Assembly (NCBI GenBank): GCA_022828225.1 | Contig: JAJEJG010000004.1 | Location: 39,605-103,604 of the forward strand | Length of the DNA: 64,000 nucleotides | Direction: 5' to 3' | Origin: Nitrospirales bacterium | GTDB taxonomy: Bacteria > Nitrospirota > Nitrospiria > Nitrospirales > UBA8639 | In this document: piece by piece, positions 1 to 64,000 of the stretch | How positions within the stretch are numbered: the first letter of the stretch is position 1 | Layout: each line of letters opens with the position of its first letter | Made by a program: the position numbers and the translations under genes | The notes under the pieces: generated by a model | The model's database searches: none | Told to the model about the DNA's origin: nothing | The model's input: only the letters and a program-made list of their open reading frames with translations

Positions 1-167
1 ACGGCCTCATACGGACAAAGCCGTTGCGATGTTTCGGGATAGAGCCCTTCCCAGGAATCGATGGCCCCATCGTCCGACAACAATTGGATTTCGGAGGCCT
101 CACTGGCGAAGGCTTCTTTCAGAATAGCCTCAAAGACGGCGTCCGGCTTGGTTTGAAAATAAATCAT
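1..167 (-). CDS. hypothetical protein, 3' part truncated by window edge
   Basis: Open minus-strand frame reading MIYFQTKPDAVFEAILKEAFASEASEIQLLSDDGAIDSWEGLYPETSQRLCPYEA... into the window edge; start uncertain. Confidence 0.35.
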   Translation of the reverse strand, partial: MIYFQTKPDAVFEAILKEAFASEASEIQLLSDDGAIDSWEGLYPETSQRLCPYEA

Positions 168-292
168 CGCAACGATCTTGGCGGTCGCATGCAGAAATTC
201 CGCTGTGCCGTCATCTCTGTATGTGTTCACTCATTCGTTGACACTTGCTGCCTTCTTCTCTCCCCTCCTGTGAGCCCCCCACCGATTGTCCC

Positions 293-374
293 TCGTCTTG
301 TAGGGGCGAACCTATGTGTTCGCCCTGTTCGTTCCGTGGGAATGTGGGACGACACGCAGGTCGTCCCCTACGAA
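293..374. repeat. dispersed double-hairpin repeat (TGTAGGGGCGAAC...GTCGTCCCCTACGA), copy 1
   Basis: Near-identical ~80-bp copy at 61997..62075; two internal hairpins. Confidence 0.85.
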
Positions 375-413
375 ACCCGGGATAGGCCTCAAGGGGGGAG
401 TCATAATCGGCGT

Positions 414-857
414 TTAGAAAATCCAGGGGACCAGCCGCCACGTCCGCGACCGGTAGGCTTCATAGTCGTCAAAAATTTCTCCTAACAACATCTCTTCATA
501 GGAAAGTTTTACGATCAGGTCTGCGGCCAGGAGCACCCACCATAACCCGCGCCAGTAGGAAAAGGATTCGCACACCAAGGCCAGAAAGATCATCAGCCCC
601 GCCGTGTACATGGGGTGCCGGACCCATCGATACGGACCATTGGTGACCAGCCTGCTCCCGGTCCTGACTTCGGGGAATACGTTGACCTTCGTGACCCTCA
701 TGGTCAGGACCGCCCACACCACCAACAGGAGTCCCAACAACTCCAACGTCAAGAACCACCCATTTCCGGCGACCCATGGGCCGGAAACCAGAATCGCTCC
801 CATACAAAGGAATTGAACGCCCACGAGAACATAGGATCTGATGGATTGCCGTTTCAT
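414..857 (-). CDS. isoprenylcysteine carboxyl methyltransferase-like membrane methyltransferase
   Basis: C-terminal NGPYRWVRHPMYTAGLMI...YEAYRSRTWRLVPWIF motif; start trimmed to MKRQSIRSYV. Confidence 0.8.
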   Translation of the reverse strand: MKRQSIRSYVLVGVQFLCMGAILVSGPWVAGNGWFLTLELLGLLLVVWAVLTMRVTKVNVFPEVRTGSRLVTNGPYRWVRHPMYTAGLMIFLALVCESFSYWRGLWWVLLAADLIVKLSYEEMLLGEIFDDYEAYRSRTWRLVPWIF

Positions 858-897
858 GTTCAGGGTGCGGCGGCAAAACACCTGGACGGAATGTCGC

Positions 898-1293
898 TCA
901 ATACCGGTACCCTCCGCCCAGGTGCTTCTCCAACGTCGAGGACAGACCGAGATGATTGCGATAGGCCGGGGATTCCACGATTTCCTTATTGGTCGGAGCC
1001 AGTTCACTGGCTTGTTGGAAATGAACCCTGGCTTCCCCGTGGTTGCCCAACTTGTGAAAAGTCAGAGCCAAGTTGAAATGGACTTCCGGCAATTCGGGGT
1101 CGGCCTGAATCGCCGATTCAAAAAGGCTTTTCGCCTCCTGCCAATTGCCTGAATTGTACTGCTGAATCCCTTCGAGATTCTGCTGAGCCGCAGCCGGACT
1201 CGTCATCGGCAGAACGGCAAGAGGACCGGACGGCGTGGCACACCCCGCCATCACCAGAAAACCCAGAACGACCGTACTTATTCCACGGTGCAT
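898..1293 (-). CDS. TPR-repeat lipoprotein
   Basis: Lipobox-like VMAGCA and TPR pattern (YNSGNWQEAKSLFESAIQADPELPEVHFNLAL). Confidence 0.75.
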   Translation of the reverse strand: MHRGISTVVLGFLVMAGCATPSGPLAVLPMTSPAAAQQNLEGIQQYNSGNWQEAKSLFESAIQADPELPEVHFNLALTFHKLGNHGEARVHFQQASELAPTNKEIVESPAYRNHLGLSSTLEKHLGGGYRY

Positions 1294-1414
1294 ACGCTTC
1301 CCTCCATTGTCCCTTGTTCAACTCGCCCTTTGTCCCTGAATTGTGTCACCAGGCATACATGGATAGCAACGCGAAGACGGGCGGAATGCGCCTATGAAAA
1401 GTTCAGCTAAAATC

Positions 1415-1465
1415 TGGAACTACCGGTTCCAAAAGATTATAATACATCCACTATTTCTATAGTGG
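1415..1465 (+). promoter_or_regulatory. putative promoter with two operator-like palindromes
   Basis: TGGAAC-taccg-GTTCCA (1415-1431), TATAAT (1438-1443), CCACTA-tttcta-TAGTGG (1448-1465) upstream of the 1522 ORF. Confidence 0.4.
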
Positions 1466-1521
1466 AATGTTCATTCCTTTATCCCAAGACGATCTTTTAC
1501 CCTCATGGGAGGAGTCACCAG

Positions 1522-1896
1522 ATGAAACGAACACTTGGATTTCTCGCGCTGCTGGTCATCGCCGGTGGCCTCTTGCAGGCATCGGCTTTCGCATCCGGTT
1601 CTCTTTCGACCGGCCAAGGCATCAGTGCCAGAAGCGCCTACGCCATGGGCAAGGCCCTCACCTTTCAGAAGCTCGTGTGCCCATCCTGTCCCCTCAAGGC
1701 GGCTGATTTGACCAAGGAACGCGCCATGAGCCTGAAAAACAGCCTCGAAGCCCGTGACGCGGCGAACAAACCGGGCACTCCTGATGACGAACACATCGCC
1801 GTCCTCTGTCCGGGCAGCCGTGCCAGCGGTTGCGACGGAAAACCGGACGAACAGGAACTCGTCCACTATTACCTGAAGCGCCGTTTCAAGATGTAA
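1522..1896 (+). CDS. hypothetical secreted Cys-containing protein
   Basis: Signal peptide MKRTLGFLALLVIAGGLLQASAFA; CPSCPL and GSRASGCDGKPDEQELVHYYLKRRF. Confidence 0.6.
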   Translation: MKRTLGFLALLVIAGGLLQASAFASGSLSTGQGISARSAYAMGKALTFQKLVCPSCPLKAADLTKERAMSLKNSLEARDAANKPGTPDDEHIAVLCPGSRASGCDGKPDEQELVHYYLKRRFKM

Positions 1897-1941
1897 CCAC
1901 AACAGTCTCAAATGGACGTACACGAACGGAGGAACCTCATC

Positions 1942-2832
1942 ATGTACAGAGCAAGATTGATTGCCTTCATGGTTATAGGCATGACGGCTATCGGGTCATC
2001 CGCGTTCGCCGACGGTGTGTCGCCGTGGCTCCCCGCGCCGGGCGCCGGATTCGTCAACCTTTCCTATGTCTCCCAGAATGCCACCCAGTTCTACGTCCAA
2101 GAGGACTTGAGAGGAACTCCTCCTCAGAATGCGGTACCCGACGGAAAAGGCCCGAATCTCGGTCAGCACACCGTGTGGCTGAACGGCATGTACGGCTGGT
2201 CGGATGCAATCGCGATAGACGTCCGCGTGGGGCTTGCCAGAAGCTACGCCTCGGCAGGACCGACGGGAGGTCGTGACAATTATTCGGGCGTCACGGACAC
2301 CAATATCGGCGTCACCTGGCGCATCGTGGATGAACTGGTGTGTCCATCCTCGCCGAGCATCGCCCTGCGTGCCGGGGCAATCATCGAGGGATCCTACGAA
2401 CCCGGCCACATCAATTCTATCGGCGACGGAGCCAGCGGCCTGGAAGTGTCGGCATTAGCCGGCAAATATTTCGGGGACATGTTCGCCGTATCCGGCGAAG
2501 TCGGGTACCGCGACCGCGACGAAGGCGTCCCCGCGGACTTCTTCTTTAACGCGACGGGCGGCATGTTGTTCGAGAACATAGGACTGAGTGTCAACTACAA
2601 GCTGGTTGACGCTCAGTCCGGCCTCCAGATCGGCGTTCCGCCATTCACTCCCGGTGGGCGCGTTTTTCCCAGGCTGGAAGAAGACATCCAGTTCCTCAGC
2701 GGGACGGTGAGCCTCAACGTGTCCGACCAAACGAACCTGGCCGTGTCTTATGGGGAGGTCATCGACGGTCGCAACACGTCAAAGTCCAAAGTATTCAGCG
2801 TGACGATGGGCTACCAGTTCGACACCTACTGA
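1942..2832 (+). CDS. putative outer-membrane beta-barrel protein
   Basis: Signal peptide, Gly/aromatic-rich alternating pattern, C-terminal SVTMGYQFDTY ending in an aromatic residue. Confidence 0.6.
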   Translation: MYRARLIAFMVIGMTAIGSSAFADGVSPWLPAPGAGFVNLSYVSQNATQFYVQEDLRGTPPQNAVPDGKGPNLGQHTVWLNGMYGWSDAIAIDVRVGLARSYASAGPTGGRDNYSGVTDTNIGVTWRIVDELVCPSSPSIALRAGAIIEGSYEPGHINSIGDGASGLEVSALAGKYFGDMFAVSGEVGYRDRDEGVPADFFFNATGGMLFENIGLSVNYKLVDAQSGLQIGVPPFTPGGRVFPRLEEDIQFLSGTVSLNVSDQTNLAVSYGEVIDGRNTSKSKVFSVTMGYQFDTY

Positions 2833-2852
2833 TTCCCCGGAGCCTGACCGCC

Positions 2853-3740
2853 TCAGGGCCGGTTCAGGCTCCAGTCATACTCGTAGTCCACTGACCCGAC
2901 AAACTTCCTCAGGCGTTTTGCGAGCGGCTCGTCCGCATACTTGACGAGGTGCTCGATCACCGACTTCTCCGTGTCTCCGAAGTCCGCCACGTACCACTTG
3001 TAGATGCTCGAAATAATCATGAAGTCGTCGTCCATCAACTCGACGCCTCTGGGATGGTTTACGTAGGCGCGCGCGCCGGCATCGAGCAACTCCTCGGTAT
3101 TCTCCTCGGTGAAAGCCCTCGGAGACAGGTTCGGACAGCCGTAGCTGGCGCAGTTGACCGCATAGTGGATCCGGTTGTCCCGCCAGATGGGTCGCAGGAT
3201 ACCGTGTTCGATGTTGTTCAGCGTCAGGTCCAGGCCGGCGACCCTGGCATGTACGTCGTCCCAGGGACCACCGAAGATACGCCCCAGGCTGCCCAACAGG
3301 CTTTGGCTGATGTCCTTGATGGAATCCACGGGATAGGCGTCCGCAACGACCTTTACGGTCAGAGCATTGTAGAAATTGATCCAATATGCCTTTTGTTCCG
3401 CGCGGGAATAATTCCGCGGATCGACCGACTGCAAAGACGCCAGGTACGATGCCAGCTTGGCGGAGTCCCCTGCATTGGCCTTGAGCGCCCCGTAGTCGAA
3501 GCGATTTACGCCTGAGTCGTGGACGCGCAGGTAGCCGTCCAGGATCTCCTGCCAGGCGGCGTGATCGAGATGCGTGAGATTCTTCTCGTCGCTCGCGTCC
3601 CAGACCGGAATCAGTTTTGCGGATTGGGCATGTGCGGAGACAACAAACAGCATCGCGACGAGCAGGCTTACGGCAATTCGCAAATACTGTCTCCCGCGTG
3701 TAGGGGGCGGTGTTCGCCCTGTAATCATGGTCGTTTTCAT
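2853..3740 (-). CDS. DUF547 domain-containing secreted protein
   Basis: KAYWINFYNALTVKVV and HYAVNCASYGCPNLSPRAF motifs; ATGA-type overlap with upstream gene. Confidence 0.85.
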   Translation of the reverse strand: MKTTMITGRTPPPTRGRQYLRIAVSLLVAMLFVVSAHAQSAKLIPVWDASDEKNLTHLDHAAWQEILDGYLRVHDSGVNRFDYGALKANAGDSAKLASYLASLQSVDPRNYSRAEQKAYWINFYNALTVKVVADAYPVDSIKDISQSLLGSLGRIFGGPWDDVHARVAGLDLTLNNIEHGILRPIWRDNRIHYAVNCASYGCPNLSPRAFTEENTEELLDAGARAYVNHPRGVELMDDDFMIISSIYKWYVADFGDTEKSVIEHLVKYADEPLAKRLRKFVGSVDYEYDWSLNRP

Positions 3741-4495
3741 GGTCGTTCTTTCTCCTTGTTCAAGTCTGTTCGGCCGAACACGACGCGCCTGCATCGCAAC
3801 TTGGCGATCGTGCCGAGAATGCCGATGCCGGCGCCGATGACGCCCTTCAAGGTTCCTCCAACCTTCGATAGACCGAAACGCCGCCGCAAAGTATTCACCG
3901 GCGTCTCGACGAGTCGCATGTTTAATTGGATGGCCTTGACCTGCATTTCCACCGTCCAGCCGTAGGCAACATCGCGCATGTCGAGTTGACGCAGGGCATC
4001 TGCACGTACGGCCCGAAACGGACCCAAGTCGGTAACCACCCGCCCCCACAGCAGCCGGATCAACAGGCCCGCCACACGGTTACCGATGATCTGCGGCATC
4101 GACAGGGCTCCCGGTTCCACCTGTCCCAGCGCGCGGGACCCGATGGCCAAGTCGGCACCGGCCGCGATGGCCGCCAGCAGGTCAAATGCCTGTCGAACCT
4201 CGAACGACTGGTCACCGTCTACGAACAGGACGACATCCACCGGGTGGAGAGCGGCGATGGCCGTCAAACACGCTCTGCCATAGCCGGGGGTCTCCTCGAC
4301 GACCACGCGGGCACCGGCCGCGCGCGCGCGTGGCGCCGTGGCATCCTTCGATCCATTATCGCACACCACGAGGTCGTCGATAACGTGCTGCCCGGCATCC
4401 GTTCGGAGAGCCAGCATCGCCGTGACCACCGGGGCGATGTTGTCTTCTTCGTCACACGCCGGAATCACCGCTCCAACGCTCAGGTTATGGTACAT
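3737..4495 (-). CDS. family 2 glycosyltransferase
   Basis: GAVIPACDEEDNIAPVV...VVCDNGSKDATAPRARAAGARVV...DGDQSF. Confidence 0.85.
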   Translation of the reverse strand: MYHNLSVGAVIPACDEEDNIAPVVTAMLALRTDAGQHVIDDLVVCDNGSKDATAPRARAAGARVVVEETPGYGRACLTAIAALHPVDVVLFVDGDQSFEVRQAFDLLAAIAAGADLAIGSRALGQVEPGALSMPQIIGNRVAGLLIRLLWGRVVTDLGPFRAVRADALRQLDMRDVAYGWTVEMQVKAIQLNMRLVETPVNTLRRRFGLSKVGGTLKGVIGAGIGILGTIAKLRCRRVVFGRTDLNKEKERP

Positions 4496-4511
4496 CGCAA
4501 CCCATCAGTCG

Positions 4512-5822
4512 TTAAATCCTGTGGCCGATACCGGTCGACCGTTGCCGGAACAGGTCATAAGCCAGCGCCAGCAGGATCATGCCGAACTCCAGGGGCCGAA
4601 CCCATGCCGGCTGCTGGTACGGTTGCAGAGCGCCGTCAATCAGGTTGAGCCCTGTCACGTAGGCGAGGAAGACCGCGACTGAGGCCGTCCATGCGGAGAC
4701 ACTTGGCGTGATCGCGGCAAACGGCAACAGCCAGAGCAGGTACCACGGATTGATGACCGGCGAGGCCATGAGGAATATGCCATAGAGCCAGTCGCCTCGC
4801 GGAACCTCACGCGCGCCGGTCCGGGAATAGCGGAAATAGTAATGTCCCCAGAACGCGGCGCACAACAGGCCCAGAACTATCTTGGCCCCGAACGGTTGCA
4901 GAACAGTGGTCAATACTCCGAAGGCCGCCGAGTTGAACTCCCACTCCCGCGCAACGACCAACAGCGATGCAATGTCCGTCCCGCCTTGCAGGGCGAACGG
5001 CATATACAACGTCCCCAGTGTGACGACGAACAGGATCCAATACCCGAAGCCCGCACCGACCAGCACCAACGGGACCAGCGCCAGCGCGAATATCTTGGCC
5101 CCCGCGGCGACCCCCAGGCAGACGGCCGCACTCCGCCAGCGATGCTTTTGAGACAACACGGTCGCCGCCAGCAACAGACAGACACCGATACCGTCCGGGT
5201 GCGCCGTAAAAGCAACTTCCTTGACGACCAGTGGACACCACGCGTAGAGCATGACGTTCCCTGCCGGAGCCAGACGCAGTAGCAGCGCAATGGTCACCAG
5301 ATCGACGAGGATCAGTATCGCCTGCAAGGCTACGACGCTGCCCGGTTTCAACCAGTAGGCGAGCAGGAAGACGACCTGCGTGACCGGCGCGTAGATGGTC
5401 GGTAATTCGGGATAATTGATCCTATCCAGGATGCCGTGAAATATCGCAGGAACGCCAGGGGCACTGAAGAACGCTTCAGGGACAGCGCCATAGGGCGTGC
5501 CGGTCGTAGCAAAGCGGTAGCCGTCCCACAGGTAACGGTAGAAGTCGTCCTCGTAAATCGGCCCGCCCGCCAACCCGCAGATGCGGAAGACTACCGCCCA
5601 GAAAATCAGGCGACCCAAGGGAACAGCTTCGCCACGTCCCTGGCAATACAGGTAGAGGCCGAAAACCGGCAGGCTGGTCCACGCGACGAGCAGGAAGAAC
5701 GCCGGCAGGTCGGGTTCGCCGGGTCCTCGCGCCAGAAAGGCGAGGGCGGCGTACCCCAACGCGCACCATAGACCGACCACGTCCACGTTCCGGCACGCGC
5801 GCCCGTTTGGAATCGGTGTCAT
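4512..5822 (-). CDS. polytopic membrane glycosyltransferase (GT87/DUF2029-like)
   Basis: Multiple TM segments; EDDFYRYLWDGYRFATTGTPYG motif; next to GT2. Confidence 0.7.
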   Translation of the reverse strand: MTPIPNGRACRNVDVVGLWCALGYAALAFLARGPGEPDLPAFFLLVAWTSLPVFGLYLYCQGRGEAVPLGRLIFWAVVFRICGLAGGPIYEDDFYRYLWDGYRFATTGTPYGAVPEAFFSAPGVPAIFHGILDRINYPELPTIYAPVTQVVFLLAYWLKPGSVVALQAILILVDLVTIALLLRLAPAGNVMLYAWCPLVVKEVAFTAHPDGIGVCLLLAATVLSQKHRWRSAAVCLGVAAGAKIFALALVPLVLVGAGFGYWILFVVTLGTLYMPFALQGGTDIASLLVVAREWEFNSAAFGVLTTVLQPFGAKIVLGLLCAAFWGHYYFRYSRTGAREVPRGDWLYGIFLMASPVINPWYLLWLLPFAAITPSVSAWTASVAVFLAYVTGLNLIDGALQPYQQPAWVRPLEFGMILLALAYDLFRQRSTGIGHRI

Positions 5823-5928
5823 CGAGCATCAACCAATCGAGTGGAGACGGCATTGTACATGGAAGGCGCTTGGGCTACCATGCCCCATGAACCTCAAAAC
5901 AGGATCGTTGCTTTCTACGTAGAACGCC

Positions 5929-7317
5929 ATGACACATGATATCGTGATCATCGGAGGAGGGTCCGCGGGGTACGCCGCGGCGCGGACGGCGCGTGATGAA
6001 GGCGCCGACGTGGGGATTATCGACCATGGACCGTTGGGAGGACTCTGCATTTTACGCGGATGCATGCCGACCAAGACGATCCTGCGTTCCTCGGACGTCA
6101 TGTCGCTGATGAAACGCGCTGAAGAATTCGGGTTGGGACCGGTTACCGCAAAAGCGGACCTTTCCGCCATCATCGGTCGTAAGACCCGGCTCATCGAAGA
6201 GTTTGCCGAAGACCGCATTCATGCGCTGAAAGATTCCCTGTTTACCTTATACGAGGAACGCGCCGCGTTCCTCTCTCCCCACGAAGTCCGGGCCGGTTCC
6301 CACAAACTATCAGCCAAGGCGTTCATTATTTCAACGGGGTCCATGGTCTCCCGTGTCCCGATAGCCGGACTCGAAGAAGTCGGCTATATCACAAGCGATG
6401 AGGCCCTGGAACTGCGCGACGTTCCCCGATCCATGATCGTTCTCGGCGGCGGGCCCGTGGCCCTGGAACTGGCACAATTCTTCCAGCGTATCGGCACCCA
6501 CGTGACGTTGATCCAGCGAAGCGCTCACGTCATGTCCCAAGGCGATGAAGACCTGGCTCGCCCGGTGGAAGCCCGATTCCGTGAAGAAGGCATGACGGTC
6601 TTGACCAATACCCGATTGCATGAATTTACCCGGGACGGCACGCACAAAACGGCGCACCTGACTCATGAAGGAACGGCGAAAACCGTAACCGCAGAGGTGA
6701 TCCTCCAAGCTCTGGGACGGCAGCCTAACATCGAGAGTTTGAACGTGGAGGCTGCACAAATCGAGGTTCGTCAGGGCAAAATTTCGGTCGACGACACGAT
6801 GCGGACCAACCAATCGCACATCTACGCCGTGGGTGACGTGAACGGACTCCACGAAATCGTCCATATTGCCATCCAACAAGGAGAAATAGCCGGATGGAAC
6901 GCCGTTCATACGCAAGAGTCGCCCCGTCGATATGACGACCGGCTTAAAACCCAAGTCGTCTTTACCGATCCTCAAATCGCCGGTGTCGGGTTAAGCGAAA
7001 GAGAATGCCGAAGCAGACAAATCCCCTATCGCGCGGCCTCGTATCCGTTTGCCGACCATGGAAAATCCATGACGTTGGGGGAGACCCACGGTCACGTTAA
7101 GCTGCTGGCTTCGCCGGAGAACGGCAAAATCTTGGGAGCGCATATTGTCGGACCGGAAGCCGCCGAGCTGATTCATGAACTCATCGCCGTCATGTACTAT
7201 CAGGGCACGGCTCACGACCTTGCCCGGATGCCCCACTATCACCCGACCCTTGCCGAGATCATCACGTATCCGGCAGAGGAACTGGCCGATCAGATCGACT
7301 CACGGCCTGCAGCCTGA
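5929..7317 (+). CDS. FAD-dependent pyridine nucleotide-disulfide oxidoreductase
   Basis: GGGSAGYAAART, redox motif GGLCILRGCMPTK, AVGDVNG. Confidence 0.85.
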   Translation: MTHDIVIIGGGSAGYAAARTARDEGADVGIIDHGPLGGLCILRGCMPTKTILRSSDVMSLMKRAEEFGLGPVTAKADLSAIIGRKTRLIEEFAEDRIHALKDSLFTLYEERAAFLSPHEVRAGSHKLSAKAFIISTGSMVSRVPIAGLEEVGYITSDEALELRDVPRSMIVLGGGPVALELAQFFQRIGTHVTLIQRSAHVMSQGDEDLARPVEARFREEGMTVLTNTRLHEFTRDGTHKTAHLTHEGTAKTVTAEVILQALGRQPNIESLNVEAAQIEVRQGKISVDDTMRTNQSHIYAVGDVNGLHEIVHIAIQQGEIAGWNAVHTQESPRRYDDRLKTQVVFTDPQIAGVGLSERECRSRQIPYRAASYPFADHGKSMTLGETHGHVKLLASPENGKILGAHIVGPEAAELIHELIAVMYYQGTAHDLARMPHYHPTLAEIITYPAEELADQIDSRPAA

Positions 7318-7454
7318 GACACACGAAATATGGAAAGATCTTTCTGCCAACGACATGCCTCCTCAACGGGATACGACTCTCAAGCGGTATAATGTCATAG
7401 AAGGTGCATATTCTGACCTGGACCACGACTCAGACAGTAACCATGGAGCCCACA

Positions 7455-8159
7455 ATGACTGATCCTGCCGCATCCTCACCACGACCGCTCGGGAAGCTCG
7501 TCATTCTCGGAATTTTGGCACTGGGCATCGGAGCCTTCTTCTATTTCGATTTAGGCCGCTACGTTTCGCTCGAAGCCCTGAAAGCCAACCGGGACCATTT
7601 ACTGGAGTTTACCAACGCCAACTTTACCACCGCGGTCGTCCTATACGTGGCCGTATACATCCTCCAAACCGCGTTTTCGCTACCCGGCGGGGCCATCATG
7701 ACCCTGGCCGGCGGCTTTTTGTTCGGAAGCATCCTCGGAACGATCTTTGTCAACATTGGAGCCACCACGGGCGCCACCCTGGCTTTCCTGGCTGCGCGAT
7801 ACATCTTGCGCGATTGGGTCGAACAAAAATTCGGTGAGCGCATTGAACCGATTCAGGCCGGATTCGCTCAAAACGCCTTCAGTTACCTGTTGACCCTGCG
7901 GCTGATCCCGGCCTTTCCGTTTTTTCTCGTGAATCTCGTGTCCGGTCTCACCCGGATCCCGCTCGGCACTTATGTCATCGGAACTTCCGTCGGCATTATC
8001 CCGGGCAGTTTTGTGTACGCGTTTGCGGGAAGACAACTCGGTTCCATCAACTCATTGGCGGAAATCGCGTCACCGCCCGTGTTGCTGGCGTTTACGTTCC
8101 TGGGTTTACTGGCGCTCGTTCCCATTCTTCATCGAAAATTCACGAAAAGGGGAAAGTGA
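7455..8159 (+). CDS. TVP38/TMEM64 (VTT domain) family membrane protein
   Basis: FSLPGGAIMTLAGGFLFGSILGTIFVNIGATTGATLAFLAARY. Confidence 0.85.
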   Translation: MTDPAASSPRPLGKLVILGILALGIGAFFYFDLGRYVSLEALKANRDHLLEFTNANFTTAVVLYVAVYILQTAFSLPGGAIMTLAGGFLFGSILGTIFVNIGATTGATLAFLAARYILRDWVEQKFGERIEPIQAGFAQNAFSYLLTLRLIPAFPFFLVNLVSGLTRIPLGTYVIGTSVGIIPGSFVYAFAGRQLGSINSLAEIASPPVLLAFTFLGLLALVPILHRKFTKRGK

Positions 8160-8190
8160 CGCTATGCTAACCGGACTTTCCTTTTTTCCT

Positions 8191-8350
8191 TCCGTTTGTA
8201 AGGGGAGGTCAGGTGGGGTAGAGCCCTCACGTCGGGGGAGGACAACTACCTCTACCTCCCCTTGCCCCTCCTTACCCTTCGACTTCGCTCAGGGCAGGCA
8301 AAGGAGGGGAACTCCCTCTCCCCAAGTGGGAGAGGGCTGGGGTGAGAGGG
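8191..8350. repeat. paired inverted palindromic repeat with nested CCTTCGAC..CAGGC insert, next to a CCCTCTCCC/GGGAGAGGG palindrome
   Basis: GTTTGTAAGGGGAGGTCAGGTGGGGTAGAG ... CTCTACCTCCCCTTGCCCCTCCTTAC[CCTTCGACTTCGCTCAGGGCAGGC]AAAGGAGGGG. Confidence 0.85.
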
Positions 8351-8392
8351 AATGGTTTGCAATAAGTGAACACATACAGGAAGGACAACCTC

Positions 8393-9946
8393 ATGCCGAC
8401 CGACGATCATCGAAATGAATCCGTGACCATGGCGCCGATGGACGAGTTCAATCAGCAACTCATTCACAACGTCCATCCGCCAACCTGGACCAACCCCACC
8501 CCCAGCGGTCGATACAACGTCGTCGTCATCGGGGCCGGGACCGCCGGGCTGGTCACCGCGGTGGTGGCTGCCGGGCTTGGCGCCAAAGCAGCCCTGATCG
8601 AACGACATTTGATGGGCGGGGATTGTCTGAACGTAGGATGCGTGCCGTCAAAAGGCGTCATTCGCGCGTCCCGTGCGTGGACCGCGGTAAAACGGGGCAG
8701 AGAATTCGGCGTCATCGTTCCGGACGGAATCAAGACCGATTTCGGAGTCGCCATGGAGAGAATGCGAAAACTGCGAGCACGCATCAGCCGGGTGGATTCG
8801 GCGCATCGCTTTGCCGGTCTGGGCGTTGACGTGTTCCTGGGCGCGGGCCGGTTCACCGGAACGCATACGATCGACGTGGACGGCGCCACGCTAGAATTTG
8901 CAAAGGCCGCGATCTGTACCGGCGCACGCGCGGCAGCCCCGCCCATTCACGGTCTGGAAGCGGCAGGCTACCTGACAAACGAAACCGTCTTCTCCTTGAC
9001 CCGCCTTCCCCCGCGCTTGGCCGTCATCGGCGCCGGCCCGATCGGCTGTGAGATGGCCCAGACCTTTGCTCGATTCGGCAGCCGTGTATCCCTTTTCGAG
9101 CAAACCGGGCACATTCTTCCCCGCGAGGATGCGGATGCCGCGGAAATCGTCCAAACGCAAATGACTGAAGACGGCGTCGTGTTTCTCTTTGATTCGCAGA
9201 TCACGTCAGTCGAATTGCGCGGACAGGAGAAAGTCCTGCATTACGACAGCCATGGCGAGTCACATGAACTCGCGGTCGACGAAATACTCGTCGGCGTGGG
9301 ACGCGCCCCCAACGTGGAGGGGCTCGGGCTCGAAACGGCCGGAGTGGAGTATGATACCCGGACCGGCGTGAAGGTGAACAGCCGGTTACAAACGACCAAT
9401 CCCAACGTCTATGCGGCCGGGGACGTCTGCTTTCCGTTTAAATTCACGCACGCTGCGGACGCCATGGCCCAAATCGTCATTCAAAACGCTTTGTTCCCTC
9501 ATCCCCTTGGATTGGGGTACGCCAACACGGATTCACTCATTATTCCCTGGGCGACCTATACGGACCCGGAAATCGCGCACGTCGGGCTGTATGAAGCCGA
9601 GGCGAAGAACAAGGGAATCGAGGTGGATACGTTTACGTTTAGACTCGACGAAGTCGACCGGGCTGTTCTGGATGGAGAGGAGCACGGCTTTGCCCGCGTG
9701 CACGTGAAGAAAGGCACCGACGTCATCGTGGGCGCGACAATCGTCGCGGCGCATGCCGGCGATATGATCAGCGAATTCACATTGGCCATGAAAGGGGGGC
9801 TCGGTTTGGGCACGATCACGGGCACGATCCACCCCTACCCCACGCAGGCCGAAGTCGTCAAAAAAGTGGCCAATGCCTGGAGAAAAACCACCCTCACCGA
9901 GAGCAAGAAACGATTCCTCGAGAAATTGTTTGCCTGGAGGCGGTAA
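8393..9946 (+). CDS. mercuric reductase-like FAD-dependent pyridine nucleotide-disulfide oxidoreductase
   Basis: GAGTAGLVTA, GGDCLNVGCVPSK; no C-terminal vicinal Cys pair. Confidence 0.85.
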   Translation: MPTDDHRNESVTMAPMDEFNQQLIHNVHPPTWTNPTPSGRYNVVVIGAGTAGLVTAVVAAGLGAKAALIERHLMGGDCLNVGCVPSKGVIRASRAWTAVKRGREFGVIVPDGIKTDFGVAMERMRKLRARISRVDSAHRFAGLGVDVFLGAGRFTGTHTIDVDGATLEFAKAAICTGARAAAPPIHGLEAAGYLTNETVFSLTRLPPRLAVIGAGPIGCEMAQTFARFGSRVSLFEQTGHILPREDADAAEIVQTQMTEDGVVFLFDSQITSVELRGQEKVLHYDSHGESHELAVDEILVGVGRAPNVEGLGLETAGVEYDTRTGVKVNSRLQTTNPNVYAAGDVCFPFKFTHAADAMAQIVIQNALFPHPLGLGYANTDSLIIPWATYTDPEIAHVGLYEAEAKNKGIEVDTFTFRLDEVDRAVLDGEEHGFARVHVKKGTDVIVGATIVAAHAGDMISEFTLAMKGGLGLGTITGTIHPYPTQAEVVKKVANAWRKTTLTESKKRFLEKLFAWRR

Positions 9947-9969
9947 GAAGCGATCAGGCAAGCGCATGA

Positions 9970-9991
9970 GGACAACCACGGAGGGTTGTCC
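9970..9991. repeat. hairpin repeat GGACAACC-acggag-GGTTGTCC
   Basis: Perfect 8-bp stem, followed by CTAC; related to 10567..10588. Confidence 0.7.
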
Positions 9992-10546
9992 CTACTTCCA
10001 TTTGATGTTGCACCCGGCGCTGGGGCGTTGAGCCTCGCTCACGGGTTGATCCGCCAGGACGGCGTCGATCGCCGCTCGTAAATCCTTCCCCGTCACCGGC
10101 TTGCCGTTCCCCGGACGGCTGTCATCCAACTGCCCCCGGTAGGCCAGCTTCCGCGCCTTGTCGAATAAAAAGAAATCCGGGGTGCAGGCTGCCGTGAAGA
10201 CTTTGGCCACGGCCTGGGTTTCATCGTAACAGTACGGAAACGTGAATTCGAGTTCCCGGGCCATGGCGCGCAAACGATCCGGATGGTCATCCGGATAGTT
10301 GTCCACGTCGTTACTGCTGATCGCAATCACGCCAAGCGATTGGCCGGCATAATCCCGTCCCAGCCGGCCCAATTCCTGCTGTACGTGAACCACGTAAGGG
10401 CAATGCCGGCAAATGAACATCACCAGCAAACCGTGTTGTCCGGCAAATTGGTCGGGACGGATCATCTCGCCCGACACGACGTCCGGCAATTCAAAATCGG
10501 GAATGGTCGTTCCCAAGGCCAACATACTTGAATGGGTCAATGCCAT
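9992..10546 (-). CDS. thioredoxin-family/AhpC-TSA-like protein
   Basis: FICRHCPYVVHVQQELGRLGRDYAGQ...FLFDKARKLAYRGQLDDSRPGNGKPVTGKDLR. Confidence 0.85.
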   Translation of the reverse strand: MALTHSSMLALGTTIPDFELPDVVSGEMIRPDQFAGQHGLLVMFICRHCPYVVHVQQELGRLGRDYAGQSLGVIAISSNDVDNYPDDHPDRLRAMARELEFTFPYCYDETQAVAKVFTAACTPDFFLFDKARKLAYRGQLDDSRPGNGKPVTGKDLRAAIDAVLADQPVSEAQRPSAGCNIKWK

Positions 10547-10566
10547 ATACCTGCTCCGTTACAGTA

Positions 10567-10588
10567 GGCAACAACGATCGTTGTTGCC
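10567..10588. repeat. perfect 22-bp palindrome GGCAACAACGATCGTTGTTGCC
   Basis: Self-complementary over all 22 nt. Confidence 0.8.
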
Positions 10589-10603
10589 CTATTACATAAC
10601 AAA

Positions 10604-10652
10604 AAGCCTTGAAAAGGAAAAGCCCCAATCCGGCTTTTCCCCTTCAAGGCTT
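10604..10652. terminator. bidirectional terminator-like hairpin downstream of bacterioferritin
   Basis: AAGCCTTGAAAAGGAAAAGCC / GGCTTTTCCCCTTCAAGGCTT stem (2 mismatches). Confidence 0.7.
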
Positions 10653-10671
10653 GGACGAAGCGAGTGGTCGC

Positions 10672-11151
10672 TTAACTGCCTTCTTCGTGTAGCTGTTCGC
10701 TCAGGTAATTTTGCAGCCCGACCTGCTTGATGCTTTCCAACTGCGTTTCGATCCAGTCGATGTGTTCTTCTTCCTCTTTCGCCATGTCTTCCAGCATGTG
10801 ACGCGTCGTAAAATCGCCAACCTTCGTACAATGCTGGATACCTTCGGTCATCATCTTGACCATGGCCTTTTCCTTGTCCAGGTCGGCTTTCAACTGTTCC
10901 GGAACGGTCTCCCCGATCTTGACCGTTCCCAGCCGCTGCATGTTGGGAAGGCCTTCCAGAAACAGAATGCGATCGATGACCTCTTTCGCGTCTTTCATTT
11001 CTCCGTAGCTACGATCCAGGACGTGATGGTGCAAATTCTCATATCCCCAGTTCTTGCACATCTTGGCGTGCAAAAAATATTGATTGATGACCGTCAATTC
11101 TTCGGTCAACAGCTTGTTGAGAAGATCGACAACTCCTTGTTTGGCTTTCAT
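10672..11151 (-). CDS. bfr: bacterioferritin
   Basis: MKAKQGVVDLLNKLLTEELTVINQYFLHAKMCKNWGYENL...EEEEHIDWIETQ. Confidence 0.92.
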   Translation of the reverse strand: MKAKQGVVDLLNKLLTEELTVINQYFLHAKMCKNWGYENLHHHVLDRSYGEMKDAKEVIDRILFLEGLPNMQRLGTVKIGETVPEQLKADLDKEKAMVKMMTEGIQHCTKVGDFTTRHMLEDMAKEEEEHIDWIETQLESIKQVGLQNYLSEQLHEEGS

Positions 11152-11273
11152 GGCAGTCTCCTTTTAGGTGCCGGTTATGTGTTTTACCGTGCTTTCCGAA
11201 CTATGAGTACTTCCGAATTTCGATTATCATCATGATCTCAAGGTACCCCTTCTCTTGCTTGATGTCAATATAA

Positions 11274-11289
11274 AATACTAGGTAGTATT
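11274..11289. promoter_or_regulatory. operator-like palindrome AATACT-AGGT-AGTATT
   Basis: Perfect 6-bp arms in the AT-rich divergent region between bfr and the 11428 gene. Confidence 0.4.
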
Positions 11290-11427
11290 ACATATAATTG
11301 ATTCTCTTTCTCAAATTCGCCGATTCGGATTCTCAACGTCCGGCCGCGTCGGAGAAAGGGGTTTTAAGAACAAGAATCAAGATACTCGAGTTGACCCGTT
11401 TTTTCGCTCGATGCTACTGTCGATTTG

Positions 11428-14400
11428 ATGCCTGACTCACACCCGACCCGACCTCCGAACCGCCTCATTCACGAAACCAGCCCTTATCTCCTGCAACACG
11501 CCCACAACCCGGTGGATTGGTATCCCTGGGGCCCGGAAGCGCTCCACCTTGCCAAGGAACAGGATAAGCCTCTTCTCCTGTCGATCGGGTATTCCGCGTG
11601 TCATTGGTGCCACGTCATGGAGCGGGAATCGTTCGAAAACGACGAGATCGCCGCACTCATGAATCGCTATTACGTCTGCGTCAAGGTTGACCGTGAAGAA
11701 CGCCCGGATCTAGACGAGATCTACATGCAGGCCACCATCGCCATGAACCAGGGAAACGGCGGTTGGCCCATGACGGTGTTCCTGACGCCGGATCAACAAC
11801 CGATCTTCGCCGGCACGTACTTTCCGCCGACCGACAAATGGGGCAGACCCGGCTTCGGCACGGTCCTCAAAAAAATTGCCGAAGGCTGGGAACGCGACCG
11901 CCCCGCCATTGCCGACAGCGCCACGCGTTTCACCGACCGGTTGCAAACGGCCATGCGCGTCCCCGCGCCCACGACGGTCGGGCAACAGGAGTTGGACTCC
12001 GCGGTCGAGCAATTCTCAGCGGACTTTGACCCGATCTATGGCGGGTTCGGCCAGGCCCCCAAATTTCCACCGGCCACCGGCCTGGCGTTTCTCCTCCGGC
12101 AATACCGCCGAACCGGAACGGAACACGTCCTTCACATGGTTTGTAAAACCCTGGATGCCATGGCCGGCGGCGGCATGTACGACCATATCGGTGGAGGGTT
12201 CGCCCGGTATTCGACGGACGAACGCTGGCTGGTTCCCCACTTTGAAAAAATGCTCTACGACAACGCGCTGCTCGCGAAGACGTATCTCGAAGCGTTCCAG
12301 GTTACCGGCAACCTCGAATACAAGCGCGTCACCTGCGAAATTCTTGATTACATCCTTCGGGAAATGACCTCACCCGAAGGTGGCTTTTATTCCGCCACGG
12401 ACGCCGACTCGGAGGGCGTCGAAGGAAAATTCTTCGTGTGGGACCCCGAACAAATCCGGGCAGTCGTTCCATCGGAGCAGGATGCGGTCCGCTTCTGCGC
12501 GTATTACGACATTACCTCCGACGGCAATTGGGAACACCACAGTATTCCCAATACCCCCCACTCTCTCGAACAAGCGGCCGAGAAACTTTCCTGTTCCCCG
12601 GAGGAGCTTCGAGAAACAATCGACCGGGTCAAACCGCTCGTGTATCAGGCGCGCCTGAAACGCGTGCCCCCCGGGTTGGATGATAAAATCATCACGGCCT
12701 GGAACGGCATGATGATCAGCGCCATGGCCGAAGCGGCACGGGTCCTGAGGCATGCCCCCTATCTGGAAGCCGCACGTCGGGCCGCGGATTTTCTGCTCAA
12801 TACGCTCTCCCGTCCCGACAGAGGCCTGTATCGCACCTATCGGGCAGGCAAGGCCCATCTCGACGCGTACCTGGAGGATTACGCCTATCTCGCGGAAGCC
12901 CTCATCGACGTGTACGAAGCCGGGCGCGAGGAAGGATACCTCAGGGAGGCCGTCCGATTGGGCGAACGACTGTTGAGCGATTTTCTGGATAAGAAGCACG
13001 GTGGATTTTTTACCACGGCCAATGATCACGAAGTCCTCATCCTGCGAGGACGTGAAGGCCCGGACGGCGCCACGCCGAGCGGCAACGCCGTGGCGGCCAT
13101 GGCCTTGGCCCGCCTCTCGTTCCACGAGGATCGTGAAGATTTTCGGAACGCCGCCACGCAGGCTGTTCGAGCCTACGGCCAACAGATCAGTCGCATACCC
13201 AGGGGGTTCGCCAAGACGATCATGGCAGCGGAGTTCCTGCTGAACGGCCCGCTGGAATTGGCAATCCTCGGGTCGCCAAGCGACGAAGGGCACGACCGGT
13301 TGCTCGACGCCGTTGCGGGTCACTTCATTCCCCATCGCATCATCGCTCACGGCAACCCCGATGATCCCGAGTCCCGGCATCCACTTCTCAAAGGCAAGGG
13401 CCTCGTTGGGGGACAAGCGGCCTTATACGTGTGTCGAAACTATGCCTGTCAGGCTCCCATCACCAATCCCGATGACGTGGCGCAGGCCTTGACCGGTACA
13501 CCTGGCGAGGATTCGCGGTCACGCACGCTGGCGTCTCAAGGTCTACAGGGGACAGCCACCGTTCAGGGCACCGCCGCCTATGTGTCACGGATCCTGGCAC
13601 GTTCGTCAGGTCCCACGGCCCACGGCTTTACAACGCTGGGGACCACGGGTCTGACCAACTCCCGGATCGGGTTCGGCGGCTACAGAACCGGAATCGATCA
13701 CGAAGACCATCGGGCCGCACTGATGAAAGCCATTCGGGAAGGCTGCAACCTCATCGACACTTCCACCAACTATGCGGACGGAGACAGTGAACGTTTGGTG
13801 GGAAGCGTGCTTCAGGAGTTGTTTGGCCAAAATGAACTGACTCGCGACAACGTGATCGTGGTTTCAAAAGTCGGCTACGTTCAGGGGAAAAATCTGCAAC
13901 ACGCCAAATCCAGGGAGCAGGCCGGACGCGCCTATCCCGAGATGGTCAAATACGGGGAAGACATCTGGCATTGTCTCCACCCCGAGTTTATCGAGGATCA
14001 ACTCGCGGACTCACTCGACCGGCTCGGACTCGCCACGTTGGACATCTGCCTTTTACACAACCCGGAATATTTCCTCTCCGACGCGAAACAACGAAAGCTG
14101 ACCGTCGACGCGACTACCCTGGATGAACTGCGGACTGAATTCTACCGGCGCATCGAGCAGGCGTTTGTCTATTTCGAGCAACAGATCGACTCAGGCCGTA
14201 TCCAATACTACGGCGTCTCCTCCAACACGAGTACGGCCCAACCGGATAATCCGGAAGCGACCTCGCTGTCCCGCATGCTCGAAGCCGCCCAGCGGGCGGC
14301 TCAACGGGCCGGCAAGTCGCACCATGGTTTCCAAGTGCTGCAATTGCCCATGAACCTCTTCGAGTCGGGAGCCTTGCTCACACCCAACACCGGACAGGAA

Positions 14401-15096
14401 CACACCGTGCTGGAGTTTGCCCGGGAACGCCGCGTCGCCGTGTTGGTCAACAGGCCGCTCAATGCCATACCCGCCGACCGACGGGGAATGATACGACTGG
14501 CCGCTCCGCGGTATGAGCCGGTGGACACGTCCTTCGAGACGCAACACCGGACCGTCCTCGCGTTGGAAGACACGTTTCGGAAAGACTTTGCGCCCCTGAT
14601 CCCCTATTCGGGGAAAGGACTGGAACCCAAAGACTTCTTTTCCCTGGCGGATGAACTCGGTCGCCTCCGGTCCCAAATTCACAACCTCGAGCATTGGGAT
14701 CAGATCGAATCGCAGATGATTGCGCCACACGTCAATCAGGCCCTTCAGGTGACCACCAGGCACATGAACCAGGACAAAGCCACGGACTGGCAAAATTGGC
14801 AAACCCGGTACGTCGCCAAGCTGCTGCTCTTACTCAAAATCATGAGACAGGAAGCGGCCAAGAAGAGCGAGCAACACCTGCAATCCGTCACCGCGACGCT
14901 CGACCGATGCCTTCCGGAAGAAAAACGCGGAGAACCATTATCACGAAAGGCGCTGTGGTGTTTGACCAGCACCCCCGGCGTCACCTGCGTCCTGAACGGC
15001 ATCCGCACCACGGACTACGTCGAGGATTCTCTGACGATACTCCGATGGGAACCCTTGCAAAATCCCCGATCAATCTTCGAGAGCATGCAATCGTAA
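11428..15096 (+). CDS. fusion: DUF255/YyaL (spermatogenesis-associated protein 20-like) plus aldo/keto reductase
   Basis: N-terminal [41 protein letters not shown]-terminal [17 protein letters not shown]...[19 protein letters not shown]. Confidence 0.9.
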
Positions 15097-15112
15097 TGAC
15101 GGCATCGATACT

Positions 15113-15236
15113 CCCTCCCCTTTGTAAGGGGAGGTCAGGTGGGGTAGAGCCAATCGTCCGTACGTCCTGACCGCAGACTCTACCTCCCCTTGCCCCTCCC
15201 CTTCGACAGGCTCAGGACAGGCTTACAAAGGAGGGG
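15113..15236. repeat. paired inverted palindromic repeat with nested CCTTCGACAGGCTCAGGACAGGC insert
   Basis: CTCCCCTTTGTAAGGGGAGGTCAGGTGGGGTAGAG ... CTCTACCTCCCCTTGCCCCTCC[insert]TTACAAAGGAGGGG. Confidence 0.9.
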
Positions 15237-15297
15237 AAAACAGAAAAGTTCCACGAATGAACAACATATCTCCGTCGTCAATATTTGCAGCCATCCA

Positions 15298-17796
15298 TTA
15301 CTCATTTCGTACCCAGATCTCCCAAAAACGGGACATATTTTCCCATTCACGACCCGGTGAATAGTCGCTCAAATCCAGAGGAACGGGTTGGCGATCCGCG
15401 GTGCGCCGGACACGGATTTCCTTAGAATCCGTCTTTGCGGAAAGCAGGATCGCGCCATGGGAATCCGTTCGATAAATGGTCATGGGCTCGTACGCCTGCA
15501 ACACGTCCTTGGCGGGATGCCCGTAACGATTCCCCTGACCCGCGGACACGACCGCAGTTTTCGCGTTGAGTTGCTGAATCCAGTGTCGATTCAGGGAACT
15601 CTTCGCTCCATGGTGCGGAATTTTGACCACGGTCGCCGACCTCACCAAAGGATGGTCGGTCAATCTAGCCAACGCTTCGACTTCCGCATCGGCCGTCAGC
15701 AGAATGGAGTGCTTCCCGCACGTCAGATTCAGGACCACGGAGAGATTGTTCAATTCCGATCCTTGAAAATCGTGCAACGTGGCGTCGTTTTCCACCAACG
15801 GTGGGTTCAGCGATATGAGTCGGCAAAGCCCTTCCCGCACCAATGATTTTCCTTCCATGGCAATACGTTCGACGAGTCCCCGTTTGGCGACCGCATCACG
15901 CAATCGTTGGTAAAAGTGGTTCGTCCGTTGAATCCCGTTACTCCAATAATGATCGACCTCGAAGTTGTCGACGATCCAGGCAAGCCCGCCCACGTGATCC
16001 AATTGCGGATGCGTGGCAATCACGTGAGTCAGCCGCCTGATACCTCGATCCCACAAATACGGTCCCACGACCATTCGGCCGATATCCCAACGTTCATAAG
16101 CGACCCCGCCGTCAACCAGAATCGTGTCGCCCCCGGGAAGTTCGATCACCGTGGCGTCGCCTTGACCTACGTCCAGGAACGTGACGCGTAACGTCTCATC
16201 CTCGAACACGTATCGCGGCGACCACGTCCACCACAACGGACAGACGACCAGCACACTCACGCTCACGATCCGCAACGTCCTTTTCCGGCTGAGCAACGCC
16301 ATCAAGAGACACAGATAGAAGCCTGCCATGGACAGGATCGACGGCGACGCCACGTGCCATTCGGCGCCGGGTATCCCGGCCAACATGCCGACAACGGACG
16401 TCAGGACGTCCATGATTGCCTGATGAACCCAGCCGAAAGGCAAATGTCCCAGCCCGCCGAGCAAGACGATCAGGGACGCGCCGAGTCCCAACGGCACGAC
16501 CAGCATGCCGACGAAAGGCACGACAACCGCATTGGCAAAGAGCCCCAACCAGGCCACTTGATTGAAATAGTACGCCACGAGCGGAACGGTCCCCACGGTG
16601 GCGGCAAGGGTCATCAACGCGTACTGTTTTCCCCAATGCTTCACCTTGTCCGTGAAGGCCTGCGGGATCTCGTCTTCCTCGACGTCGTTCGTACTCCATC
16701 GAAATACCAAGGCAATAGCGAGGACGGATATGTACGAGAGTTGAAAAGACAGAGCGTACAACGCCCCGGGATCTGCCAGCGTCGTACCCAGGGCGGCGAT
16801 ACCCAATGCAATGAGAATCTGTCGCTCATAACCGATCCACACTGCGTAGAGATACAACAGGATCATCAGCAACGATCGAACGGTCGCGACGTGGGCGCCG
16901 GACAACAGCGTATAAAACAGGACCATGGGGACGGTGACCAGCACGGCCAGTTGCCTGGGAGTCAGGATGCACGAAAGTCTTTCCAGCCACCGGGACGGCA
17001 TGCGGCGAGTGAACCCCCTCACGCCCAGGAACGAGACAAAGGCCAGTAATCCCAAATGCGAACCGGATATGGAAATGATATGGACCGTCCCCGTCGTCAT
17101 AAAGTCGTCACGCACGTCCGGGGGAATATCGTTCTGCTCTCCCACGATCATACCCAGGAACAAACCGCGGGCCGGTTGTCGGAGCGTTGAAACGGCAACT
17201 TGGCGCACCCGATTCCTCCCACGATCAATCCACGACCACAGCCATTCACTCAAGTCGGAGACGCCGGGACGTTGAACCTGTATTCGCCCAAGTCCTCTGA
17301 CGGTCGCAACCGCGTGGATGCCGCGATCCCTGAGGTAGGCGCCGTAGTCAAACCCGCCGGGATTCCGGGTGCCGAAAGGCGGGCGAATGCGAGCACGGAC
17401 CGTGATCCTGTCTCCGCGAAATATGTCCGTCTCCGGTTCACACTCGTTACCCGATTGACACGGACGCCAAGTCAAGCGCAGATTTCCACGGGCAGCACGG
17501 CTCGCGGTGCCCCGGTGGACGGAATCCACGGCCACGATCATCGTCATTCGGCCCGGACCATGCTCGACCGGCGCGGTCACGACACCGGAAAGCGTCAACT
17601 CTTGCCGACCGGTCTGAAGCGGCAGATCAACACCTTGATCGGTTCTCGCGTCCAGCAACCAATATGCGACGCCCAACAGGACACAGGCATACAGGATGAG
17701 GCCCTGTTTCCCGGAGAAAACGCTCTTCTTCTCACACCGGGACAACGATCCGGCGACGAAGACCAGCAGCACAATGATAGTGAGCGGAAGATACAA
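15298..17796 (-). CDS. comEC: ComEC/Rec2 DNA-uptake channel
   Basis: Competence TM domain (GMIVGEQNDIPPDVRDDFMTTGTVHIISISGSHLGLLA) plus C-terminal metallo-beta-lactamase domain (DVGQGDATVIELPGGDTILVDGG, THPQLDHVGGL). Confidence 0.92.
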   Translation of the reverse strand: MYLPLTIIVLLVFVAGSLSRCEKKSVFSGKQGLILYACVLLGVAYWLLDARTDQGVDLPLQTGRQELTLSGVVTAPVEHGPGRMTMIVAVDSVHRGTASRAARGNLRLTWRPCQSGNECEPETDIFRGDRITVRARIRPPFGTRNPGGFDYGAYLRDRGIHAVATVRGLGRIQVQRPGVSDLSEWLWSWIDRGRNRVRQVAVSTLRQPARGLFLGMIVGEQNDIPPDVRDDFMTTGTVHIISISGSHLGLLAFVSFLGVRGFTRRMPSRWLERLSCILTPRQLAVLVTVPMVLFYTLLSGAHVATVRSLLMILLYLYAVWIGYERQILIALGIAALGTTLADPGALYALSFQLSYISVLAIALVFRWSTNDVEEDEIPQAFTDKVKHWGKQYALMTLAATVGTVPLVAYYFNQVAWLGLFANAVVVPFVGMLVVPLGLGASLIVLLGGLGHLPFGWVHQAIMDVLTSVVGMLAGIPGAEWHVASPSILSMAGFYLCLLMALLSRKRTLRIVSVSVLVVCPLWWTWSPRYVFEDETLRVTFLDVGQGDATVIELPGGDTILVDGGVAYERWDIGRMVVGPYLWDRGIRRLTHVIATHPQLDHVGGLAWIVDNFEVDHYWSNGIQRTNHFYQRLRDAVAKRGLVERIAMEGKSLVREGLCRLISLNPPLVENDATLHDFQGSELNNLSVVLNLTCGKHSILLTADAEVEALARLTDHPLVRSATVVKIPHHGAKSSLNRHWIQQLNAKTAVVSAGQGNRYGHPAKDVLQAYEPMTIYRTDSHGAILLSAKTDSKEIRVRRTADRQPVPLDLSDYSPGREWENMSRFWEIWVRNE

Positions 17797-18032
17797 AAAA
17801 TAGGACCCAAGCAGGAGTCCCGTAAGGAAGGCAATAATGCCGGGTAGGAATAGTGAGGAGAATAATTGATTGTTGTTGGAAATTTTCGTTGAATTTATAG
17901 GACCATAGGAGAACGCCTTTCGTTTAATTACACGATTTACGACTTATCGGTCAATAAAAAATACCATACTCCCAACGCTCTCGTCGCGAGCAGGCCGATG
18001 GTGGAGATTTTCTATGACACGCTATCTACGAA

Positions 18033-19412
18033 TTATCCGATGGCGGTCTTGACCACGCCGGCCAAGTCATCCGCAACTGCTTTGATCTGAGAATGATCGC
18101 GGCCCTCGACCATGACCCGGACCAAGGGCTCGGTTCCGGAATACCGGACCAGAATCCGTCCCGTCCCGTTCAACCGTTCTTCACCGGAACGTATCGCTTC
18201 CCGTAACTCTGGAAGAGAGCCCAGATCGGGTTTCCGGTTCACCTTCACGCCCAACAGGACTTGCGGAACGGTTTCGATGCACTGAGTCAACTCCGAGATA
18301 GGAGAACCCGACCCCTTGACCAACTTGAGCATTTGCAGGCCGGATATCAGCCCGTCTCCGGTCGTGTTATAGTCGAGAAAAATGACGTGTCCCGATTGTT
18401 CTCCGCCCAGGTTATAGCCCTCGGCCAACATGCGTTCCAGGATGGACCGGTCGCCGACGGAGGTCCGGATCAGGTTGATTCCGTTCTTTTGCATGGCCGA
18501 TTCGAACCCGAAATTCGTCATGACCGTTCCAACGACGGTATCGTGATTGAGCCTGCCGCGTCGCTGGAAATCCAAGGCGAAGGCGGCCAAGGCCTGATCG
18601 CCATGCACCACGTCACCCTCTTCGTTCACAAACACGGCCCGGTCCGCGTCGCCGTCCAAGGCAATCCCCACGTCGCCTCGACGCGCGCGAACGGCCTCCT
18701 GCAATCGCTCCGGACAGAGGGCCCCATACCCCGCATTGATGTTCGTCCCGTCCGGCTCATCACCGATAACGGACACGTCGGCGCCCAATTCCCGTACGAC
18801 CTTGGGAAACACCGAATACGCGGCGCCATGGGCGCAGTCGATGACCACCTTCATCCCCTGATAATCCATTTCGCGCGGCAGGGACCGTTTCACGAATTCG
18901 ATATAGCGTCCTTCTGCATCGGCAATGCGAAACGCCTTGCCGATTTCATCGGCCGTGGGACGAAGATGTTCGATCTCGTTCGTCAAAATCAATTCTTCAA
19001 TGCGCGATTCCAGTTCATCGGGAAGTTTGAAGCCGTCGTGCGAAAAGAACTTGATCCCGTTATCCTGGTAGGGATTGTGGGAGGCGGAAATCATCACCCC
19101 GGCGTCGGCTCGAAGGCTTCGAGTCAAAAACGCCACGCCCGGGGAGGGCATGGGCCCAACCAGCAAGACGTCGACGCCCATGGAACAAATACCGGAAATC
19201 AACGCCGATTCCAACATGTAGCCGGACAGACGGGTGTCTTTCCCGATCACGATTTGATGGTGCCCCGCCATCCCCTTGAAGACGTATGCCACGGCCCTGC
19301 CCAACTTCAGCACCGTTTCGCTGTTCATGGGTTCCAGGTTGGCAACGCCCCGCACACCGTCGGTTCCGAATAGTTTTCGCACCGTACCTCCTGACACCAT
19401 GCCCCCTCTCAA
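18033..19412 (-). CDS. glmM: phosphoglucosamine mutase
   Basis: KLFGTDGVRG, VMISASHNPYQDNGIKFF, LDGDADRAVFV. Confidence 0.95.
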   Translation of the reverse strand: MRGGMVSGGTVRKLFGTDGVRGVANLEPMNSETVLKLGRAVAYVFKGMAGHHQIVIGKDTRLSGYMLESALISGICSMGVDVLLVGPMPSPGVAFLTRSLRADAGVMISASHNPYQDNGIKFFSHDGFKLPDELESRIEELILTNEIEHLRPTADEIGKAFRIADAEGRYIEFVKRSLPREMDYQGMKVVIDCAHGAAYSVFPKVVRELGADVSVIGDEPDGTNINAGYGALCPERLQEAVRARRGDVGIALDGDADRAVFVNEEGDVVHGDQALAAFALDFQRRGRLNHDTVVGTVMTNFGFESAMQKNGINLIRTSVGDRSILERMLAEGYNLGGEQSGHVIFLDYNTTGDGLISGLQMLKLVKGSGSPISELTQCIETVPQVLLGVKVNRKPDLGSLPELREAIRSGEERLNGTGRILVRYSGTEPLVRVMVEGRDHSQIKAVADDLAGVVKTAIG

Positions 19413-20299
19413 GCCTGCGCAATAGCTTCCGACATTCGCACCACCTCCCGTATCGACCCGACGTCATGCACGCGAACGATCCCGGCTCCATTCAACACCG
19501 CGGCCGTCACGGCCGCGGCGGTCCCCATGATGCGTTGCTCGACGGGTTGGCCGGTAACCGTCCCGATGAAGGATTTATTCGACACGCCGACCAGGACGGG
19601 ACGACCCAACTGCCGCAATGAGCCAAGGCCTTTCAGCAAGGATAAATTTTGTTGTTCGTTTTTTGCAAACCCGATCCCGGGATCGATCAACATGTGCTCG
19701 CGAGAGATGCCGATGCCCTCGGCATGGTCCAAGCGACGTCCCAAATACTCCCGCACCTCCTCCACCACGTTGTCGTATTGGCAATGCTGCCGCATCGTCT
19801 GCGGCGTGCCTCGCATATGCATCAGCACCAACCCGGCCTTGGTCCGTGCAATCACTTCACCTATACGAGGGTCATGCTCCAACGCGCTGATGTCGTTGAT
19901 GATCACCGCGCCCCAATCGATGGCCCGTTCCGCGACTCCGGCTTTCCGGGTGTCGATGGACAGCGGAATCGTCGCGCGTTTACCGATGACCTCCAGTACG
20001 GGCTTCAAACGACGCAGTTCTTCCTGTTCGTCAATCTCCCGCGAACCGGGTCGCGTCGATTCGGCGCCGATGTCAACCAGATCGGCCCCTTCGCTCACCA
20101 TGCGTTCAATATGAGCCAGAGCGCGTTGAGGATCAAGAAAATGTCCACCGTCGGAAAAGGAATCCGGGGTCACATTCAGTATGCCCATCACCAGGACGCG
20201 ACTGGAGCAGGGAATCCTGACGTGGCAGGCTTGCAGGTATGCGGAGTTGGCCTCATCCATAGGAGATCGAGGCCCCGGCAAACACCGGGTCGGGGGCAC
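19409..20299 (-). CDS. folP: dihydropteroate synthase
   Basis: MGILNVTPDSFSDGG, DIGAESTRPG, DPGIGFAKN; overlaps glmM start; start codon uncertain. Confidence 0.93.
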   Translation of the reverse strand: MPPTRCLPGPRSPMDEANSAYLQACHVRIPCSSRVLVMGILNVTPDSFSDGGHFLDPQRALAHIERMVSEGADLVDIGAESTRPGSREIDEQEELRRLKPVLEVIGKRATIPLSIDTRKAGVAERAIDWGAVIINDISALEHDPRIGEVIARTKAGLVLMHMRGTPQTMRQHCQYDNVVEEVREYLGRRLDHAEGIGISREHMLIDPGIGFAKNEQQNLSLLKGLGSLRQLGRPVLVGVSNKSFIGTVTGQPVEQRIMGTAAAVTAAVLNGAGIVRVHDVGSIREVVRMSEAIAQA

Positions 20300-20370
20300 T
20301 CACAACAAGGACATATATTCCGAAATTCGTTGAAAGAATAGTCAGCCTGAGCGGGGCGACTGAGTTCTTT

Positions 20371-20503
20371 TCCTCCCCTTTGTAAGGGGAGGTCAGGTGG
20401 GGCAGAGTCGCAGGCCCAAAGGGCACCAGCACTGACGACCACTCGGTCTGTCTACTCCATCTCCGGCTCTACCTCCCCTCACTCCTCCTTACAAAGGAGG
20501 GGA
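20371..20503. repeat. paired inverted palindromic repeat
   Basis: TCCTCCCCTTTGTAAGGGGAGGTCAGGTGGGGCAGAG ... CTCTACCTCCCCTCACTCCTCCTTACAAAGGAGGGG. Confidence 0.9.
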
Positions 20504-20564
20504 ACAGGAGAGGCGGCCTAAGTGAGGGGAGCAACGCCAAAGATGTGAACCCGGCACGATGCCG

Positions 20565-22382
20565 TCACACTTGCGCCGGCTCTCGAACGATGGTTCCTCG
20601 ATTGATGATTTGATCGATCTCCAAGGAATCCAAGACCTCTTTTTCCAACAAGGCTTCGGCCAAAGCCCGCAGGGTATGGATATGTTCCGTAAGCATGCGC
20701 TTCGTCCGCTCATAGGCTTCCACGATCAACCGTTTGACTTCATGATCGATTTCCAGGGCCACCTGTTCACTGAAGTCCCGACGCGCAGTAATTTCCCGGC
20801 CCAGGAAAATCTCCTCGTCTTTTTTACCGAAGGTCAACGGCCCCAATTTGTCGCTCATGCCCCACTCACACACCATCTTTCTGGCGAGTTCGGTGGCCCG
20901 TTCAATGTCGTTCCCCGCGCCGGTGGTGACGTTTTTCAGAATCAGTTCTTCGGCCACGCGCCCGCCCAATAAAATCGACAGGGTGTTATACAGGAAATCC
21001 TCGGAATAACTGTGCCGGTCATCGATGGGAAGCTGCATGGTCATGCCCATCGCACGCCCCCTCGGAATGATCGTGACCTTGTGGACCGGGTCGGCACCCG
21101 GCAACAACTTGGCCATGAGAGCGTGACCCGCCTCGTGATACGCCGTGGTGCGCTTTTCGTCTTCGCTCAGGACCAGACTCTTGCGCTCGGCCCCCATCAT
21201 GACTTTATCTTTGGCATTTTCGAAATCAATGAGTTCCACCAACTTCTTGTCCAGTCGCGCAGCCCAGAGCGCCGCCTCGTTGACGAGGTTTTCCAAATCG
21301 GCCCCTGAAAAACCTGGCGTTCCTCTGGCAATTTGCTCGAGGTTCACGTCTGACGCCACGGGCACCTTCTTCGTGTGGACCTTGAGAATTTCCACGCGAC
21401 CCCGCACGTCGGGACGATTGACCACCACCTGTCGATCGAACCGGCCCGGCCGCAACAAGGCAGGGTCGAGGACGTCCGGACGGTTCGTCGCGGCGACGAG
21501 AATCACGCCTTCGGTCGTGTCGAACCCATCCATTTCCACGAGCAACTGGTTCAAGGTCTGTTCGCGTTCGTCGTGACCGCCACCCAGGCCCGCGCCGCGC
21601 AACCGGCCGACGGCATCGATTTCGTCAATGAAAATGATACAGGGCGCATGCTTCTTCCCCTGTTCAAACAGGTCGCGCACGCGAGACGCGCCGACGCCCA
21701 CGAACATTTCCACGAAATCGGACCCGCTGATGCTGAAGAACGGGACACCCGCTTCTCCGGCAATAGCTTTCGCCAACAGAGTCTTGCCCGTTCCCGGAGG
21801 GCCGACGATCAGCACCCCTTTGGGGATTCGCCCGCCGAGTTTTTGAAATTTTTGCGGATCTTTCAAAAATTCAATGATTTCAACGACTTCTTCCTTGGCC
21901 TCTTCCACGCCGGCCACGTCCGCAAAGGTCACCTTTTTCTTCTCCTCGGTCAGGAGACGCGCTCGGCTCTTTCCGAACGAAAGGGCCCGATTGCCGCCGA
22001 TCTGCATTTGTCGCATCAGGAAAAACCACAATCCCAAGAACAGGATAAACGGTCCCCAGGTTACGAGAAACGTAATATACCAGGGACTTTCATCGGGCGG
22101 CTTGGCTTCGATCTGCACCGACTGCTCTCTCAGGGCCTTCACCAAGTCCGGATATTCCACGGTATAGGTTCGAATCCGGTTTCCATCCTTTAAAATCGCA
22201 CTGATATGGCTGTCCTTCATGGTGACCTTGGAAATCTCTCCCCGCTCGAGATGGGCCATGAAGTCACTGAAGATCACTTCCTCTTCAGGCGGCTGGGACG
22301 GGACGGTGAACAGGTTGAACAACAGGATCATGAACAGCCCGACCACCACCCAAAACAGCAAATTCTTGACGCGAGAATTCAT
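20565..22382 (-). CDS. ftsH: ATP-dependent zinc metalloprotease FtsH
   Basis: [51 protein letters not shown]. Confidence 0.97.
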
Positions 22383-22537
22383 AAAAAAGCGTTCCTTCTC
22401 TCTCTCAACCCTTCCAAGCAAACCGAAATTGTTTCAAAACATCAGAAATACTACCATGAGGATCGAGTGTCTGCAACCTACTGCCCTTTACGTAAGCCTT
22501 GCAGGACGGTGCGTTGCGAGCGCAACTCCGTTGTTTC

Positions 22538-23968
22538 TCAAGCTTTTCTTCCGGCTGTGCGAATCCGGACAACGGCAACGTGACTGGTCTCCTCGGTCAC
22601 TCGAAACCGATGATCGGAACGATACCCCCCGACGCACAGGATCCCTTCAGGCGCCACCACGAGAGGCACGGTGCTTCGTTCGGCTTGATGAACTTTTGCA
22701 TCAGAGAAAAAATCCTGAAGCTTCTTTCGTCGTCCGCCCATTCCATAAGGAAAAAAATAGTCTCCGAGCTTCCAGGATCTAACAACCAATTCGTGACTGA
22801 ATCGATCCGCATCCAGGTAGGCCACGGTATCATTCCGCCGGGACGGGATCGTCGTCGTCGCCATGATTTTTCCTTCGATCATCTGACCCGTGACCGGCCA
22901 ATGGATCGACCCAGGGAAAGGCCAGACACAAGACCATCCGTGTTGCAAGCGACTGTTCCGGCCCGTTTTCACGAATGTCACCCGGTCGTATTCCCTGACG
23001 GCCTCCAAACCGGCAAAACAACCGGATGAACCCGACGTGCCGTGAACGACGTGCTGCAACAGCGTCTCCACGGTCTCGAACCCGAGCGGACCCGGCTTGC
23101 CCCACAAGGTTCCCACCATTAAAAGGATCATTCTCCGTTGAATGGAGACGGGAAAGGTCAAAAGACGCGAACGGCTCCATACGACGCAAGCCTTCGTGCG
23201 GCTGACCTCTACCGATGCCAGCGCGGCCTTCGCCGCCTCATCCAGGTACTCATGTTCCTCTCGCAGTATCACAGCCTGCCGGGATAGGACGCTCACCACG
23301 TTGGGATTGAACGTTTTCAGCAGAGGGATCAATTCGCGGCGAAGGCGGTTCCTGGTGTATTTCGGGCTGTCATTAGTCGAATCGACGCGGAACTCACAGC
23401 GTTTTTCATCAAGGTACTGCAAAATTTCAGATCGACTCACCTGCAAAAACGGCCGGATGACGCACGGTTCACGCTGAGCCGGCATCCCCGATAGCCCGGC
23501 AAGCCCGGCCCCGCGCAGCATGGACAGCAGGACGGTTTCCGCCTGGTCGTCCCGAGTATGCCCGACCGCGACTTTGGTACCACCCCATTCCCGTGCGACG
23601 GCCTGCAACCATGCGTATCTCCTTTCTCGCGCAACGGCCTGGACCGACTCCCCTTTTCGTTTCCGGAGAGACGTTTTCAGATCAAGCCGTTTCAAGAAGA
23701 ACGGCAGACCCAACTGCCCGGCGAGTTGCTCGACAAACGTCGCGTCCTCCAGGGACTCCTCTTCCCTCAACCCGTGCTCAACGTGAGCCACGGCCAACGT
23801 CAGATCCATGTGTTTCCGCCAGGCAGACATCATCTGCAACAGGGCAACGGAATCCGGCCCGCCGGACACGGCCACCACGACCCGGTCACCCGGAAACAAA
23901 AGACCGAGTTGCCTGACGTGTTTCAAGAGTTTGTGTTCAAAAGCTGTCAGGGCGCGCATCATCGCCAC
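22538..23968 (-). CDS. tilS: tRNA(Ile)-lysidine synthase
   Basis: VVAVSGGPDSVALLQM; GHTRDDQAETVLLSMLRGAGLAGLSGM. Confidence 0.92.
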   Translation of the reverse strand: MAMMRALTAFEHKLLKHVRQLGLLFPGDRVVVAVSGGPDSVALLQMMSAWRKHMDLTLAVAHVEHGLREEESLEDATFVEQLAGQLGLPFFLKRLDLKTSLRKRKGESVQAVARERRYAWLQAVAREWGGTKVAVGHTRDDQAETVLLSMLRGAGLAGLSGMPAQREPCVIRPFLQVSRSEILQYLDEKRCEFRVDSTNDSPKYTRNRLRRELIPLLKTFNPNVVSVLSRQAVILREEHEYLDEAAKAALASVEVSRTKACVVWSRSRLLTFPVSIQRRMILLMVGTLWGKPGPLGFETVETLLQHVVHGTSGSSGCFAGLEAVREYDRVTFVKTGRNSRLQHGWSCVWPFPGSIHWPVTGQMIEGKIMATTTIPSRRNDTVAYLDADRFSHELVVRSWKLGDYFFPYGMGGRRKKLQDFFSDAKVHQAERSTVPLVVAPEGILCVGGYRSDHRFRVTEETSHVAVVRIRTAGRKA

Positions 23969-23994
23969 CGATGGAGATTGCCGTACGGCTCGAC

Positions 23995-24918
23995 TTATGA
24001 GGCAAACACGCGTCGAGTCTGCCGGACGTCCCGGGCGATACGTTCGGCAAGCTGTCCGGAATCGTCAAACCGTTCATCGCCTCGAATGTATTGTAAGAAT
24101 TGAACTTCAATAGGTTGCCCATACAGGTCGCAATCGCCATCCAGGACGTGTACTTCCAGCAACCGTTCCCCATCTCCGAACGTGGGGCGTGTCCCGATAT
24201 AACTCACTGCGGGAAGGACCGCCTCCTGCCACACCATCTTCGTCGCATACACCCCATCGGGCGGAAGAACCCGGTCTTTGGCCGGCCGAAGATTCGCCGT
24301 GCGATAGCCCAACCCCTGCCCGCGACGTTCGCCTTCAATTACCGTGCCTTTCAATGAATACGGACGTCCCAGACATTGCATCGCTTGTTCCATCTTCCCT
24401 GCCCTGACGAACTGGCGAATACGGGTCGAGCTCACGATCGCTTCACTGGAACTCACGGGTTTGAGAAGATGAACCCGGAACCCGGCCTGCGAGGCCAACT
24501 CCCGCAGGGTATCCGTATTGCCCATCCGCTTTTTGCCGAATACAAAATGCTCCCCCACGAACAGATCTTTGACCCCCAGGCCATTCTTGAGAATCGACCA
24601 CACAAACTCCTGTGGGCTCAAGGCGGCAAACTCTTTGGTGAAATGCAATACCACGAGATGCTCGACACCCTGCGCCTCGAACCAAGCCAACTTGTCCGAA
24701 GGGGACGTCAGAAATTCAAAGGTGGTTCCGGGACTCAACACCAACACCGGATGAGGATCAAAGGTCAACACCATCGGCGTACCCTGCTGATCACGAGCAC
24801 ATTGAACGACGGTGGCCAGCAATTCTCGATGCCCGACGTGCTGCCCGTCAAAATTCCCGATGGTCAGGACCGGATTGGGCGGTAAAGGAAGGTCTGGAAG
24901 CCCGTGCGAAACCTTCAT
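23995..24918 (-). CDS. ribF: bifunctional riboflavin kinase/FAD synthetase
   Basis: [43 protein letters not shown]. Confidence 0.92.
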
Positions 24919-25898
24919 GGGGTCGCGGCATTCAATGACTGAGCAGCCTCTTTGGCAAAATACGTCAGGATGAGATCGGCACCGGCACGTTTGATGGACA
25001 GCAGCGTTTCCAACGTCGCTTTGGATTCGTCCAGCCACCCTTGTTGAGCCGCGGCCTTGATCATGCTGTATTCGCCGCTGACTTGAAACGCCGCCACGGG
25101 GACGTCCACCTCGGCCCGCGTCCGCGAAATGATATCCAGGTATGCCAGCGCCGGTTTGACCATGACCACGTCCGCACCCTCTTCCACGTCGGCCAGCACT
25201 TCACGGACGGCTTCGCGCGCATTCGCCGGATCCATTTGATACGAGCACCGGTCACCGAACGCGGGGCTGGACGAAGCCGCCTCCCTGAACGGCGCATACA
25301 GGCAGGACGCATACTTGGCGGCATAGGACATGATGGGAAGGTGCGTAAATCCCCCCTGATCCAATTCGTCGCGGATCGCCGCGACCCGCCCGTCCATCAT
25401 GTCGGACGGCGCCACCATGTCAGCCCCGGCCTCTGCATGGGTTTTCGCCATCAGGCGCAAACAGTCGAGAGTTTCATCATTCAGGATGCGCCCGTCTCTC
25501 ACGATGCCGCAATGGCCATGGGACGTATATTCGTCGATACACACGTCCGTCACGACAAAAAGACCCGGCACGTGATCCTTGAGCGCGCGAACGGCCCGTT
25601 GCACGATCCCGTCCGGATCATAACCGGAGGACCCGCGTTCATCCTTGTGATCGGGGATCCCGAAGAGCATGACCGCCGGAACGCCCAGCAGGTGCGCATC
25701 GGCGGCTTCCTTGATCAGACGATCGATCGACCACCGGAATTGACCCGGCATCGACTGGATGGGTTCCTGTTGATCCGTTCCTTCCCTGACGAACAGGGGA
25801 TAAATCAGGTTGCTCGTCGACAGCGCGGTTTCCCGCACCATCCGCCGAAGAGACCCGGACTCACGCAGGCGCCGCATTCGTTGACGAGGAAATCCCAT
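24915..25898 (-). CDS. hemB: delta-aminolevulinic acid dehydratase
   Basis: [46 protein letters not shown] overlap with ribF. Confidence 0.95.
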
Positions 25899-25966
25899 TA
25901 CGTTTCCTATTTCAGACTCTCTCGGGCTTTCGCCTTTTTGAGCAATGCCCTCAATTGCATCTCCAC

Positions 25967-26109
25967 GGAACCTCTGATTTATTGTGATAGCGGGATGCAG
26001 GGCAAGGCGTCCCGCAACGAAACCCGAGGCTTATCAAACGAGATAGGCGAGGGTTGAGCGAGGACACAACGCCGCCATGCGCCCGATAGTGCAATAAAGC
26101 AGCGGTTCT
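25967..26109. repeat. MITE-like element with 17-bp imperfect terminal inverted repeats
   Basis: GAACCTCTGATTTATTG at left, CAATAAAGCAGCGGTTC at right (15/17 matching). Confidence 0.6.
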
Positions 26110-26113
26110 CAAA

Positions 26114-26506
26114 TTATTTCCTGGGGAGATTCGTTAGAAACACCACCAGATCCCGCACGGAGATCATCCCAACGAGTTCCCCGCCCTTCGAGACTCCCAA
26201 ATGCCGGACGTGTTCCTTGGCCATCAGGTCATTGGCATCCAACAACGTCTTGTTCTCATCAATTTTCAACACGGGCGCCGACATGATTTGTTCGACGGTC
26301 GTCCGATCGGAATCCAATCCCACCGCAACCAACCGCCGGACGAGATCCGTGTCGGTCAGGACCCCGATGATCTCCTTATCCCTGGTGACGAACACACTGC
26401 CGATACCCCTATCCTTCATAATTTCTGCGGCCCTTTGGACACTGGTGTCACGATCAACGGTAACAAATTTTTCAGCGGGGACCATAAACGATTTCACTGG
26501 AACCAT
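26114..26506 (-). CDS. CBS-domain pair protein
   Basis: Two CBS motifs (ERAAEIMKDRGIGSVFVTRDKEIIGVLTDTDLVRR-type; HLGVSKGGELVGMISVRDLV). Confidence 0.85.
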   Translation of the reverse strand: MVPVKSFMVPAEKFVTVDRDTSVQRAAEIMKDRGIGSVFVTRDKEIIGVLTDTDLVRRLVAVGLDSDRTTVEQIMSAPVLKIDENKTLLDANDLMAKEHVRHLGVSKGGELVGMISVRDLVVFLTNLPRK

Positions 26507-26592
26507 AAAATTCTCCTTGGATTAACACGCTTCATTAAACAATAACTCCCCATTTACCAGAAAGTGATGGGCTTTCGACAATTCATGCGCCG

Positions 26593-28134
26593 TTAAGAAG
26601 GAACCTCATGCCGGACGTAGTCGACCAGTGACTGAACCAACGCCGGAATCGTATTCTGGGCCGCCATGACGTGGACCTCCAACCCCATTTCCCGAATGGT
26701 TTTGGCCGTAATCGGCCCGATGCTCGCAATAATCATCCCATTCAAACGCTGTTTCAAGTCACATGCTTCGTCAAACAGTTGAAAAAAGTTATGAACGGTA
26801 GACGAACTGGCAAACGTGACCACGTCGATCAAATGGTCACGAAACAGTTGCTGAACGCGGTCCCGTTCAACTGTCGGCACCACGGTCTTATAAACCTTCA
26901 CGACTCGTACAACCGCTCCGGATCGTGCCAACTCCTCCGGCAGAATCTCACGGGCTTGTGCGGCCCTGGCAAGCAACACCCGCCGGCCGGACACGCCGGC
27001 CCGCTTCAGTCCGTCGATCACTCCTTCGGCTTGGAACGTGTCAGGCACCAGATCGGCCTCGATGCCGAATCGTTTCATCTCCGCGGCCGTTCGAGGGCCG
27101 ATGCAACAGACCTGCAACCCCGCCAACGCTCGTGCGTCGCGCCCATGGTACCACAGGCGTTGCATAAATGCCTTTACCCCATTAACGCTGGTCAACACAA
27201 GCCATTGAAAGGTGGCAAGCTGCTCAATGGCTGCATCGACTTCCGCCCAATCATCGGGGGGGACGAAGTCGATGGTCGGGCATTCAATCGGTTCTCCGCC
27301 CTGTGCCCGAATCAGATCCGACAATTCCGATGCCTGAGCTTTGGCGCGCGTCACAAGGACGCGCTTCCCGAATAACGGTTTCGTCTCAAACCAATTGAGT
27401 TGCTCACGCAACCGGACGACTTCCCCGACCACCATCACGGTGGGAGGGCGAATATCAGCCTCTTTCGCACGCTCCACAATGTCCTGCAAGGTTCCAACCA
27501 CGGTACGTTGTGCGGCATACGTCCCCCACCGGACCAGCGCCACGGGAGTCTCCGCGGCTTTCCCTTCCTCACGCAACCGGGACACGATCATGGGTAAATT
27601 CTTGACGCCCATCAAAAACACCAGTGTCCCGTCCGCTGCAGCGAAGCGCGGCCACTCCAACGCTGTCTCGTCTTTGTCCGGATCTTCATGGCCCGTAATA
27701 AAGGCCACAGTCGACGCAAGGGTCCGATGCGTAACGGGAATGCCCGCATACGCCGGCACCGCGACCGCCGAGGTCACACCCGGCACCACTTCAACGGGAA
27801 TCCGGTGTTCAACAATCCATTCGGCTTCTTCCCCGCCCCGTCCGAACACGAACGGATCTCCCCCTTTCAACCGGACCACACATTTCCCTTCACGAACCTT
27901 CTCCAACATCAATTGATTGATTTCATCCTGCGGCCGATAGGTCCCACACCCGCGTCGGCCCACGTAAATCCGTTCCGCCTCCGGGGAGACATGATCCAGC
28001 AACGCCGGATTGGCCAGATGGTCGTACAACACGACGTCCGCCTCCTCAAGACAGGCTTTGCCGCGTAACGTCAGCAAACCGGGATCCCCCGGACCCGCCC
28101 CTACAAGATAGACTTTGGATCGAAACTCGGCCAT
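26593..28134 (-). CDS. fused uroporphyrinogen-III C-methyltransferase / uroporphyrinogen-III synthase
   Basis: VYLVGAGPGDPGLLTLRG...GGDPFVFGRGGEEA plus C-terminal HemD-like domain (RVLVTRAKAQASELSDLIRAQGGEPIECPTI). Confidence 0.92.
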   Translation of the reverse strand: MAEFRSKVYLVGAGPGDPGLLTLRGKACLEEADVVLYDHLANPALLDHVSPEAERIYVGRRGCGTYRPQDEINQLMLEKVREGKCVVRLKGGDPFVFGRGGEEAEWIVEHRIPVEVVPGVTSAVAVPAYAGIPVTHRTLASTVAFITGHEDPDKDETALEWPRFAAADGTLVFLMGVKNLPMIVSRLREEGKAAETPVALVRWGTYAAQRTVVGTLQDIVERAKEADIRPPTVMVVGEVVRLREQLNWFETKPLFGKRVLVTRAKAQASELSDLIRAQGGEPIECPTIDFVPPDDWAEVDAAIEQLATFQWLVLTSVNGVKAFMQRLWYHGRDARALAGLQVCCIGPRTAAEMKRFGIEADLVPDTFQAEGVIDGLKRAGVSGRRVLLARAAQAREILPEELARSGAVVRVVKVYKTVVPTVERDRVQQLFRDHLIDVVTFASSSTVHNFFQLFDEACDLKQRLNGMIIASIGPITAKTIREMGLEVHVMAAQNTIPALVQSLVDYVRHEVPS

Positions 28135-28614
28135 CTACGGACGTCCATAGATTTGCTCTAAAATATGTCTTCCCCCCGAACCCAGAATCCATCTCTTGGG
28201 AAGATTCGACACGAACCTGACCATGTCCCTCACGGAGATCATCCCAACGAGTTTTCCGTCCCGCGTGACGCCCAAATGCCGGACGTGTTCCCTGGCCATC
28301 ATGGCATTGGCATCCCGAATCGTCTTATTCTCATCAATTTTAATGACGGGTGCCGTCATGATGTGTTCGACGGGAGTCACGTCCGCATCCAAGCCCATCC
28401 CCACCAACCGCCGGCAGATATCCGTATCGGTCACAATCCCGATGATCACCTGATCCCAAGTGACGAGGACACTGCCGATACCGGTATCCCTCATAAGTTT
28501 CGCCGCTTGCCTGACACTGATCGCACGCTCAACGGCAATGATTTTTTCAGCGGGGATCATGAACATTTTTACCGGAACCATAACATGCTCCTCGGACAAG
28601 CCCGCGTCGTTCAA
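28135..28614 (-). CDS. CBS-domain pair protein, paralogue of 26114..26506, with HemC-like C-terminal tail
   Basis: Aligns with the 26114 protein; extra tail RWILGSGGRHILEQIYGRP. Confidence 0.85.
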   Translation of the reverse strand: MNDAGLSEEHVMVPVKMFMIPAEKIIAVERAISVRQAAKLMRDTGIGSVLVTWDQVIIGIVTDTDICRRLVGMGLDADVTPVEHIMTAPVIKIDENKTIRDANAMMAREHVRHLGVTRDGKLVGMISVRDMVRFVSNLPKRWILGSGGRHILEQIYGRP

Positions 28615-28657
28615 TAACTCCCTTTTACAGGGTACCGGGATCTTTCAATCATCTATT

Positions 28658-29638
28658 CTACGCACGCCCATAGATTTGATCCAATATCCGTCTGCCTCCC
28701 GCATTCAGGATCCGATCTGCCAAGGCCGTACCGAGCGGGGCCGCCTGTTCCACCGGACCTTCGATTCCGTCTCGAATGACCTGCGTTCCATCGACGCTGG
28801 CGACGAGGCCCTCGAACCGCACCGTGTGGTTATCGAGAACCGCATGGCCTGCAATCGGCACTTGGCAGCCGCCCTCCAGTCGATCCAGGAAGGCCCGTTC
28901 GGTTGAAATCGCAATGGATGTCTTGGAATCGTTGATGGGGTCGAGCAATTCTCGAACAAATATGTCATCCACGCGCGATTCGATCCCTAGGGCGCCTTGG
29001 CCGACCGCCGGAAGACTCAGGGCCGCGGGAAGATACTCGGTCACGTGCTCGGCCCAGCCCAACCGGGTGAGACCAGCCGCAGCCAGGACAATCGCGTCGT
29101 ACTCCCCCTCCTGAAGTTTTCGCAAGCGGGTATTCACGTTTCCTCGAAGCATGACAATGTTCAAGTCCGGCCGGTGAGCCAGCAACTGAGCTTGCCGACG
29201 CAGACTGCTGGTTCCCACCTTCGCGCCGGCCGGAAGATCCCCGAACAGCACGTGGTCCCTGGTCAACAAAGCATCTCTGGCATCCTCCCGCGCCGGCACA
29301 CAAACAATGGCCAGTCCGGCAGGCAACACCGAAGGCACGTCTTTCATGCTATGGACCGCGAGATCGATGTCTCCCCTGGATAACGCCTCCTCGATTTCCT
29401 TGACGAATAACCCTTTCCCGCCGATTTTGGCTAACGGCACGTCCAGAATTTTGTCACCGCTCGTTCGAATCCGTTCGAGCCGGATGGACACGGACGGGGC
29501 GATTTCCCGGAGTCGAGCCTGAATCCATTCCGCCTGCCAGAGGGCCAATTGACTGCCACGTGTGCCAATGACGAGAGACGCCCGCCGTCCATTTGCAAGA
29601 TTCACTCTGCTTCCTTTATCAGCCGTCCCCAGGGCCAT
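28658..29638 (-). CDS. hemC: porphobilinogen deaminase
   Basis: IGTRGSQLALWQAEWIQ; LRGNVNTRLRKLQEGEYDAIVLAAAGL; GGCQVPI. Confidence 0.95.
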   Translation of the reverse strand: MALGTADKGSRVNLANGRRASLVIGTRGSQLALWQAEWIQARLREIAPSVSIRLERIRTSGDKILDVPLAKIGGKGLFVKEIEEALSRGDIDLAVHSMKDVPSVLPAGLAIVCVPAREDARDALLTRDHVLFGDLPAGAKVGTSSLRRQAQLLAHRPDLNIVMLRGNVNTRLRKLQEGEYDAIVLAAAGLTRLGWAEHVTEYLPAALSLPAVGQGALGIESRVDDIFVRELLDPINDSKTSIAISTERAFLDRLEGGCQVPIAGHAVLDNHTVRFEGLVASVDGTQVIRDGIEGPVEQAAPLGTALADRILNAGGRRILDQIYGRA

Positions 29639-29647
29639 GCCTCGACC

Positions 29648-31048
29648 TTACAAACCCAAAGCGCGCCGAGGGATCCTCTCCTGTTCCGGTTCTTCCGCCG
29701 GCGCTGATGCCATCTCGTCCGGGGTCACGTCTGTCCCATCCCGGACATCCTCAACGTTCACGGATTCCTGCTCCGGAAGACCCTGTCCCAAATCATAAAA
29801 CAGTCTCGCCGCTTCGATGTACACAAACCCGTTTGATGATTGGGCCGCGGATTTCAAGGCCACCAATGGGCCGTGAAGCAGTTTGTTGACGATCCCGGAG
29901 GCGAGCCCTTCCACGGCCTCCTGCTGCTCCGGCGTTAGCGTCCCGAGCCGGCTAAGGGCTTTCTGTAACTCCGCCTGCCTCAGTGCGTCCGCCCGTTTGC
30001 GCAAGGCAATAATCGTGGGAGTCGCCTTGAGCGACTGGAGCCATTTCAGGATCACTTCAACTTCGTCTTTGACGATGGACTCGGCACGGGTGGCTTCCAG
30101 CCGGCGCTCTTCACGATTCTGTTCGATATGCGATTCGAGATCGTCGATATCGAACAGGAACGCATTATCGACCTGACGAACGTCGGGATCGATGTTGCGG
30201 GGAACCGAGACGTCAATCAAGAAAATCGGCTGATTCCAACGTGCGCGAACCGCCCGCTCCACGTCCTCGGGACCAATCAGGTAGTGAGACGCCCCGGTGG
30301 AACACAGTACAATATCGGCCCGGTGCATGTTCGCACGAAAATCGTCAAAGGGAATGGACACTCCGTTGAACCTGGCAGCCATATCCGCTGCCCTGATCGG
30401 ATCGCGCGTGGTGAGCAAGACCTCATGGACGCCGTGATTCACCAAATGCTGCGCTGCCAATTTGGCCATTTCTCCGGCCCCGACCAGCATAACCGTCCGG
30501 GCCGACAGGTTGCTGAAGACTTTCTTGGCCAGTTCGACTGCGGCATAGCTCACGGACACGGCGTTTTCCGCGATCCGAGTCTCCGTGCGAACGCGTTTGG
30601 CCACGGAAATCGCCTTCTTGATCAACTTGTTCAGGATGACCCCGGTGGCATTGTGGGTCAATGCCTCTTGGAAAGAATCCTTGACTTGACGCAGGATTTG
30701 CGGCTCTCCCACGACCAGGGAATCGAGACTCGACGCCACGCGAAACAGGTGCGTAATGGCCCGGTCTTCCGCGTGACAATACAGACGAGGCATCAACTGT
30801 TCCGCGGACACGGAAAGGTGCGTATCCACGAAAAATTCCTGGATCGCGGAAAACCCTTGCTCAATCTGGTCGGCGACCGCGTACACTTCCACGCGATTGC
30901 AGGTCTGTAACAGCATCCCTTCCCGAATCCCTTCATGAGCCATGAGCCGGTTGAGGGCTTCGCCCATCCGGCTGTCGGGAACCACAAGCAATTCCCGAAG
31001 TTCGACGGGGGCAGTTTTGTGACTCAGTCCGACCAGGATGATATTCAT
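29648..31048 (-). CDS. hemA: glutamyl-tRNA reductase
   Basis: GLSHKTAPVELRE; LQTCNRVEVYA; VGEPQILRQVKD; start set to MNIILVGLSHKTAP. Confidence 0.94.
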   Translation of the reverse strand: MNIILVGLSHKTAPVELRELLVVPDSRMGEALNRLMAHEGIREGMLLQTCNRVEVYAVADQIEQGFSAIQEFFVDTHLSVSAEQLMPRLYCHAEDRAITHLFRVASSLDSLVVGEPQILRQVKDSFQEALTHNATGVILNKLIKKAISVAKRVRTETRIAENAVSVSYAAVELAKKVFSNLSARTVMLVGAGEMAKLAAQHLVNHGVHEVLLTTRDPIRAADMAARFNGVSIPFDDFRANMHRADIVLCSTGASHYLIGPEDVERAVRARWNQPIFLIDVSVPRNIDPDVRQVDNAFLFDIDDLESHIEQNREERRLEATRAESIVKDEVEVILKWLQSLKATPTIIALRKRADALRQAELQKALSRLGTLTPEQQEAVEGLASGIVNKLLHGPLVALKSAAQSSNGFVYIEAARLFYDLGQGLPEQESVNVEDVRDGTDVTPDEMASAPAEEPEQERIPRRALGL

Positions 31049-31872
31049 CAGCTTACGGAAATCCCGTTTCCTTTCAGCACGACACCGAGAAACGTCAACA
31101 GCACGCCGGCGAAGCCCACGATCGTCAGATAGGCAGCCTTTTTCGCCCGCCAGCCCACGGTCACCCGGCCCATCAGGACCACGAAATAAAACACCCACGT
31201 CACCAGCGCCCAAATCTGTTCAGGATTCCAGCTCACGTAGGAACCCAGTGTGACCTGGGCGGAAATGGCTCCCGTCAGAATACCCAGCGTGAGGAAAGGA
31301 AACCCCAACAACATCGAACGCTGGTTCAGCGTGTCCAGGAAATCCAAGGGCGGCAACTTAAAGAACAGGACGTTGAATTGTTTGGATTTCAGCAGACGTT
31401 CCTGCATCAGATACATGACCCCTGCCACAAAGGCCACGGCAAACCCGACGGCTCCCAGCATGCTGAGCGTGACGTGGACCCACACCGCCTGCAACATAGG
31501 TTGGAGAACCGGAGCTTCCGAAGGCAAAACCACCGTCGAGATCAGCGAAAGAAAGGCAATGGGCAGAATGAAGGCACCCAGGACGTAAATCCGTTGGAGC
31601 AGGACGACCAGCAAAAAGACCAGGATCAGGGACCATGAAAAAAACGAGAGGGCCTTATGGAACGTGACGCCGACTTCTCCGGAAAACACTTGCACGGCCA
31701 AAACCACGGTATGGATGGCGAACCCGATGCACGTCGCCGCAAGCGCCACCCGGGCAAGCACGTCAGACCGCCGAAGCAGATAGACCAGGGACAACAGAAT
31801 CCCGATAAAATACAGCCCCAGCGTCAGTTGCAAAAAGGCAACGGTCATCAGCCTCACCAGCAAATAGTGCAA
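31048..31872 (-). CDS. CcsA/HemX-type cytochrome c biogenesis membrane protein
   Basis: Polytopic; WVHVTLSMLGAVGFAVAFVAGVMYLMQE, SYVSWNPEQIWALVTW; overlaps hemA start. Confidence 0.85.
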   Translation of the reverse strand: MHYLLVRLMTVAFLQLTLGLYFIGILLSLVYLLRRSDVLARVALAATCIGFAIHTVVLAVQVFSGEVGVTFHKALSFFSWSLILVFLLVVLLQRIYVLGAFILPIAFLSLISTVVLPSEAPVLQPMLQAVWVHVTLSMLGAVGFAVAFVAGVMYLMQERLLKSKQFNVLFFKLPPLDFLDTLNQRSMLLGFPFLTLGILTGAISAQVTLGSYVSWNPEQIWALVTWVFYFVVLMGRVTVGWRAKKAAYLTIVGFAGVLLTFLGVVLKGNGISVS

Positions 31873-31958
31873 TACACCTAGCTTGAAAGTATAGATAGGC
31901 TATTTTCAGATAGCAACAAAGGATAGCAGCGTGCAATGGGCTGATGAACCAAGGGGCC

Positions 31959-32738
31959 TCAGCCGCCGGACCCTGCCGTGGCACCGCCGCACACGTTGAT
32001 GACCTGTCCCGTTATCGAGGCTGCATCAGCTTGGCAAAGATACATCGTGAGGGCGACGATCTCCTCAACCTCCGCCATCCTTTTGATGGGGACCGCTGCG
32101 ACGGCTTGGGCTCGAAATTCCTCGGCTGACATCCCCAGGATGGCCGCTGTTTCTTCGATGCCCTGACGTGCCATATCAGTATCGACCCAGGTTGGACAGA
32201 TGGCATTCACCGTAATCCCGCGCCCGGCCACTTCGAGCGCCAAGGCCTTGGTAAACCCGATGATACCGTGTTTAGCCGTGCAATACGCCGCGTAACCCGG
32301 AACACCGAACCGGCCGAGAACCGAAGACATATTCACGATACGACCGGGATCCTTCATATGCGGCAACACGACTTTTGAACAGAGATAAGAACCCGTCAAA
32401 TTCACATCGAGAATACTCAACCAACGCGTGTCGTCAGGATCGTCCATGGGAGTTCTGCCTGAGACGCCGGCGTTGTTGACCAGGATGTCGATCTGCCCCC
32501 ATTCATTGACCACTGATGCAACGAATCGCTCCACCTCGTCACGATTGGTGACATCGGCGGACATGCTCATCGCGCTTCCTCCACCCTCACGGATCTGTGT
32601 CACCGTCTGATCGAGCAAATCCGCACGCCGCCCGCACACGGCCACACGAACGCCTTTCTCCGCCAGCCCGAGAGCGATTCCCCTGCCGATGCCCGACCCG
32701 CCCCCCGTGACAATCGCCACACGACCTTTCAACATCAC
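31959..32738 (-). CDS. short-chain dehydrogenase/reductase
   Basis: AIVTGGGSGIGRGIALGLAEKG; NNAGVSG; YAAYCTAKHGIIG. Confidence 0.9.
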   Translation of the reverse strand: MMLKGRVAIVTGGGSGIGRGIALGLAEKGVRVAVCGRRADLLDQTVTQIREGGGSAMSMSADVTNRDEVERFVASVVNEWGQIDILVNNAGVSGRTPMDDPDDTRWLSILDVNLTGSYLCSKVVLPHMKDPGRIVNMSSVLGRFGVPGYAAYCTAKHGIIGFTKALALEVAGRGITVNAICPTWVDTDMARQGIEETAAILGMSAEEFRAQAVAAVPIKRMAEVEEIVALTMYLCQADAASITGQVINVCGGATAGSGG

Positions 32739-32909
32739 CTGTTTCCTCCCTTACTCAAAATACGCACAGAAACTTGTCATCCGACTTAGTTCATGGGATC
32801 TGTAAGCATGGCCCTGAGGAATTGGCTGCTTCCGCTATTTTGTCAACGTCCGTATGAACGTTTACAATGACTCTCTGCAGGCAACCCCAAATCAACCGGA
32901 GACCCTTTC

Positions 32910-33644
32910 ATGCCGGGAACCTTGTATCTCGTCAGCACACCGATCGGAAACCTCGAAGATCTCACCTTCCGATCTCTCCGGGTTTTACAGGAAGTATCGG
33001 TCATCGCAGCCGAGGATACCCGTCATACCCAAAAACTCTGTCGCCATTATCAAATCCACACCCGCCTGACCAGTTATCATGATTTCAATAAAGAAGAAAA
33101 AACTCCAGTTCTCCTGGAACTTTTGAAAGAAGAGAAGTCTATCGCTCTCGTTTCAGACGCCGGAACTCCGCTGATCTCGGACCCGGGTTACTATCTGGTA
33201 ACCCGCGCCATTGCCGGCAATGTACCCATCGTTCCGATTCCTGGCCCCTCTTCGGTGATCACAGCCCTCTCCGTTGCCGGATTACCAACCGATGCGTTTA
33301 CGTTCATCGGATTCCTGCCCAAGAAATCGGTGGCCAGGACGCGCCTTTTGGAAAATCTTCGTGAGGATACCAAGACCATCATCCTCTTTGAAACACCTCA
33401 TCGGATAAAGGCCACGCTGTTAACTATCCAGGAAATCTTCGGCGACCGCCTGGTCGTCATCGGGCGTGAACTCACAAAAGCCCACGAAGAAATCATTCGC
33501 GGCACAGCCCAGGAAATCCTTCTTTCACATTCATCCCGCGTGCTTAAGGGTGAAATGACGCTTGTCATCCAGGGAAAAGAAAAGCGGGCAAAACGCAGCA
33601 GACAGGACCTACAACCGAAACTCAATCATCGGCCTTCTGAATGA
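32910..33644 (+). CDS. rsmI: 16S rRNA (cytidine-1402-2'-O)-methyltransferase
   Basis: GTLYLVSTPIGNLEDLTFRSLRVLQEVSVIAAEDTRHTQKL; SDAGTPLISDPGYYLV. Confidence 0.94.
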   Translation: MPGTLYLVSTPIGNLEDLTFRSLRVLQEVSVIAAEDTRHTQKLCRHYQIHTRLTSYHDFNKEEKTPVLLELLKEEKSIALVSDAGTPLISDPGYYLVTRAIAGNVPIVPIPGPSSVITALSVAGLPTDAFTFIGFLPKKSVARTRLLENLREDTKTIILFETPHRIKATLLTIQEIFGDRLVVIGRELTKAHEEIIRGTAQEILLSHSSRVLKGEMTLVIQGKEKRAKRSRQDLQPKLNHRPSE

Positions 33645-33867
33645 AGACACGATGATATGAGCCGACTGGCTCACGCCGAAGAATATTGTGGCCTTCGTTC
33701 TCAACGCTCTGTGGGACGTTTCTGATGGGCTCGCCGTCATCCAGAAACACCTCCAAGACCTGCCCGGACTGCATTGTTTCCAAGCGCAGTTTGGTCTTGA
33801 CAAAATTATAGGGGCAAATCACGCCTCGGAGGTCCAACACCGCGTGGGAATCATCTTCCTGATTCAT
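33622..33867 (-). CDS. TusA-family sulfur carrier protein
   Basis: VLDLRGVICPYNFVKTKLRLETMQSGQVLEVFLDDGEPIRNVPQSVENEGH. Confidence 0.88.
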   Translation of the reverse strand: MNQEDDSHAVLDLRGVICPYNFVKTKLRLETMQSGQVLEVFLDDGEPIRNVPQSVENEGHNILRREPVGSYHRVFIQKADD

Positions 33868-33940
33868 TCGTCTCTGACGTCTTTCATGGGGTTAAAGCAC
33901 TGAACGAATCTTGACGTTTGCAAGACCCGCCACACAAACA

Positions 33941-33982
33941 AAGAGAGCGTGTCGACGTAAACGCCGACACGCTCTCTTTTGT
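33941..33982. terminator. bidirectional intrinsic terminator
   Basis: AAAGAGAGCGTGTCG-acgtaaacgc-CGACACGCTCTCTTTTGT. Confidence 0.85.
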
Positions 33983-34009
33983 CGCAACTTTTCCCGCGGG
34001 GACAGTCTC

Positions 34010-34765
34010 TTATTGAGTCGTCCCTTTGTTGAAGTTATCACGCTTGTCACCATAATCGGTGGCAATCGTGTCGCTCACTCTTTTGTTCACCGTATCCGGC
34101 TGAGGAGCGCATTGCCAGCAAGGCGCGGCACCCGTCACGGTGCCAAGGCTGGAGGTAATTCCTCCCTGTACGGCACCTTCTTGCATTCCACCCTCAGGAA
34201 CGCCGGTGTAACCGGCCGTTGGGGTCGCAATACCACGGAAATTGGTCGGATCCGGCCGTTGGCCTAACCCACCGCCAAAATCCGGATTATCTGCGCCACC
34301 AAGAACCTGGGATCCTTCGAGAACATACACGGTACGAACCATTTTCCGACCCGTGCTGAACTTCTGCGCCGCAGTGGTTTCGTCCTTGGCGGAAACGGCG
34401 ACATAATCCCCTTTGTTCACGGCCTTGAGGTTCTCCATGTTGGTCTCGGAATCGAACCAGAGTTCCTTCAAGTTCAAACCGCCGCGAAGGGTCTGGCGTT
34501 CATCATGAGAACTTCCGCCCATGTCAAGATACAGTTTTCCCGCCGCATAATCGATGGCCACCACTTCACCCTGAATCGTCTCCGGAGCTGAAAGATAACG
34601 TTCCATGTCATCCTGATCGAAGACACGGGACCGCGTTCCAGACCCTTGAGATTCACCAACACCCGTGCCGAAGCCGGAGTGTTGAGGCGCACGCTCTTGC
34701 GCCACTGCCACGCTAACTGAGCCTACAAGAATGATTGCTGCTCCAAAATACCCTAACTTCCGCAT
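34010..34765 (-). CDS. conserved hypothetical exported protein
   Basis: Signal peptide MRKLGYFGAAIILVGSVSVAVAQ; Gly-rich C-terminal half. Confidence 0.7.
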   Translation of the reverse strand: MRKLGYFGAAIILVGSVSVAVAQERAPQHSGFGTGVGESQGSGTRSRVFDQDDMERYLSAPETIQGEVVAIDYAAGKLYLDMGGSSHDERQTLRGGLNLKELWFDSETNMENLKAVNKGDYVAVSAKDETTAAQKFSTGRKMVRTVYVLEGSQVLGGADNPDFGGGLGQRPDPTNFRGIATPTAGYTGVPEGGMQEGAVQGGITSSLGTVTGAAPCWQCAPQPDTVNKRVSDTIATDYGDKRDNFNKGTTQ

Positions 34766-35057
34766 GTGGCTCCTCCTTAGGAAGTGTAAGTTAATAATCG
34801 AACACTAATAATAAGGAATGATAGCTAGAATAATCAGTCCTTCTTCGTGACTTAGGTTTTGTTCAGTCCTAAAGTGCCATAACTATAGTGATCTGCTCAA
34901 ACAGTGTCAAGAGGTTTCTCCTGTAAATATTCATACGGCAACGACTCCGAGTGGCCTCTTGGTTGAGGCCGTCAGGCTTTCTGCATGATTATGTCCGCTG
35001 ATGACGAAAATCCGGACCAAGCCCCTGGTTCTCTCATTGCCCACAAGATATGGATAA

Positions 35058-35144
35058 TGGTGCCCGGACCGAGGGTCGAACTCGGACTCTCTTGCGAGAA
35101 CCAGATTTTGAGTCTGGCGCGTCTGCCAGTTCCGCCATCCGGGC
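35058..35144 (-). tRNA. tRNA-Leu (anticodon CAA), CCA encoded
   Basis: GCCCGGATGGCGGAACTGGCAGACGCGCCAGACTCAAAATCTGG...GAGTTCGACCCTCGGTCCGGGCACCA; long variable arm. Confidence 0.95.
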
Positions 35145-35296
35145 ATCCGATTCCCGTTATCTAGCATGATCGCCGGGTCACGTCAATCAACCCCCTCTCC
35201 TTTTCAGGCTTTCATCCGGCATGCTAAGATTCATGACCGGGAGCACACGTATTTCCAAAAGACCTCAAGAAGATAGCCAGACAAGGAGGAACTTTC

Positions 35297-35569
35297 ATGT
35301 CGGAGATTCAATGTCTCAAATGTGAACAACCCGCGGAAAAAATAACCGAACCCCTTTTTCTCGGAAAACTCGAAGAAGAAGTCAAGAACAACGTCTGCCA
35401 AAACTGCTGGACCGAATGGAACAAGCCGGGCGGGGTTAAAACCATGGTCATCAATGAATACCACCTGAACCTTGGTGACGAAAACGGCCGCGCTACCCTC
35501 AGAAAACAAATGCGGGCGTTTTTCAAGCTGCCGGACGCCGACGTGGAATTCAAGGACTATCGAACCTGA
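35297..35569 (+). CDS. Fe(II)-trafficking YggX-like protein with two CxxC motifs
   Basis: CLKCEQPAEKI...CQNCWTEWNKPGGVKTMVINEYHLNLGDENGRATLRKQMRAFF. Confidence 0.75.
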   Translation: MSEIQCLKCEQPAEKITEPLFLGKLEEEVKNNVCQNCWTEWNKPGGVKTMVINEYHLNLGDENGRATLRKQMRAFFKLPDADVEFKDYRT

Positions 35570-35703
35570 GACGGACCGGGTTCCCACCGCATCGGGAATG
35601 CCGGCGCGCCAAATCCGGCCCCTGTCATTGATGAAAACCGCCGGACCTCTTCTGTCGCGGCGACCTCTTGTCGAACCTTCGCTCCCCCCTGTAGGATCAC
35701 AGT

Positions 35704-36264
35704 ATGGATAGCCCGCTTGGCAAAGGCATCTTCCTGGTGGCAAGCCCCGGTCTCCGCGATCCGAATTTCCGGCAGACCGTCATCCTGCTGTGCAAACACG
35801 GCCCGGAGGGAGCGCTCGGGGTCGTCGTCAATCGACCGACGGAGATCAATATCACCGAAGTGCTCCCACAAGTCCCCATCCTGGAAGGCCAACAGCACCG
35901 GGTCTTTTCCGGAGGACCGGTCCAACGCAACAACCTCCTGATCCTGTATCGGACGCCGGAAGGGCCGGACGACTCTCACCACGTCTTCAACGGCGTCTAC
36001 ATGGGCGGCGACATGAAAGACCTGGAAGATCTGTTACAAGATCCATCGTCCCTGGGGAACTTCCGCGCCTTCATGGGCTATGCGGGCTGGGCGCCCGGCC
36101 AACTGGAAAACGAAATGCGAACCGGGTCGTGGCTCACGGTCCCGGCCGACTCCACCACCATGTTCGGCAAGGACCACAATAGCCTGTGGGGCAATATCCT
36201 CCGATCCCTGGGTACAGACATGGCCTTCTACGCCGACATGCCCGCCGACCCGCAGATGAATTGA
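35704..36264 (+). CDS. YqgE/AlgH family protein
   Basis: GKGIFLVASPGLRDPNFRQTVILLCKHGPEGALGVVVNRPTEI; FMGYAGWAPGQLENE. Confidence 0.93.
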   Translation: MDSPLGKGIFLVASPGLRDPNFRQTVILLCKHGPEGALGVVVNRPTEINITEVLPQVPILEGQQHRVFSGGPVQRNNLLILYRTPEGPDDSHHVFNGVYMGGDMKDLEDLLQDPSSLGNFRAFMGYAGWAPGQLENEMRTGSWLTVPADSTTMFGKDHNSLWGNILRSLGTDMAFYADMPADPQMN

Positions 36265-36376
36265 GCAGCAACACCCCTCCTCTTCACCTCATGGAAGACG
36301 ATCAGCCTCCGAACACATTGATTCCAATCGTTTTCTGGGGGTCACACTAAGACGCCGAATAATAGGCAACTGTCGA

Positions 36377-38137
36377 TCAGTGGCTCAGAAGCTTGGCCAA
36401 CTCCGTGTTCAAGTGGGAAAAGGCGTCGATCACTCCGTCGAAGACATGATCGAGGGCAAGACCGTAGCCTTGGTTCAAAGCCGCCGTGTCGAAGCCGAGG
36501 GTCTCAAGGCTCCTGAGCACGCCGCCTGTGTCATGTGCGTCCGCTATGCGAAGATCGTTGTTGACGAACAACGCTGCAAGGGCACCGTTTTCGGTCGTCA
36601 AGTCTCCCGGCTCTGCGTCGGCACCGAAGGCGTCGACACGCTCACCCTTGGCGTTCAGCCGCTCTACGATGTTTAATAAGGCTTGCAGCAACTTAAGGCT
36701 GCCTAGGGTCTTGATATCCGAGCGGGTGTGGCCGGCACTCACTAGAAGGTTTCGCAGGAAGCCGTTTGGAATGCGTTGCCAAAGCTCATGAAGGTTCTTA
36801 CACCGCGAGAGAAAAGCTTGCTCCGTCATGGAAAGTGGAGCCACCTGAGCGAGGCGTGACAGTTCAGGATAGTTCAACCAGCCATTGTCGCGCAGTTCCG
36901 CACGGGAGAGCTTAAAGATTTCGGTTGCTGGCCGCGGTGCCGCGCCTGCGGCGTCGCTCAGTTCCGCGAGGTGATCGCCAAGATCTAGCAGTTGTTCCAC
37001 AAAGCGGCCTGTCTTGGAAACGATGTGCTCTTCATCTAGGTTGAGCTCCGCGACTTGGACAGGATCGAGCACGTGGTCATAAGCGTGCTTTATCTCTCGA
37101 TCTGGCTTCGGCTTATAGAGTTCCCGCATCGATACCTTAATTAGATTGCGGCCAACCCGAACGCAGTCTGTGAAGGCCCACTGACCGCCGTAGGATGGGC
37201 TACAATTCCACTTTCCATAAATGTTAACTGGTGATGTGTCGAAAAGACTGCTCTGCTCATACCGTTCTAGAAATCGGTCATCGAGGTGTACGGGCATGAT
37301 CTCGACGAGAGCATTGGCTCGGTCGTGCGTCATTGGACCGGCAACACCTGGCCAGATTAGACCGTTCGCGCTCGGTTCGGGGCTGAGCTCCGGAGTGACC
37401 GCAACTACACTAGCCAAGACCTGTATTAGAAGCCCGCCCTTGTGCTCTCGGATGTCGAGGTCGTACCAGCCGCCACCAGGGTTTAGTCGCGCGTGACCCT
37501 CGCCCGCCATCAATGCCCGGAGGTCGGGGCAATCCGGCAACAGAGTTTCGTAAAAGAAAATCCGGACGCCGTAGGCGCCCCGCATCCAGAGGTAACGTCG
37601 CAGGTATTCGTTGGACATCGTCCAACTGACATTCCTCTTCGGAGAGAAGTAGTACTCGGTCGAGATTTCCCCCTGTGCGACCTCAAACGCCGGAAGCGAC
37701 AGGTCGTCAAAGATCACTCGCTGCTGGTCACCGCCAAGGCAGCGCGGCGAGAGTCCCAAGGCCATCCAGACCTTCTCCGCAAGACTGTAGCTGTAGAAGG
37801 AGCCGTTGCCCCAAGATGCCACGATGTAGTCGAGTCCAGACACCGACGGTGTGAAGTCCGCTAGTTCGCCTTGCTCCCTCACGTACGGTGTGGAAAAGAA
37901 GACCACGCCGTCACTGGCCTCCCGTGGAATACCTAGTTGGGCAATGTCAGCCTTCGGCACCAAAGCCATTACCATATGGACGTACTCACGATCCGGACCG
38001 TACTGGTCGACGTCGTATCGGGAAGCCACCTCGACCCGAAGTTGGGGGTTGTCGTTGATCGGCTCAAGCAGACTATGCAACCGCAACGGCAACTGCGTCG
38101 CCGGTATTGGAAACTCGTTCAGATAATCGATGACCAA
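36377..38137 (-). CDS. uncharacterised 586-aa protein with C-terminal Rx4H motif
   Basis: Long ORF; C-terminal helix-rich ALFVNNDLRIADAHDTGGVLRSLETLGFDTAALNQGYGLALDHVFDGVIDAF. Confidence 0.75.
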   Translation of the reverse strand: MVIDYLNEFPIPATQLPLRLHSLLEPINDNPQLRVEVASRYDVDQYGPDREYVHMVMALVPKADIAQLGIPREASDGVVFFSTPYVREQGELADFTPSVSGLDYIVASWGNGSFYSYSLAEKVWMALGLSPRCLGGDQQRVIFDDLSLPAFEVAQGEISTEYYFSPKRNVSWTMSNEYLRRYLWMRGAYGVRIFFYETLLPDCPDLRALMAGEGHARLNPGGGWYDLDIREHKGGLLIQVLASVVAVTPELSPEPSANGLIWPGVAGPMTHDRANALVEIMPVHLDDRFLERYEQSSLFDTSPVNIYGKWNCSPSYGGQWAFTDCVRVGRNLIKVSMRELYKPKPDREIKHAYDHVLDPVQVAELNLDEEHIVSKTGRFVEQLLDLGDHLAELSDAAGAAPRPATEIFKLSRAELRDNGWLNYPELSRLAQVAPLSMTEQAFLSRCKNLHELWQRIPNGFLRNLLVSAGHTRSDIKTLGSLKLLQALLNIVERLNAKGERVDAFGADAEPGDLTTENGALAALFVNNDLRIADAHDTGGVLRSLETLGFDTAALNQGYGLALDHVFDGVIDAFSHLNTELAKLLSH

Positions 38138-38349
38138 AGCGAGGCCCCTCGTGACCTTTCCCCTAATTTAGGTCCAGGTCGAGCGTGAAGGATTGGGGGA
38201 ATTATAGCCGCTGTGATAGCTGTGTGAAAATGGTCTCACTTTGGGAGGCACGGGGGGGCAGCCCCTCGTCGTTACAGTACCCGGCCACTGCTGGCTATGC
38301 CACCTTGCGGACTGAGATCTCATCGGAACGGCGCAGAAAATCAGAAACC

Positions 38350-39132
38350 TCATTGCTGTGACGATGTCAGCTTAGCCGTCGAAGTAAGTATTTGAAAGAT
38401 ATAGTCTGCCATAATAATCATGTTCATACTGTGTTTAAATGTAGAGTATGGAACAAGTCCGTGCGTGGACGCATGACGGTTTGGAACGTAATCCCCCTCA
38501 TATTGTGCCCTATTACTATCGTCGACTGGTTCATACAAGTGATGAACAAGTCGATCAAATAGTATCCAACCATAAGCCTCTCTTGGCAGGAAGTTTCTTA
38601 TTTCTCCTTGATTTGTAAGTTTCTCCAACATCTTCTTCGAGGAAATTGCACCCGCAGCATCTTCAAAATAATGAATGCGAAATTCCCGATCTATTTCTGG
38701 GAACAGGACACGGCAAACACACCGATAGTGCCCCATACCGTGCGCAGAAAGCGCTTCGCGAAATGTCTCTTTGGTTTCCTCTGATATGTGATAATGATTC
38801 AATCTATTTTCGATGTCTTGACGGATGCTTTCCCAATTGTTCTCGTAGAAACTTGTCAGACGGGCTTCGAGCAGAGATACATCGTCTCTGCATTCCTCAA
38901 CATAGTTCATCGACACAGTATGATACGGTAACCAGCCCGTCGGACGGACTGAATCGATGAATTTGTTATACCTCACAAAGTGCTTAATGTGCGGAGCTAT
39001 CGCTTCGAGAAAAGGCGTGATAGCTTGAGAGACACGTGACATTGATTGAATGAACGGCTGAAGAGGTTCAACCAATCGTTGCAACGCAGCACATAGGTTC
39101 AGAATACTTTGAATGGTTTGGTTATATGTCAT
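38350..39132 (-). CDS. uncharacterised protein with HEPN-type NRHASTHG motif
   Basis: C-terminal YVPNRHASTHGLVPYSTFKHSMNMIIMADYIFQIL. Confidence 0.75.
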   Translation of the reverse strand: MTYNQTIQSILNLCAALQRLVEPLQPFIQSMSRVSQAITPFLEAIAPHIKHFVRYNKFIDSVRPTGWLPYHTVSMNYVEECRDDVSLLEARLTSFYENNWESIRQDIENRLNHYHISEETKETFREALSAHGMGHYRCVCRVLFPEIDREFRIHYFEDAAGAISSKKMLEKLTNQGEIRNFLPREAYGWILFDRLVHHLYEPVDDSNRAQYEGDYVPNRHASTHGLVPYSTFKHSMNMIIMADYIFQILTSTAKLTSSQQ

Positions 39133-39711
39133 GTGCGATGTTCCTACCTTGTCCAAATACGATCGCCGCGATCCGTCTCGTTGTGTCGGTGAAGTGCTGG
39201 ACTTCTTCGGGTTTGAGGGAGCGGTCGAGGATGTCGCTTTCGCGGTAGGAGAGCCATTTTTTGAGGACCTGATAGCCGCCGAGTTTGTAGGTCCAGACGG
39301 CGGCAGGGATGTTGCGCCAGAAGGCGCGGTCGTTCAGGTACACGTCGAAGGTGGTTTCGCCGAGCGTGGGGATGCTGTCGCCCAACGCTGACTTTTCACC
39401 TGGTGTATAGGCGCGCTCGGTGATGCGGCCTTGGCCCGGCATGACGGTATCACCTGTTCCGAAGTGGCCCCAGCCAGCCATCACCGCGAAATCGTCTCCG
39501 GTCATGTTATGGCCGTCTATGGTTGTGGGAAGGCAATGTCGCCGACACAGAACACCTTGGGCTTGAGCGTTGCACCCACGACATTCAATAGGTTGGCGAG
39601 CGGCCCGTAGCTCGACCGCTCCCCGGTCGCGCCGCCCAACGCGCTGACTCGCCGGAGGTCGGCGAGGTAGGTTTCAATGGTTGCCGTGAGTTTTGTGTTC
39701 ATTCGGGTCAT
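39122..39711 (-). pseudogene. internally deleted type ISP-like restriction-modification gene (N- and C-terminal ends only)
   Basis: N-terminal piece TATIETYLADLRRVSALGGATGERSSYGPLANLLN (39711..39517) followed by C-terminal piece FDVYLNDRAFWRNIPAAVWTYKLGGYQVLKKWLSYRESDILDRSLKPEEVQHFTDTTRRIAAI (39505..39122). Confidence 0.75.
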
Positions 39712-39768
39712 TTCTGCCTATGCGCTCTCATTCGTTGACAAAATGCCAGAGAAGGGACCATCACTGCT

Positions 39769-40062
39769 TCATGCCGGTTGCGGCTCGTAGCGTTCGATCT
39801 CGATCTGATTCTCACGTTCTTGCGCCCGCGCGATGTCGTAGGCGGTCTGCAAGCGTATCCAGGTTTCCGTCGTGGAGCCGAAAGCCTTAGCAAGCCGGAT
39901 TGCCATCTCGGATGACATGCGCGCACGGCCATTGATCAGGTTCGAAAGGGCTTGGCGACTGACGCCAAGGACCTTGGCACCTTCAGTCACGCTCAGACCA
40001 AGCGGCTCCAAACAAGCGGCGCGCACGACCTTTCCGGGGTGTGGCGGGTTGTTCATGGGCAT
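39769..40062 (-). CDS. higA: HigA-family addiction module antitoxin
   Basis: [55 protein letters not shown]. Confidence 0.92.
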
Positions 40063-40087
40063 TGGGAGGCCTCCTCCGTCTATGAGT

Positions 40088-40366
40088 TTAGTGGTAATCA
40101 ATGAGTTCCACATCATGGACATCCTCGCCTTCGAAGCGGAAGATGATGCGCCAGTTGGCCTTCACGGTTACCGACCAATAGCCCTTCAGAGCGCCTTTGA
40201 GCGCATGGAGCCGGTAGTGTGGAATGCGCATCGCCTCGGGAGACGTGGCGACATCAAGTTGGGCGAGAATCACCTCTACCCGTTCTTGCAGATCCGAATG
40301 GATGAGATTGGGGTCACTGCGCTCATACATGCGTCTGAGACCACGATGTCGGAAGCTCTGTATCAT
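40088..40366 (-). CDS. higB: HigB/RelE-family toxin
   Basis: [18 protein letters not shown]...[42 protein letters not shown]. Confidence 0.92.
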
Positions 40367-40435
40367 CCGCAGAATGTAATCCGTCAATTGACGCTTGTCA
40401 ATAACGATTCATCATTATCCACCCGATCCTCCGCG

Positions 40436-40519
40436 CCGTTCCGTAACGTGTCGGATTTTTTCAGACTTGAACGGGCGGTCGAGGATATCGCGTTCGCGAT
40501 AAAAAACCTTTTCTTGAGC
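40436..40519 (-). pseudogene. second degraded fragment of the type ISP C-terminal domain
   Basis: Minus frame VFYRERDILDRPFKSEKIRHVTER vs LSYRESDILDRSLKPEEVQHFTDT in 39122..39505. Confidence 0.6.
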
Positions 40520-40570
40520 ATCTCACGTCTTAGCAAAATCGGTTCAATTCTGTTATTTTATTTGGCTGTC

Positions 40571-40606
40571 CCCCTCACCCTGCCCTCTCCCTCCAGGGGA
40601 GAGGGA
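40571..40606. repeat. dispersed CCCTCTCCC/GGGAGAGGG-type palindromic repeat
   Basis: CCCCTCACCCTGCCCTCTCCCTCCAGGGGAGAGGG; related to 8311..8350. Confidence 0.7.
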
Positions 40607-40672
40607 ATTATAGAGACTCTCTCCCGAGGAAAAGGGTCTTAAAACTGGCATTGGCAGAATTGTTGAAACCTA

Positions 40673-42307
40673 ATGAGCAAAGAGGCACCACCGTCCAAGA
40701 CCCGGCAATTCAAGGGGCTCCTGCAATCGGACCGGTTGGAGTTTCTTTGTGAGGCGCACAATGGGCTCAGCGCCAAGATCGTGGAGGAGGCGGGGTTCAA
40801 GGGGATTTGGGCCAGCGGGCTGACACTCTCCGCGCAATTCGGGGTGCGGGACAACAACGAAGCCAGTTGGACGCAGGTCCTCGACCACCTGGAGTTCATG
40901 TCCGACGCCACGAGGATTCCCATCCTGCTCGACGGCGATACCGGGTACGGGAATTTCAACAACATGCAGCGCTTGATCAAGAAACTGGAGCAACGCCGCA
41001 TCGCCGCCGTGTGCATTGAAGACAAACAGTTCCCCAAGACCAACAGTTTTCTGAAGGGCGAGACGCAGCCCATGGCCGGCATCGACGAATTCTGCGGGAA
41101 AATCAAGGCCGGCAAGGACGCCCAAAGCGATGCCGATTTCTGCCTGATCGCCAGGGTCGAAGCCTTTATTTGCGGCTGGGGTCTGTCCGAAGCCTTGAAG
41201 CGAGCCGAGGCGTATCACCAGGCCGGCGCCGACGGCATCCTCATTCACAGCGCCCTGGCGGTACCCGACGAAATCCTGGCCTTCAAGCAGGAATGGGGCA
41301 ATCGCTGCCCGGTGGTCATCGTGCCGACCAAGTATTACGCCACGCTCACGGACGTGTTCCGGCAACACGGGTTTTCCCTGGTGATTTGGGCCAATCACCT
41401 CCTCCGCGCGGCCGTGACCGTCATGCAGAAAACCGCGCGCACCCTGAAAGAAAACGAGAACCTGTTCTCGATTGAAGACAAGATCGCCCCGGTAGCCGAG
41501 ATCTTCCGGCTTCAGGACGCGGCGGAACTCCAGGAGGCCGAGAAACGCTATTTGCCCCACAACGGCGCCAGCCCGGCCGGGATCGTCCTGGCCGCGTCAC
41601 GCGGGAACGAACTGGGTGAATTGACGGAAGACAGGCCCAAGACCATGGTACCGATTCAAGGCCTGCCGATCCTGTCGCACATCGTCGATGCGTACAATAC
41701 GATCGGCATCAAGAACATTACCGTGGTTCGCGGCTATAAAAAGGAGGCCGTGTCGCTGCCCAACCTGACCTACGTGGACAACGACGATTTTGCCCAGACC
41801 GGAGAACTCGTCTCCCTGTTCAAGGCGTTGGAATCGAAGAACGGGGATTTTCAGGACACCATCGTTTCGTATGGGGACGTCCTCTTCAACACGCACATTC
41901 CCCAGATCCTGTTTCAGGAACCGGAGGATTGGGTGATTGCCGTGGACAGCGTCTGGGAAGGGAAGACCTCCTATACCCGGCTCGGGGGGTTCGCGGAATG
42001 CACCATGCCGAATTCGCGCATCGCGTTCAATGCGACAATCCATCTCAAACAATTGGGGCGGGACGTGCCGCGAGAATCCATTCACGGTGTATGGATGGGA
42101 TTCTTGAAGGTCTCGGCCAACGCAACCGCACAGTTGCACGGCATTCTCGGGGAGATGCTCGCCGATCCCGCCAACGACAAGGCGGGCATGGCTCAATTGT
42201 TTCAGGAATTGCTCAAACGAGGCGTCCCCATACGCGTACTCTACACGGTCGGGCATTGGCTGGACATCAACAGCCTCGACGACTTGGTACAAGCCGGCCA
42301 ATTTTAG
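40673..42307 (+). CDS. bifunctional phosphoenolpyruvate mutase / sugar-phosphate-type nucleotidyltransferase
   Basis: [10 protein letters not shown] active-site motif; [14 protein letters not shown]-terminal [35 protein letters not shown]. Confidence 0.92.
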
Positions 42308-42417
42308 ATTGGGATGAAAAGAACCTCACCCAAGCCGCCGCTCCTGTCCCCCTCCTTTGTAAGGAGGGGTAAGGGGAGGAGAAGAGAACGAAGGACACAC
42401 CTGGCAATTTTAGATTG
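42299..42417. repeat. single palindromic repeat unit bracketed by 13-bp direct repeats
   Basis: CAATTTTAGATTG at 42299-42311 and 42405-42417 flanking CCCCTCCTTTGTAAGGAGGGGTAAGGGGAGG. Confidence 0.85.
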
Positions 42418-42431
42418 CGTGGAGATCAATC

Positions 42432-43274
42432 ATGCAAACCATCACGACGCACAACGGCATTCCCATTCCCAACTTCATGTACGGCACCGCGTGGAAAAAG
42501 GCGGATACGGACCGGTACGTGCAAGCGGCCGTCCAGGCCGGCTTTCGCGCCATCGATACCGCGAACCAACTCATGCATTATGACGAAGCCCGGGTCGGAG
42601 AGGCCTTATCGGCCTTGGCAAAGCAAGGGATCACGCGGGATCAATTGTTTCTCCAGACTAAATTCACGCCCGTCTCGGGGCAGGACCACCGGACGCCCTA
42701 TGACCCCATGGCCCCCGTAGGCAAACAGGCGACACAATCGTTTGAAAGCTCGCTCGAACACTTGCGGACCGACTTCATCGATTCCTATGTCCTGCACGGC
42801 CCCTACGGCCGCTGGGAACTCGAACAAGAAGATTGGGACGTTTGGACGGCGCTCGAACACCTCTACCAGGAAGGCCGGGTCAAAATGATCGGCATCAGCA
42901 ACGTCCAGGCCCTTCAACTGCAGTTGCTGTGCGAACTGGCCAACGTGAAGCCCATGGTCGTCCAGAACCGTTGCTACGCGGCATTGGGGTGGGACCAGGC
43001 CGTCAGGGAAATCTGCCGGGACCATGACATCGTGTATCAGGGGTTTTCGTTACTCACCGCGAATCGCGGGGTGGTCCAGAACCCGGAGGTCGGCGCCATT
43101 GCCGAACGGTGCAACACGGGGCCGGCCCAAGTCATCTTCCGGTTTGCCCAGCAGGTGGGCATGCTCCCCATCACCGGCACGACCAACACGCAGCGGATGA
43201 CGGATAATCTGGACATCGGCCGCGTGGAACTCACCCCGGAAGACATCGCCCGGATCGAAACCATCGCCGTGTAA
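42432..43274 (+). CDS. aldo/keto reductase
   Basis: GFRAIDTANQLMHYDEARVGEAL; DSYVLHGPYGRWE; MIGISNVQALQL. Confidence 0.9.
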   Translation: MQTITTHNGIPIPNFMYGTAWKKADTDRYVQAAVQAGFRAIDTANQLMHYDEARVGEALSALAKQGITRDQLFLQTKFTPVSGQDHRTPYDPMAPVGKQATQSFESSLEHLRTDFIDSYVLHGPYGRWELEQEDWDVWTALEHLYQEGRVKMIGISNVQALQLQLLCELANVKPMVVQNRCYAALGWDQAVREICRDHDIVYQGFSLLTANRGVVQNPEVGAIAERCNTGPAQVIFRFAQQVGMLPITGTTNTQRMTDNLDIGRVELTPEDIARIETIAV

Positions 43275-43295
43275 TCACGAAACGCCTCAAACACG

Positions 43296-44396
43296 ATGCG
43301 CCACATGCTCAAACCATTCTATCTCGCCCTGTGTGTCGTGGCGTGCCTCGCACTCCCGGCGCCGGCCCAGGAAGGACGCGCCATTCCCGGCGTCCCGTTT
43401 CAAGTCTTTCTGGGTCAGGAGCAAGGCGAAACCATCCCACAGGACTTGGCGAATGACGCCGTGGAAACCGTCACCAAAGCGTTCGGCATCCTGGTCCGAA
43501 ATCGCTCGCAACACAAACGCTTCGATCAGGCCCTCACAAACGATCTCCTGCAAAAGGTCGTGATCGAGCCGCGCGTGTTGAACCGGGACGGTAAGGAATT
43601 TCCGTTTCTCGTGGCCAGGACCAAACAGAAAGGCAAGGTCAAGCTCCTGATCAACGCCATGAGACTCCGGGAAGACGGATACCTGGGACAGCCGGAGACC
43701 CTCGCCCCAAGACTGGCCAAAGAGTTTCAATGGGTGATCAGTAAAGCCGCGACCAAATCCGCCCGCCGGGGACGTCTGCTGAAACGTGACCTGGCAAGCG
43801 CGCCCATTGCCACTAATGCCGAGATCAAAAAGATGTCGCCGGAAGACCGCACGGCCGTGCTGCAGGCCCTGTTGGATACCTACATTCAAACGGTGGATGC
43901 CTATGGCAGCCTGGTCGATCAACCGCATTATGAAATGGGAACCACGACCCTGACGAAACCCGAGCACGTGGATTCGACCATCAAGTTGTATGATATCCGC
44001 GTCCGGCATGCCCTCCGGTTGATCGTCAGCGATCCCTATTTCTGGGAGAACTCGCAAAAGGCCGTTCGCAGCCTGCTTAACGGAAAAATCTGGCACGTCC
44101 TGATGGCCAGAATCGACGAACGGGATTGGACAACGCGGACGCGCGTGGTGCCGGAAGACAAAGCCGTCACGGTGGGGGAACGCGGCAGGACCATTCAACC
44201 GGCCAAGGTTCTCGTGAATTACCATCGTTCGCTGGAACCGAAGGAGACCTTGTACCGTGAAACGCAGGGACTCCCCATGGGCGCGTTATCCGCCGAACAA
44301 CTCGCCAAGGTGATCGCGTGGGAAATCCAAAGCCAGATCACCGAAAAATCCCTGCGCGGTCACGTGGCCGAGGACGAACGAACCGCACCGGAGTGA
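43296..44396 (+). CDS. hypothetical exported protein
   Basis: Signal peptide MLKPFYLALCVVACLALPAPAQ; no recognised domain. Confidence 0.65.
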   Translation: MRHMLKPFYLALCVVACLALPAPAQEGRAIPGVPFQVFLGQEQGETIPQDLANDAVETVTKAFGILVRNRSQHKRFDQALTNDLLQKVVIEPRVLNRDGKEFPFLVARTKQKGKVKLLINAMRLREDGYLGQPETLAPRLAKEFQWVISKAATKSARRGRLLKRDLASAPIATNAEIKKMSPEDRTAVLQALLDTYIQTVDAYGSLVDQPHYEMGTTTLTKPEHVDSTIKLYDIRVRHALRLIVSDPYFWENSQKAVRSLLNGKIWHVLMARIDERDWTTRTRVVPEDKAVTVGERGRTIQPAKVLVNYHRSLEPKETLYRETQGLPMGALSAEQLAKVIAWEIQSQITEKSLRGHVAEDERTAPE

Positions 44397-44404
44397 CGCG
44401 GCCG

Positions 44405-44502
44405 CCTCTACCTCCCCTTTCCCCTCCTTACAAAGGAGGGGCATCAAAAAAGCATGCCCATCTGTTTCCTCCCCTTTGTAAGGGGAGGCCAGGTGGGGTA
44501 GA
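44405..44502. repeat. two palindromic repeat units with outward-facing tails
   Basis: CTCTACCTCCCCTTTCCCCTCCTTACAAAGGAGGGG ... CCTCCCCTTTGTAAGGGGAGGCCAGGTGGGGTAGA. Confidence 0.85.
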
Positions 44503-44542
44503 ACCCAACCGTAGGATGACGCTTCGCTCATCGACCTACACC

Positions 44543-45463
44543 TCATCGACTTCCCACTCGGTCACGATAGACCGACAGATAAACGGTATCGGCTTTCTTC
44601 CGGCTCCACGGGAACCGGTAGAGGATCCGGATTTGACTCGAATACTGTCCGATGTTCGCCCGTTGCCAGAGCCCCTTTTCAAAATATCGCCGGCCCTCCT
44701 GCTCCCTCAGGAATCCCGCAACCCGGTCTTCCGCAAAAAAATCCACGGCCCAACTGTTCGTCCACGTCGGTTGACATTGCCGAACGTAGTCATCCACTTG
44801 GTAGAGCAGGGCTTGCACCTGGGCCAGGTCGGTCATCACGGACTCAATGGTGCGGAGGAACAGCACTTCATGCCCTTGGGGAACGTCGATGAGGCCGATC
44901 GCGTCTTCCAATTGCCTGCAAGCCGGTTCATCTATGGCATACACGTCCGGCCTACCCGGATCGTCTTGCGGGATGACGATGGTCCGAGAAGCATCCTCCC
45001 GGCACATGAGGTGTAAAGAAGGATGGACGCACTCCCATTCAAGCCGGACTCCGAACGACCTGACGTCCTCCAATAACGTCGGCATCCGCTGGTTCAGGAC
45101 CAGCTTGCCTTGAACCGACTCACCCGGGACCAGCCGGATACCCTGCGATCCAAACTTGCCGGGAAACGAGTCCTGTTGCATGTGGCTCCGTTGCGCATCC
45201 ATTCGAAACGCCGAGAGCCACCCGGCGTCATTCGGGGGCAGCCAGGGCAAATCCCGGAGATTCACGGTGACGGGTTCAGGGTTGGCATTGGTCAAATGGA
45301 CGTGAATTTCGTAAACCCGCTCCTCGGGTTTCTTCAGAAATACCTCCATGGCCAATGTCACACGGGAGTCCAAATCAAGTTCCGCGGCCTGACCGGTCGA
45401 GGCGGATGAACCGCCCGGCAACCACAGGAAAAACCCGAATAAAGCGCACAGCACCCGTTTCAT
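44543..45463 (-). CDS. hypothetical exported protein
   Basis: Signal-peptide-like N-terminus MKRVLCALFGFFLWLPGGSSAS; convergent with 43296..44396. Confidence 0.6.
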   Translation of the reverse strand: MKRVLCALFGFFLWLPGGSSASTGQAAELDLDSRVTLAMEVFLKKPEERVYEIHVHLTNANPEPVTVNLRDLPWLPPNDAGWLSAFRMDAQRSHMQQDSFPGKFGSQGIRLVPGESVQGKLVLNQRMPTLLEDVRSFGVRLEWECVHPSLHLMCREDASRTIVIPQDDPGRPDVYAIDEPACRQLEDAIGLIDVPQGHEVLFLRTIESVMTDLAQVQALLYQVDDYVRQCQPTWTNSWAVDFFAEDRVAGFLREQEGRRYFEKGLWQRANIGQYSSQIRILYRFPWSRKKADTVYLSVYRDRVGSR

Positions 45464-45508
45464 AGTGATACCCAACGCATAGTATATGGCAGTCGATTCT
45501 CTTCTTTC

Positions 45509-45616
45509 CCCTCCTTTGTAAGGAGGGGCCAGGGGAGGTAGAGTTCGCGGCTGGGATGAAAACACCCCCTGCTCTACGGACGGTTGGCTCTACCCCTCCT
45601 ATCCTCCCCTTACAAA
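45509..45616. repeat. paired inverted palindromic repeat, split by the 45617..50362 element
   Basis: CCCCTCCTTTGTAAGGAGGGGCCAGGGGAGGTAGAG ... CTCTACCCCTCCTATCCTCCCCTTACAAA; right half resumes at 50363 (CTTACAAAGGGGAGG). Confidence 0.85.
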
Positions 45617-45950
45617 GGGACTTATATATCAAACTACATATCACAGGAACGCCTTGTCTCGCCTGTGCAGCGCACACTCAAGCTGATGATGGTTTCCGCT
45701 CCCGTCACGACGGAGACCACGGAGAAAGACATGAGCAGAAAAATTGACGGAGCGGACGGGAAAGGTCTTTACTGGATTGGAAAGAGGAGGAAGCTCAGGA
45801 AGGTTGGGCGGGGTTTGGACACCCCGCCCTTCAGAATGTATACGACGAAGTGTTGGATGTTCCGCCGTAGACCATGGTCATTGGTAGACTCCTTTCTTCT
45901 CTTTGATTAAACGTCCAACTTTTTTATCCTACCAACCACACCCGAACACG

Positions 45951-46196
45951 TCAAGAATCAACCCGCTTAATCTCAAACCCTAAGTCTGTTAAGGCTCTCC
46001 GCGCTTTCGCCGGACCAAACGGTTTCTTCGTTTTGGTCGCCAGCCGGATGACTTGTTTGGGTGGGAAATGCTTTCCATGCACGTTGATATAATAAAGTCG
46101 AATGAAGGTTGGCGTCGCCCGGCGTAACACGGCTTTCACATGCGTGTCGGTCAGGCCGTACAGCTTGGTTCCAATGCGAATGGCTGTCCGTTTCAT
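45951..46196 (-). CDS. small conserved protein
   Basis: MKRTAIRIGTKLYGLTDTHVKAVLRRATPTFIRLYYINVHGKHFPPKQVIRLATKTKKPFGPAKARRALTDLGFEI; likely coupled to the upstream ORF. Confidence 0.6.
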   Translation of the reverse strand: MKRTAIRIGTKLYGLTDTHVKAVLRRATPTFIRLYYINVHGKHFPPKQVIRLATKTKKPFGPAKARRALTDLGFEIKRVDS

Positions 46197-46207
46197 GGCG
46201 CCTCCTG

Positions 46208-46534
46208 TCACGGTGCGAATTCAGATGGGACAAAGAGTCTTACGGACCCATTTTCTGTATAGACTCGAATTTCCGTGGTAAAGAATCCTTTGTCCACAAT
46301 CGAATAGGATCTCCCTGTAATAAAAAAGCACAAGCCAGAGGACATCAATTCCTGACCATGTCGTCTATCCTTGTTATTAGCTGCGGTTACAAATTCATCC
46401 AGAGCAGATTCACTGATACAACCTACCGCCCCTTTTGTTTGAATGGTTTTTGTGTTGTCCGCGAGCGCAACATGGCTTCCTGTTGGAATGATGATCAGAA
46501 CACACAAAACCACGGCAAGTACGAACGTTCTCAT
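46208..46534 (-). CDS. small exported hypothetical protein
   Basis: Signal peptide MRTFVLAVVLCVLIIIPTGSHVALA. Confidence 0.6.
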   Translation of the reverse strand: MRTFVLAVVLCVLIIIPTGSHVALADNTKTIQTKGAVGCISESALDEFVTAANNKDRRHGQELMSSGLCFFITGRSYSIVDKGFFTTEIRVYTENGSVRLFVPSEFAP

Positions 46535-46569
46535 AACACTCTCCTCCTACTGGGAAGGTTTGCAATTGT

Positions 46570-46734
46570 CCCGACGCAGATAAACGTCGGGCCGTCCTGT
46601 CCCAACAGGCAAGAGACTTCCTGCGTATTTACCTTTTGAAATGATCGGGAACGGATGGGCGCGACCCATCAGAGGCCCCGATCAGGCTGTTATATTTCAC
46701 AGGCAACCCGACAAGGGCCGACCTGTTGGGACAG
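46570..46734. other. candidate structured RNA/DNA region: nested inverted repeats
   Basis: CTGTCCCAACAGG (46597-46609) pairs with CCTGTTGGGACAG (46722-46734); inside it TGATCGGG (46642-46649)/CCCGATCA (46677-46684) and GATGGG-cgcga-CCCATC (46654-46670); adjacent hairpin CCCGACG/CGTCGGG (46570-46591). Confidence 0.55.
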
Positions 46735-46955
46735 TGAGGAGAGGATACTGAAATTAATCAAACTTCACAAGAGAGGGCTTTGACGAGCGACCGGCAGGAT
46801 AGTATGAGGAGTGGGCAGGAATCCCTCTGCGTCGCAGACATTGGAACGTCTGATGTTCGAGAGCCGGAAATCGAATCGCCCACGCTTGCCTCACACCACT
46901 CCGTTTGTGTTATCCTCCCTCATGGTATTCAACACTGTTATGGAACACTGTCATG

Positions 46956-47340
46956 TTGACTTCCCTTATGGCGTGGTGTACAATTTCGACAATTTTGCGT
47001 ACCCACACCATTACACGAGGAGAATCCATGCGCATCCACATCCAATCCGGCGTTCCTGTTGGTGGGCCTTAGCAGCGCCCACTTTGACACTCGAGACACA
47101 AATAAAACTCCTCAAGTGGGTGGCAGTCCAAATCAAAGGACTGTGTGGCAACATTCCGTCGGCAACGCACACAACGTGGCTGTGTCGGAATGTGTGGCGG
47201 TTGATACTCTTCTGGAAACGAAAAGCTCGCGTTCATTGTGAACTCCCTTTCTCTCCCGTCTAGGAGATTTGCGTTTATGATGGCTGTGAGCTGAGGCCCC
47301 GCCGGGTCCCCACGACCCGGCGGAGGCCGCCTTTTAGGGT
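46956..47340 (+). ncRNA. candidate structured transcript with its own promoter, a 14-codon leader ORF and a terminator
   Basis: TTGACT-N17-TACAAT (46956-46984); SD AGGAGA and ATG at 47028 (MRIHIQSGVPVGGP*); hairpins 47088/47120, 47124/47143, 47151/47193; terminator hairpin CCGCCGGGTC/GACCCGGCGG (47299-47323) then CCTTTT. Confidence 0.45.
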
Positions 47341-47399
47341 TCTTCTGTCATACGCCTTCGATTCGATTTTGTCAACGCGTGGTCCTTCTGTCGTCCCAA

Positions 47400-47437
47400 A
47401 AACAAAAGCCTACGGCAACGTCGCGCTACCGTAGGCC
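47400..47437 (-). terminator. terminator for transposase gene
   Basis: On minus strand GCCTACGG-N13-CCGTAGGC-TTTTGTTTTT. Confidence 0.75.
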
Positions 47438-47527
47438 GTTTGGTGCTTCGCACTCGGCGCCGAGCATACCAAGTTCTTGGCAAAAAATCAAGACCTCAGT
47501 GACTTTTCTCGAAGGCAGGAAGGCCCG

Positions 47528-48478
47528 TCACGCCACCCAACGGGATCTGTTTTTGGATTTGCCGGTGAGAACAGCATACGGCAAATGAACGTTGACGCAG
47601 CGACGGCACAAGGCCTCCAGGCGATCCAAGACGTGTTCGGACACACGGCCCTCGGACAAGCGGAAGGTGGCTTCGGCGAGGTAACGGGGCAGGTGTTTCC
47701 GGCTGACGTGATGGTGCGTGCCCATGAGGGAACGTTTGAACACGGCCCACACGCTTTCGATGCTATTGGTATGCACCAGCCCTCGAACGTACTCATGGGC
47801 CTGATGGTTGACGGTGCCGTGCCCATACCCTGAGGCCGCTAGGCCGGCATAGCCCGCATGTTCATCCGTGAACACGGCACTTCCTCGTTGGACGCGTCGG
47901 CGAATCTCCGGTTGGAGGGTATCCCGCCGGGTATCGGCCACCACCATAGCCCGGGTCGGCCCACCCCGTTCCCGCATCCCGAGGACGATGGTTTTATCGG
48001 CCCCGCCGACGGGGAACCGCTGGCCTTTCTTGCGATGCTTGTTCTTGGCCTTGCCCCCGATATAGGTTTCGTCCACTTCAATCGCCCCGGACAGGGGCTG
48101 GGGATCGGCTCGGCACGCTTCCTTCAACCGATGGACGAGATGCCACGTGGCCTTTTGGGTGAGACCGAGTTCCTTCGACAGTTGCAGGGACGAGACGCCT
48201 TTGCGGGCGACCACGACTTTGTACATCGCGTGCAGCCACACACGGACGGGGAGCGGGCTGGCTTGCAAGACGGTGCCGAACTTGGCGGAGAACTGTTTCC
48301 GGCAGACCCGGCACCGATAGAAGAACGGATGGCCCGACTTCGGGACCACGTCGGCGCTCTGGCAGACCGGACACGTGGGGCCAGTCGGCCATCGGATGGA
48401 TTCAAAGAACTCGACGGCGGCCGCTTCCGTCGCAAACAGGGCAAACAAGTCCCGTTCACTGATCGTGACTGAACACAT
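47528..48478 (-). CDS. IS1595-family transposase
   Basis: N-terminal zinc ribbon (CPVCQSADV...YRCRVCRKQFSAKFGTVL), DDE-type core IEVDETYIGGKAKNKHRKKG ... VFTDEHAGYAGL ... HTNSIESVWAVFKRSLMGTHHHVS. Confidence 0.92.
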   Translation of the reverse strand: MCSVTISERDLFALFATEAAAVEFFESIRWPTGPTCPVCQSADVVPKSGHPFFYRCRVCRKQFSAKFGTVLQASPLPVRVWLHAMYKVVVARKGVSSLQLSKELGLTQKATWHLVHRLKEACRADPQPLSGAIEVDETYIGGKAKNKHRKKGQRFPVGGADKTIVLGMRERGGPTRAMVVADTRRDTLQPEIRRRVQRGSAVFTDEHAGYAGLAASGYGHGTVNHQAHEYVRGLVHTNSIESVWAVFKRSLMGTHHHVSRKHLPRYLAEATFRLSEGRVSEHVLDRLEALCRRCVNVHLPYAVLTGKSKNRSRWVA

Positions 48479-48735
48479 CGCGCACCTCCAGATGATAGGG
48501 TTGATAAACCCCTATTGTATGGAGGTCGTCACCCCCAGACAAGCAGGATGATAAGCCGTGGGGAGGGAGGATTCAGAGGCGGGTTTTGATCCTGCGACGC
48601 TTGTGTTCCCCTTTTGGTCCCATATACTCTGTAAGAAGAAAGGAAGCACACGGACTTCTGCCGATTGACGGGGAACCAAGCCCATGCCACAATGCTGGCT
48701 TGCTGGCTTATTCATTCTTCCAGAAAGGATTCACC

Positions 48736-48789
48736 ATGACTACAACGTCTCGTGTCACCTTTAACTTTTACGCTGAGGGTGCACTATGA
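48736..48789 (+). CDS. 17-aa leader ORF overlapping the next start (ATGA)
   Basis: SD-like AGAAAGGA, then MTTTSRVTFNFYAEGAL*; stop overlaps ATG at 48786. Confidence 0.4.
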   Translation: MTTTSRVTFNFYAEGAL

Positions 48790-49094
48790 GCGATCAAGTC
48801 CCACCATCTGACCCAAAGTTTACTGAACAAACAGTCCCTCTCAATGCCCCGATTCCACAAATCTATATGAATGGGTTCGAGGTAAGTCTTTCGTTATCCG
48901 ATTTCAGCATCACGCTGATGGCCCATGATCGCCAACTGGCGTATTTACTCATGTCCTTCAGTACGGCAAAAACCTTGTCCGAAAGTCTCACGCAAGCCGT
49001 CCAAACGCTTGAGAAAACAACCAGTCGGGAGATTATGACCATGAATGATGTCAGACAGGCGATAGACTCGAAGCGCGAAAGCCCAGCCTCATGA
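48786..49094 (+). CDS. DUF3467-like small protein
   Basis: IPQIYMNGFEVSLSLSDFSITLMAHDRQLAYLLMSFSTAKTLSESLTQAVQTLE. Confidence 0.65.
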   Translation: MSDQVPPSDPKFTEQTVPLNAPIPQIYMNGFEVSLSLSDFSITLMAHDRQLAYLLMSFSTAKTLSESLTQAVQTLEKTTSREIMTMNDVRQAIDSKRESPAS

Positions 49095-49534
49095 ATACTT
49101 CAACTTACAAAGGTTGGCCTGTAGGGGTAGAGGTGGGATTGAATTGCTTAACGCGAGCCCCGGCGCTCAGCTTCCTAAACATTCCACGTCGGGTAAGTCA
49201 CGGAGTGCAGGATTATATTTTGCGAATTCACGAATCGAAAAGGTACCGTCTGGTGGCGAGGCCTTCGTTTATTACGGCCTTGCCGGAGGCCCCCTATTCG
49301 CTTCGAGTGCCGATCCCTATTCTCTTGGAAGCCTTAGAATCAGGAGGATGGATTGCCACGTTCGATGAAGCGAATATCGCTATGATTGGCGAAACGCCAG
49401 AGGAAGCCAAAGAGTTGCTCTCTTACAATATCGTCGATGCCATTGAATTATTTTATTCACATGAAGAAGCGTTGGTACCTGATCTCAGACAGACCTTAGA
49501 GATCCTTCTTCGCTATATCGAGCCGTCAACATGA
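49091..49534 (+). CDS. HicB-like antitoxin-type protein
   Basis: GGWIATFDEANIAMIGETPEEAKELLSYNIVDAIELFYSHEE; precedes HicA-like ORF; ATGA overlaps. Confidence 0.6.
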   Translation: MNTSTYKGWPVGVEVGLNCLTRAPALSFLNIPRRVSHGVQDYILRIHESKRYRLVARPSFITALPEAPYSLRVPIPILLEALESGGWIATFDEANIAMIGETPEEAKELLSYNIVDAIELFYSHEEALVPDLRQTLEILLRYIEPST

Positions 49535-49839
49535 AAATTTTCACGCAAGCTGATGCTCGTAAAATTGCCAAAAAACTCGGGGCCACCATTGAAAAAGGGA
49601 GTAGACACGACAAGGTCAAGGTCAAATATCAAGGTCGCGTGGTTGGGTTTTATGGGATCAGGCGATCGAGTCGAGAGATTGATCACGCACACATTACTAA
49701 ACAGCTTCATATCTCAAGGGCGGCAGCACGTGGGCTGGCTGACTGCCCGGTGAGTAAAGCCGAATACTTTGACATGATGCGAGCGATAGGAAAGATCCCG
49801 AGAGGAGAGGAGGACAGCCCATGCCTGCCACACTCGTGA
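49531..49839 (+). CDS. HicA-like toxin-type protein
   Basis: TQADARKIAKKLGATIEKGSRHDKVKVKYQGRVVGFYGIRRSSREIDHAHITKQLHIS; GSRH aligns with the HicA catalytic-His loop. Confidence 0.65.
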   Translation: MKIFTQADARKIAKKLGATIEKGSRHDKVKVKYQGRVVGFYGIRRSSREIDHAHITKQLHISRAAARGLADCPVSKAEYFDMMRAIGKIPRGEEDSPCLPHS

Positions 49840-50093
49840 CCTATGACTTACACAAAGAAAAATCTGATTCCGACCGGGCCGCGATTCGACAAGCCATAAA
49901 AACCATCGGGAGTTGGGCTCGACTATCCGAATCATCGTATGCTGTCAGTACCTTTTTGTCGCCAGGCGAAATTCATGGCAAGCTAAGGCCCTATCTTGAC
50001 GACAATGACCATATTTATATTATCAGGCTCACTCAGCCGCATAGCGGGTTTGGGCCCACAGACGTTAACGAATGGCTTCGGTATAACTTATAG
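49821..50093 (+). CDS. Cas2/VapD-like ferredoxin-fold small protein
   Basis: MPATLVTYDLHKEKSDSDRAAIRQAIKTIGSWARLSESSYAVSTFLSPGEIHGKLRPYLDDNDHIYIIRL. Confidence 0.6.
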   Translation: MPATLVTYDLHKEKSDSDRAAIRQAIKTIGSWARLSESSYAVSTFLSPGEIHGKLRPYLDDNDHIYIIRLTQPHSGFGPTDVNEWLRYNL

Positions 50094-50506
50094 CTCACCG
50101 CCACACCTACAAAGACCAACCTCGTTACGTCACACGACCTGGTCCTGTGCCATCCTTTTGGGCTTCCTCCTCTTTCCAATCCAATTAAAGACCCTTTCCT
50201 CCTAACGGCCAACAGGGTCAAGAGTCGTGTTCGGCCACCCCTGGATTCAACCGAAAACCAACCCTGAGAAGGACGAGCGGACCAGAGGACGGGAAAAACA
50301 CACAACGGGGCAGAAATCGGGACGGCCCAGTGACCTGATGTGTAGTTTGATATATAAGTCCCCTTACAAAGGGGAGGACACCTGCCTTCAACGCTGAAGA
50401 CCCGTGACCTTATACGCCTTCTTTCCACGTTTCTTGCCGCTATGGTACATTAAAAAGAGAAGACTCGCGCAAAAATCTTCACCCTGCATGGAGCAGGCTT
50501 TCTTTC

Positions 50507-52234
50507 ATGAATAAACGTTCTGTCACAGCATCTTTCGAGTGCTCCCTCGCAGTCATGTTCTGCGTCATGCTTTTCTCGGCCGCAACAACCCAGGCGTTGG
50601 CCGGCGAGCCACGAGCCGAAGCGATTGACGAGATCGCCGAACTTGCGGAAGCCGAGTGGCTGGACGGCAACCCCAGCCAGGCATTGCACATTCTCAACCC
50701 TGGGCTGCAAGACCATCCGACGACCGTCAAGTTGCAAAAATTGCGTGCGGATATTCTATCCACGGCGTCCCGTCGTCACCAGGAAGCCATTGAAGCCTAT
50801 GACGTGATTCTCGACGCGCACCCGGATTCCTTGGAAGTCCGCTGGGCCAAATGGAGCGTATTGCTCCGGGCGGGCCAACAGGATCAGGCCATAGCCGAAT
50901 TTCAACGGCTCGCGCAACTGGATGCGAACAATCCCATTGTCGCGCTCAGGCTGGCCCAGGAACTCCGCAAAGTCGATCGCCTGGAGGAATCCCTGGAGTG
51001 GTATGAAAAAGCCGTGGACATGATTCCGGACATGGTGGGGTGGCGGTTGGCGCTCGCCCGGGCCAAGCTGGACGTCCTGGATGGCCGCGGGGCGCGAGAC
51101 GAAGTCGAACACGTACTGCGAACCGTCGAACCCGGCTCTCCCGAAGAAGCGGCCGCCCACAGCTTACGGTCCGTGATCTACGGGGCCACCAAAGAGCGGG
51201 GCCGGCGCTTCGAACCGATCCTGAGCCCCGGCGGGACCGCAGCGGAACGCAAAGCCTGGTCCGCCATGCGCGCGGACGCATGGCGGCTCTTCGACGCGGG
51301 GCGCTATGCGGAAGTCGAGCCGATCTATCGCAAGCTTCTGGCCCTCAAACCCGACGATTACGCCGCGACGCATGAACTCGGGATGACCTTATTGGGGTTG
51401 GAACGGTGCGATGAAGCGATCAAAATCTTTGAAAGCATGTCCGGGATGAACCCGTCCGACGAAGTCTACGCGGACGCGTTTTTCCGGATCGGCCGCTGCC
51501 TGATGAAGATGGAAAAATGGACGGAAGCCCTCGCCTATTTTGAAATCCTGTATGACGCCGCCCTCGAATTCGATGAACAAACCAAGGAGGTCCCGCCCAA
51601 GGCCGACCTCCGGGTGCTGAACACGGAAACCATCGCCATGTGGCTCAAACGGGTGAAGAAACACATTCCCGCGGATGCGATGCCGAAACAGAATCCGTTG
51701 CTTCCCGCAGTCGATCCCAACGCCCCGGTCCCGATGACCGAAGAAGAGCTGTATCACAAAATAGCAACGGACCGGCTGAACCCCGCACAACAGATCTATA
51801 CGCGGGCGTCCCTGATGGGGCGGGATTCCGATTTCAGCATGTTTCGTTACGTTATTCCGGCCAATCGCGTCATGCGTGACGATCGCCCCACCGGCACCCA
51901 TGAGTTTATCCCGATTGAGCCGCACGATACGTTTCCGAACACGCAGGATGAAATTTATCTGATGTTCGGACTCGTGACCGCCTCCTATGACGAGATGCCG
52001 CTCAGCGTCGAATGTTTTCTCGAGACGCCAAAATCGAACGCGAACCAGATACCGTTGGCCCGGGACCAGGTCATCATGAACATGGGCGACCAGACCGGAT
52101 ACTTCATCATCACCCGGCCTGAATCAGGATGGACACCCGGACTCCACCGGTGCGGGTTATACGTCGGCAGTGAACTCTCGGCCTACACGCATTCGGACGA
52201 AATCCGGTTCCGCGTCATTCCCGAAACTTCGTGA
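50507..52234 (+). CDS. TPR-repeat exported protein
   Basis: Multiple TPR-like motifs (EAIEAYDVILDAHPDSLEVRWAKWSVLLRAGQQDQAIAEFQRL). Confidence 0.8.
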   Translation: MNKRSVTASFECSLAVMFCVMLFSAATTQALAGEPRAEAIDEIAELAEAEWLDGNPSQALHILNPGLQDHPTTVKLQKLRADILSTASRRHQEAIEAYDVILDAHPDSLEVRWAKWSVLLRAGQQDQAIAEFQRLAQLDANNPIVALRLAQELRKVDRLEESLEWYEKAVDMIPDMVGWRLALARAKLDVLDGRGARDEVEHVLRTVEPGSPEEAAAHSLRSVIYGATKERGRRFEPILSPGGTAAERKAWSAMRADAWRLFDAGRYAEVEPIYRKLLALKPDDYAATHELGMTLLGLERCDEAIKIFESMSGMNPSDEVYADAFFRIGRCLMKMEKWTEALAYFEILYDAALEFDEQTKEVPPKADLRVLNTETIAMWLKRVKKHIPADAMPKQNPLLPAVDPNAPVPMTEEELYHKIATDRLNPAQQIYTRASLMGRDSDFSMFRYVIPANRVMRDDRPTGTHEFIPIEPHDTFPNTQDEIYLMFGLVTASYDEMPLSVECFLETPKSNANQIPLARDQVIMNMGDQTGYFIITRPESGWTPGLHRCGLYVGSELSAYTHSDEIRFRVIPETS

Positions 52235-52365
52235 CCGAACAGCCACGTTTGTGTTCACGTCCGGACTCGCCTTCTTTCGCTTGCCGGGGCAAAACGCAAT
52301 CTGGTACTTCTTCGTTCGGCCTTGATCCGGTCAAGCTTGTTCAGCCGGCGCCACAACCATGCCCC

Positions 52366-52983
52366 ATGATTGACATGTCGAGAAAGTCCCTGATGAGTGT
52401 CGTAATGTTCCTGATCGTGTGGGGATACGGCGTCAACGCGTTCGCCGGCGAAGCGACCCACGTCGTCACCGAACTTCAAGGATCAATCATAACCATGATG
52501 AAAAAAGGACGCGATCTCGGCTACACGGGTCGCTATCAAAGCATTTCCCCTACTGTGAAGCAAACACACGACCTCGACACCATCGCGAGGCTGGTCGCCG
52601 GAAGACATTGGAAAGCACTTGATGCGAGCCAACGTTCCGCCTTTGTCGAGGCGTTCAAAGACCTGAGCATTTCCATGTACGCGGGTCGATTCAAGGACTA
52701 CGGCGGAGAGCGGTTCACCATTCTTTCAGAACAACCCTTGAAAAGAGGGAACCGCAAACTGGTCACGAGCCAATTGGTAAAATCCGACGGCGAGAAAGTC
52801 ACCTTCAGCTACGTCTTGCATCAGATTCACGACCAATGGAAAATCATCAGTGTCAGCGTCAACGGCGTCAGCGACCTGGCCTTGAAACGCGCCGAATACG
52901 GGGGCATTCTGCGAAAAGACGGGTTCCCGACTCTCATCGAACGCCTGAAAACCCAAATCCAAAAGAACGCACATGGACCCTAA
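52366..52983 (+). CDS. MlaC/HpnM-like phospholipid-binding ABC transporter component
   Basis: MMKKGRDLGYTGRYQSISPTVKQTHDLDTIARLVAGRHW...QWKIISVSVNGVSDLALKRAEYGGILRKDGFPTLIERLK. Confidence 0.85.
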   Translation: MIDMSRKSLMSVVMFLIVWGYGVNAFAGEATHVVTELQGSIITMMKKGRDLGYTGRYQSISPTVKQTHDLDTIARLVAGRHWKALDASQRSAFVEAFKDLSISMYAGRFKDYGGERFTILSEQPLKRGNRKLVTSQLVKSDGEKVTFSYVLHQIHDQWKIISVSVNGVSDLALKRAEYGGILRKDGFPTLIERLKTQIQKNAHGP

Positions 52984-53019
52984 CCGACTGCCTCCAGGTC
53001 CTGAATCTCCGGCGGCCCG

Positions 53020-53796
53020 ATGAGAAGCATGACGAAGGCCGCCATGCCGTGTGTGGCAATCGGCTGGTTGCTGATCACCGCTCTGGCGGGATGCACCACG
53101 TCGCAGGCTGCCGGGTCTGCGGCGGCGGATTACGATCCGTTCGAATCCGTCAATCGACGGATTTACCGGGTCAATGACTTAGCCGATCGCAAGATTGCCA
53201 AACCGGCGACCGAAGCCTACGTCTCGTACACGCCGCGACCCATCCGGGAAACCGTCTCCAATTTTTTCGATAACGTGGCGTACCCCAGCGTCATCCTGAA
53301 TGATTTTCTGCAAGGGAAAGGGTCTCAAGGACTCGAGGATTTAAGCCGGTTTCTCGTGAACTCGACGTTCGGGTTCCTGGGCGTGTGGGACGTGGCCACA
53401 CCTCTTGGGCTCGAAGCCCACGATGAAGACTTCGGACAAACCCTGGGCGTGTGGGGGATGGACGAGAGCACCTATCTGATGCTGCCGTTTATCGGACCCA
53501 GCACCGTGAGAGACGCTCCGAATTTAGGCGTGACTGTCGTCACCAATATCCTGTTCTATGTGCCTAATCCTTACGTGATACCCGTCGCTATCCTGGGGTT
53601 TATCGACTATCGGGCGGGAGTGGATGAGGCCGTCACGTTTCGAAACGAAACAGCGGTCGAACCCTATCTCTTTACACGAGAGGCCTATCTGCAACATCGG
53701 AGATTCCTGATCTACGACGGGAATCCCCCCGTCGACGAAAACTTGTTGCTTGACGATCCCTTTGACGATTCACGTTCAATCTCACCCGCCCCTTGA
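53020..53796 (+). CDS. mlaA: MlaA (VacJ) family lipoprotein
   Basis: ALAGC lipobox, YDPFESVNRRIYRVND, NFFDNVAYPSVILNDFLQGK, NSTFGFLGVWDVATPLGL. Confidence 0.92.
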   Translation: MRSMTKAAMPCVAIGWLLITALAGCTTSQAAGSAAADYDPFESVNRRIYRVNDLADRKIAKPATEAYVSYTPRPIRETVSNFFDNVAYPSVILNDFLQGKGSQGLEDLSRFLVNSTFGFLGVWDVATPLGLEAHDEDFGQTLGVWGMDESTYLMLPFIGPSTVRDAPNLGVTVVTNILFYVPNPYVIPVAILGFIDYRAGVDEAVTFRNETAVEPYLFTREAYLQHRRFLIYDGNPPVDENLLLDDPFDDSRSISPAP

Positions 53797-53975
53797 CTTG
53801 AAAGCGCGCGCCAACGGTCAGACTGTCAGGTGATGACCATCTCAATAAACTTTACTCCTTGGACTAAAATCTTTTATATTTCCCTGGTTGGCGGATCGAA
53901 CTGTCCTGACAAGCACGTCCACAAGGGCTCGAGTAGGCTAAGCAGCTCAACCCCCTGAGACAAATTTCCAAGATC

Positions 53976-56192
53976 ATGAGGTATTCTCAAGACAGCGACA
54001 ATCGGTTCCGGGACCTTGCGTCCGAGCTTCGCGCGGACCTCCTCTCCAAAAAGGCTGTTCCGGCGCTGGCAGCAGGCCTCACCTCGGGGCTGAATCTGCT
54101 CGTTGCCCAGGTTGCCTTCGGGACCTTCATATTCTCCGGACCGTTGGCTCCCTATTCCTCCCAAGGCGTCGGGCTGGTGCTGTTCGGAAACTTCGCCTCC
54201 TGTCTGGTCATCGCCCTCATGGGCGGCTATCGGGGGGCGATTGCAGGACTGTCTCCCGCGCTGGTCATCGTGATGGTGCTCATCGGATCTACGATGGACG
54301 CCGAAGGCGACGCGTTGTTCGTCACCACGGCGGTCGCGCTCATCATCAGTGCGATCGCAGCCGGCGCGTGCTGCCTCATGATCGGGCGATTCCGGCTCGC
54401 CAACATGGTGCGCTTCATTCCCTATCCGGTGGCGGGCGGCTTCGTGGCCGGAATCGGTGGCGCCGTATGTCTGGCGGCCATGTCCCTGATGGGAGCCGAA
54501 CCGGATTGGCGGGCGATTCCGGCGCTTCTGGAACCTTCAATTCTGTGGAAATGGTTCCCGGGCGCGCTGTATGGAATCGCCCTGTATCTTGTCATGAAGC
54601 ACTGGAGCAATGCGTTGATCTTACCGATAAGCGTCGCGCTCGCCGTTGGCGCATACCACCTCGTCCTCGCCGCCCTCGACATCTCGAGTGACGCGGCGAA
54701 GGCGGCGGGCCTGCTCTTCACAAGCACGGCGGACGGAAGTCTGTGGCCGGCCTTGGGACCCACCGATCTGGCGCACGTGGATTGGGCCGTCATGGCCATG
54801 CAGATCCCCAACATGCTGACGTTGATATTGCTCTCACTCATCTATGTGAGCATGAATCTCGCCGGACTCGAAATGGCCGCGAATCAGGAATTGGACTGGA
54901 ACCGGGAGTTCAAGGCAACGGGGTTCGCGAGTGTGGTCGCCGGTCTGGGCGGCGGCACGGCAGCGAGCATGATCGTTCCCGCCTCGCTACGCAGCAAGCT
55001 GTTAGGAGCCGCCACTCGTCTGACCGGCATTGTCGCCGCTCTCGTCATCGCAGGCGCGTTGTTCGTGGGCGATGGGGTGCTGGAACTGGTCCCGGTACCG
55101 CTCGTAGGAGGAATTCTGTTCTTTGCCGGCATCGGGATGATGGACGAAGGGCTGATGAGAAGCCGCACGCGGCTCCCCTGGTCGGAGTACGGCATCATCG
55201 TGCTGATCTTCGTCGTCATCATCGCCTTCGGGTTATTCGAGGGTGTGGGCGCAGGGATGCTGGCCACCCTCGTGTTTTTTGCCGTGCGGCTCAGCCTCGT
55301 GGACCCGATCGAATCCCGGTTCACCGCACGCGAGCGACGGAGCAACAAGACCCGGTCCGTACCCGATCGCGCCATCCTGCTGGAGGAAGGTGAACGGGTG
55401 CGAGCCTACCGGCTGCACGGCTACATTTTCTTTGGCAGCGTCTGCCCTCTGGCCGATCATCTCAGGCAATCCTTGAGCGGCGCTTCTCGTCCTGCATGTC
55501 TGATGCTGGACTTCGCCGGCGTCTCCGGCTTCGACTTCTCGGCCGTGAACGTCCTTGGCAGGTTTCTGCAGACAGCGAACGCAGCCGGGGTACAAGTCGT
55601 GCTGAGCGCGTTGTCGGAACAGATGAGCACCGGACTGAAGCGCAACCTTCCACCGTCCGTATTCGCCGAGTTGCAAATCGAGCCCAACGAGGACCGCGCC
55701 CTCGAGCGCTGTGAGGACATCGTCATCGCGGTATGGAAGGCGAAGCTCGACACGGCTGATAAGCGGCGCGACTTTCTGCTGGAACACACCGCCGACGATC
55801 TGGAGCGCCACTTGGAGCGGCAAATTCATTTCGAGGACCTGATGGAAGAACTGCAAAGCTGGCTGACTCCGCGCCGGTACTCCGCCGGCGAGGCCCTCGC
55901 GGGACCGGGTACGCCGTCCGAAGGTCTGCAACTCTGTATTTCGGGCCGGGCTTCCGTCTACGATTCCGCGGGTGCGCGTCTCTATCAGTGCAGTCCCGGC
56001 GACGCGATCTGGCCGGCCGACCCATCGGACGAGAAGGCGAACTCGGTGGTTGCAGACCAACCCTGCCGAACGATGGTCCTGACGCCGGCAACCCGGCGCT
56101 GGCTGGAGCAGCACGAAGAGCGGCTTGCCCTCAAGCTGTATCGCTACCTCCTCGCCGGGCGTTTCCGGGCAGAACCGGCGACCGACTCATGA
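53976..56192 (+). CDS. SulP-family anion transporter with STAS and cyclic-nucleotide-binding-like domains
   Basis: SulP TM core; STAS-like SRPACLMLDFAGVSGFDFSAVNVL; C-terminal RYSAGEALAGPGTPSEGLQLCISGRASVY. Confidence 0.85.
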   Translation: MRYSQDSDNRFRDLASELRADLLSKKAVPALAAGLTSGLNLLVAQVAFGTFIFSGPLAPYSSQGVGLVLFGNFASCLVIALMGGYRGAIAGLSPALVIVMVLIGSTMDAEGDALFVTTAVALIISAIAAGACCLMIGRFRLANMVRFIPYPVAGGFVAGIGGAVCLAAMSLMGAEPDWRAIPALLEPSILWKWFPGALYGIALYLVMKHWSNALILPISVALAVGAYHLVLAALDISSDAAKAAGLLFTSTADGSLWPALGPTDLAHVDWAVMAMQIPNMLTLILLSLIYVSMNLAGLEMAANQELDWNREFKATGFASVVAGLGGGTAASMIVPASLRSKLLGAATRLTGIVAALVIAGALFVGDGVLELVPVPLVGGILFFAGIGMMDEGLMRSRTRLPWSEYGIIVLIFVVIIAFGLFEGVGAGMLATLVFFAVRLSLVDPIESRFTARERRSNKTRSVPDRAILLEEGERVRAYRLHGYIFFGSVCPLADHLRQSLSGASRPACLMLDFAGVSGFDFSAVNVLGRFLQTANAAGVQVVLSALSEQMSTGLKRNLPPSVFAELQIEPNEDRALERCEDIVIAVWKAKLDTADKRRDFLLEHTADDLERHLERQIHFEDLMEELQSWLTPRRYSAGEALAGPGTPSEGLQLCISGRASVYDSAGARLYQCSPGDAIWPADPSDEKANSVVADQPCRTMVLTPATRRWLEQHEERLALKLYRYLLAGRFRAEPATDS

Positions 56193-58847
56193 CAAACGGA
56201 CTCCTGCAGAGCCCCTCTGCTCCAATTCGGCCAGGAGGGCCGGGAGAATCACCAGGGCGCAGAGCAAAGCCATGACCAGCACCACCACCAACAGGATGCC
56301 CAGGCCGGCCATGCCCGGGTGCTGCGATAATCCGAGCGCTCCAAAGGAAGCCATCGTGGTCAGGGCGCTGAACAATACGGCTTGAGACGTACTGCTCCGG
56401 ATGACCCGGGCCATGGACGGCGAACCGGCTTCCCGTCTCCGCAGGATCAGATAGATACCGAAGGCAATCCCCAGACCGAGCACCAGCGGCAAGGCGATCA
56501 CGTTCGCCAAATTCAGGGGAATGCCCAACGCCAGGCACGCGGCGACCGTCAACAGAAGCGTCAGGACCAGCGGCAAAAGGACGAAGAGGGTTTCTCCAAG
56601 GCGTCGAAGCACCACGAAGAGCAATAGTGAAGACGCCATAATGGCCAATCCGGTCGCTTGGATACAGGCGTCGACGATCGTTTGCCCGACTTCCATAATG
56701 GTCACGGGCGCGCCGATCGCTCCGGGCGCTAGATGCTGCACGCTCGACACGAACCGGCGCAGGGCCTGATTGTCCTCGACGTTTTCGGCGGGGAAAACTT
56801 CCACCCGGGTCCGGCCGTTCTGCGCGGAATAGTGACTTGTCAAGCTTTCGGGCAACGTCTCCAGCGTGATCTCATCCGGAGCCAGCAGCCCTCGCAAACG
56901 TTCAAGCCATTTCGGGAAATCTCCCAGCAACCGCATACGGAAGTCGTGTACGAACAGGGTCGATCCGCGGGAATCGCGCAACAGGTCATCAATCGCTTGC
57001 ATGAGAGTCTTTCGATTCTCATCAAGATCATATTGGCGGTTTCCGGATTCATACACGCCGAGGGCGGCGCGAAATTCCTTCATGGCCTGCACTTCTTCCT
57101 CCGCGGCAGGCGCCTCGACGACGGCTTGGGGGATCAGGATGGGTTCATGCACCAAAGCCATCTCATCGATGACGGCCAACTTCTCGTCCTGGTCGCCCGG
57201 AACGAAACTTGAAAGAGTCAGTACGTGATCGACCTCGGGCAACGATCGAAGACTCTTCGCCAAGGCATCTGCGGCAGCGAGATTGCCGGCCAACACCTGG
57301 ATCACGTAGGGAGACGTTTCCGGGTCCGCCAGTAGTTCCTGGAAGGTGGAGACGCTTTCCGTCGAAGGGTCCCGAAGGTGCAGGGGATTGAAGTCGAATT
57401 GCAACCGGGGCACCACGACGGCTGCGGCCACCACCACGGGGACCAGAGCCCCGAGAATCACCCGCCGGTATCGGATAATGGCGCCCGGAAACGGATTGTC
57501 CCGGGAACGGTCTTCCGGCATGTTCGCGGGACTCGTCACACGGGCAAGCGGAAATAGGGTCAGCAGTGCCGGGAACAACGTCAGGTTCGCCAACAGAGCG
57601 ATCAACATGCCGACCCCGGCAATGAGCCCCATTTCCGCAAACCCTTTGTAGGACGTAGGGAGGAAGGAAAAAAAGCTGAGAGCCGCAGCCACGGCGGCGA
57701 GCGTCAGGGCCCCACCGACCCCGGTGACCGCATTCCGCAAAGCCGCCTCGTGCTCGCCGTCCTTCGAAAACTCTTCACGGTACCGCAGGCCGAACTGGAT
57801 CCCGAAATCCACACCCAACCCGATAAACAAGACCGGCACGGATGCGGAGATAAAGTTCAACGAGCCGACGGCCGCCACCACAAAGAAGGCCGTCCACAAT
57901 AGGCCCACCACCAGCGTACACAACATCGCTCCCACGAGTCGCAGAGAGCGAAACCCGGCAATCAACACCAACGACACCAGGACCAATGACAAACCCGCGG
58001 CCAACCCCGCGCCCCCGGCAAGCGTCTCCCGCTCTTCCGCTTCGATCGGAATGGGACCCGTCAGCCGGATTCGCACGCCAAACCGCTCCTCGAGACCGGT
58101 TTCATGCCGGCGAAGGAATTCCAGCGGACCTTCGGCCGCTTCCAGGTTCGAATAATCCAGTTGTGATTTCACCAACAGAAATCCGCGGGACGGCTCACTC
58201 TTTCCCGTCACGTCTTCGAGCATGGCCTGTTTCCAGGACGAGGCCGGCGGTTTGCCGAGTCGTTGGCTTTCTATCGCGTCACGTAACAGGGCAAACGAGT
58301 CGGCCAGGACTTTCTGTTGTTCGGGCGTGGGGTCTTCTTCCAACGCCAGGGTGAGGATGGAAAAAAATCCGCGGAGACTGGGGTCCTGCGCGAGCGTCCC
58401 CAGGAACGGAGACCATTCGGCCAGCCGTGCATCCAATCGCCAGAGTTCATCGACGTCGAAATACAACAGTCCGTATTGATCGAAGTATTCATCCTGTTGA
58501 GGTTGATACACCGAAGTAAAGAGCGAAGGTTGTTGTTCCAGAAGCCTTGCCAATGCGTGAACCGCATGGCGTCTGGCATCGGCGTTCCCCTGATCCACGA
58601 CGACCAGGATCAAGTCGTCGAGTTGCGGAAACGTCGCATAGAAGTCTTTCTGCAATTGCCTGAAGTTCAGGTCCGGATCCAATAAATGGACGGGGTCCGT
58701 ATCGAGGGTCAGGTTCTTGGCGGTATACACCGCGGACAGGCCCGTGGCGGCGAGGACGCCGATCACGACCCACGTGGCCACGCGCCGGCACCGGTCTACC
58801 AACCGGACCAGCAAAGCCCGGTACCCGTGGCCTATCCGGTCAAGCAC
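56187..58847 (-). CDS. RND/MMPL-type transporter, HpnN-like
   Basis: 886 aa, two TM bundles; VPVLFIGLGVDFGIQFGLRYREE; next to mlaC/mlaA-type genes. Confidence 0.8.
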   Translation of the reverse strand: MLDRIGHGYRALLVRLVDRCRRVATWVVIGVLAATGLSAVYTAKNLTLDTDPVHLLDPDLNFRQLQKDFYATFPQLDDLILVVVDQGNADARRHAVHALARLLEQQPSLFTSVYQPQQDEYFDQYGLLYFDVDELWRLDARLAEWSPFLGTLAQDPSLRGFFSILTLALEEDPTPEQQKVLADSFALLRDAIESQRLGKPPASSWKQAMLEDVTGKSEPSRGFLLVKSQLDYSNLEAAEGPLEFLRRHETGLEERFGVRIRLTGPIPIEAEERETLAGGAGLAAGLSLVLVSLVLIAGFRSLRLVGAMLCTLVVGLLWTAFFVVAAVGSLNFISASVPVLFIGLGVDFGIQFGLRYREEFSKDGEHEAALRNAVTGVGGALTLAAVAAALSFFSFLPTSYKGFAEMGLIAGVGMLIALLANLTLFPALLTLFPLARVTSPANMPEDRSRDNPFPGAIIRYRRVILGALVPVVVAAAVVVPRLQFDFNPLHLRDPSTESVSTFQELLADPETSPYVIQVLAGNLAAADALAKSLRSLPEVDHVLTLSSFVPGDQDEKLAVIDEMALVHEPILIPQAVVEAPAAEEEVQAMKEFRAALGVYESGNRQYDLDENRKTLMQAIDDLLRDSRGSTLFVHDFRMRLLGDFPKWLERLRGLLAPDEITLETLPESLTSHYSAQNGRTRVEVFPAENVEDNQALRRFVSSVQHLAPGAIGAPVTIMEVGQTIVDACIQATGLAIMASSLLLFVVLRRLGETLFVLLPLVLTLLLTVAACLALGIPLNLANVIALPLVLGLGIAFGIYLILRRREAGSPSMARVIRSSTSQAVLFSALTTMASFGALGLSQHPGMAGLGILLVVVLVMALLCALVILPALLAELEQRGSAGVRLS

Positions 58848-58870
58848 GGAGACCCACTATCTGTATATGT

Positions 58871-59335
58871 TCAGTCATTCCCTTCGACAAGCTCAGGACA
58901 GGCGTTGACAATTTCTGACACTTCTTTTCCCCTCCTTTGTAAGGAGGGGCAAGGGGAGGTAGAGGCCTTGGTTAGCACTGAAAGGAGATGTTCGAGGACA
59001 CCATTCAAATTGTTCAGCACCTCATCGTTCGTGTAGCGAATGACTTGAAGACCCAAGGAACGCAAATGCCGTTCACGCTGCCGGTCCTTTATGCGTTGGG
59101 TCTTTGCAGCGTGAACGTCGCCATCAATTTCAAGCACGAGTCCCTCTTCCGGACAATAGAAATCGACGATGAACGGACCAATGGCATGTTGCCGACGAAA
59201 CTTGAATGAGTGACATTGTTTTGAACGGAGTTTGGTCCAGAGAAGTTTTTCGGCGGGAGTCATTGCCGTGCGAAGTCGCCGTTTCTGAACAAGAGTTCTT
59301 GGGAGGCCCTGTTGCGTTCGTTGTTTGTGCGCCAT
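58871..59335 (-). CDS. DUF559 (Vsr-like) endonuclease-domain protein with repeat-derived C-terminus
   Basis: LRTAMTPAEKLLWTKLRSKQCHSFKFRRQHAIGPFIVDFYCPEEGLVLEIDGDVH; C-terminus SPCPSLQRRGKEVSEIVNACPELVEGND encoded by repeats. Confidence 0.88.
   Translation of the reverse strand: MAHKQRTQQGLPRTLVQKRRLRTAMTPAEKLLWTKLRSKQCHSFKFRRQHAIGPFIVDFYCPEEGLVLEIDGDVHAAKTQRIKDRQRERHLRSLGLQVIRYTNDEVLNNLNGVLEHLLSVLTKASTSPCPSLQRRGKEVSEIVNACPELVEGND
58928..58965. repeat. palindromic repeat unit, left of/within the DUF559 gene
   Basis: CCCCTCCTTTGTAAGGAGGGGCAAGGGGAGGTAGAG, tail pointing into the gene. Confidence 0.9.
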
Positions 59336-59345
59336 GTTTGTTCGA

Positions 59346-59381
59346 CTCTACCCCACCTGGCCTCCCCTTACAAAGGGGAGG
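59346..59381. repeat. palindromic repeat unit, right of the DUF559 gene, inverted relative to 58928..58965
   Basis: CTCTACCCCACCTGGCCTCCCCTTACAAAGGGGAGG. Confidence 0.9.
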
Positions 59382-59440
59382 AAAAGAACAAGCACGTTCA
59401 CGTGTGTGAAGGGGAAATCTCGGTGAATCCAAGGGAATCG

Positions 59441-61840
59441 CTACAACCTCAATTGTCTGAGCCGTAACGCATTGGCGATGACCGACACCGAACTGAACGT
59501 CATGGCGACGCTGGCGATGATGGGGCTCAGGAGAAGCCCCAGGAATGGATAGAGAACACCCGCGGCAACAGGCACTCCCACGACATTATAGGCGAACGCG
59601 AAAAAGAGATTCTGCCGGATATTGTTCATCATGGCTTTGCTCAAGATCCGGGCGCGAACCACGCCTCGCAGGTCGCCTTTCACGAGGGTCATGTCCGCGG
59701 TTTCCATGGCCACGTCGGTACCCGTTCCCATGGCAATGCCCACGTCGGCTTCGGCCAGGGCCGGGGCATCGTTGATGCCGTCTCCGGCCATCGCCACCAC
59801 GTCCGATTGCTTTTGCCATTGCTTGACAACCTGTTGTTTGTGTTCGGGTAGGACCTCGGCCTGAACGTCCTCCAAACCGAGTTGGCGGCCCACGGCTTCG
59901 GCGGTCTGCCGATGATCGCCCGTGACCATGACGATGTTGAGCCCTTCACCTTTCAAAGACTCTATCGCCTCGGACGTGGTGGTCCTGATCGGATCGATGA
60001 CCCCGATCAAGCCGGCCGGCTGCGCATCCACCGTCACGAACACCACGGTTTGGCCTTCTTGCCGAAGAGCGTCCCCTTGCCGGTTGAGTTCAAGCAATTC
60101 TTTCGACGGCACACCCACGTCCCGTTCCAGAAACAACCGATTCCCCAATGCCACGAGTTTGCCGTCCACTTGGCCTTCCACGCCCTGCCCGGTCTGCGAA
60201 CGAAACTCTTCGACTTCGCCGAGGGAAAGCCCTCGTTCCCGTGCACCCGCGACAATGGCCGCGGCCAACGGGTGTTCGCTGACTCGCTCGACGCTGGCCG
60301 CCAATTGGAGCAAGGCCGCCTCATTCCACCCTGACGCGGGAATGATCGACCGCAAGACGGGTTTCCCCTCCGTTAGCGTACCCGTCTTGTCCACCACCAA
60401 CACGTTCACTTTTTCCAATCGTTCCAGGGCTTCGGCATTCTTGATGAGCACGCCCGCGGTGGCGCCTCGTCCCATGCCGACCATGACCGACATGGGAGTC
60501 GCCAACCCGAGCGCACATGGGCAGGCGATAATGAGGACGGCCACGGCGTTCACCAGCGCATAGACCAGGCGAGGCTCCGGCCCGATACTCGCCCATACGC
60601 CGAACGTGACGGCCGCAACCAACAGGACGACCGGCACAAAATACCCGGCCACCACGTCGGCCACCCGCTGGATGGGGGCGCGACTGCGTTGAGCTTCGCT
60701 CACCATGTTGACGATCTGCGCCAGCATGGTTTCCTGGCCGACGCGTTTCGCTTCCATCAACACGGCGCCGGTGCCGTTCATGGTCCCGCCGATCACCCAA
60801 TCCCCTCCCCGCTTTTCAACCGGAATGGCCTCACCCGTGACCATGGATTCATCAACCGAGGTCGCCCCTTCCAGTACCTCCCCATCCACCGGGAGTTTTT
60901 CGCCCGGACGAACACGGAGTCGGTCGCCGGCGTTGACCCGTTCCAAGGGGATCTCTTCTTCCCGGTCGTCGTCCCGCACGATCCTCGCGGTTTTCGGGGC
61001 TAACCCCAGGAGAGCTTTCAGCGCGCCCGTGGTTCGACGCCGTGCCCGGATTTCCAACACCTGGCCCAAGGCCACCAGGACGATAATGACGGCCGCGGCC
61101 TCGAAATACACGGGCACGTCACCGGCCGGGGTCCGGAAGGCCTCGGGAAACCGGCCGGGCACGACCGTGGCCAGTGCGCTCGAGCAATAGGCCGCACCCG
61201 TGCCCAAGGCAATGAGGGTAAACATGTTCAAACGGCGGTTGACGATGGATGCCCACCCGCGTTGAAAGAACGGCAGCCCCACCCAGCCTATCACGGGCGT
61301 GGCCAGGACGAACTGCACCCAATTGGATAACCGGGGCGAAAGTACGTTCTGCAAAGGCCGGCCGGGGATCATCTCGGCCATGGCGAGCACCAGCACCGGC
61401 AAGGCCAGTGCCAACCCCACCCAAAACCGGCGCGTCATGTCCGCGAGTTCGGGATCAGGCTCGTCGTCCGCCGCCACGGTTGCCGGCTCCAAGGCCATGC
61501 CGCAAGACGGACAAACCGCGGGTGTGTCCGATATCACCTCAGGACACATCGGGCAAATATATTTGGTGCCCGGCTTGGCCGGCGCCTCGTCCATGGATTG
61601 CGTGTACTTGCCGCTCAGGTACCCGTCAGGGTCGCTCCGAAACCGTGCCTCGCACCGGGGATGGCAGAAATAGTACGTCGTCCCGGCGTGCTCGTATGTC
61701 CCCGCTGCAGACAGCGGGTCCACCGTCATGCCGCACACCGGGTCCTTGGCCATGGGGACACTGGCCATCATGAGTTCGCGGCGTTTGGGTTTTTGGAGGG
61801 ATGGGTCGGGTGGCATCGCGATGGGCCCTTCTGAACACAA
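59441..61840 (-). CDS. copper-translocating P-type ATPase (CopA/CopB-like) with N-terminal YHS and metal-binding motifs
   Basis: [70 protein letters not shown]. Confidence 0.94.
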
Positions 61841-61887
61841 GAACGGAACGACCGTCCAATAAGATCATACCTGTTCCCAAAATGTGT

Positions 61888-61958
61888 GTCATCCCCGACT
61901 TCCTCCTGTCATCCCCGACTTCCTCCTGTCATGCCCGACTTCCTCCTGTCATGCCCGG
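61888..61958. repeat. 20-bp tandem repeat (3.5 copies)
   Basis: GTCATSCCCGACTTCCTCCT repeated at 61888, 61908, 61928, partial at 61948. Confidence 0.9.
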
Positions 61959-61996
61959 CTCGATCGGGCATCCAGTGTCTTTGGTTTGCGCCTGTC

Positions 61997-62075
61997 GTCT
62001 TGTAGGGGCGAACCTATGTGTTCGCCCTTTCGTTCCATGGGAATGTGGGCCGACACGCAGGTCGGCCCCTACGAA
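61997..62075. repeat. dispersed double-hairpin repeat, copy 2
   Basis: TTGTAGGGGCGAACCTATGTGTTCGCCC...GGGCCGACACGCAGGTCGGCCCCTACGAA. Confidence 0.85.
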
Positions 62076-62319
62076 GCCCTTTTGCTATGTTTTGCTATGC
62101 CATGCTATGTTTGCGATGTTCCTGCTATGATTGTGCTCTGTTCCGCAAAGCGGGCGGACAACGGGGAGGAACCGAACGCGTCTGCCCCTCCTTTCAGACT
62201 AACCATTTTGTCAACGAATGACTGACCACAGACAGGAATGACAGGAGGGGTTACGGGGAGGAGCCGCTGCTTCGGATCAGGTCGCGGCCCCGCGTGCCAG
62301 AACGGACCGAGACGGCACC

Positions 62320-63685
62320 TCAGAACTTCCACCCCGCCTGCAATCGCAGGCCCTGGTTGACCGGCTGGTCGCCGGCGGGGGCTTGGCGTTGGCCTTCGAG
62401 AGTGAGGGTCAGGCCCGAGCCGGCGGTCCAGCGGGTGCCGAGGCGGTAGGTGCGGGCCGCGCCCGCCGTCAGCACCGTCCCCGTGTAGGGGGTCAGCAGG
62501 CCGGGGCCCAGCGGCGACGGCAGGCCGTAGCCGAGTTCCGCGGATGGTGTCCTTGAACCGTACCGTGATCTCGATGTCGTCTCCCGGTCCGAAAACCGGG
62601 ATTCCCCCCGTGTCGCTGGCCGGCACCCTCGGCGTCGATGTAGCCTCTATGGTGTCGAGCAGCCGCGTGTTGATGGGGAACTCGCTCACGGTGTGCCCGT
62701 GGCTGAGATTGGCGTCGACGGTCGTGCCGGGGTTTCTGATCGTTGCGCCGTTGAGCTCCATTCCGTCGGGGGGTAGGGAGATTTGGTTGTTCCCCTCGCG
62801 GGGCCCGGTGATCGTGTGGCGGAACACCGCCACGGTGCTGGTGCTCGCTGCGGCGACGTATTCGGCGTATGTCGGGATCCGTACCCAATTCTCGTATGGC
62901 CGGATCTCCACCCTGGGTGTTCCGGTGATCTCGACCGGCTTGCTGAACGTGACCAATACCTCCGCGACGTCGCCGGGGTTGTACTCCCCGTCGGTGGGCT
63001 CGTTGGTGAAGGCAATGGCCGTGATCGTCGCCGGAGTCGTGGAGGTCTTCGCGGCGCCGTTGATGGCGAGAAGAAACGAAGATTGTGATGTTATCCAGTT
63101 ACTCCCTTCACTGGACCGCCACAGCGTGCCGTTTCCGATCGACCAGCCTGACAAGCCCGTTTCGGTATCGGTGGCAGTTATTGCAAAGTGGACCCTGTTG
63201 TTGGTCACCCCTTCGTTGACGGTCACCCAGTAGGTCGTGTTGGCTTTCAGCTCCGCCGTGTCGCCGGCCGGCACCGTGAACGTGTTCAGGGCATTGACGG
63301 TTAGGCTCGCCGGGTTGCTGAGTGTGACCACGATGTCGCTGTCGTTCGCGCCCGGCCCTCCACTGTCGTCTTCACGGATTCTGATGACAGTGGTAGCGGT
63401 CGAATTCGCGCCCGAGACACGAATCTGGATATCGGAGATCGTGTACCCGGCGGCGTTGTCACCGGTCTCGAAGCTCTGCGCCCCGAAATTGTTGGACCCG
63501 GTGTTCGTAGACGCGGTCGTGTTCGACACCAGCACGTCGGCATGCGCGTCTTCGGCGGCGCCCCCAAGCGTGGCGACGGCCAGCAGCAGGCCGGCGACGG
63601 CGAGGCCGGCCCGCGCCGCGAGGCGGCGGAGGAAGCCTAGGCGGCGGGACGGGCGCTCCCGCCGGGCGCGGTCCGCGCGGCCCAT
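62320..63685 (-). pseudogene. internally deleted/frameshifted autotransporter-like surface protein
   Basis: N-terminal passenger (LVSNTTASTNTGSNNFGAQSFETGDNAAGYTISDIQIRV...) to ~62542; in a different frame ELGYGLPSPLGPGLLTPYTGTVLTAGAARTYRLGTRWTAGSGLTLTLEGQRQAPAGDQPVNQGLRLQAGWKF* (stop at 62320). Confidence 0.75.
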
Positions 63686-63733
63686 GTCAGGCGCGCGCCT
63701 CGAATGCGGTGGATGTCGGAGCGCATCGCCGGA

Positions 63734-63846
63734 CGGCTCTCGGCTCTCGGCTCTCGGCTCTCGGCTCTCGGCTCTCGGCTCTCGGCTCTCGGCTCTCGGC
63801 TCTCGGCTCTCGGCTCTCGGCTCTCGGCTCTCGGCTCTCGGCTCTC
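63734..63846. repeat. heptamer tandem array CGGCTCT x ~16 (AGAGCCG on minus strand)
   Basis: Direct reading; ~50 bp upstream of the 63685 start codon. Confidence 0.95.
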
Positions 63847-64000
63847 AACAAGTGTCTGGCCGGGGTGCCCTTTGTCAAGCCTTTTTGTTGCCCATCGCAA
63901 GAATCTTTCTCCTCCCACTACGTGGCTCGGGTTTGATAGTATCGGTGAAGACGTGCTTATTTGTACTGAATGATATAATAATATCTTTTTTCAAGGTTAG

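Follow-up and report, generated by a model that had tools for sequence, protein, structure and literature searches.

What is the mobile unit at this locus, and what decided where it landed? In the window, a 64,000-nucleotide stretch of the genome of a Nitrospirales bacterium, the initial annotation had proposed that terminal inverted repeats (TIRs) and an 8-bp target duplication bound a transposon with passenger genes. The left TIR GGGACTTATATATCAAACTACATATCA (45617–45643, plus strand) and the inverse of the right TIR (50336–50362, minus strand) proved identical at 26 of 27 positions, the one mismatch having been noted already, and the duplication CTTACAAA is exact on both sides (45609–45616 and 50363–50370). 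We scanned for any inverted repeat plus target duplication that brackets the transposase gene. This pair scored 24/25, while the sole other candidate in the window reached 16/25 with a 7-bp duplication. The subterminal inverted repeat, first put at about 33 nt, was recovered as well: its arms (45761–45794, plus strand; 50162–50197, minus strand) match at 90% over 30 nt. Across 14 genomes of the genus, exact copies of this repeat occur only at its two sites in the element, and two further matches carry 3 mismatches each. The element so delimited is 4746 bp long (45617–50362). A search of the genome at ≤3 mismatches found no further copies of the TIR, showing that the window element is single copy, which is a point against our best explanation as far as recent movement is concerned.

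The sole transposase between the TIRs was said to be IS1595-like, and the Pfam and NCBIfam profiles agree. The gene is intact and encodes 316 aa (47528–48478, minus strand). The product matches DDE_Tnp_IS1595 (PF12762, 2e-44) and transpos_IS1595 (NF033547, 8e-56; 189 bits versus a cut-off of 75), and its N-terminal zinc ribbon matches PF12760 (1.6e-10). In an alignment of 13 relatives the four cysteines of the zinc ribbon are invariant. The columns of D136, D205, N238, E241, and K248, which we take to be catalytic, are invariant too.

We then asked whether such ends bound units elsewhere. A search of genome contigs with the single transposase sequence returned no relatives; with the transposase alignment as query, 569 stretches encoding relatives were found. 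These stretches, together with the local ones, yielded 80 bounded elements from many phyla, with matching TIRs and 8-bp duplications. Their lengths range from 1457 to 5338 bp (median 2.45 kb) and all exceed the length of the gene; relatives from the same genus or phylum form units of 2.0–3.6 kb with 8-bp duplications. No short insertion sequence of ∼1 kb with TIRs hugging the transposase gene was seen among the relatives: only four units are below 1.5 kb, the shortest measuring 1457–1459 bp. One apparent element (L142) was dropped from the bounded set because it proved to be a palindromic octamer flanked by an inverted duplication. In 10 of the 13 congeners, the two neighbouring genes of the window element (44543–45463, minus strand; 50507–52234, plus strand) adjoin without it, ∼150–520 nt apart. 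An intact pair of the repeats described below is present at one of these 10 loci, and an eleventh congener has an intact repeat upstream of the right-hand flanking gene. The bounded relatives, their varying cargo, and the element-free congeners support the proposal that the whole unit is mobile and that its passengers travel as cargo, and neither of the two refuting outcomes named in the initial annotation was observed. The unit at 45617–50362 is an IS1595-family transposon with passengers.

Where did this transposon land? The initial annotation held that removing the element restores an intact palindrome. Indeed, without the element and one CTTACAAA, the site reads ATCCTCCCCTTACAAAGGGGAGGAC (CCTCCCC-TT-ACA-AA-GGGGAGG), a hairpin with 9 bp in the stem and 3 nt in the loop. 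Left uninterpreted at the time were the identity of this palindrome as a high-copy repetitive extragenic palindrome (REP)-like repeat and its role as a recurrent target. One subtype alone has 101 copies at ≤2 mismatches in the 2.36-Mb genome, against 0 for the reversed control, and the palindrome is present in 12 of 14 genomes of the genus. A consensus built from 30 copies has a CTCTACCCC head. Many units are paired inversely, in a BIME-like arrangement, with a second subtype, CCCCTCCTTTGTAAGGAGGGG. Both subtypes together number 43 in a 464-kb sample, or ∼1 per 11 kb, from which ∼219 would be expected by arithmetic in 2.36 Mb; such counting needs the odd centre of the stem-loop, as even-centred arm counts fall short. 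We call the repeats REP-like because a profile search for a Y1 (RAYT) transposase (PF01797) had no match in this genome (G000); the same profile matched in 5 control genomes. At the window site, the only one that we mapped against genes, the occupied unit is intergenic. Its head and left arm run to the insertion point (45588–45616, plus strand), its right arm GGGGAGG lies at 50371–50377 (plus strand), and its partner in the inverted BIME-like pair is unoccupied (45508–45543, minus strand).

The window element is not alone in this choice of site. All 3 elements with such ends found in its genome sit at the exact centre of a REP with the duplication CTTACAAA: the window element, a 2841-bp element whose different transposase shares 43% identity (L038), and a 538-bp element with no IS1595 transposase (L084). 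Five more elements sit at REP centres in three congeners, with CTTACAAA or a one-base variant as the duplication: L035, L036, and L037 in G197; L083 (555 bp, no transposase) in G227; and L081 (∼697 bp, duplication differing by one base) in G077. The five transposase-bearing elements at REP centres were found through protein similarity, regardless of target. L081, L083, and L084 came from a search for interrupted REPs by a junction pattern anchored on TTACAAA; this pattern is biased to REP sites, so these three prove the existence of such small elements but are not independent evidence of preference. If insertion were uniform, the chance of one insertion in the exact REP register would be ∼9e-5 (by arithmetic). 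Chance therefore does not account for the REP-centre position of five transposase-bearing elements in two genomes, even if a generous intergenic bias is granted. Nor do they descend from one inherited insertion, because the REP-centre elements fall in two well-separated transposase clades. Other congeneric elements (L040, L041, L043, L049, and L050) occupy unrelated sites, in genomes mostly with few or no such palindromes, and L227 is inserted away from REPs although its genome bears them; these elements count against our best explanation.

Outside the phylum, L149 (Chloroflexota) sits in the palindrome CCCCCTTTCTAAAGGGGG, which has 73 matches in its 1.6-Mb genome. L182 (Fimbriimonadaceae; Armatimonadota) sits in CCTCCCCAATTCTGGGGAGG, with 56 matches at ≤3 mismatches, a count in which some sites are scored on both strands. 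On a tree of 68 transposases, at least 4 changes separate REP-landing from other elements, and the REP-landing elements belong to at least four transposase lineages. The duplications at a further 72 targets are AT-rich. The three positions just outside each are symmetric in 42%, 46%, and 40% of cases, more than in flanking DNA, and the mean arm is 2.57 versus 2.07, exceeding all 200 null draws. This dyad signal in the targets of other phyla is weak.

Could the palindromes belong to the element rather than to its target? The REPs would then be solo ends or excision scars and no targeting would be involved. The TIR start GGGA does resemble the REP arm GGGGAGG, a resemblance that gives both junctions a common 14-nt repeat, CCCCTTACAAAGGG. 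Yet relatives with the same GGGA start are flanked by unrelated 8-bp duplications, the insertion divides the REP into arms that each occur a single time, and REPs of two subtypes are occupied; they also far outnumber the elements and possess their own CTCTACCCC head. We therefore rejected this origin for the REPs, which is very improbable. It is even harder to maintain that the transposase gene alone is a mobile remnant and that the outer repeats match by chance around unrelated cargo. The gene does lie centrally, 1.9 kb from each element end, unlike in most relatives; such a coincidence would, however, have to produce both a TIR pair matching at 26/27 positions and a perfect 8-bp duplication, and a TIR start of GGGAnTTATATA or similar is common to the ends of this element and its relatives. 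That shared consensus contradicts a remnant, and genes upstream of the transposase are likewise carried by L036, L037, and L038. We regard the probability of a lone remnant as negligible.

A more serious competitor accepts the transposon but restricts recognition by its transposase to the octamer CTTACAAA, or to AT-rich 8-mers in general; REPs would simply be where most such octamers lie, probably in intergenic DNA where insertions survive. In the 464-kb sample, 42 of 50 CTTACAAA octamers (84%) lie in REP stems, a share at which preference for the octamer may suffice to account for the data from the genus. Duplications in the wider subgroup are AT-rich, and A/T-rich 8-bp repeats have been reported for the IS1016 subgroup (PMC12561309). 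However, one insertion lies at TTTACAAA in a variant REP, the REP-like palindromes occupied in other phyla have quite different centres, and targets without REPs retain the weak dyad symmetry. We consider recognition of the octamer alone possible, at clearly less than even odds; recognition of the dyad rather than of the octamer is likely. Most simply, the transposases of the subgroup would favour an AT-rich octamer with a dyad around it, of which REP loops are an abundant version.

Taken together, these results lead us to favour, with a probability of about 0.8, an autonomous IS1595 transposon that landed with its cargo in the centre of a REP-like hairpin, REPs being its preferred landing pads. 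The encoded transposase, to which we infer that transposition is due, would act on both 27-nt ends and move everything between them, and the repeats suggest that insertion proceeds with an 8-bp stagger. Four small plus-strand genes and up to three minus-strand ORFs would travel along as cargo, with functions judged from similarity. The landing site is the exact centre of one dispersed REP-like hairpin, a unit of an inverted BIME-like pair. If subgroup transposases prefer an AT-rich octamer at a dyad centre, presumably by reading the dyad directly, REP loops would offer ∼200 such sites and become preferred landing pads. REP repeats thus seem to serve as landing pads for this element and its relatives.

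Insertion into REPs is documented for the IS3, IS110, IS4, IS256, and IS5 families, with ISPsy8, ISPa11, ISPpu9/10, ISRm22, ISRm19, IS1397, ISKpn1, and IS621 as REP-targeting elements (PMC1525189). Like them, the elements described here insert repeatedly into REP palindromes; unlike them, the window element belongs to IS1595, makes an 8-bp duplication, and carries cargo. A literature search, for which most subscription papers were out of reach, returned no report joining IS1595 and REP targeting. The IS1595 family, including transporter members with passenger genes, was reportedly treated by Siguier, Gagnevin and Chandler in 2009. One source names IS elements with passenger genes 'transporter IS' and cites an IS1595-family paper of 2009 for them (PMC3129680). 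The window element shares with the transporter IS of this family the type of transposase, the 8-bp duplications, and passengers unrelated to transposition. It appears to differ from them in its position, which coincides precisely with the centre of a REP-like palindrome of high copy number, and in its cargo of a HicB-like gene, the partner of that gene, and a Cas2-like gene. The element itself adds one more member to a type already described, and what sets it apart is the recurrent landing in REP-like loops. IS1595 joins the families that land repeatedly in REP palindromes, with at least 4 transposase lineages in three phyla, and a genus is identified in which REP loops are landing pads for gene-carrying transposons. 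If the dyad is indeed recognised, the repeats of a genome could be used to predict where insertion occurs, and restriction-modification and toxin-antitoxin-like cargo would find a safe harbour in REPs.

What does the window element carry? None of the passenger ORFs inside the TIRs resembles a transposase. On the minus strand, we found an 86-aa ORF with weak SCO5918-family similarity (45951–46211; E 8e-5, below the cut-off), a 108-aa ORF with a probable signal peptide, judged by eye, and a weak phrog_25409 match (46208–46534), and a possible 55-aa ORF with two CxxC pairs that may be due to chance (47069–47236). The plus strand carries four passengers: passenger 1 (48786–49094, 102 aa) is weakly DUF3467-like (phrog_7919, E 3e-4), passenger 2 (49091–49534, 147 aa) is weakly HicB-antitoxin-like in its C-terminal part, passenger 3 (49531–49839, 102 aa) is the conserved partner of passenger 2, with a conjectured HicA-like role, and passenger 4 (49821–50093, 90 aa) is Cas2-like (phrog_1090, 1.5e-14), with relatives in 65 plasmid records.

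Passengers 2 and 3 are kept as an adjacent pair in G276, G197, and G224; of the genomes that keep the pair, two are congeneric and one belongs only to the same order. A profile of passenger 2 built from 3 relatives matched only two PDB chains, both of them antitoxin HicB, at weak E-values (0.023 and 0.028). Passenger 2 has no Pfam match, and its single-sequence structure model is poor (mean pLDDT 36). For passenger 3 we found no HicA similarity and no Pfam or PDB match, and a fold search returned no match from a query that was itself a poor single-sequence model (mean pLDDT 50). Searches of plasmids with both proteins and of viral contigs with passenger 3 gave no match. As a lead, the sequences suggest that the two passengers may form a HicBA-like toxin-antitoxin pair. 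Transposons with toxin-antitoxin passengers are reported in the Tn3 family (PMC7157771), and the window element likewise holds a toxin-antitoxin-like pair, although its transposase is of another family and the toxin-antitoxin identity is weakly supported here. In G197, the pair lies near a contig end, beside a GGGACTTATATA end with adjoining AATTAATT, and this copy is probably the cargo of another such element.

Among the relatives, cargo varies from element to element. We sampled 30 relatives with long passenger ORFs and found that the largest passenger was a restriction-modification or phage-resistance gene in half of them, shares that are indicative since selection by ORF length favours large genes. 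DNA methyltransferases account for 12 of the 30 largest passengers, other restriction or phage-resistance genes for 3 (RE_NgoFVII_C, GmrSD/HNH, and AIPR), and P63C-domain proteins for 6. None of 10 control ORFs outside the same elements was of restriction or methyltransferase type. Such cargo might shield the element when it enters a new host, or it might regulate transposition through methylation; both uses are possible. It resembles the defence-rich cargo reported for Tn7-like transposons (PMC8649781), but the window element is far smaller and has a single transposase gene. A broader proposal is that a widespread IS1595 subgroup, specialised in defence cargo of DNA methyltransferases, restriction genes, and toxin-antitoxin-like pairs, picks REP centres as safe, reusable sites, its transposase reading the dyad so that the REP family of any genome is a target. 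We hold this to be rather unlikely; if true, REP repeats would organise the spread of defence genes and provide a general route for it. Within the genus, L036, L037, L041, and L043 carry methyltransferases, that of L036 being assigned through sequence similarity to L037, and L038 carries a DUF3800 protein.

Restriction and phage-resistance genes are frequent cargo of the IS1595 relatives. The largest passenger was a DNA methyltransferase or another gene of this type in 15 of the 30 relatives sampled across many phyla (L125-L204), a share that is indicative only because the elements were picked by passenger ORF length, favouring large genes. Among the ORFs immediately flanking IS1595-relative elements, 0 of 10 were of the restriction or phage-resistance type. 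In each of six alphaproteobacterial elements (L138, L144, L146, L147, L153, and L155), the largest passenger encodes a P63C-domain protein; it looks as though a single cargo type had been fixed within that lineage. One genome of the uncultured gammaproteobacterium CATOTD held four near-alike, cargo-poor copies of an IS1595 relative, 1457–1459 bp long (L148, L152, L165, and L166), apparently a recent expansion.

The weakly HicB-like gene and its partner, passengers of the window element, also occur as a pair in another genome (L226 and L229; G224, contig C53). There, the pair adjoins an ORF that looks like a serine recombinase from its sequence (L226 2214-2960), which suggests that the pair moves with differing mobile elements.

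Within the genus, the subterminal inverted repeat (arms at 45761-45794 and 50162-50197) was found only in the window element. It may serve in transposase binding or regulation, or may be the trace of an older nested insertion.

REP-like/BIME-like repeats are dense in the genome of the window, at about one per 11 kb (for example, 45508-45616), and despite this density no Y1/RAYT transposase was found in that genome. Three small elements, L084 (8393-8930), L083 (7782-8336), and L081 (9467-10163), are each inserted at a REP centre, as the window element is. They measure 538–697 bp, have GGGA-type ends, lack the IS1595 transposase, and look like non-autonomous relatives. Read by eye, L084 seems to contain a membrane-protein-like ORF.

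Follow-up and report, generated by a model that had tools for sequence, protein, structure and literature searches.

A candidate tripartite HicBA-type toxin–antitoxin operon with an exchangeable first gene in a Nitrospirales bacterium

What do the overlapping genes of a small operon in a Nitrospirales bacterium encode, and which of them belong together? The question is raised by a locus in the 64,000-nucleotide stretch of DNA analyzed here (hereafter, the window), where four genes, designated A to D, follow a short leader:

48665..48693, + strand: possible sigma-70-like promoter, TTGACG-17-CACAAT, a consensus match only (9/12)
48736..48789, + strand: putative leader ORF MTTTSRVTFNFYAEGAL, 17 aa, too short for a homologue test
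48786..49094, + strand: gene A, DUF3467-like third component, 102 aa
49091..49534, + strand: gene B, predicted HicB-like antitoxin, 147 aa
49531..49839, + strand: gene C, predicted HicA-like toxin, 102 aa, with a GSRH loop and two extra C-terminal helices
49821..50093, + strand: gene D, Cas2/VapD-like small protein (PHROG 1090), 90 aa, probable passenger

All five ORFs are intact, lie on the plus strand, and overlap head to tail. Specifically, the leader/A, A/B, and B/C junctions are 4-nt ATGA overlaps, and C and D overlap by 19 nt. The stop/start overlaps described in the initial annotation are borne out, with coordinates and junctions exactly as given. The Shine-Dalgarno sequences of A, B, and C are weak, as expected under coupled translation; that of D is strong (gaggagaggaggacagcccATG). 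The order A-B-C or B-C is found again in independent genomes, and the arrangement is thus beyond chance.

The identity of C emerges from comparison of profiles for C (14 sequences), B, canonical HicA, and HicB, the canonical HicA profile being built from E. coli and PF07927 loci of the same order. By hhalign, the C family matches canonical HicA with a probability of 96% (E 1.4e-9, 69 columns), and the crossed controls, C against HicB and B against HicA, both fall below 0.5%. The window-type subgroup alone (4 sequences) reaches 27% against HicA (E 6.6e-4) and joins the other C proteins firmly, at 98%. The GSRH loop of C aligns with the GSNH of E. coli HicA. Its histidine is invariant among the five closest C proteins; the GSxH histidine is kept throughout the window group and is missing from L046, L048, and L051. 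A structural model of C, of moderate confidence, has the order α-β-β-β-α followed by two C-terminal helices (residues 63–71 and 76–85), and the C-terminal block is conserved. Two relatives of C, one of them the HicA-like protein of locus L015, match Pfam HicA below the cut-off (E 0.0096 for L015 and 0.025 for the other). Foldseek with the C model yielded no meaningful match, the first C profile retrieved nothing from among solved structures, and no C was found in plasmids, phages, or viral contigs.

Gene B encodes a protein of two parts. Residues 1–53 are unstructured in the AF2 model (pLDDT about 30 for residues 1–50), and the remainder is modeled with pLDDT of about 90, residues 54–147 having the strands and helices of a HicB-type partial RNase H fold. 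The B core matches HicB in hhalign with probabilities of 78–85% (best E 6.7e-6, about 1e-5). An hmmsearch of the B profile against the PDB returned only two chains, both HicB (E 0.02–0.03). Foldseek gave weak HicB matches to the B model; the highest in probability were 3k6q (named antitoxin; probability 0.85, E 0.4) and 2yzt, both of which we take to be of the HicB kind, with poor E-values. In addition, the relative of B at locus L009 matches a HicB-like PHROG (E 1e-4). Neither Pfam nor the AF2 model revealed a DNA-binding domain in B, and the extension is N-terminal, with no C-terminal counterpart. The curated libraries Pfam, NCBIfam, and PADLOC gave no name to the window B or the window C, neither of which reached a HicA or HicB cut-off. 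Judged by these profile comparisons, B is a genuine, if remote, relative of HicB, and C of HicA. The initial annotation had called B HicB-like and C HicA-like with a GSRH loop, and both assignments are upheld, as is its description of A as DUF3467-like, considered below.

How widespread is the pair? A profile search, with the loci read by hand, located C in 14 of 399 genomes of the phylum, that of the window included. The B-C pair is present in the 13 other genomes, which include distant families; one copy, L008 (G013), is decayed, with B in fragments. In most genomes a third gene stands ahead of the pair, and that gene differs between loci. In the window it is the DUF3467-like A, at L010 an A-like gene of 122 aa, at L009 a 226-aa ORF, and at five loci (L047, L049, L050, L052, and L053) a member of TIGR04255 (E 2e-25 to 4e-32). 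Locus L015 has a long fused HicB (360 aa) before a HicA of 92 aa. No first gene was seen at L045, L048, or L051, and L046 is truncated by the end of its contig. A third gene is thus dispensable in some lineages, several B-C pairs lacking it. At L045, two different HicBA modules adjoin (491–906 and 1507–2114), one of them canonical, with GSNH and PRHH, the other of the longer kind found in the window. At L051 (G120 C9, 1495–2133) a HicB–HicA-like pair interrupts a translation operon between its thrS-like and infC-like genes.

The N-terminal extension of B measures 52–114 aa where a third gene is present (n=8) and 32–62 aa where it is not (n=4; p 0.016), and aromatic residues are richer in the extensions that accompany a third gene (p 0.004). 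These sequences are few and related, and at one of the pair-only loci, L046, the contig ends 306 bp upstream of B. A link between the third gene and a longer, more aromatic extension of B is therefore suggestive.

What, then, is A? It aligns with most of the Pfam DUF3467 domain (E 0.028, 14.9 bits, under the 25-bit gathering cut-off), matches PHROG 7919 (E 3.4e-4), and, compared by hhalign with 11 DUF3467 proteins, gives a probability of 10% (E 0.003, 58 columns). Searches of plasmids found neither A nor B. Shared ancestry was considered and rejected both among the differing third genes and between these and the additional domains that Class 8 HicB possesses; the comparisons gave no signal (best 1.3%). 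Homology to SecB was likewise rejected for A, DUF3467, TIGR04255, and the 226-aa ORF; for A, Pfam gave no SecB match and hhalign 0.1%, the SecB profile being a weak one of two sequences.

Members of these two families also occur beside other gene pairs. TIGR04255 is present in 49 of 249 genomes searched in the same phylum. By hand count, a small gene starts no more than 33 nt after the TIGR04255 stop in 21 of 26 readable loci, with a 4-nt overlap in 12 of those 21, and the partners are several unrelated pairs. At L071 (G010 C1, 775–2735), a locus from the same genus as the window, a DUF3467 gene lies between genes for Xre HTH and RES-domain proteins, making another three-gene toxin–antitoxin-like operon that contains DUF3467. 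Because DUF3467 and TIGR04255 genes join other toxin–antitoxin-like pairs, the third gene is exchangeable, as it is in toxin–antitoxin–chaperone (TAC) modules. Two TIGR04255 operons recur. One (L080, L083, L086, L088, L090, L092, L097, L098, and L103) comprises TIGR04255, a "WDGYDA" protein of ~165 aa, and a protein of ~126 aa; neither partner has a Pfam match, and the middle protein resembles the PADLOC defence candidate PDC-M32A (E 2e-5). The other (L081, L084, L091, and L095) has partners of ~118–131 aa and ~180–223 aa that belong to no known family. The phylum also harbors a TAC-like HigB–HigA–SecB module (L056; G124 C17, 646–1857).

We assign a probability of about 0.6 to the reading that A-B-C is a tripartite type II toxin–antitoxin module of the HicBA kind, with C the toxin, B the antitoxin, A an exchangeable helper, and D a passenger. 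On the strength of homology and gene anatomy, C would be an RNase, a HicA-type toxin acting via the GSRH histidine, and B would neutralize it, its C-terminal HicB fold binding C. A would most likely bind the unstructured N-terminal extension of nascent B and stabilize B, as SecB does in TAC modules. A shortage of A or B, brought about by stress, phage takeover, or loss of the island on which the operon lies, would lead to loss of B and release of C. Freed C would cut RNA, and growth would stop. Counting against this reading are the lack of sequence similarity between A and SecB, the N-terminal position of the B extension, the B-C pairs without a third gene, the poor Foldseek results for B and C, and the small, related sample behind the extension comparison. 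Given that the third genes have no detectable homology to each other, a single mechanism common to them is an assumption.

The proposed module resembles several known systems and coincides with none of them. Canonical HicAB of E. coli K-12 has in common with it the GSxH motif of C, the dsRBD-type order of that protein, and the HicB fold of B. By contrast, in the window the gene order is reversed, B has no DNA-binding domain, C is longer, an extra gene A is present, and the proteins miss the Pfam cut-offs. Class 8 HicBA modules combine a HicA of about 95 aa, with a dsRBD-type fold and two extra C-terminal helices, with a three-domain HicB of 331–356 aa that has no DNA-binding domain; the HicB gene comes first, and the genes often overlap (Gerdes 2024, PMC10865869). 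The operon in the window agrees in its HicB–HicA order, in the overlap of its genes, in its 102-aa C with two C-terminal helices, and in the absence of a DNA-binding domain. It differs in that B, at 147 aa, lacks the two N-terminal domains and carries an unstructured extension, and in that a separate gene A stands ahead. L015, a locus that both the B and the C profile detect, resembles Class 8 in the lengths of its HicB and HicA. None of the 14 published HicBA classes has a three-gene form like that of the window (PMC10865869). TAC modules containing HicAB, HigBA, or MqsRA pairs are known, and the chaperone-binding extension of their antitoxins is C-terminal (Bordes et al. 2016, PMC5105189). 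Like these modules, the operon in the window has a putative type II pair and a small third protein, an extended antitoxin, and a kind of third gene that pairs with several toxin families. Unlike them, it has the third gene first and the antitoxin extension at the N terminus, and A, DUF3467, and TIGR04255 lack sequence similarity to SecB.

Could A instead regulate the operon or act as a sensor, either conferring autoregulation or detecting a phage product and thereby releasing the toxin? Because B has no recognizable DNA-binding domain, A could supply autoregulation, and the variation of the third gene from locus to locus is what sensors would display. A also scores very weakly with the MreA regulator family (E 0.051), reaching 13.4 bits where the cut-off is 100. 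However, Pfam recognizes no HTH or RHH domain in A, and the antitoxin-like partner of DUF3467 at L071 has an HTH domain of its own. We regard a regulatory or sensory A as improbable, though a serious competitor to the helper role.

The place of D bears on a further alternative, in which C and the Cas2-like D are joint effectors against mobile elements, under the control of A and B. D is probably co-expressed with C, given the 19-nt overlap and its strong ribosome-binding site, and toxicity is known for VapD, a relative of Cas2 (PMC11980593). D shares an N-terminal aspartate, that of YDL, with Cas2/VapD/BPSL1038-type ferredoxin-fold nucleases, and the Cas2/VapD-type pattern that the initial annotation pointed out is present, its YDL and DDNDHIYIIRL elements being conserved within D's own family. 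D falls in PHROG 1090, whose function is unknown (E 1.5e-14). Cas2 appears among its weak PDB matches, and the Cas2 profiles TIGR01573 (E 0.0098, 16.1 of 24.5 bits) and that of PADLOC (E 0.0026) score below their cut-offs. The reported lack of cas1 extends to the entire genome, and no VapX, VapW, or VapY partner was recognized. A true Cas2 was rejected in view of the profile scores and the missing cas1. Phages, plasmids, and bacterial genomes carry relatives of D that stand by themselves. Among 161 loci (5,618 ORFs), D occurs together with B or C in the window only, and the B and C profiles found no match at the D loci of phages and plasmids. We therefore judge D to be probably a passenger gene of Cas2-like fold that follows C, perhaps with an effect of its own. 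The toxin–antitoxin core of the composite proposed in the initial annotation is supported, and A-B-C or B-C recurs in other neighborhoods; its four-part, Cas2-containing form is not supported, D being independent, absent from every other B-C locus, and not conserved with the other three genes. No other case was found of the two RNA-binding or nuclease folds acting together, and we consider joint action of C and D very unlikely.

The operon lies on an island of ~4.9 kb, to which the following features belong:

45617..45643, strand not given: left arm of a 27-bp inverted repeat, near the island edge
47528..48478, − strand: IS1595 (ISXO2-like) transposase (Pfam E 2e-44; NCBIfam E 8e-56)
50336..50362, strand not given: right arm of that repeat (27 bp), close to the other edge of the island

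The island was found in none of the eight sister-genome stretches compared. Seven of them have the matches to window positions ~45,480 and ~50,415 side by side or nearly so, and the intervening ~4.9 kb is thus inserted in this genome; in the eighth, from G008, matches are limited to the right flank and one short repeat. The 27-bp inverted repeats contain a CCCCTTTGTAAGGGG-like palindrome, and different short palindromic repeats occupy that junction in sister genomes. Elsewhere in the window, positions 36304–39757 (ORFs of 586 and 268 aa) form another variable insertion, the flanks of which are adjacent in G003, and a tRNA-Leu (35058–35144) lies nearby.

The IS1595 element sits inside the island, upstream of the operon and divergent from it, and is single-copy in the genome. 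We do not judge its transposase to be part of the module. IS1595 was also rejected as the carrier, since it is single-copy and a search for a second end that would enclose the operon found none. The same observations, together with a transposase that points away from the operon, leave the earlier suggestion that the module addicts its host to the transposon unsupported. Another reading takes the island for imported, decaying DNA that now has no function, its genes intact only through recent insertion. This is the least probable reading of all: it fits the absence from the sister regions and the fragmented B of L008, but every ORF of the operon is intact, the coupling overlaps are retained, and the phylum has the module again in families that are far apart.

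Beyond the A-B-C module itself, we tentatively offer a wider proposal, which we consider possible and somewhat doubtful: DUF3467 and TIGR04255 may be general, exchangeable third components of many tripartite toxin–antitoxin or defence modules, guarding antitoxins that would otherwise be unstable and that come from unrelated families, HicB and Xre among them, in the manner of SecB while being unrelated proteins. No paper in the literature searched mentions TIGR04255. Operons such as that of the window have presumably been missed because their HicA and HicB proteins fall under every curated cut-off tried. If this picture is right, a three-gene form would be added to the 14 published HicA contexts, SecB may not be the only third protein on which a toxin–antitoxin pair can rely, and two uncharacterized families, DUF3467 and TIGR04255, would gain a testable role.
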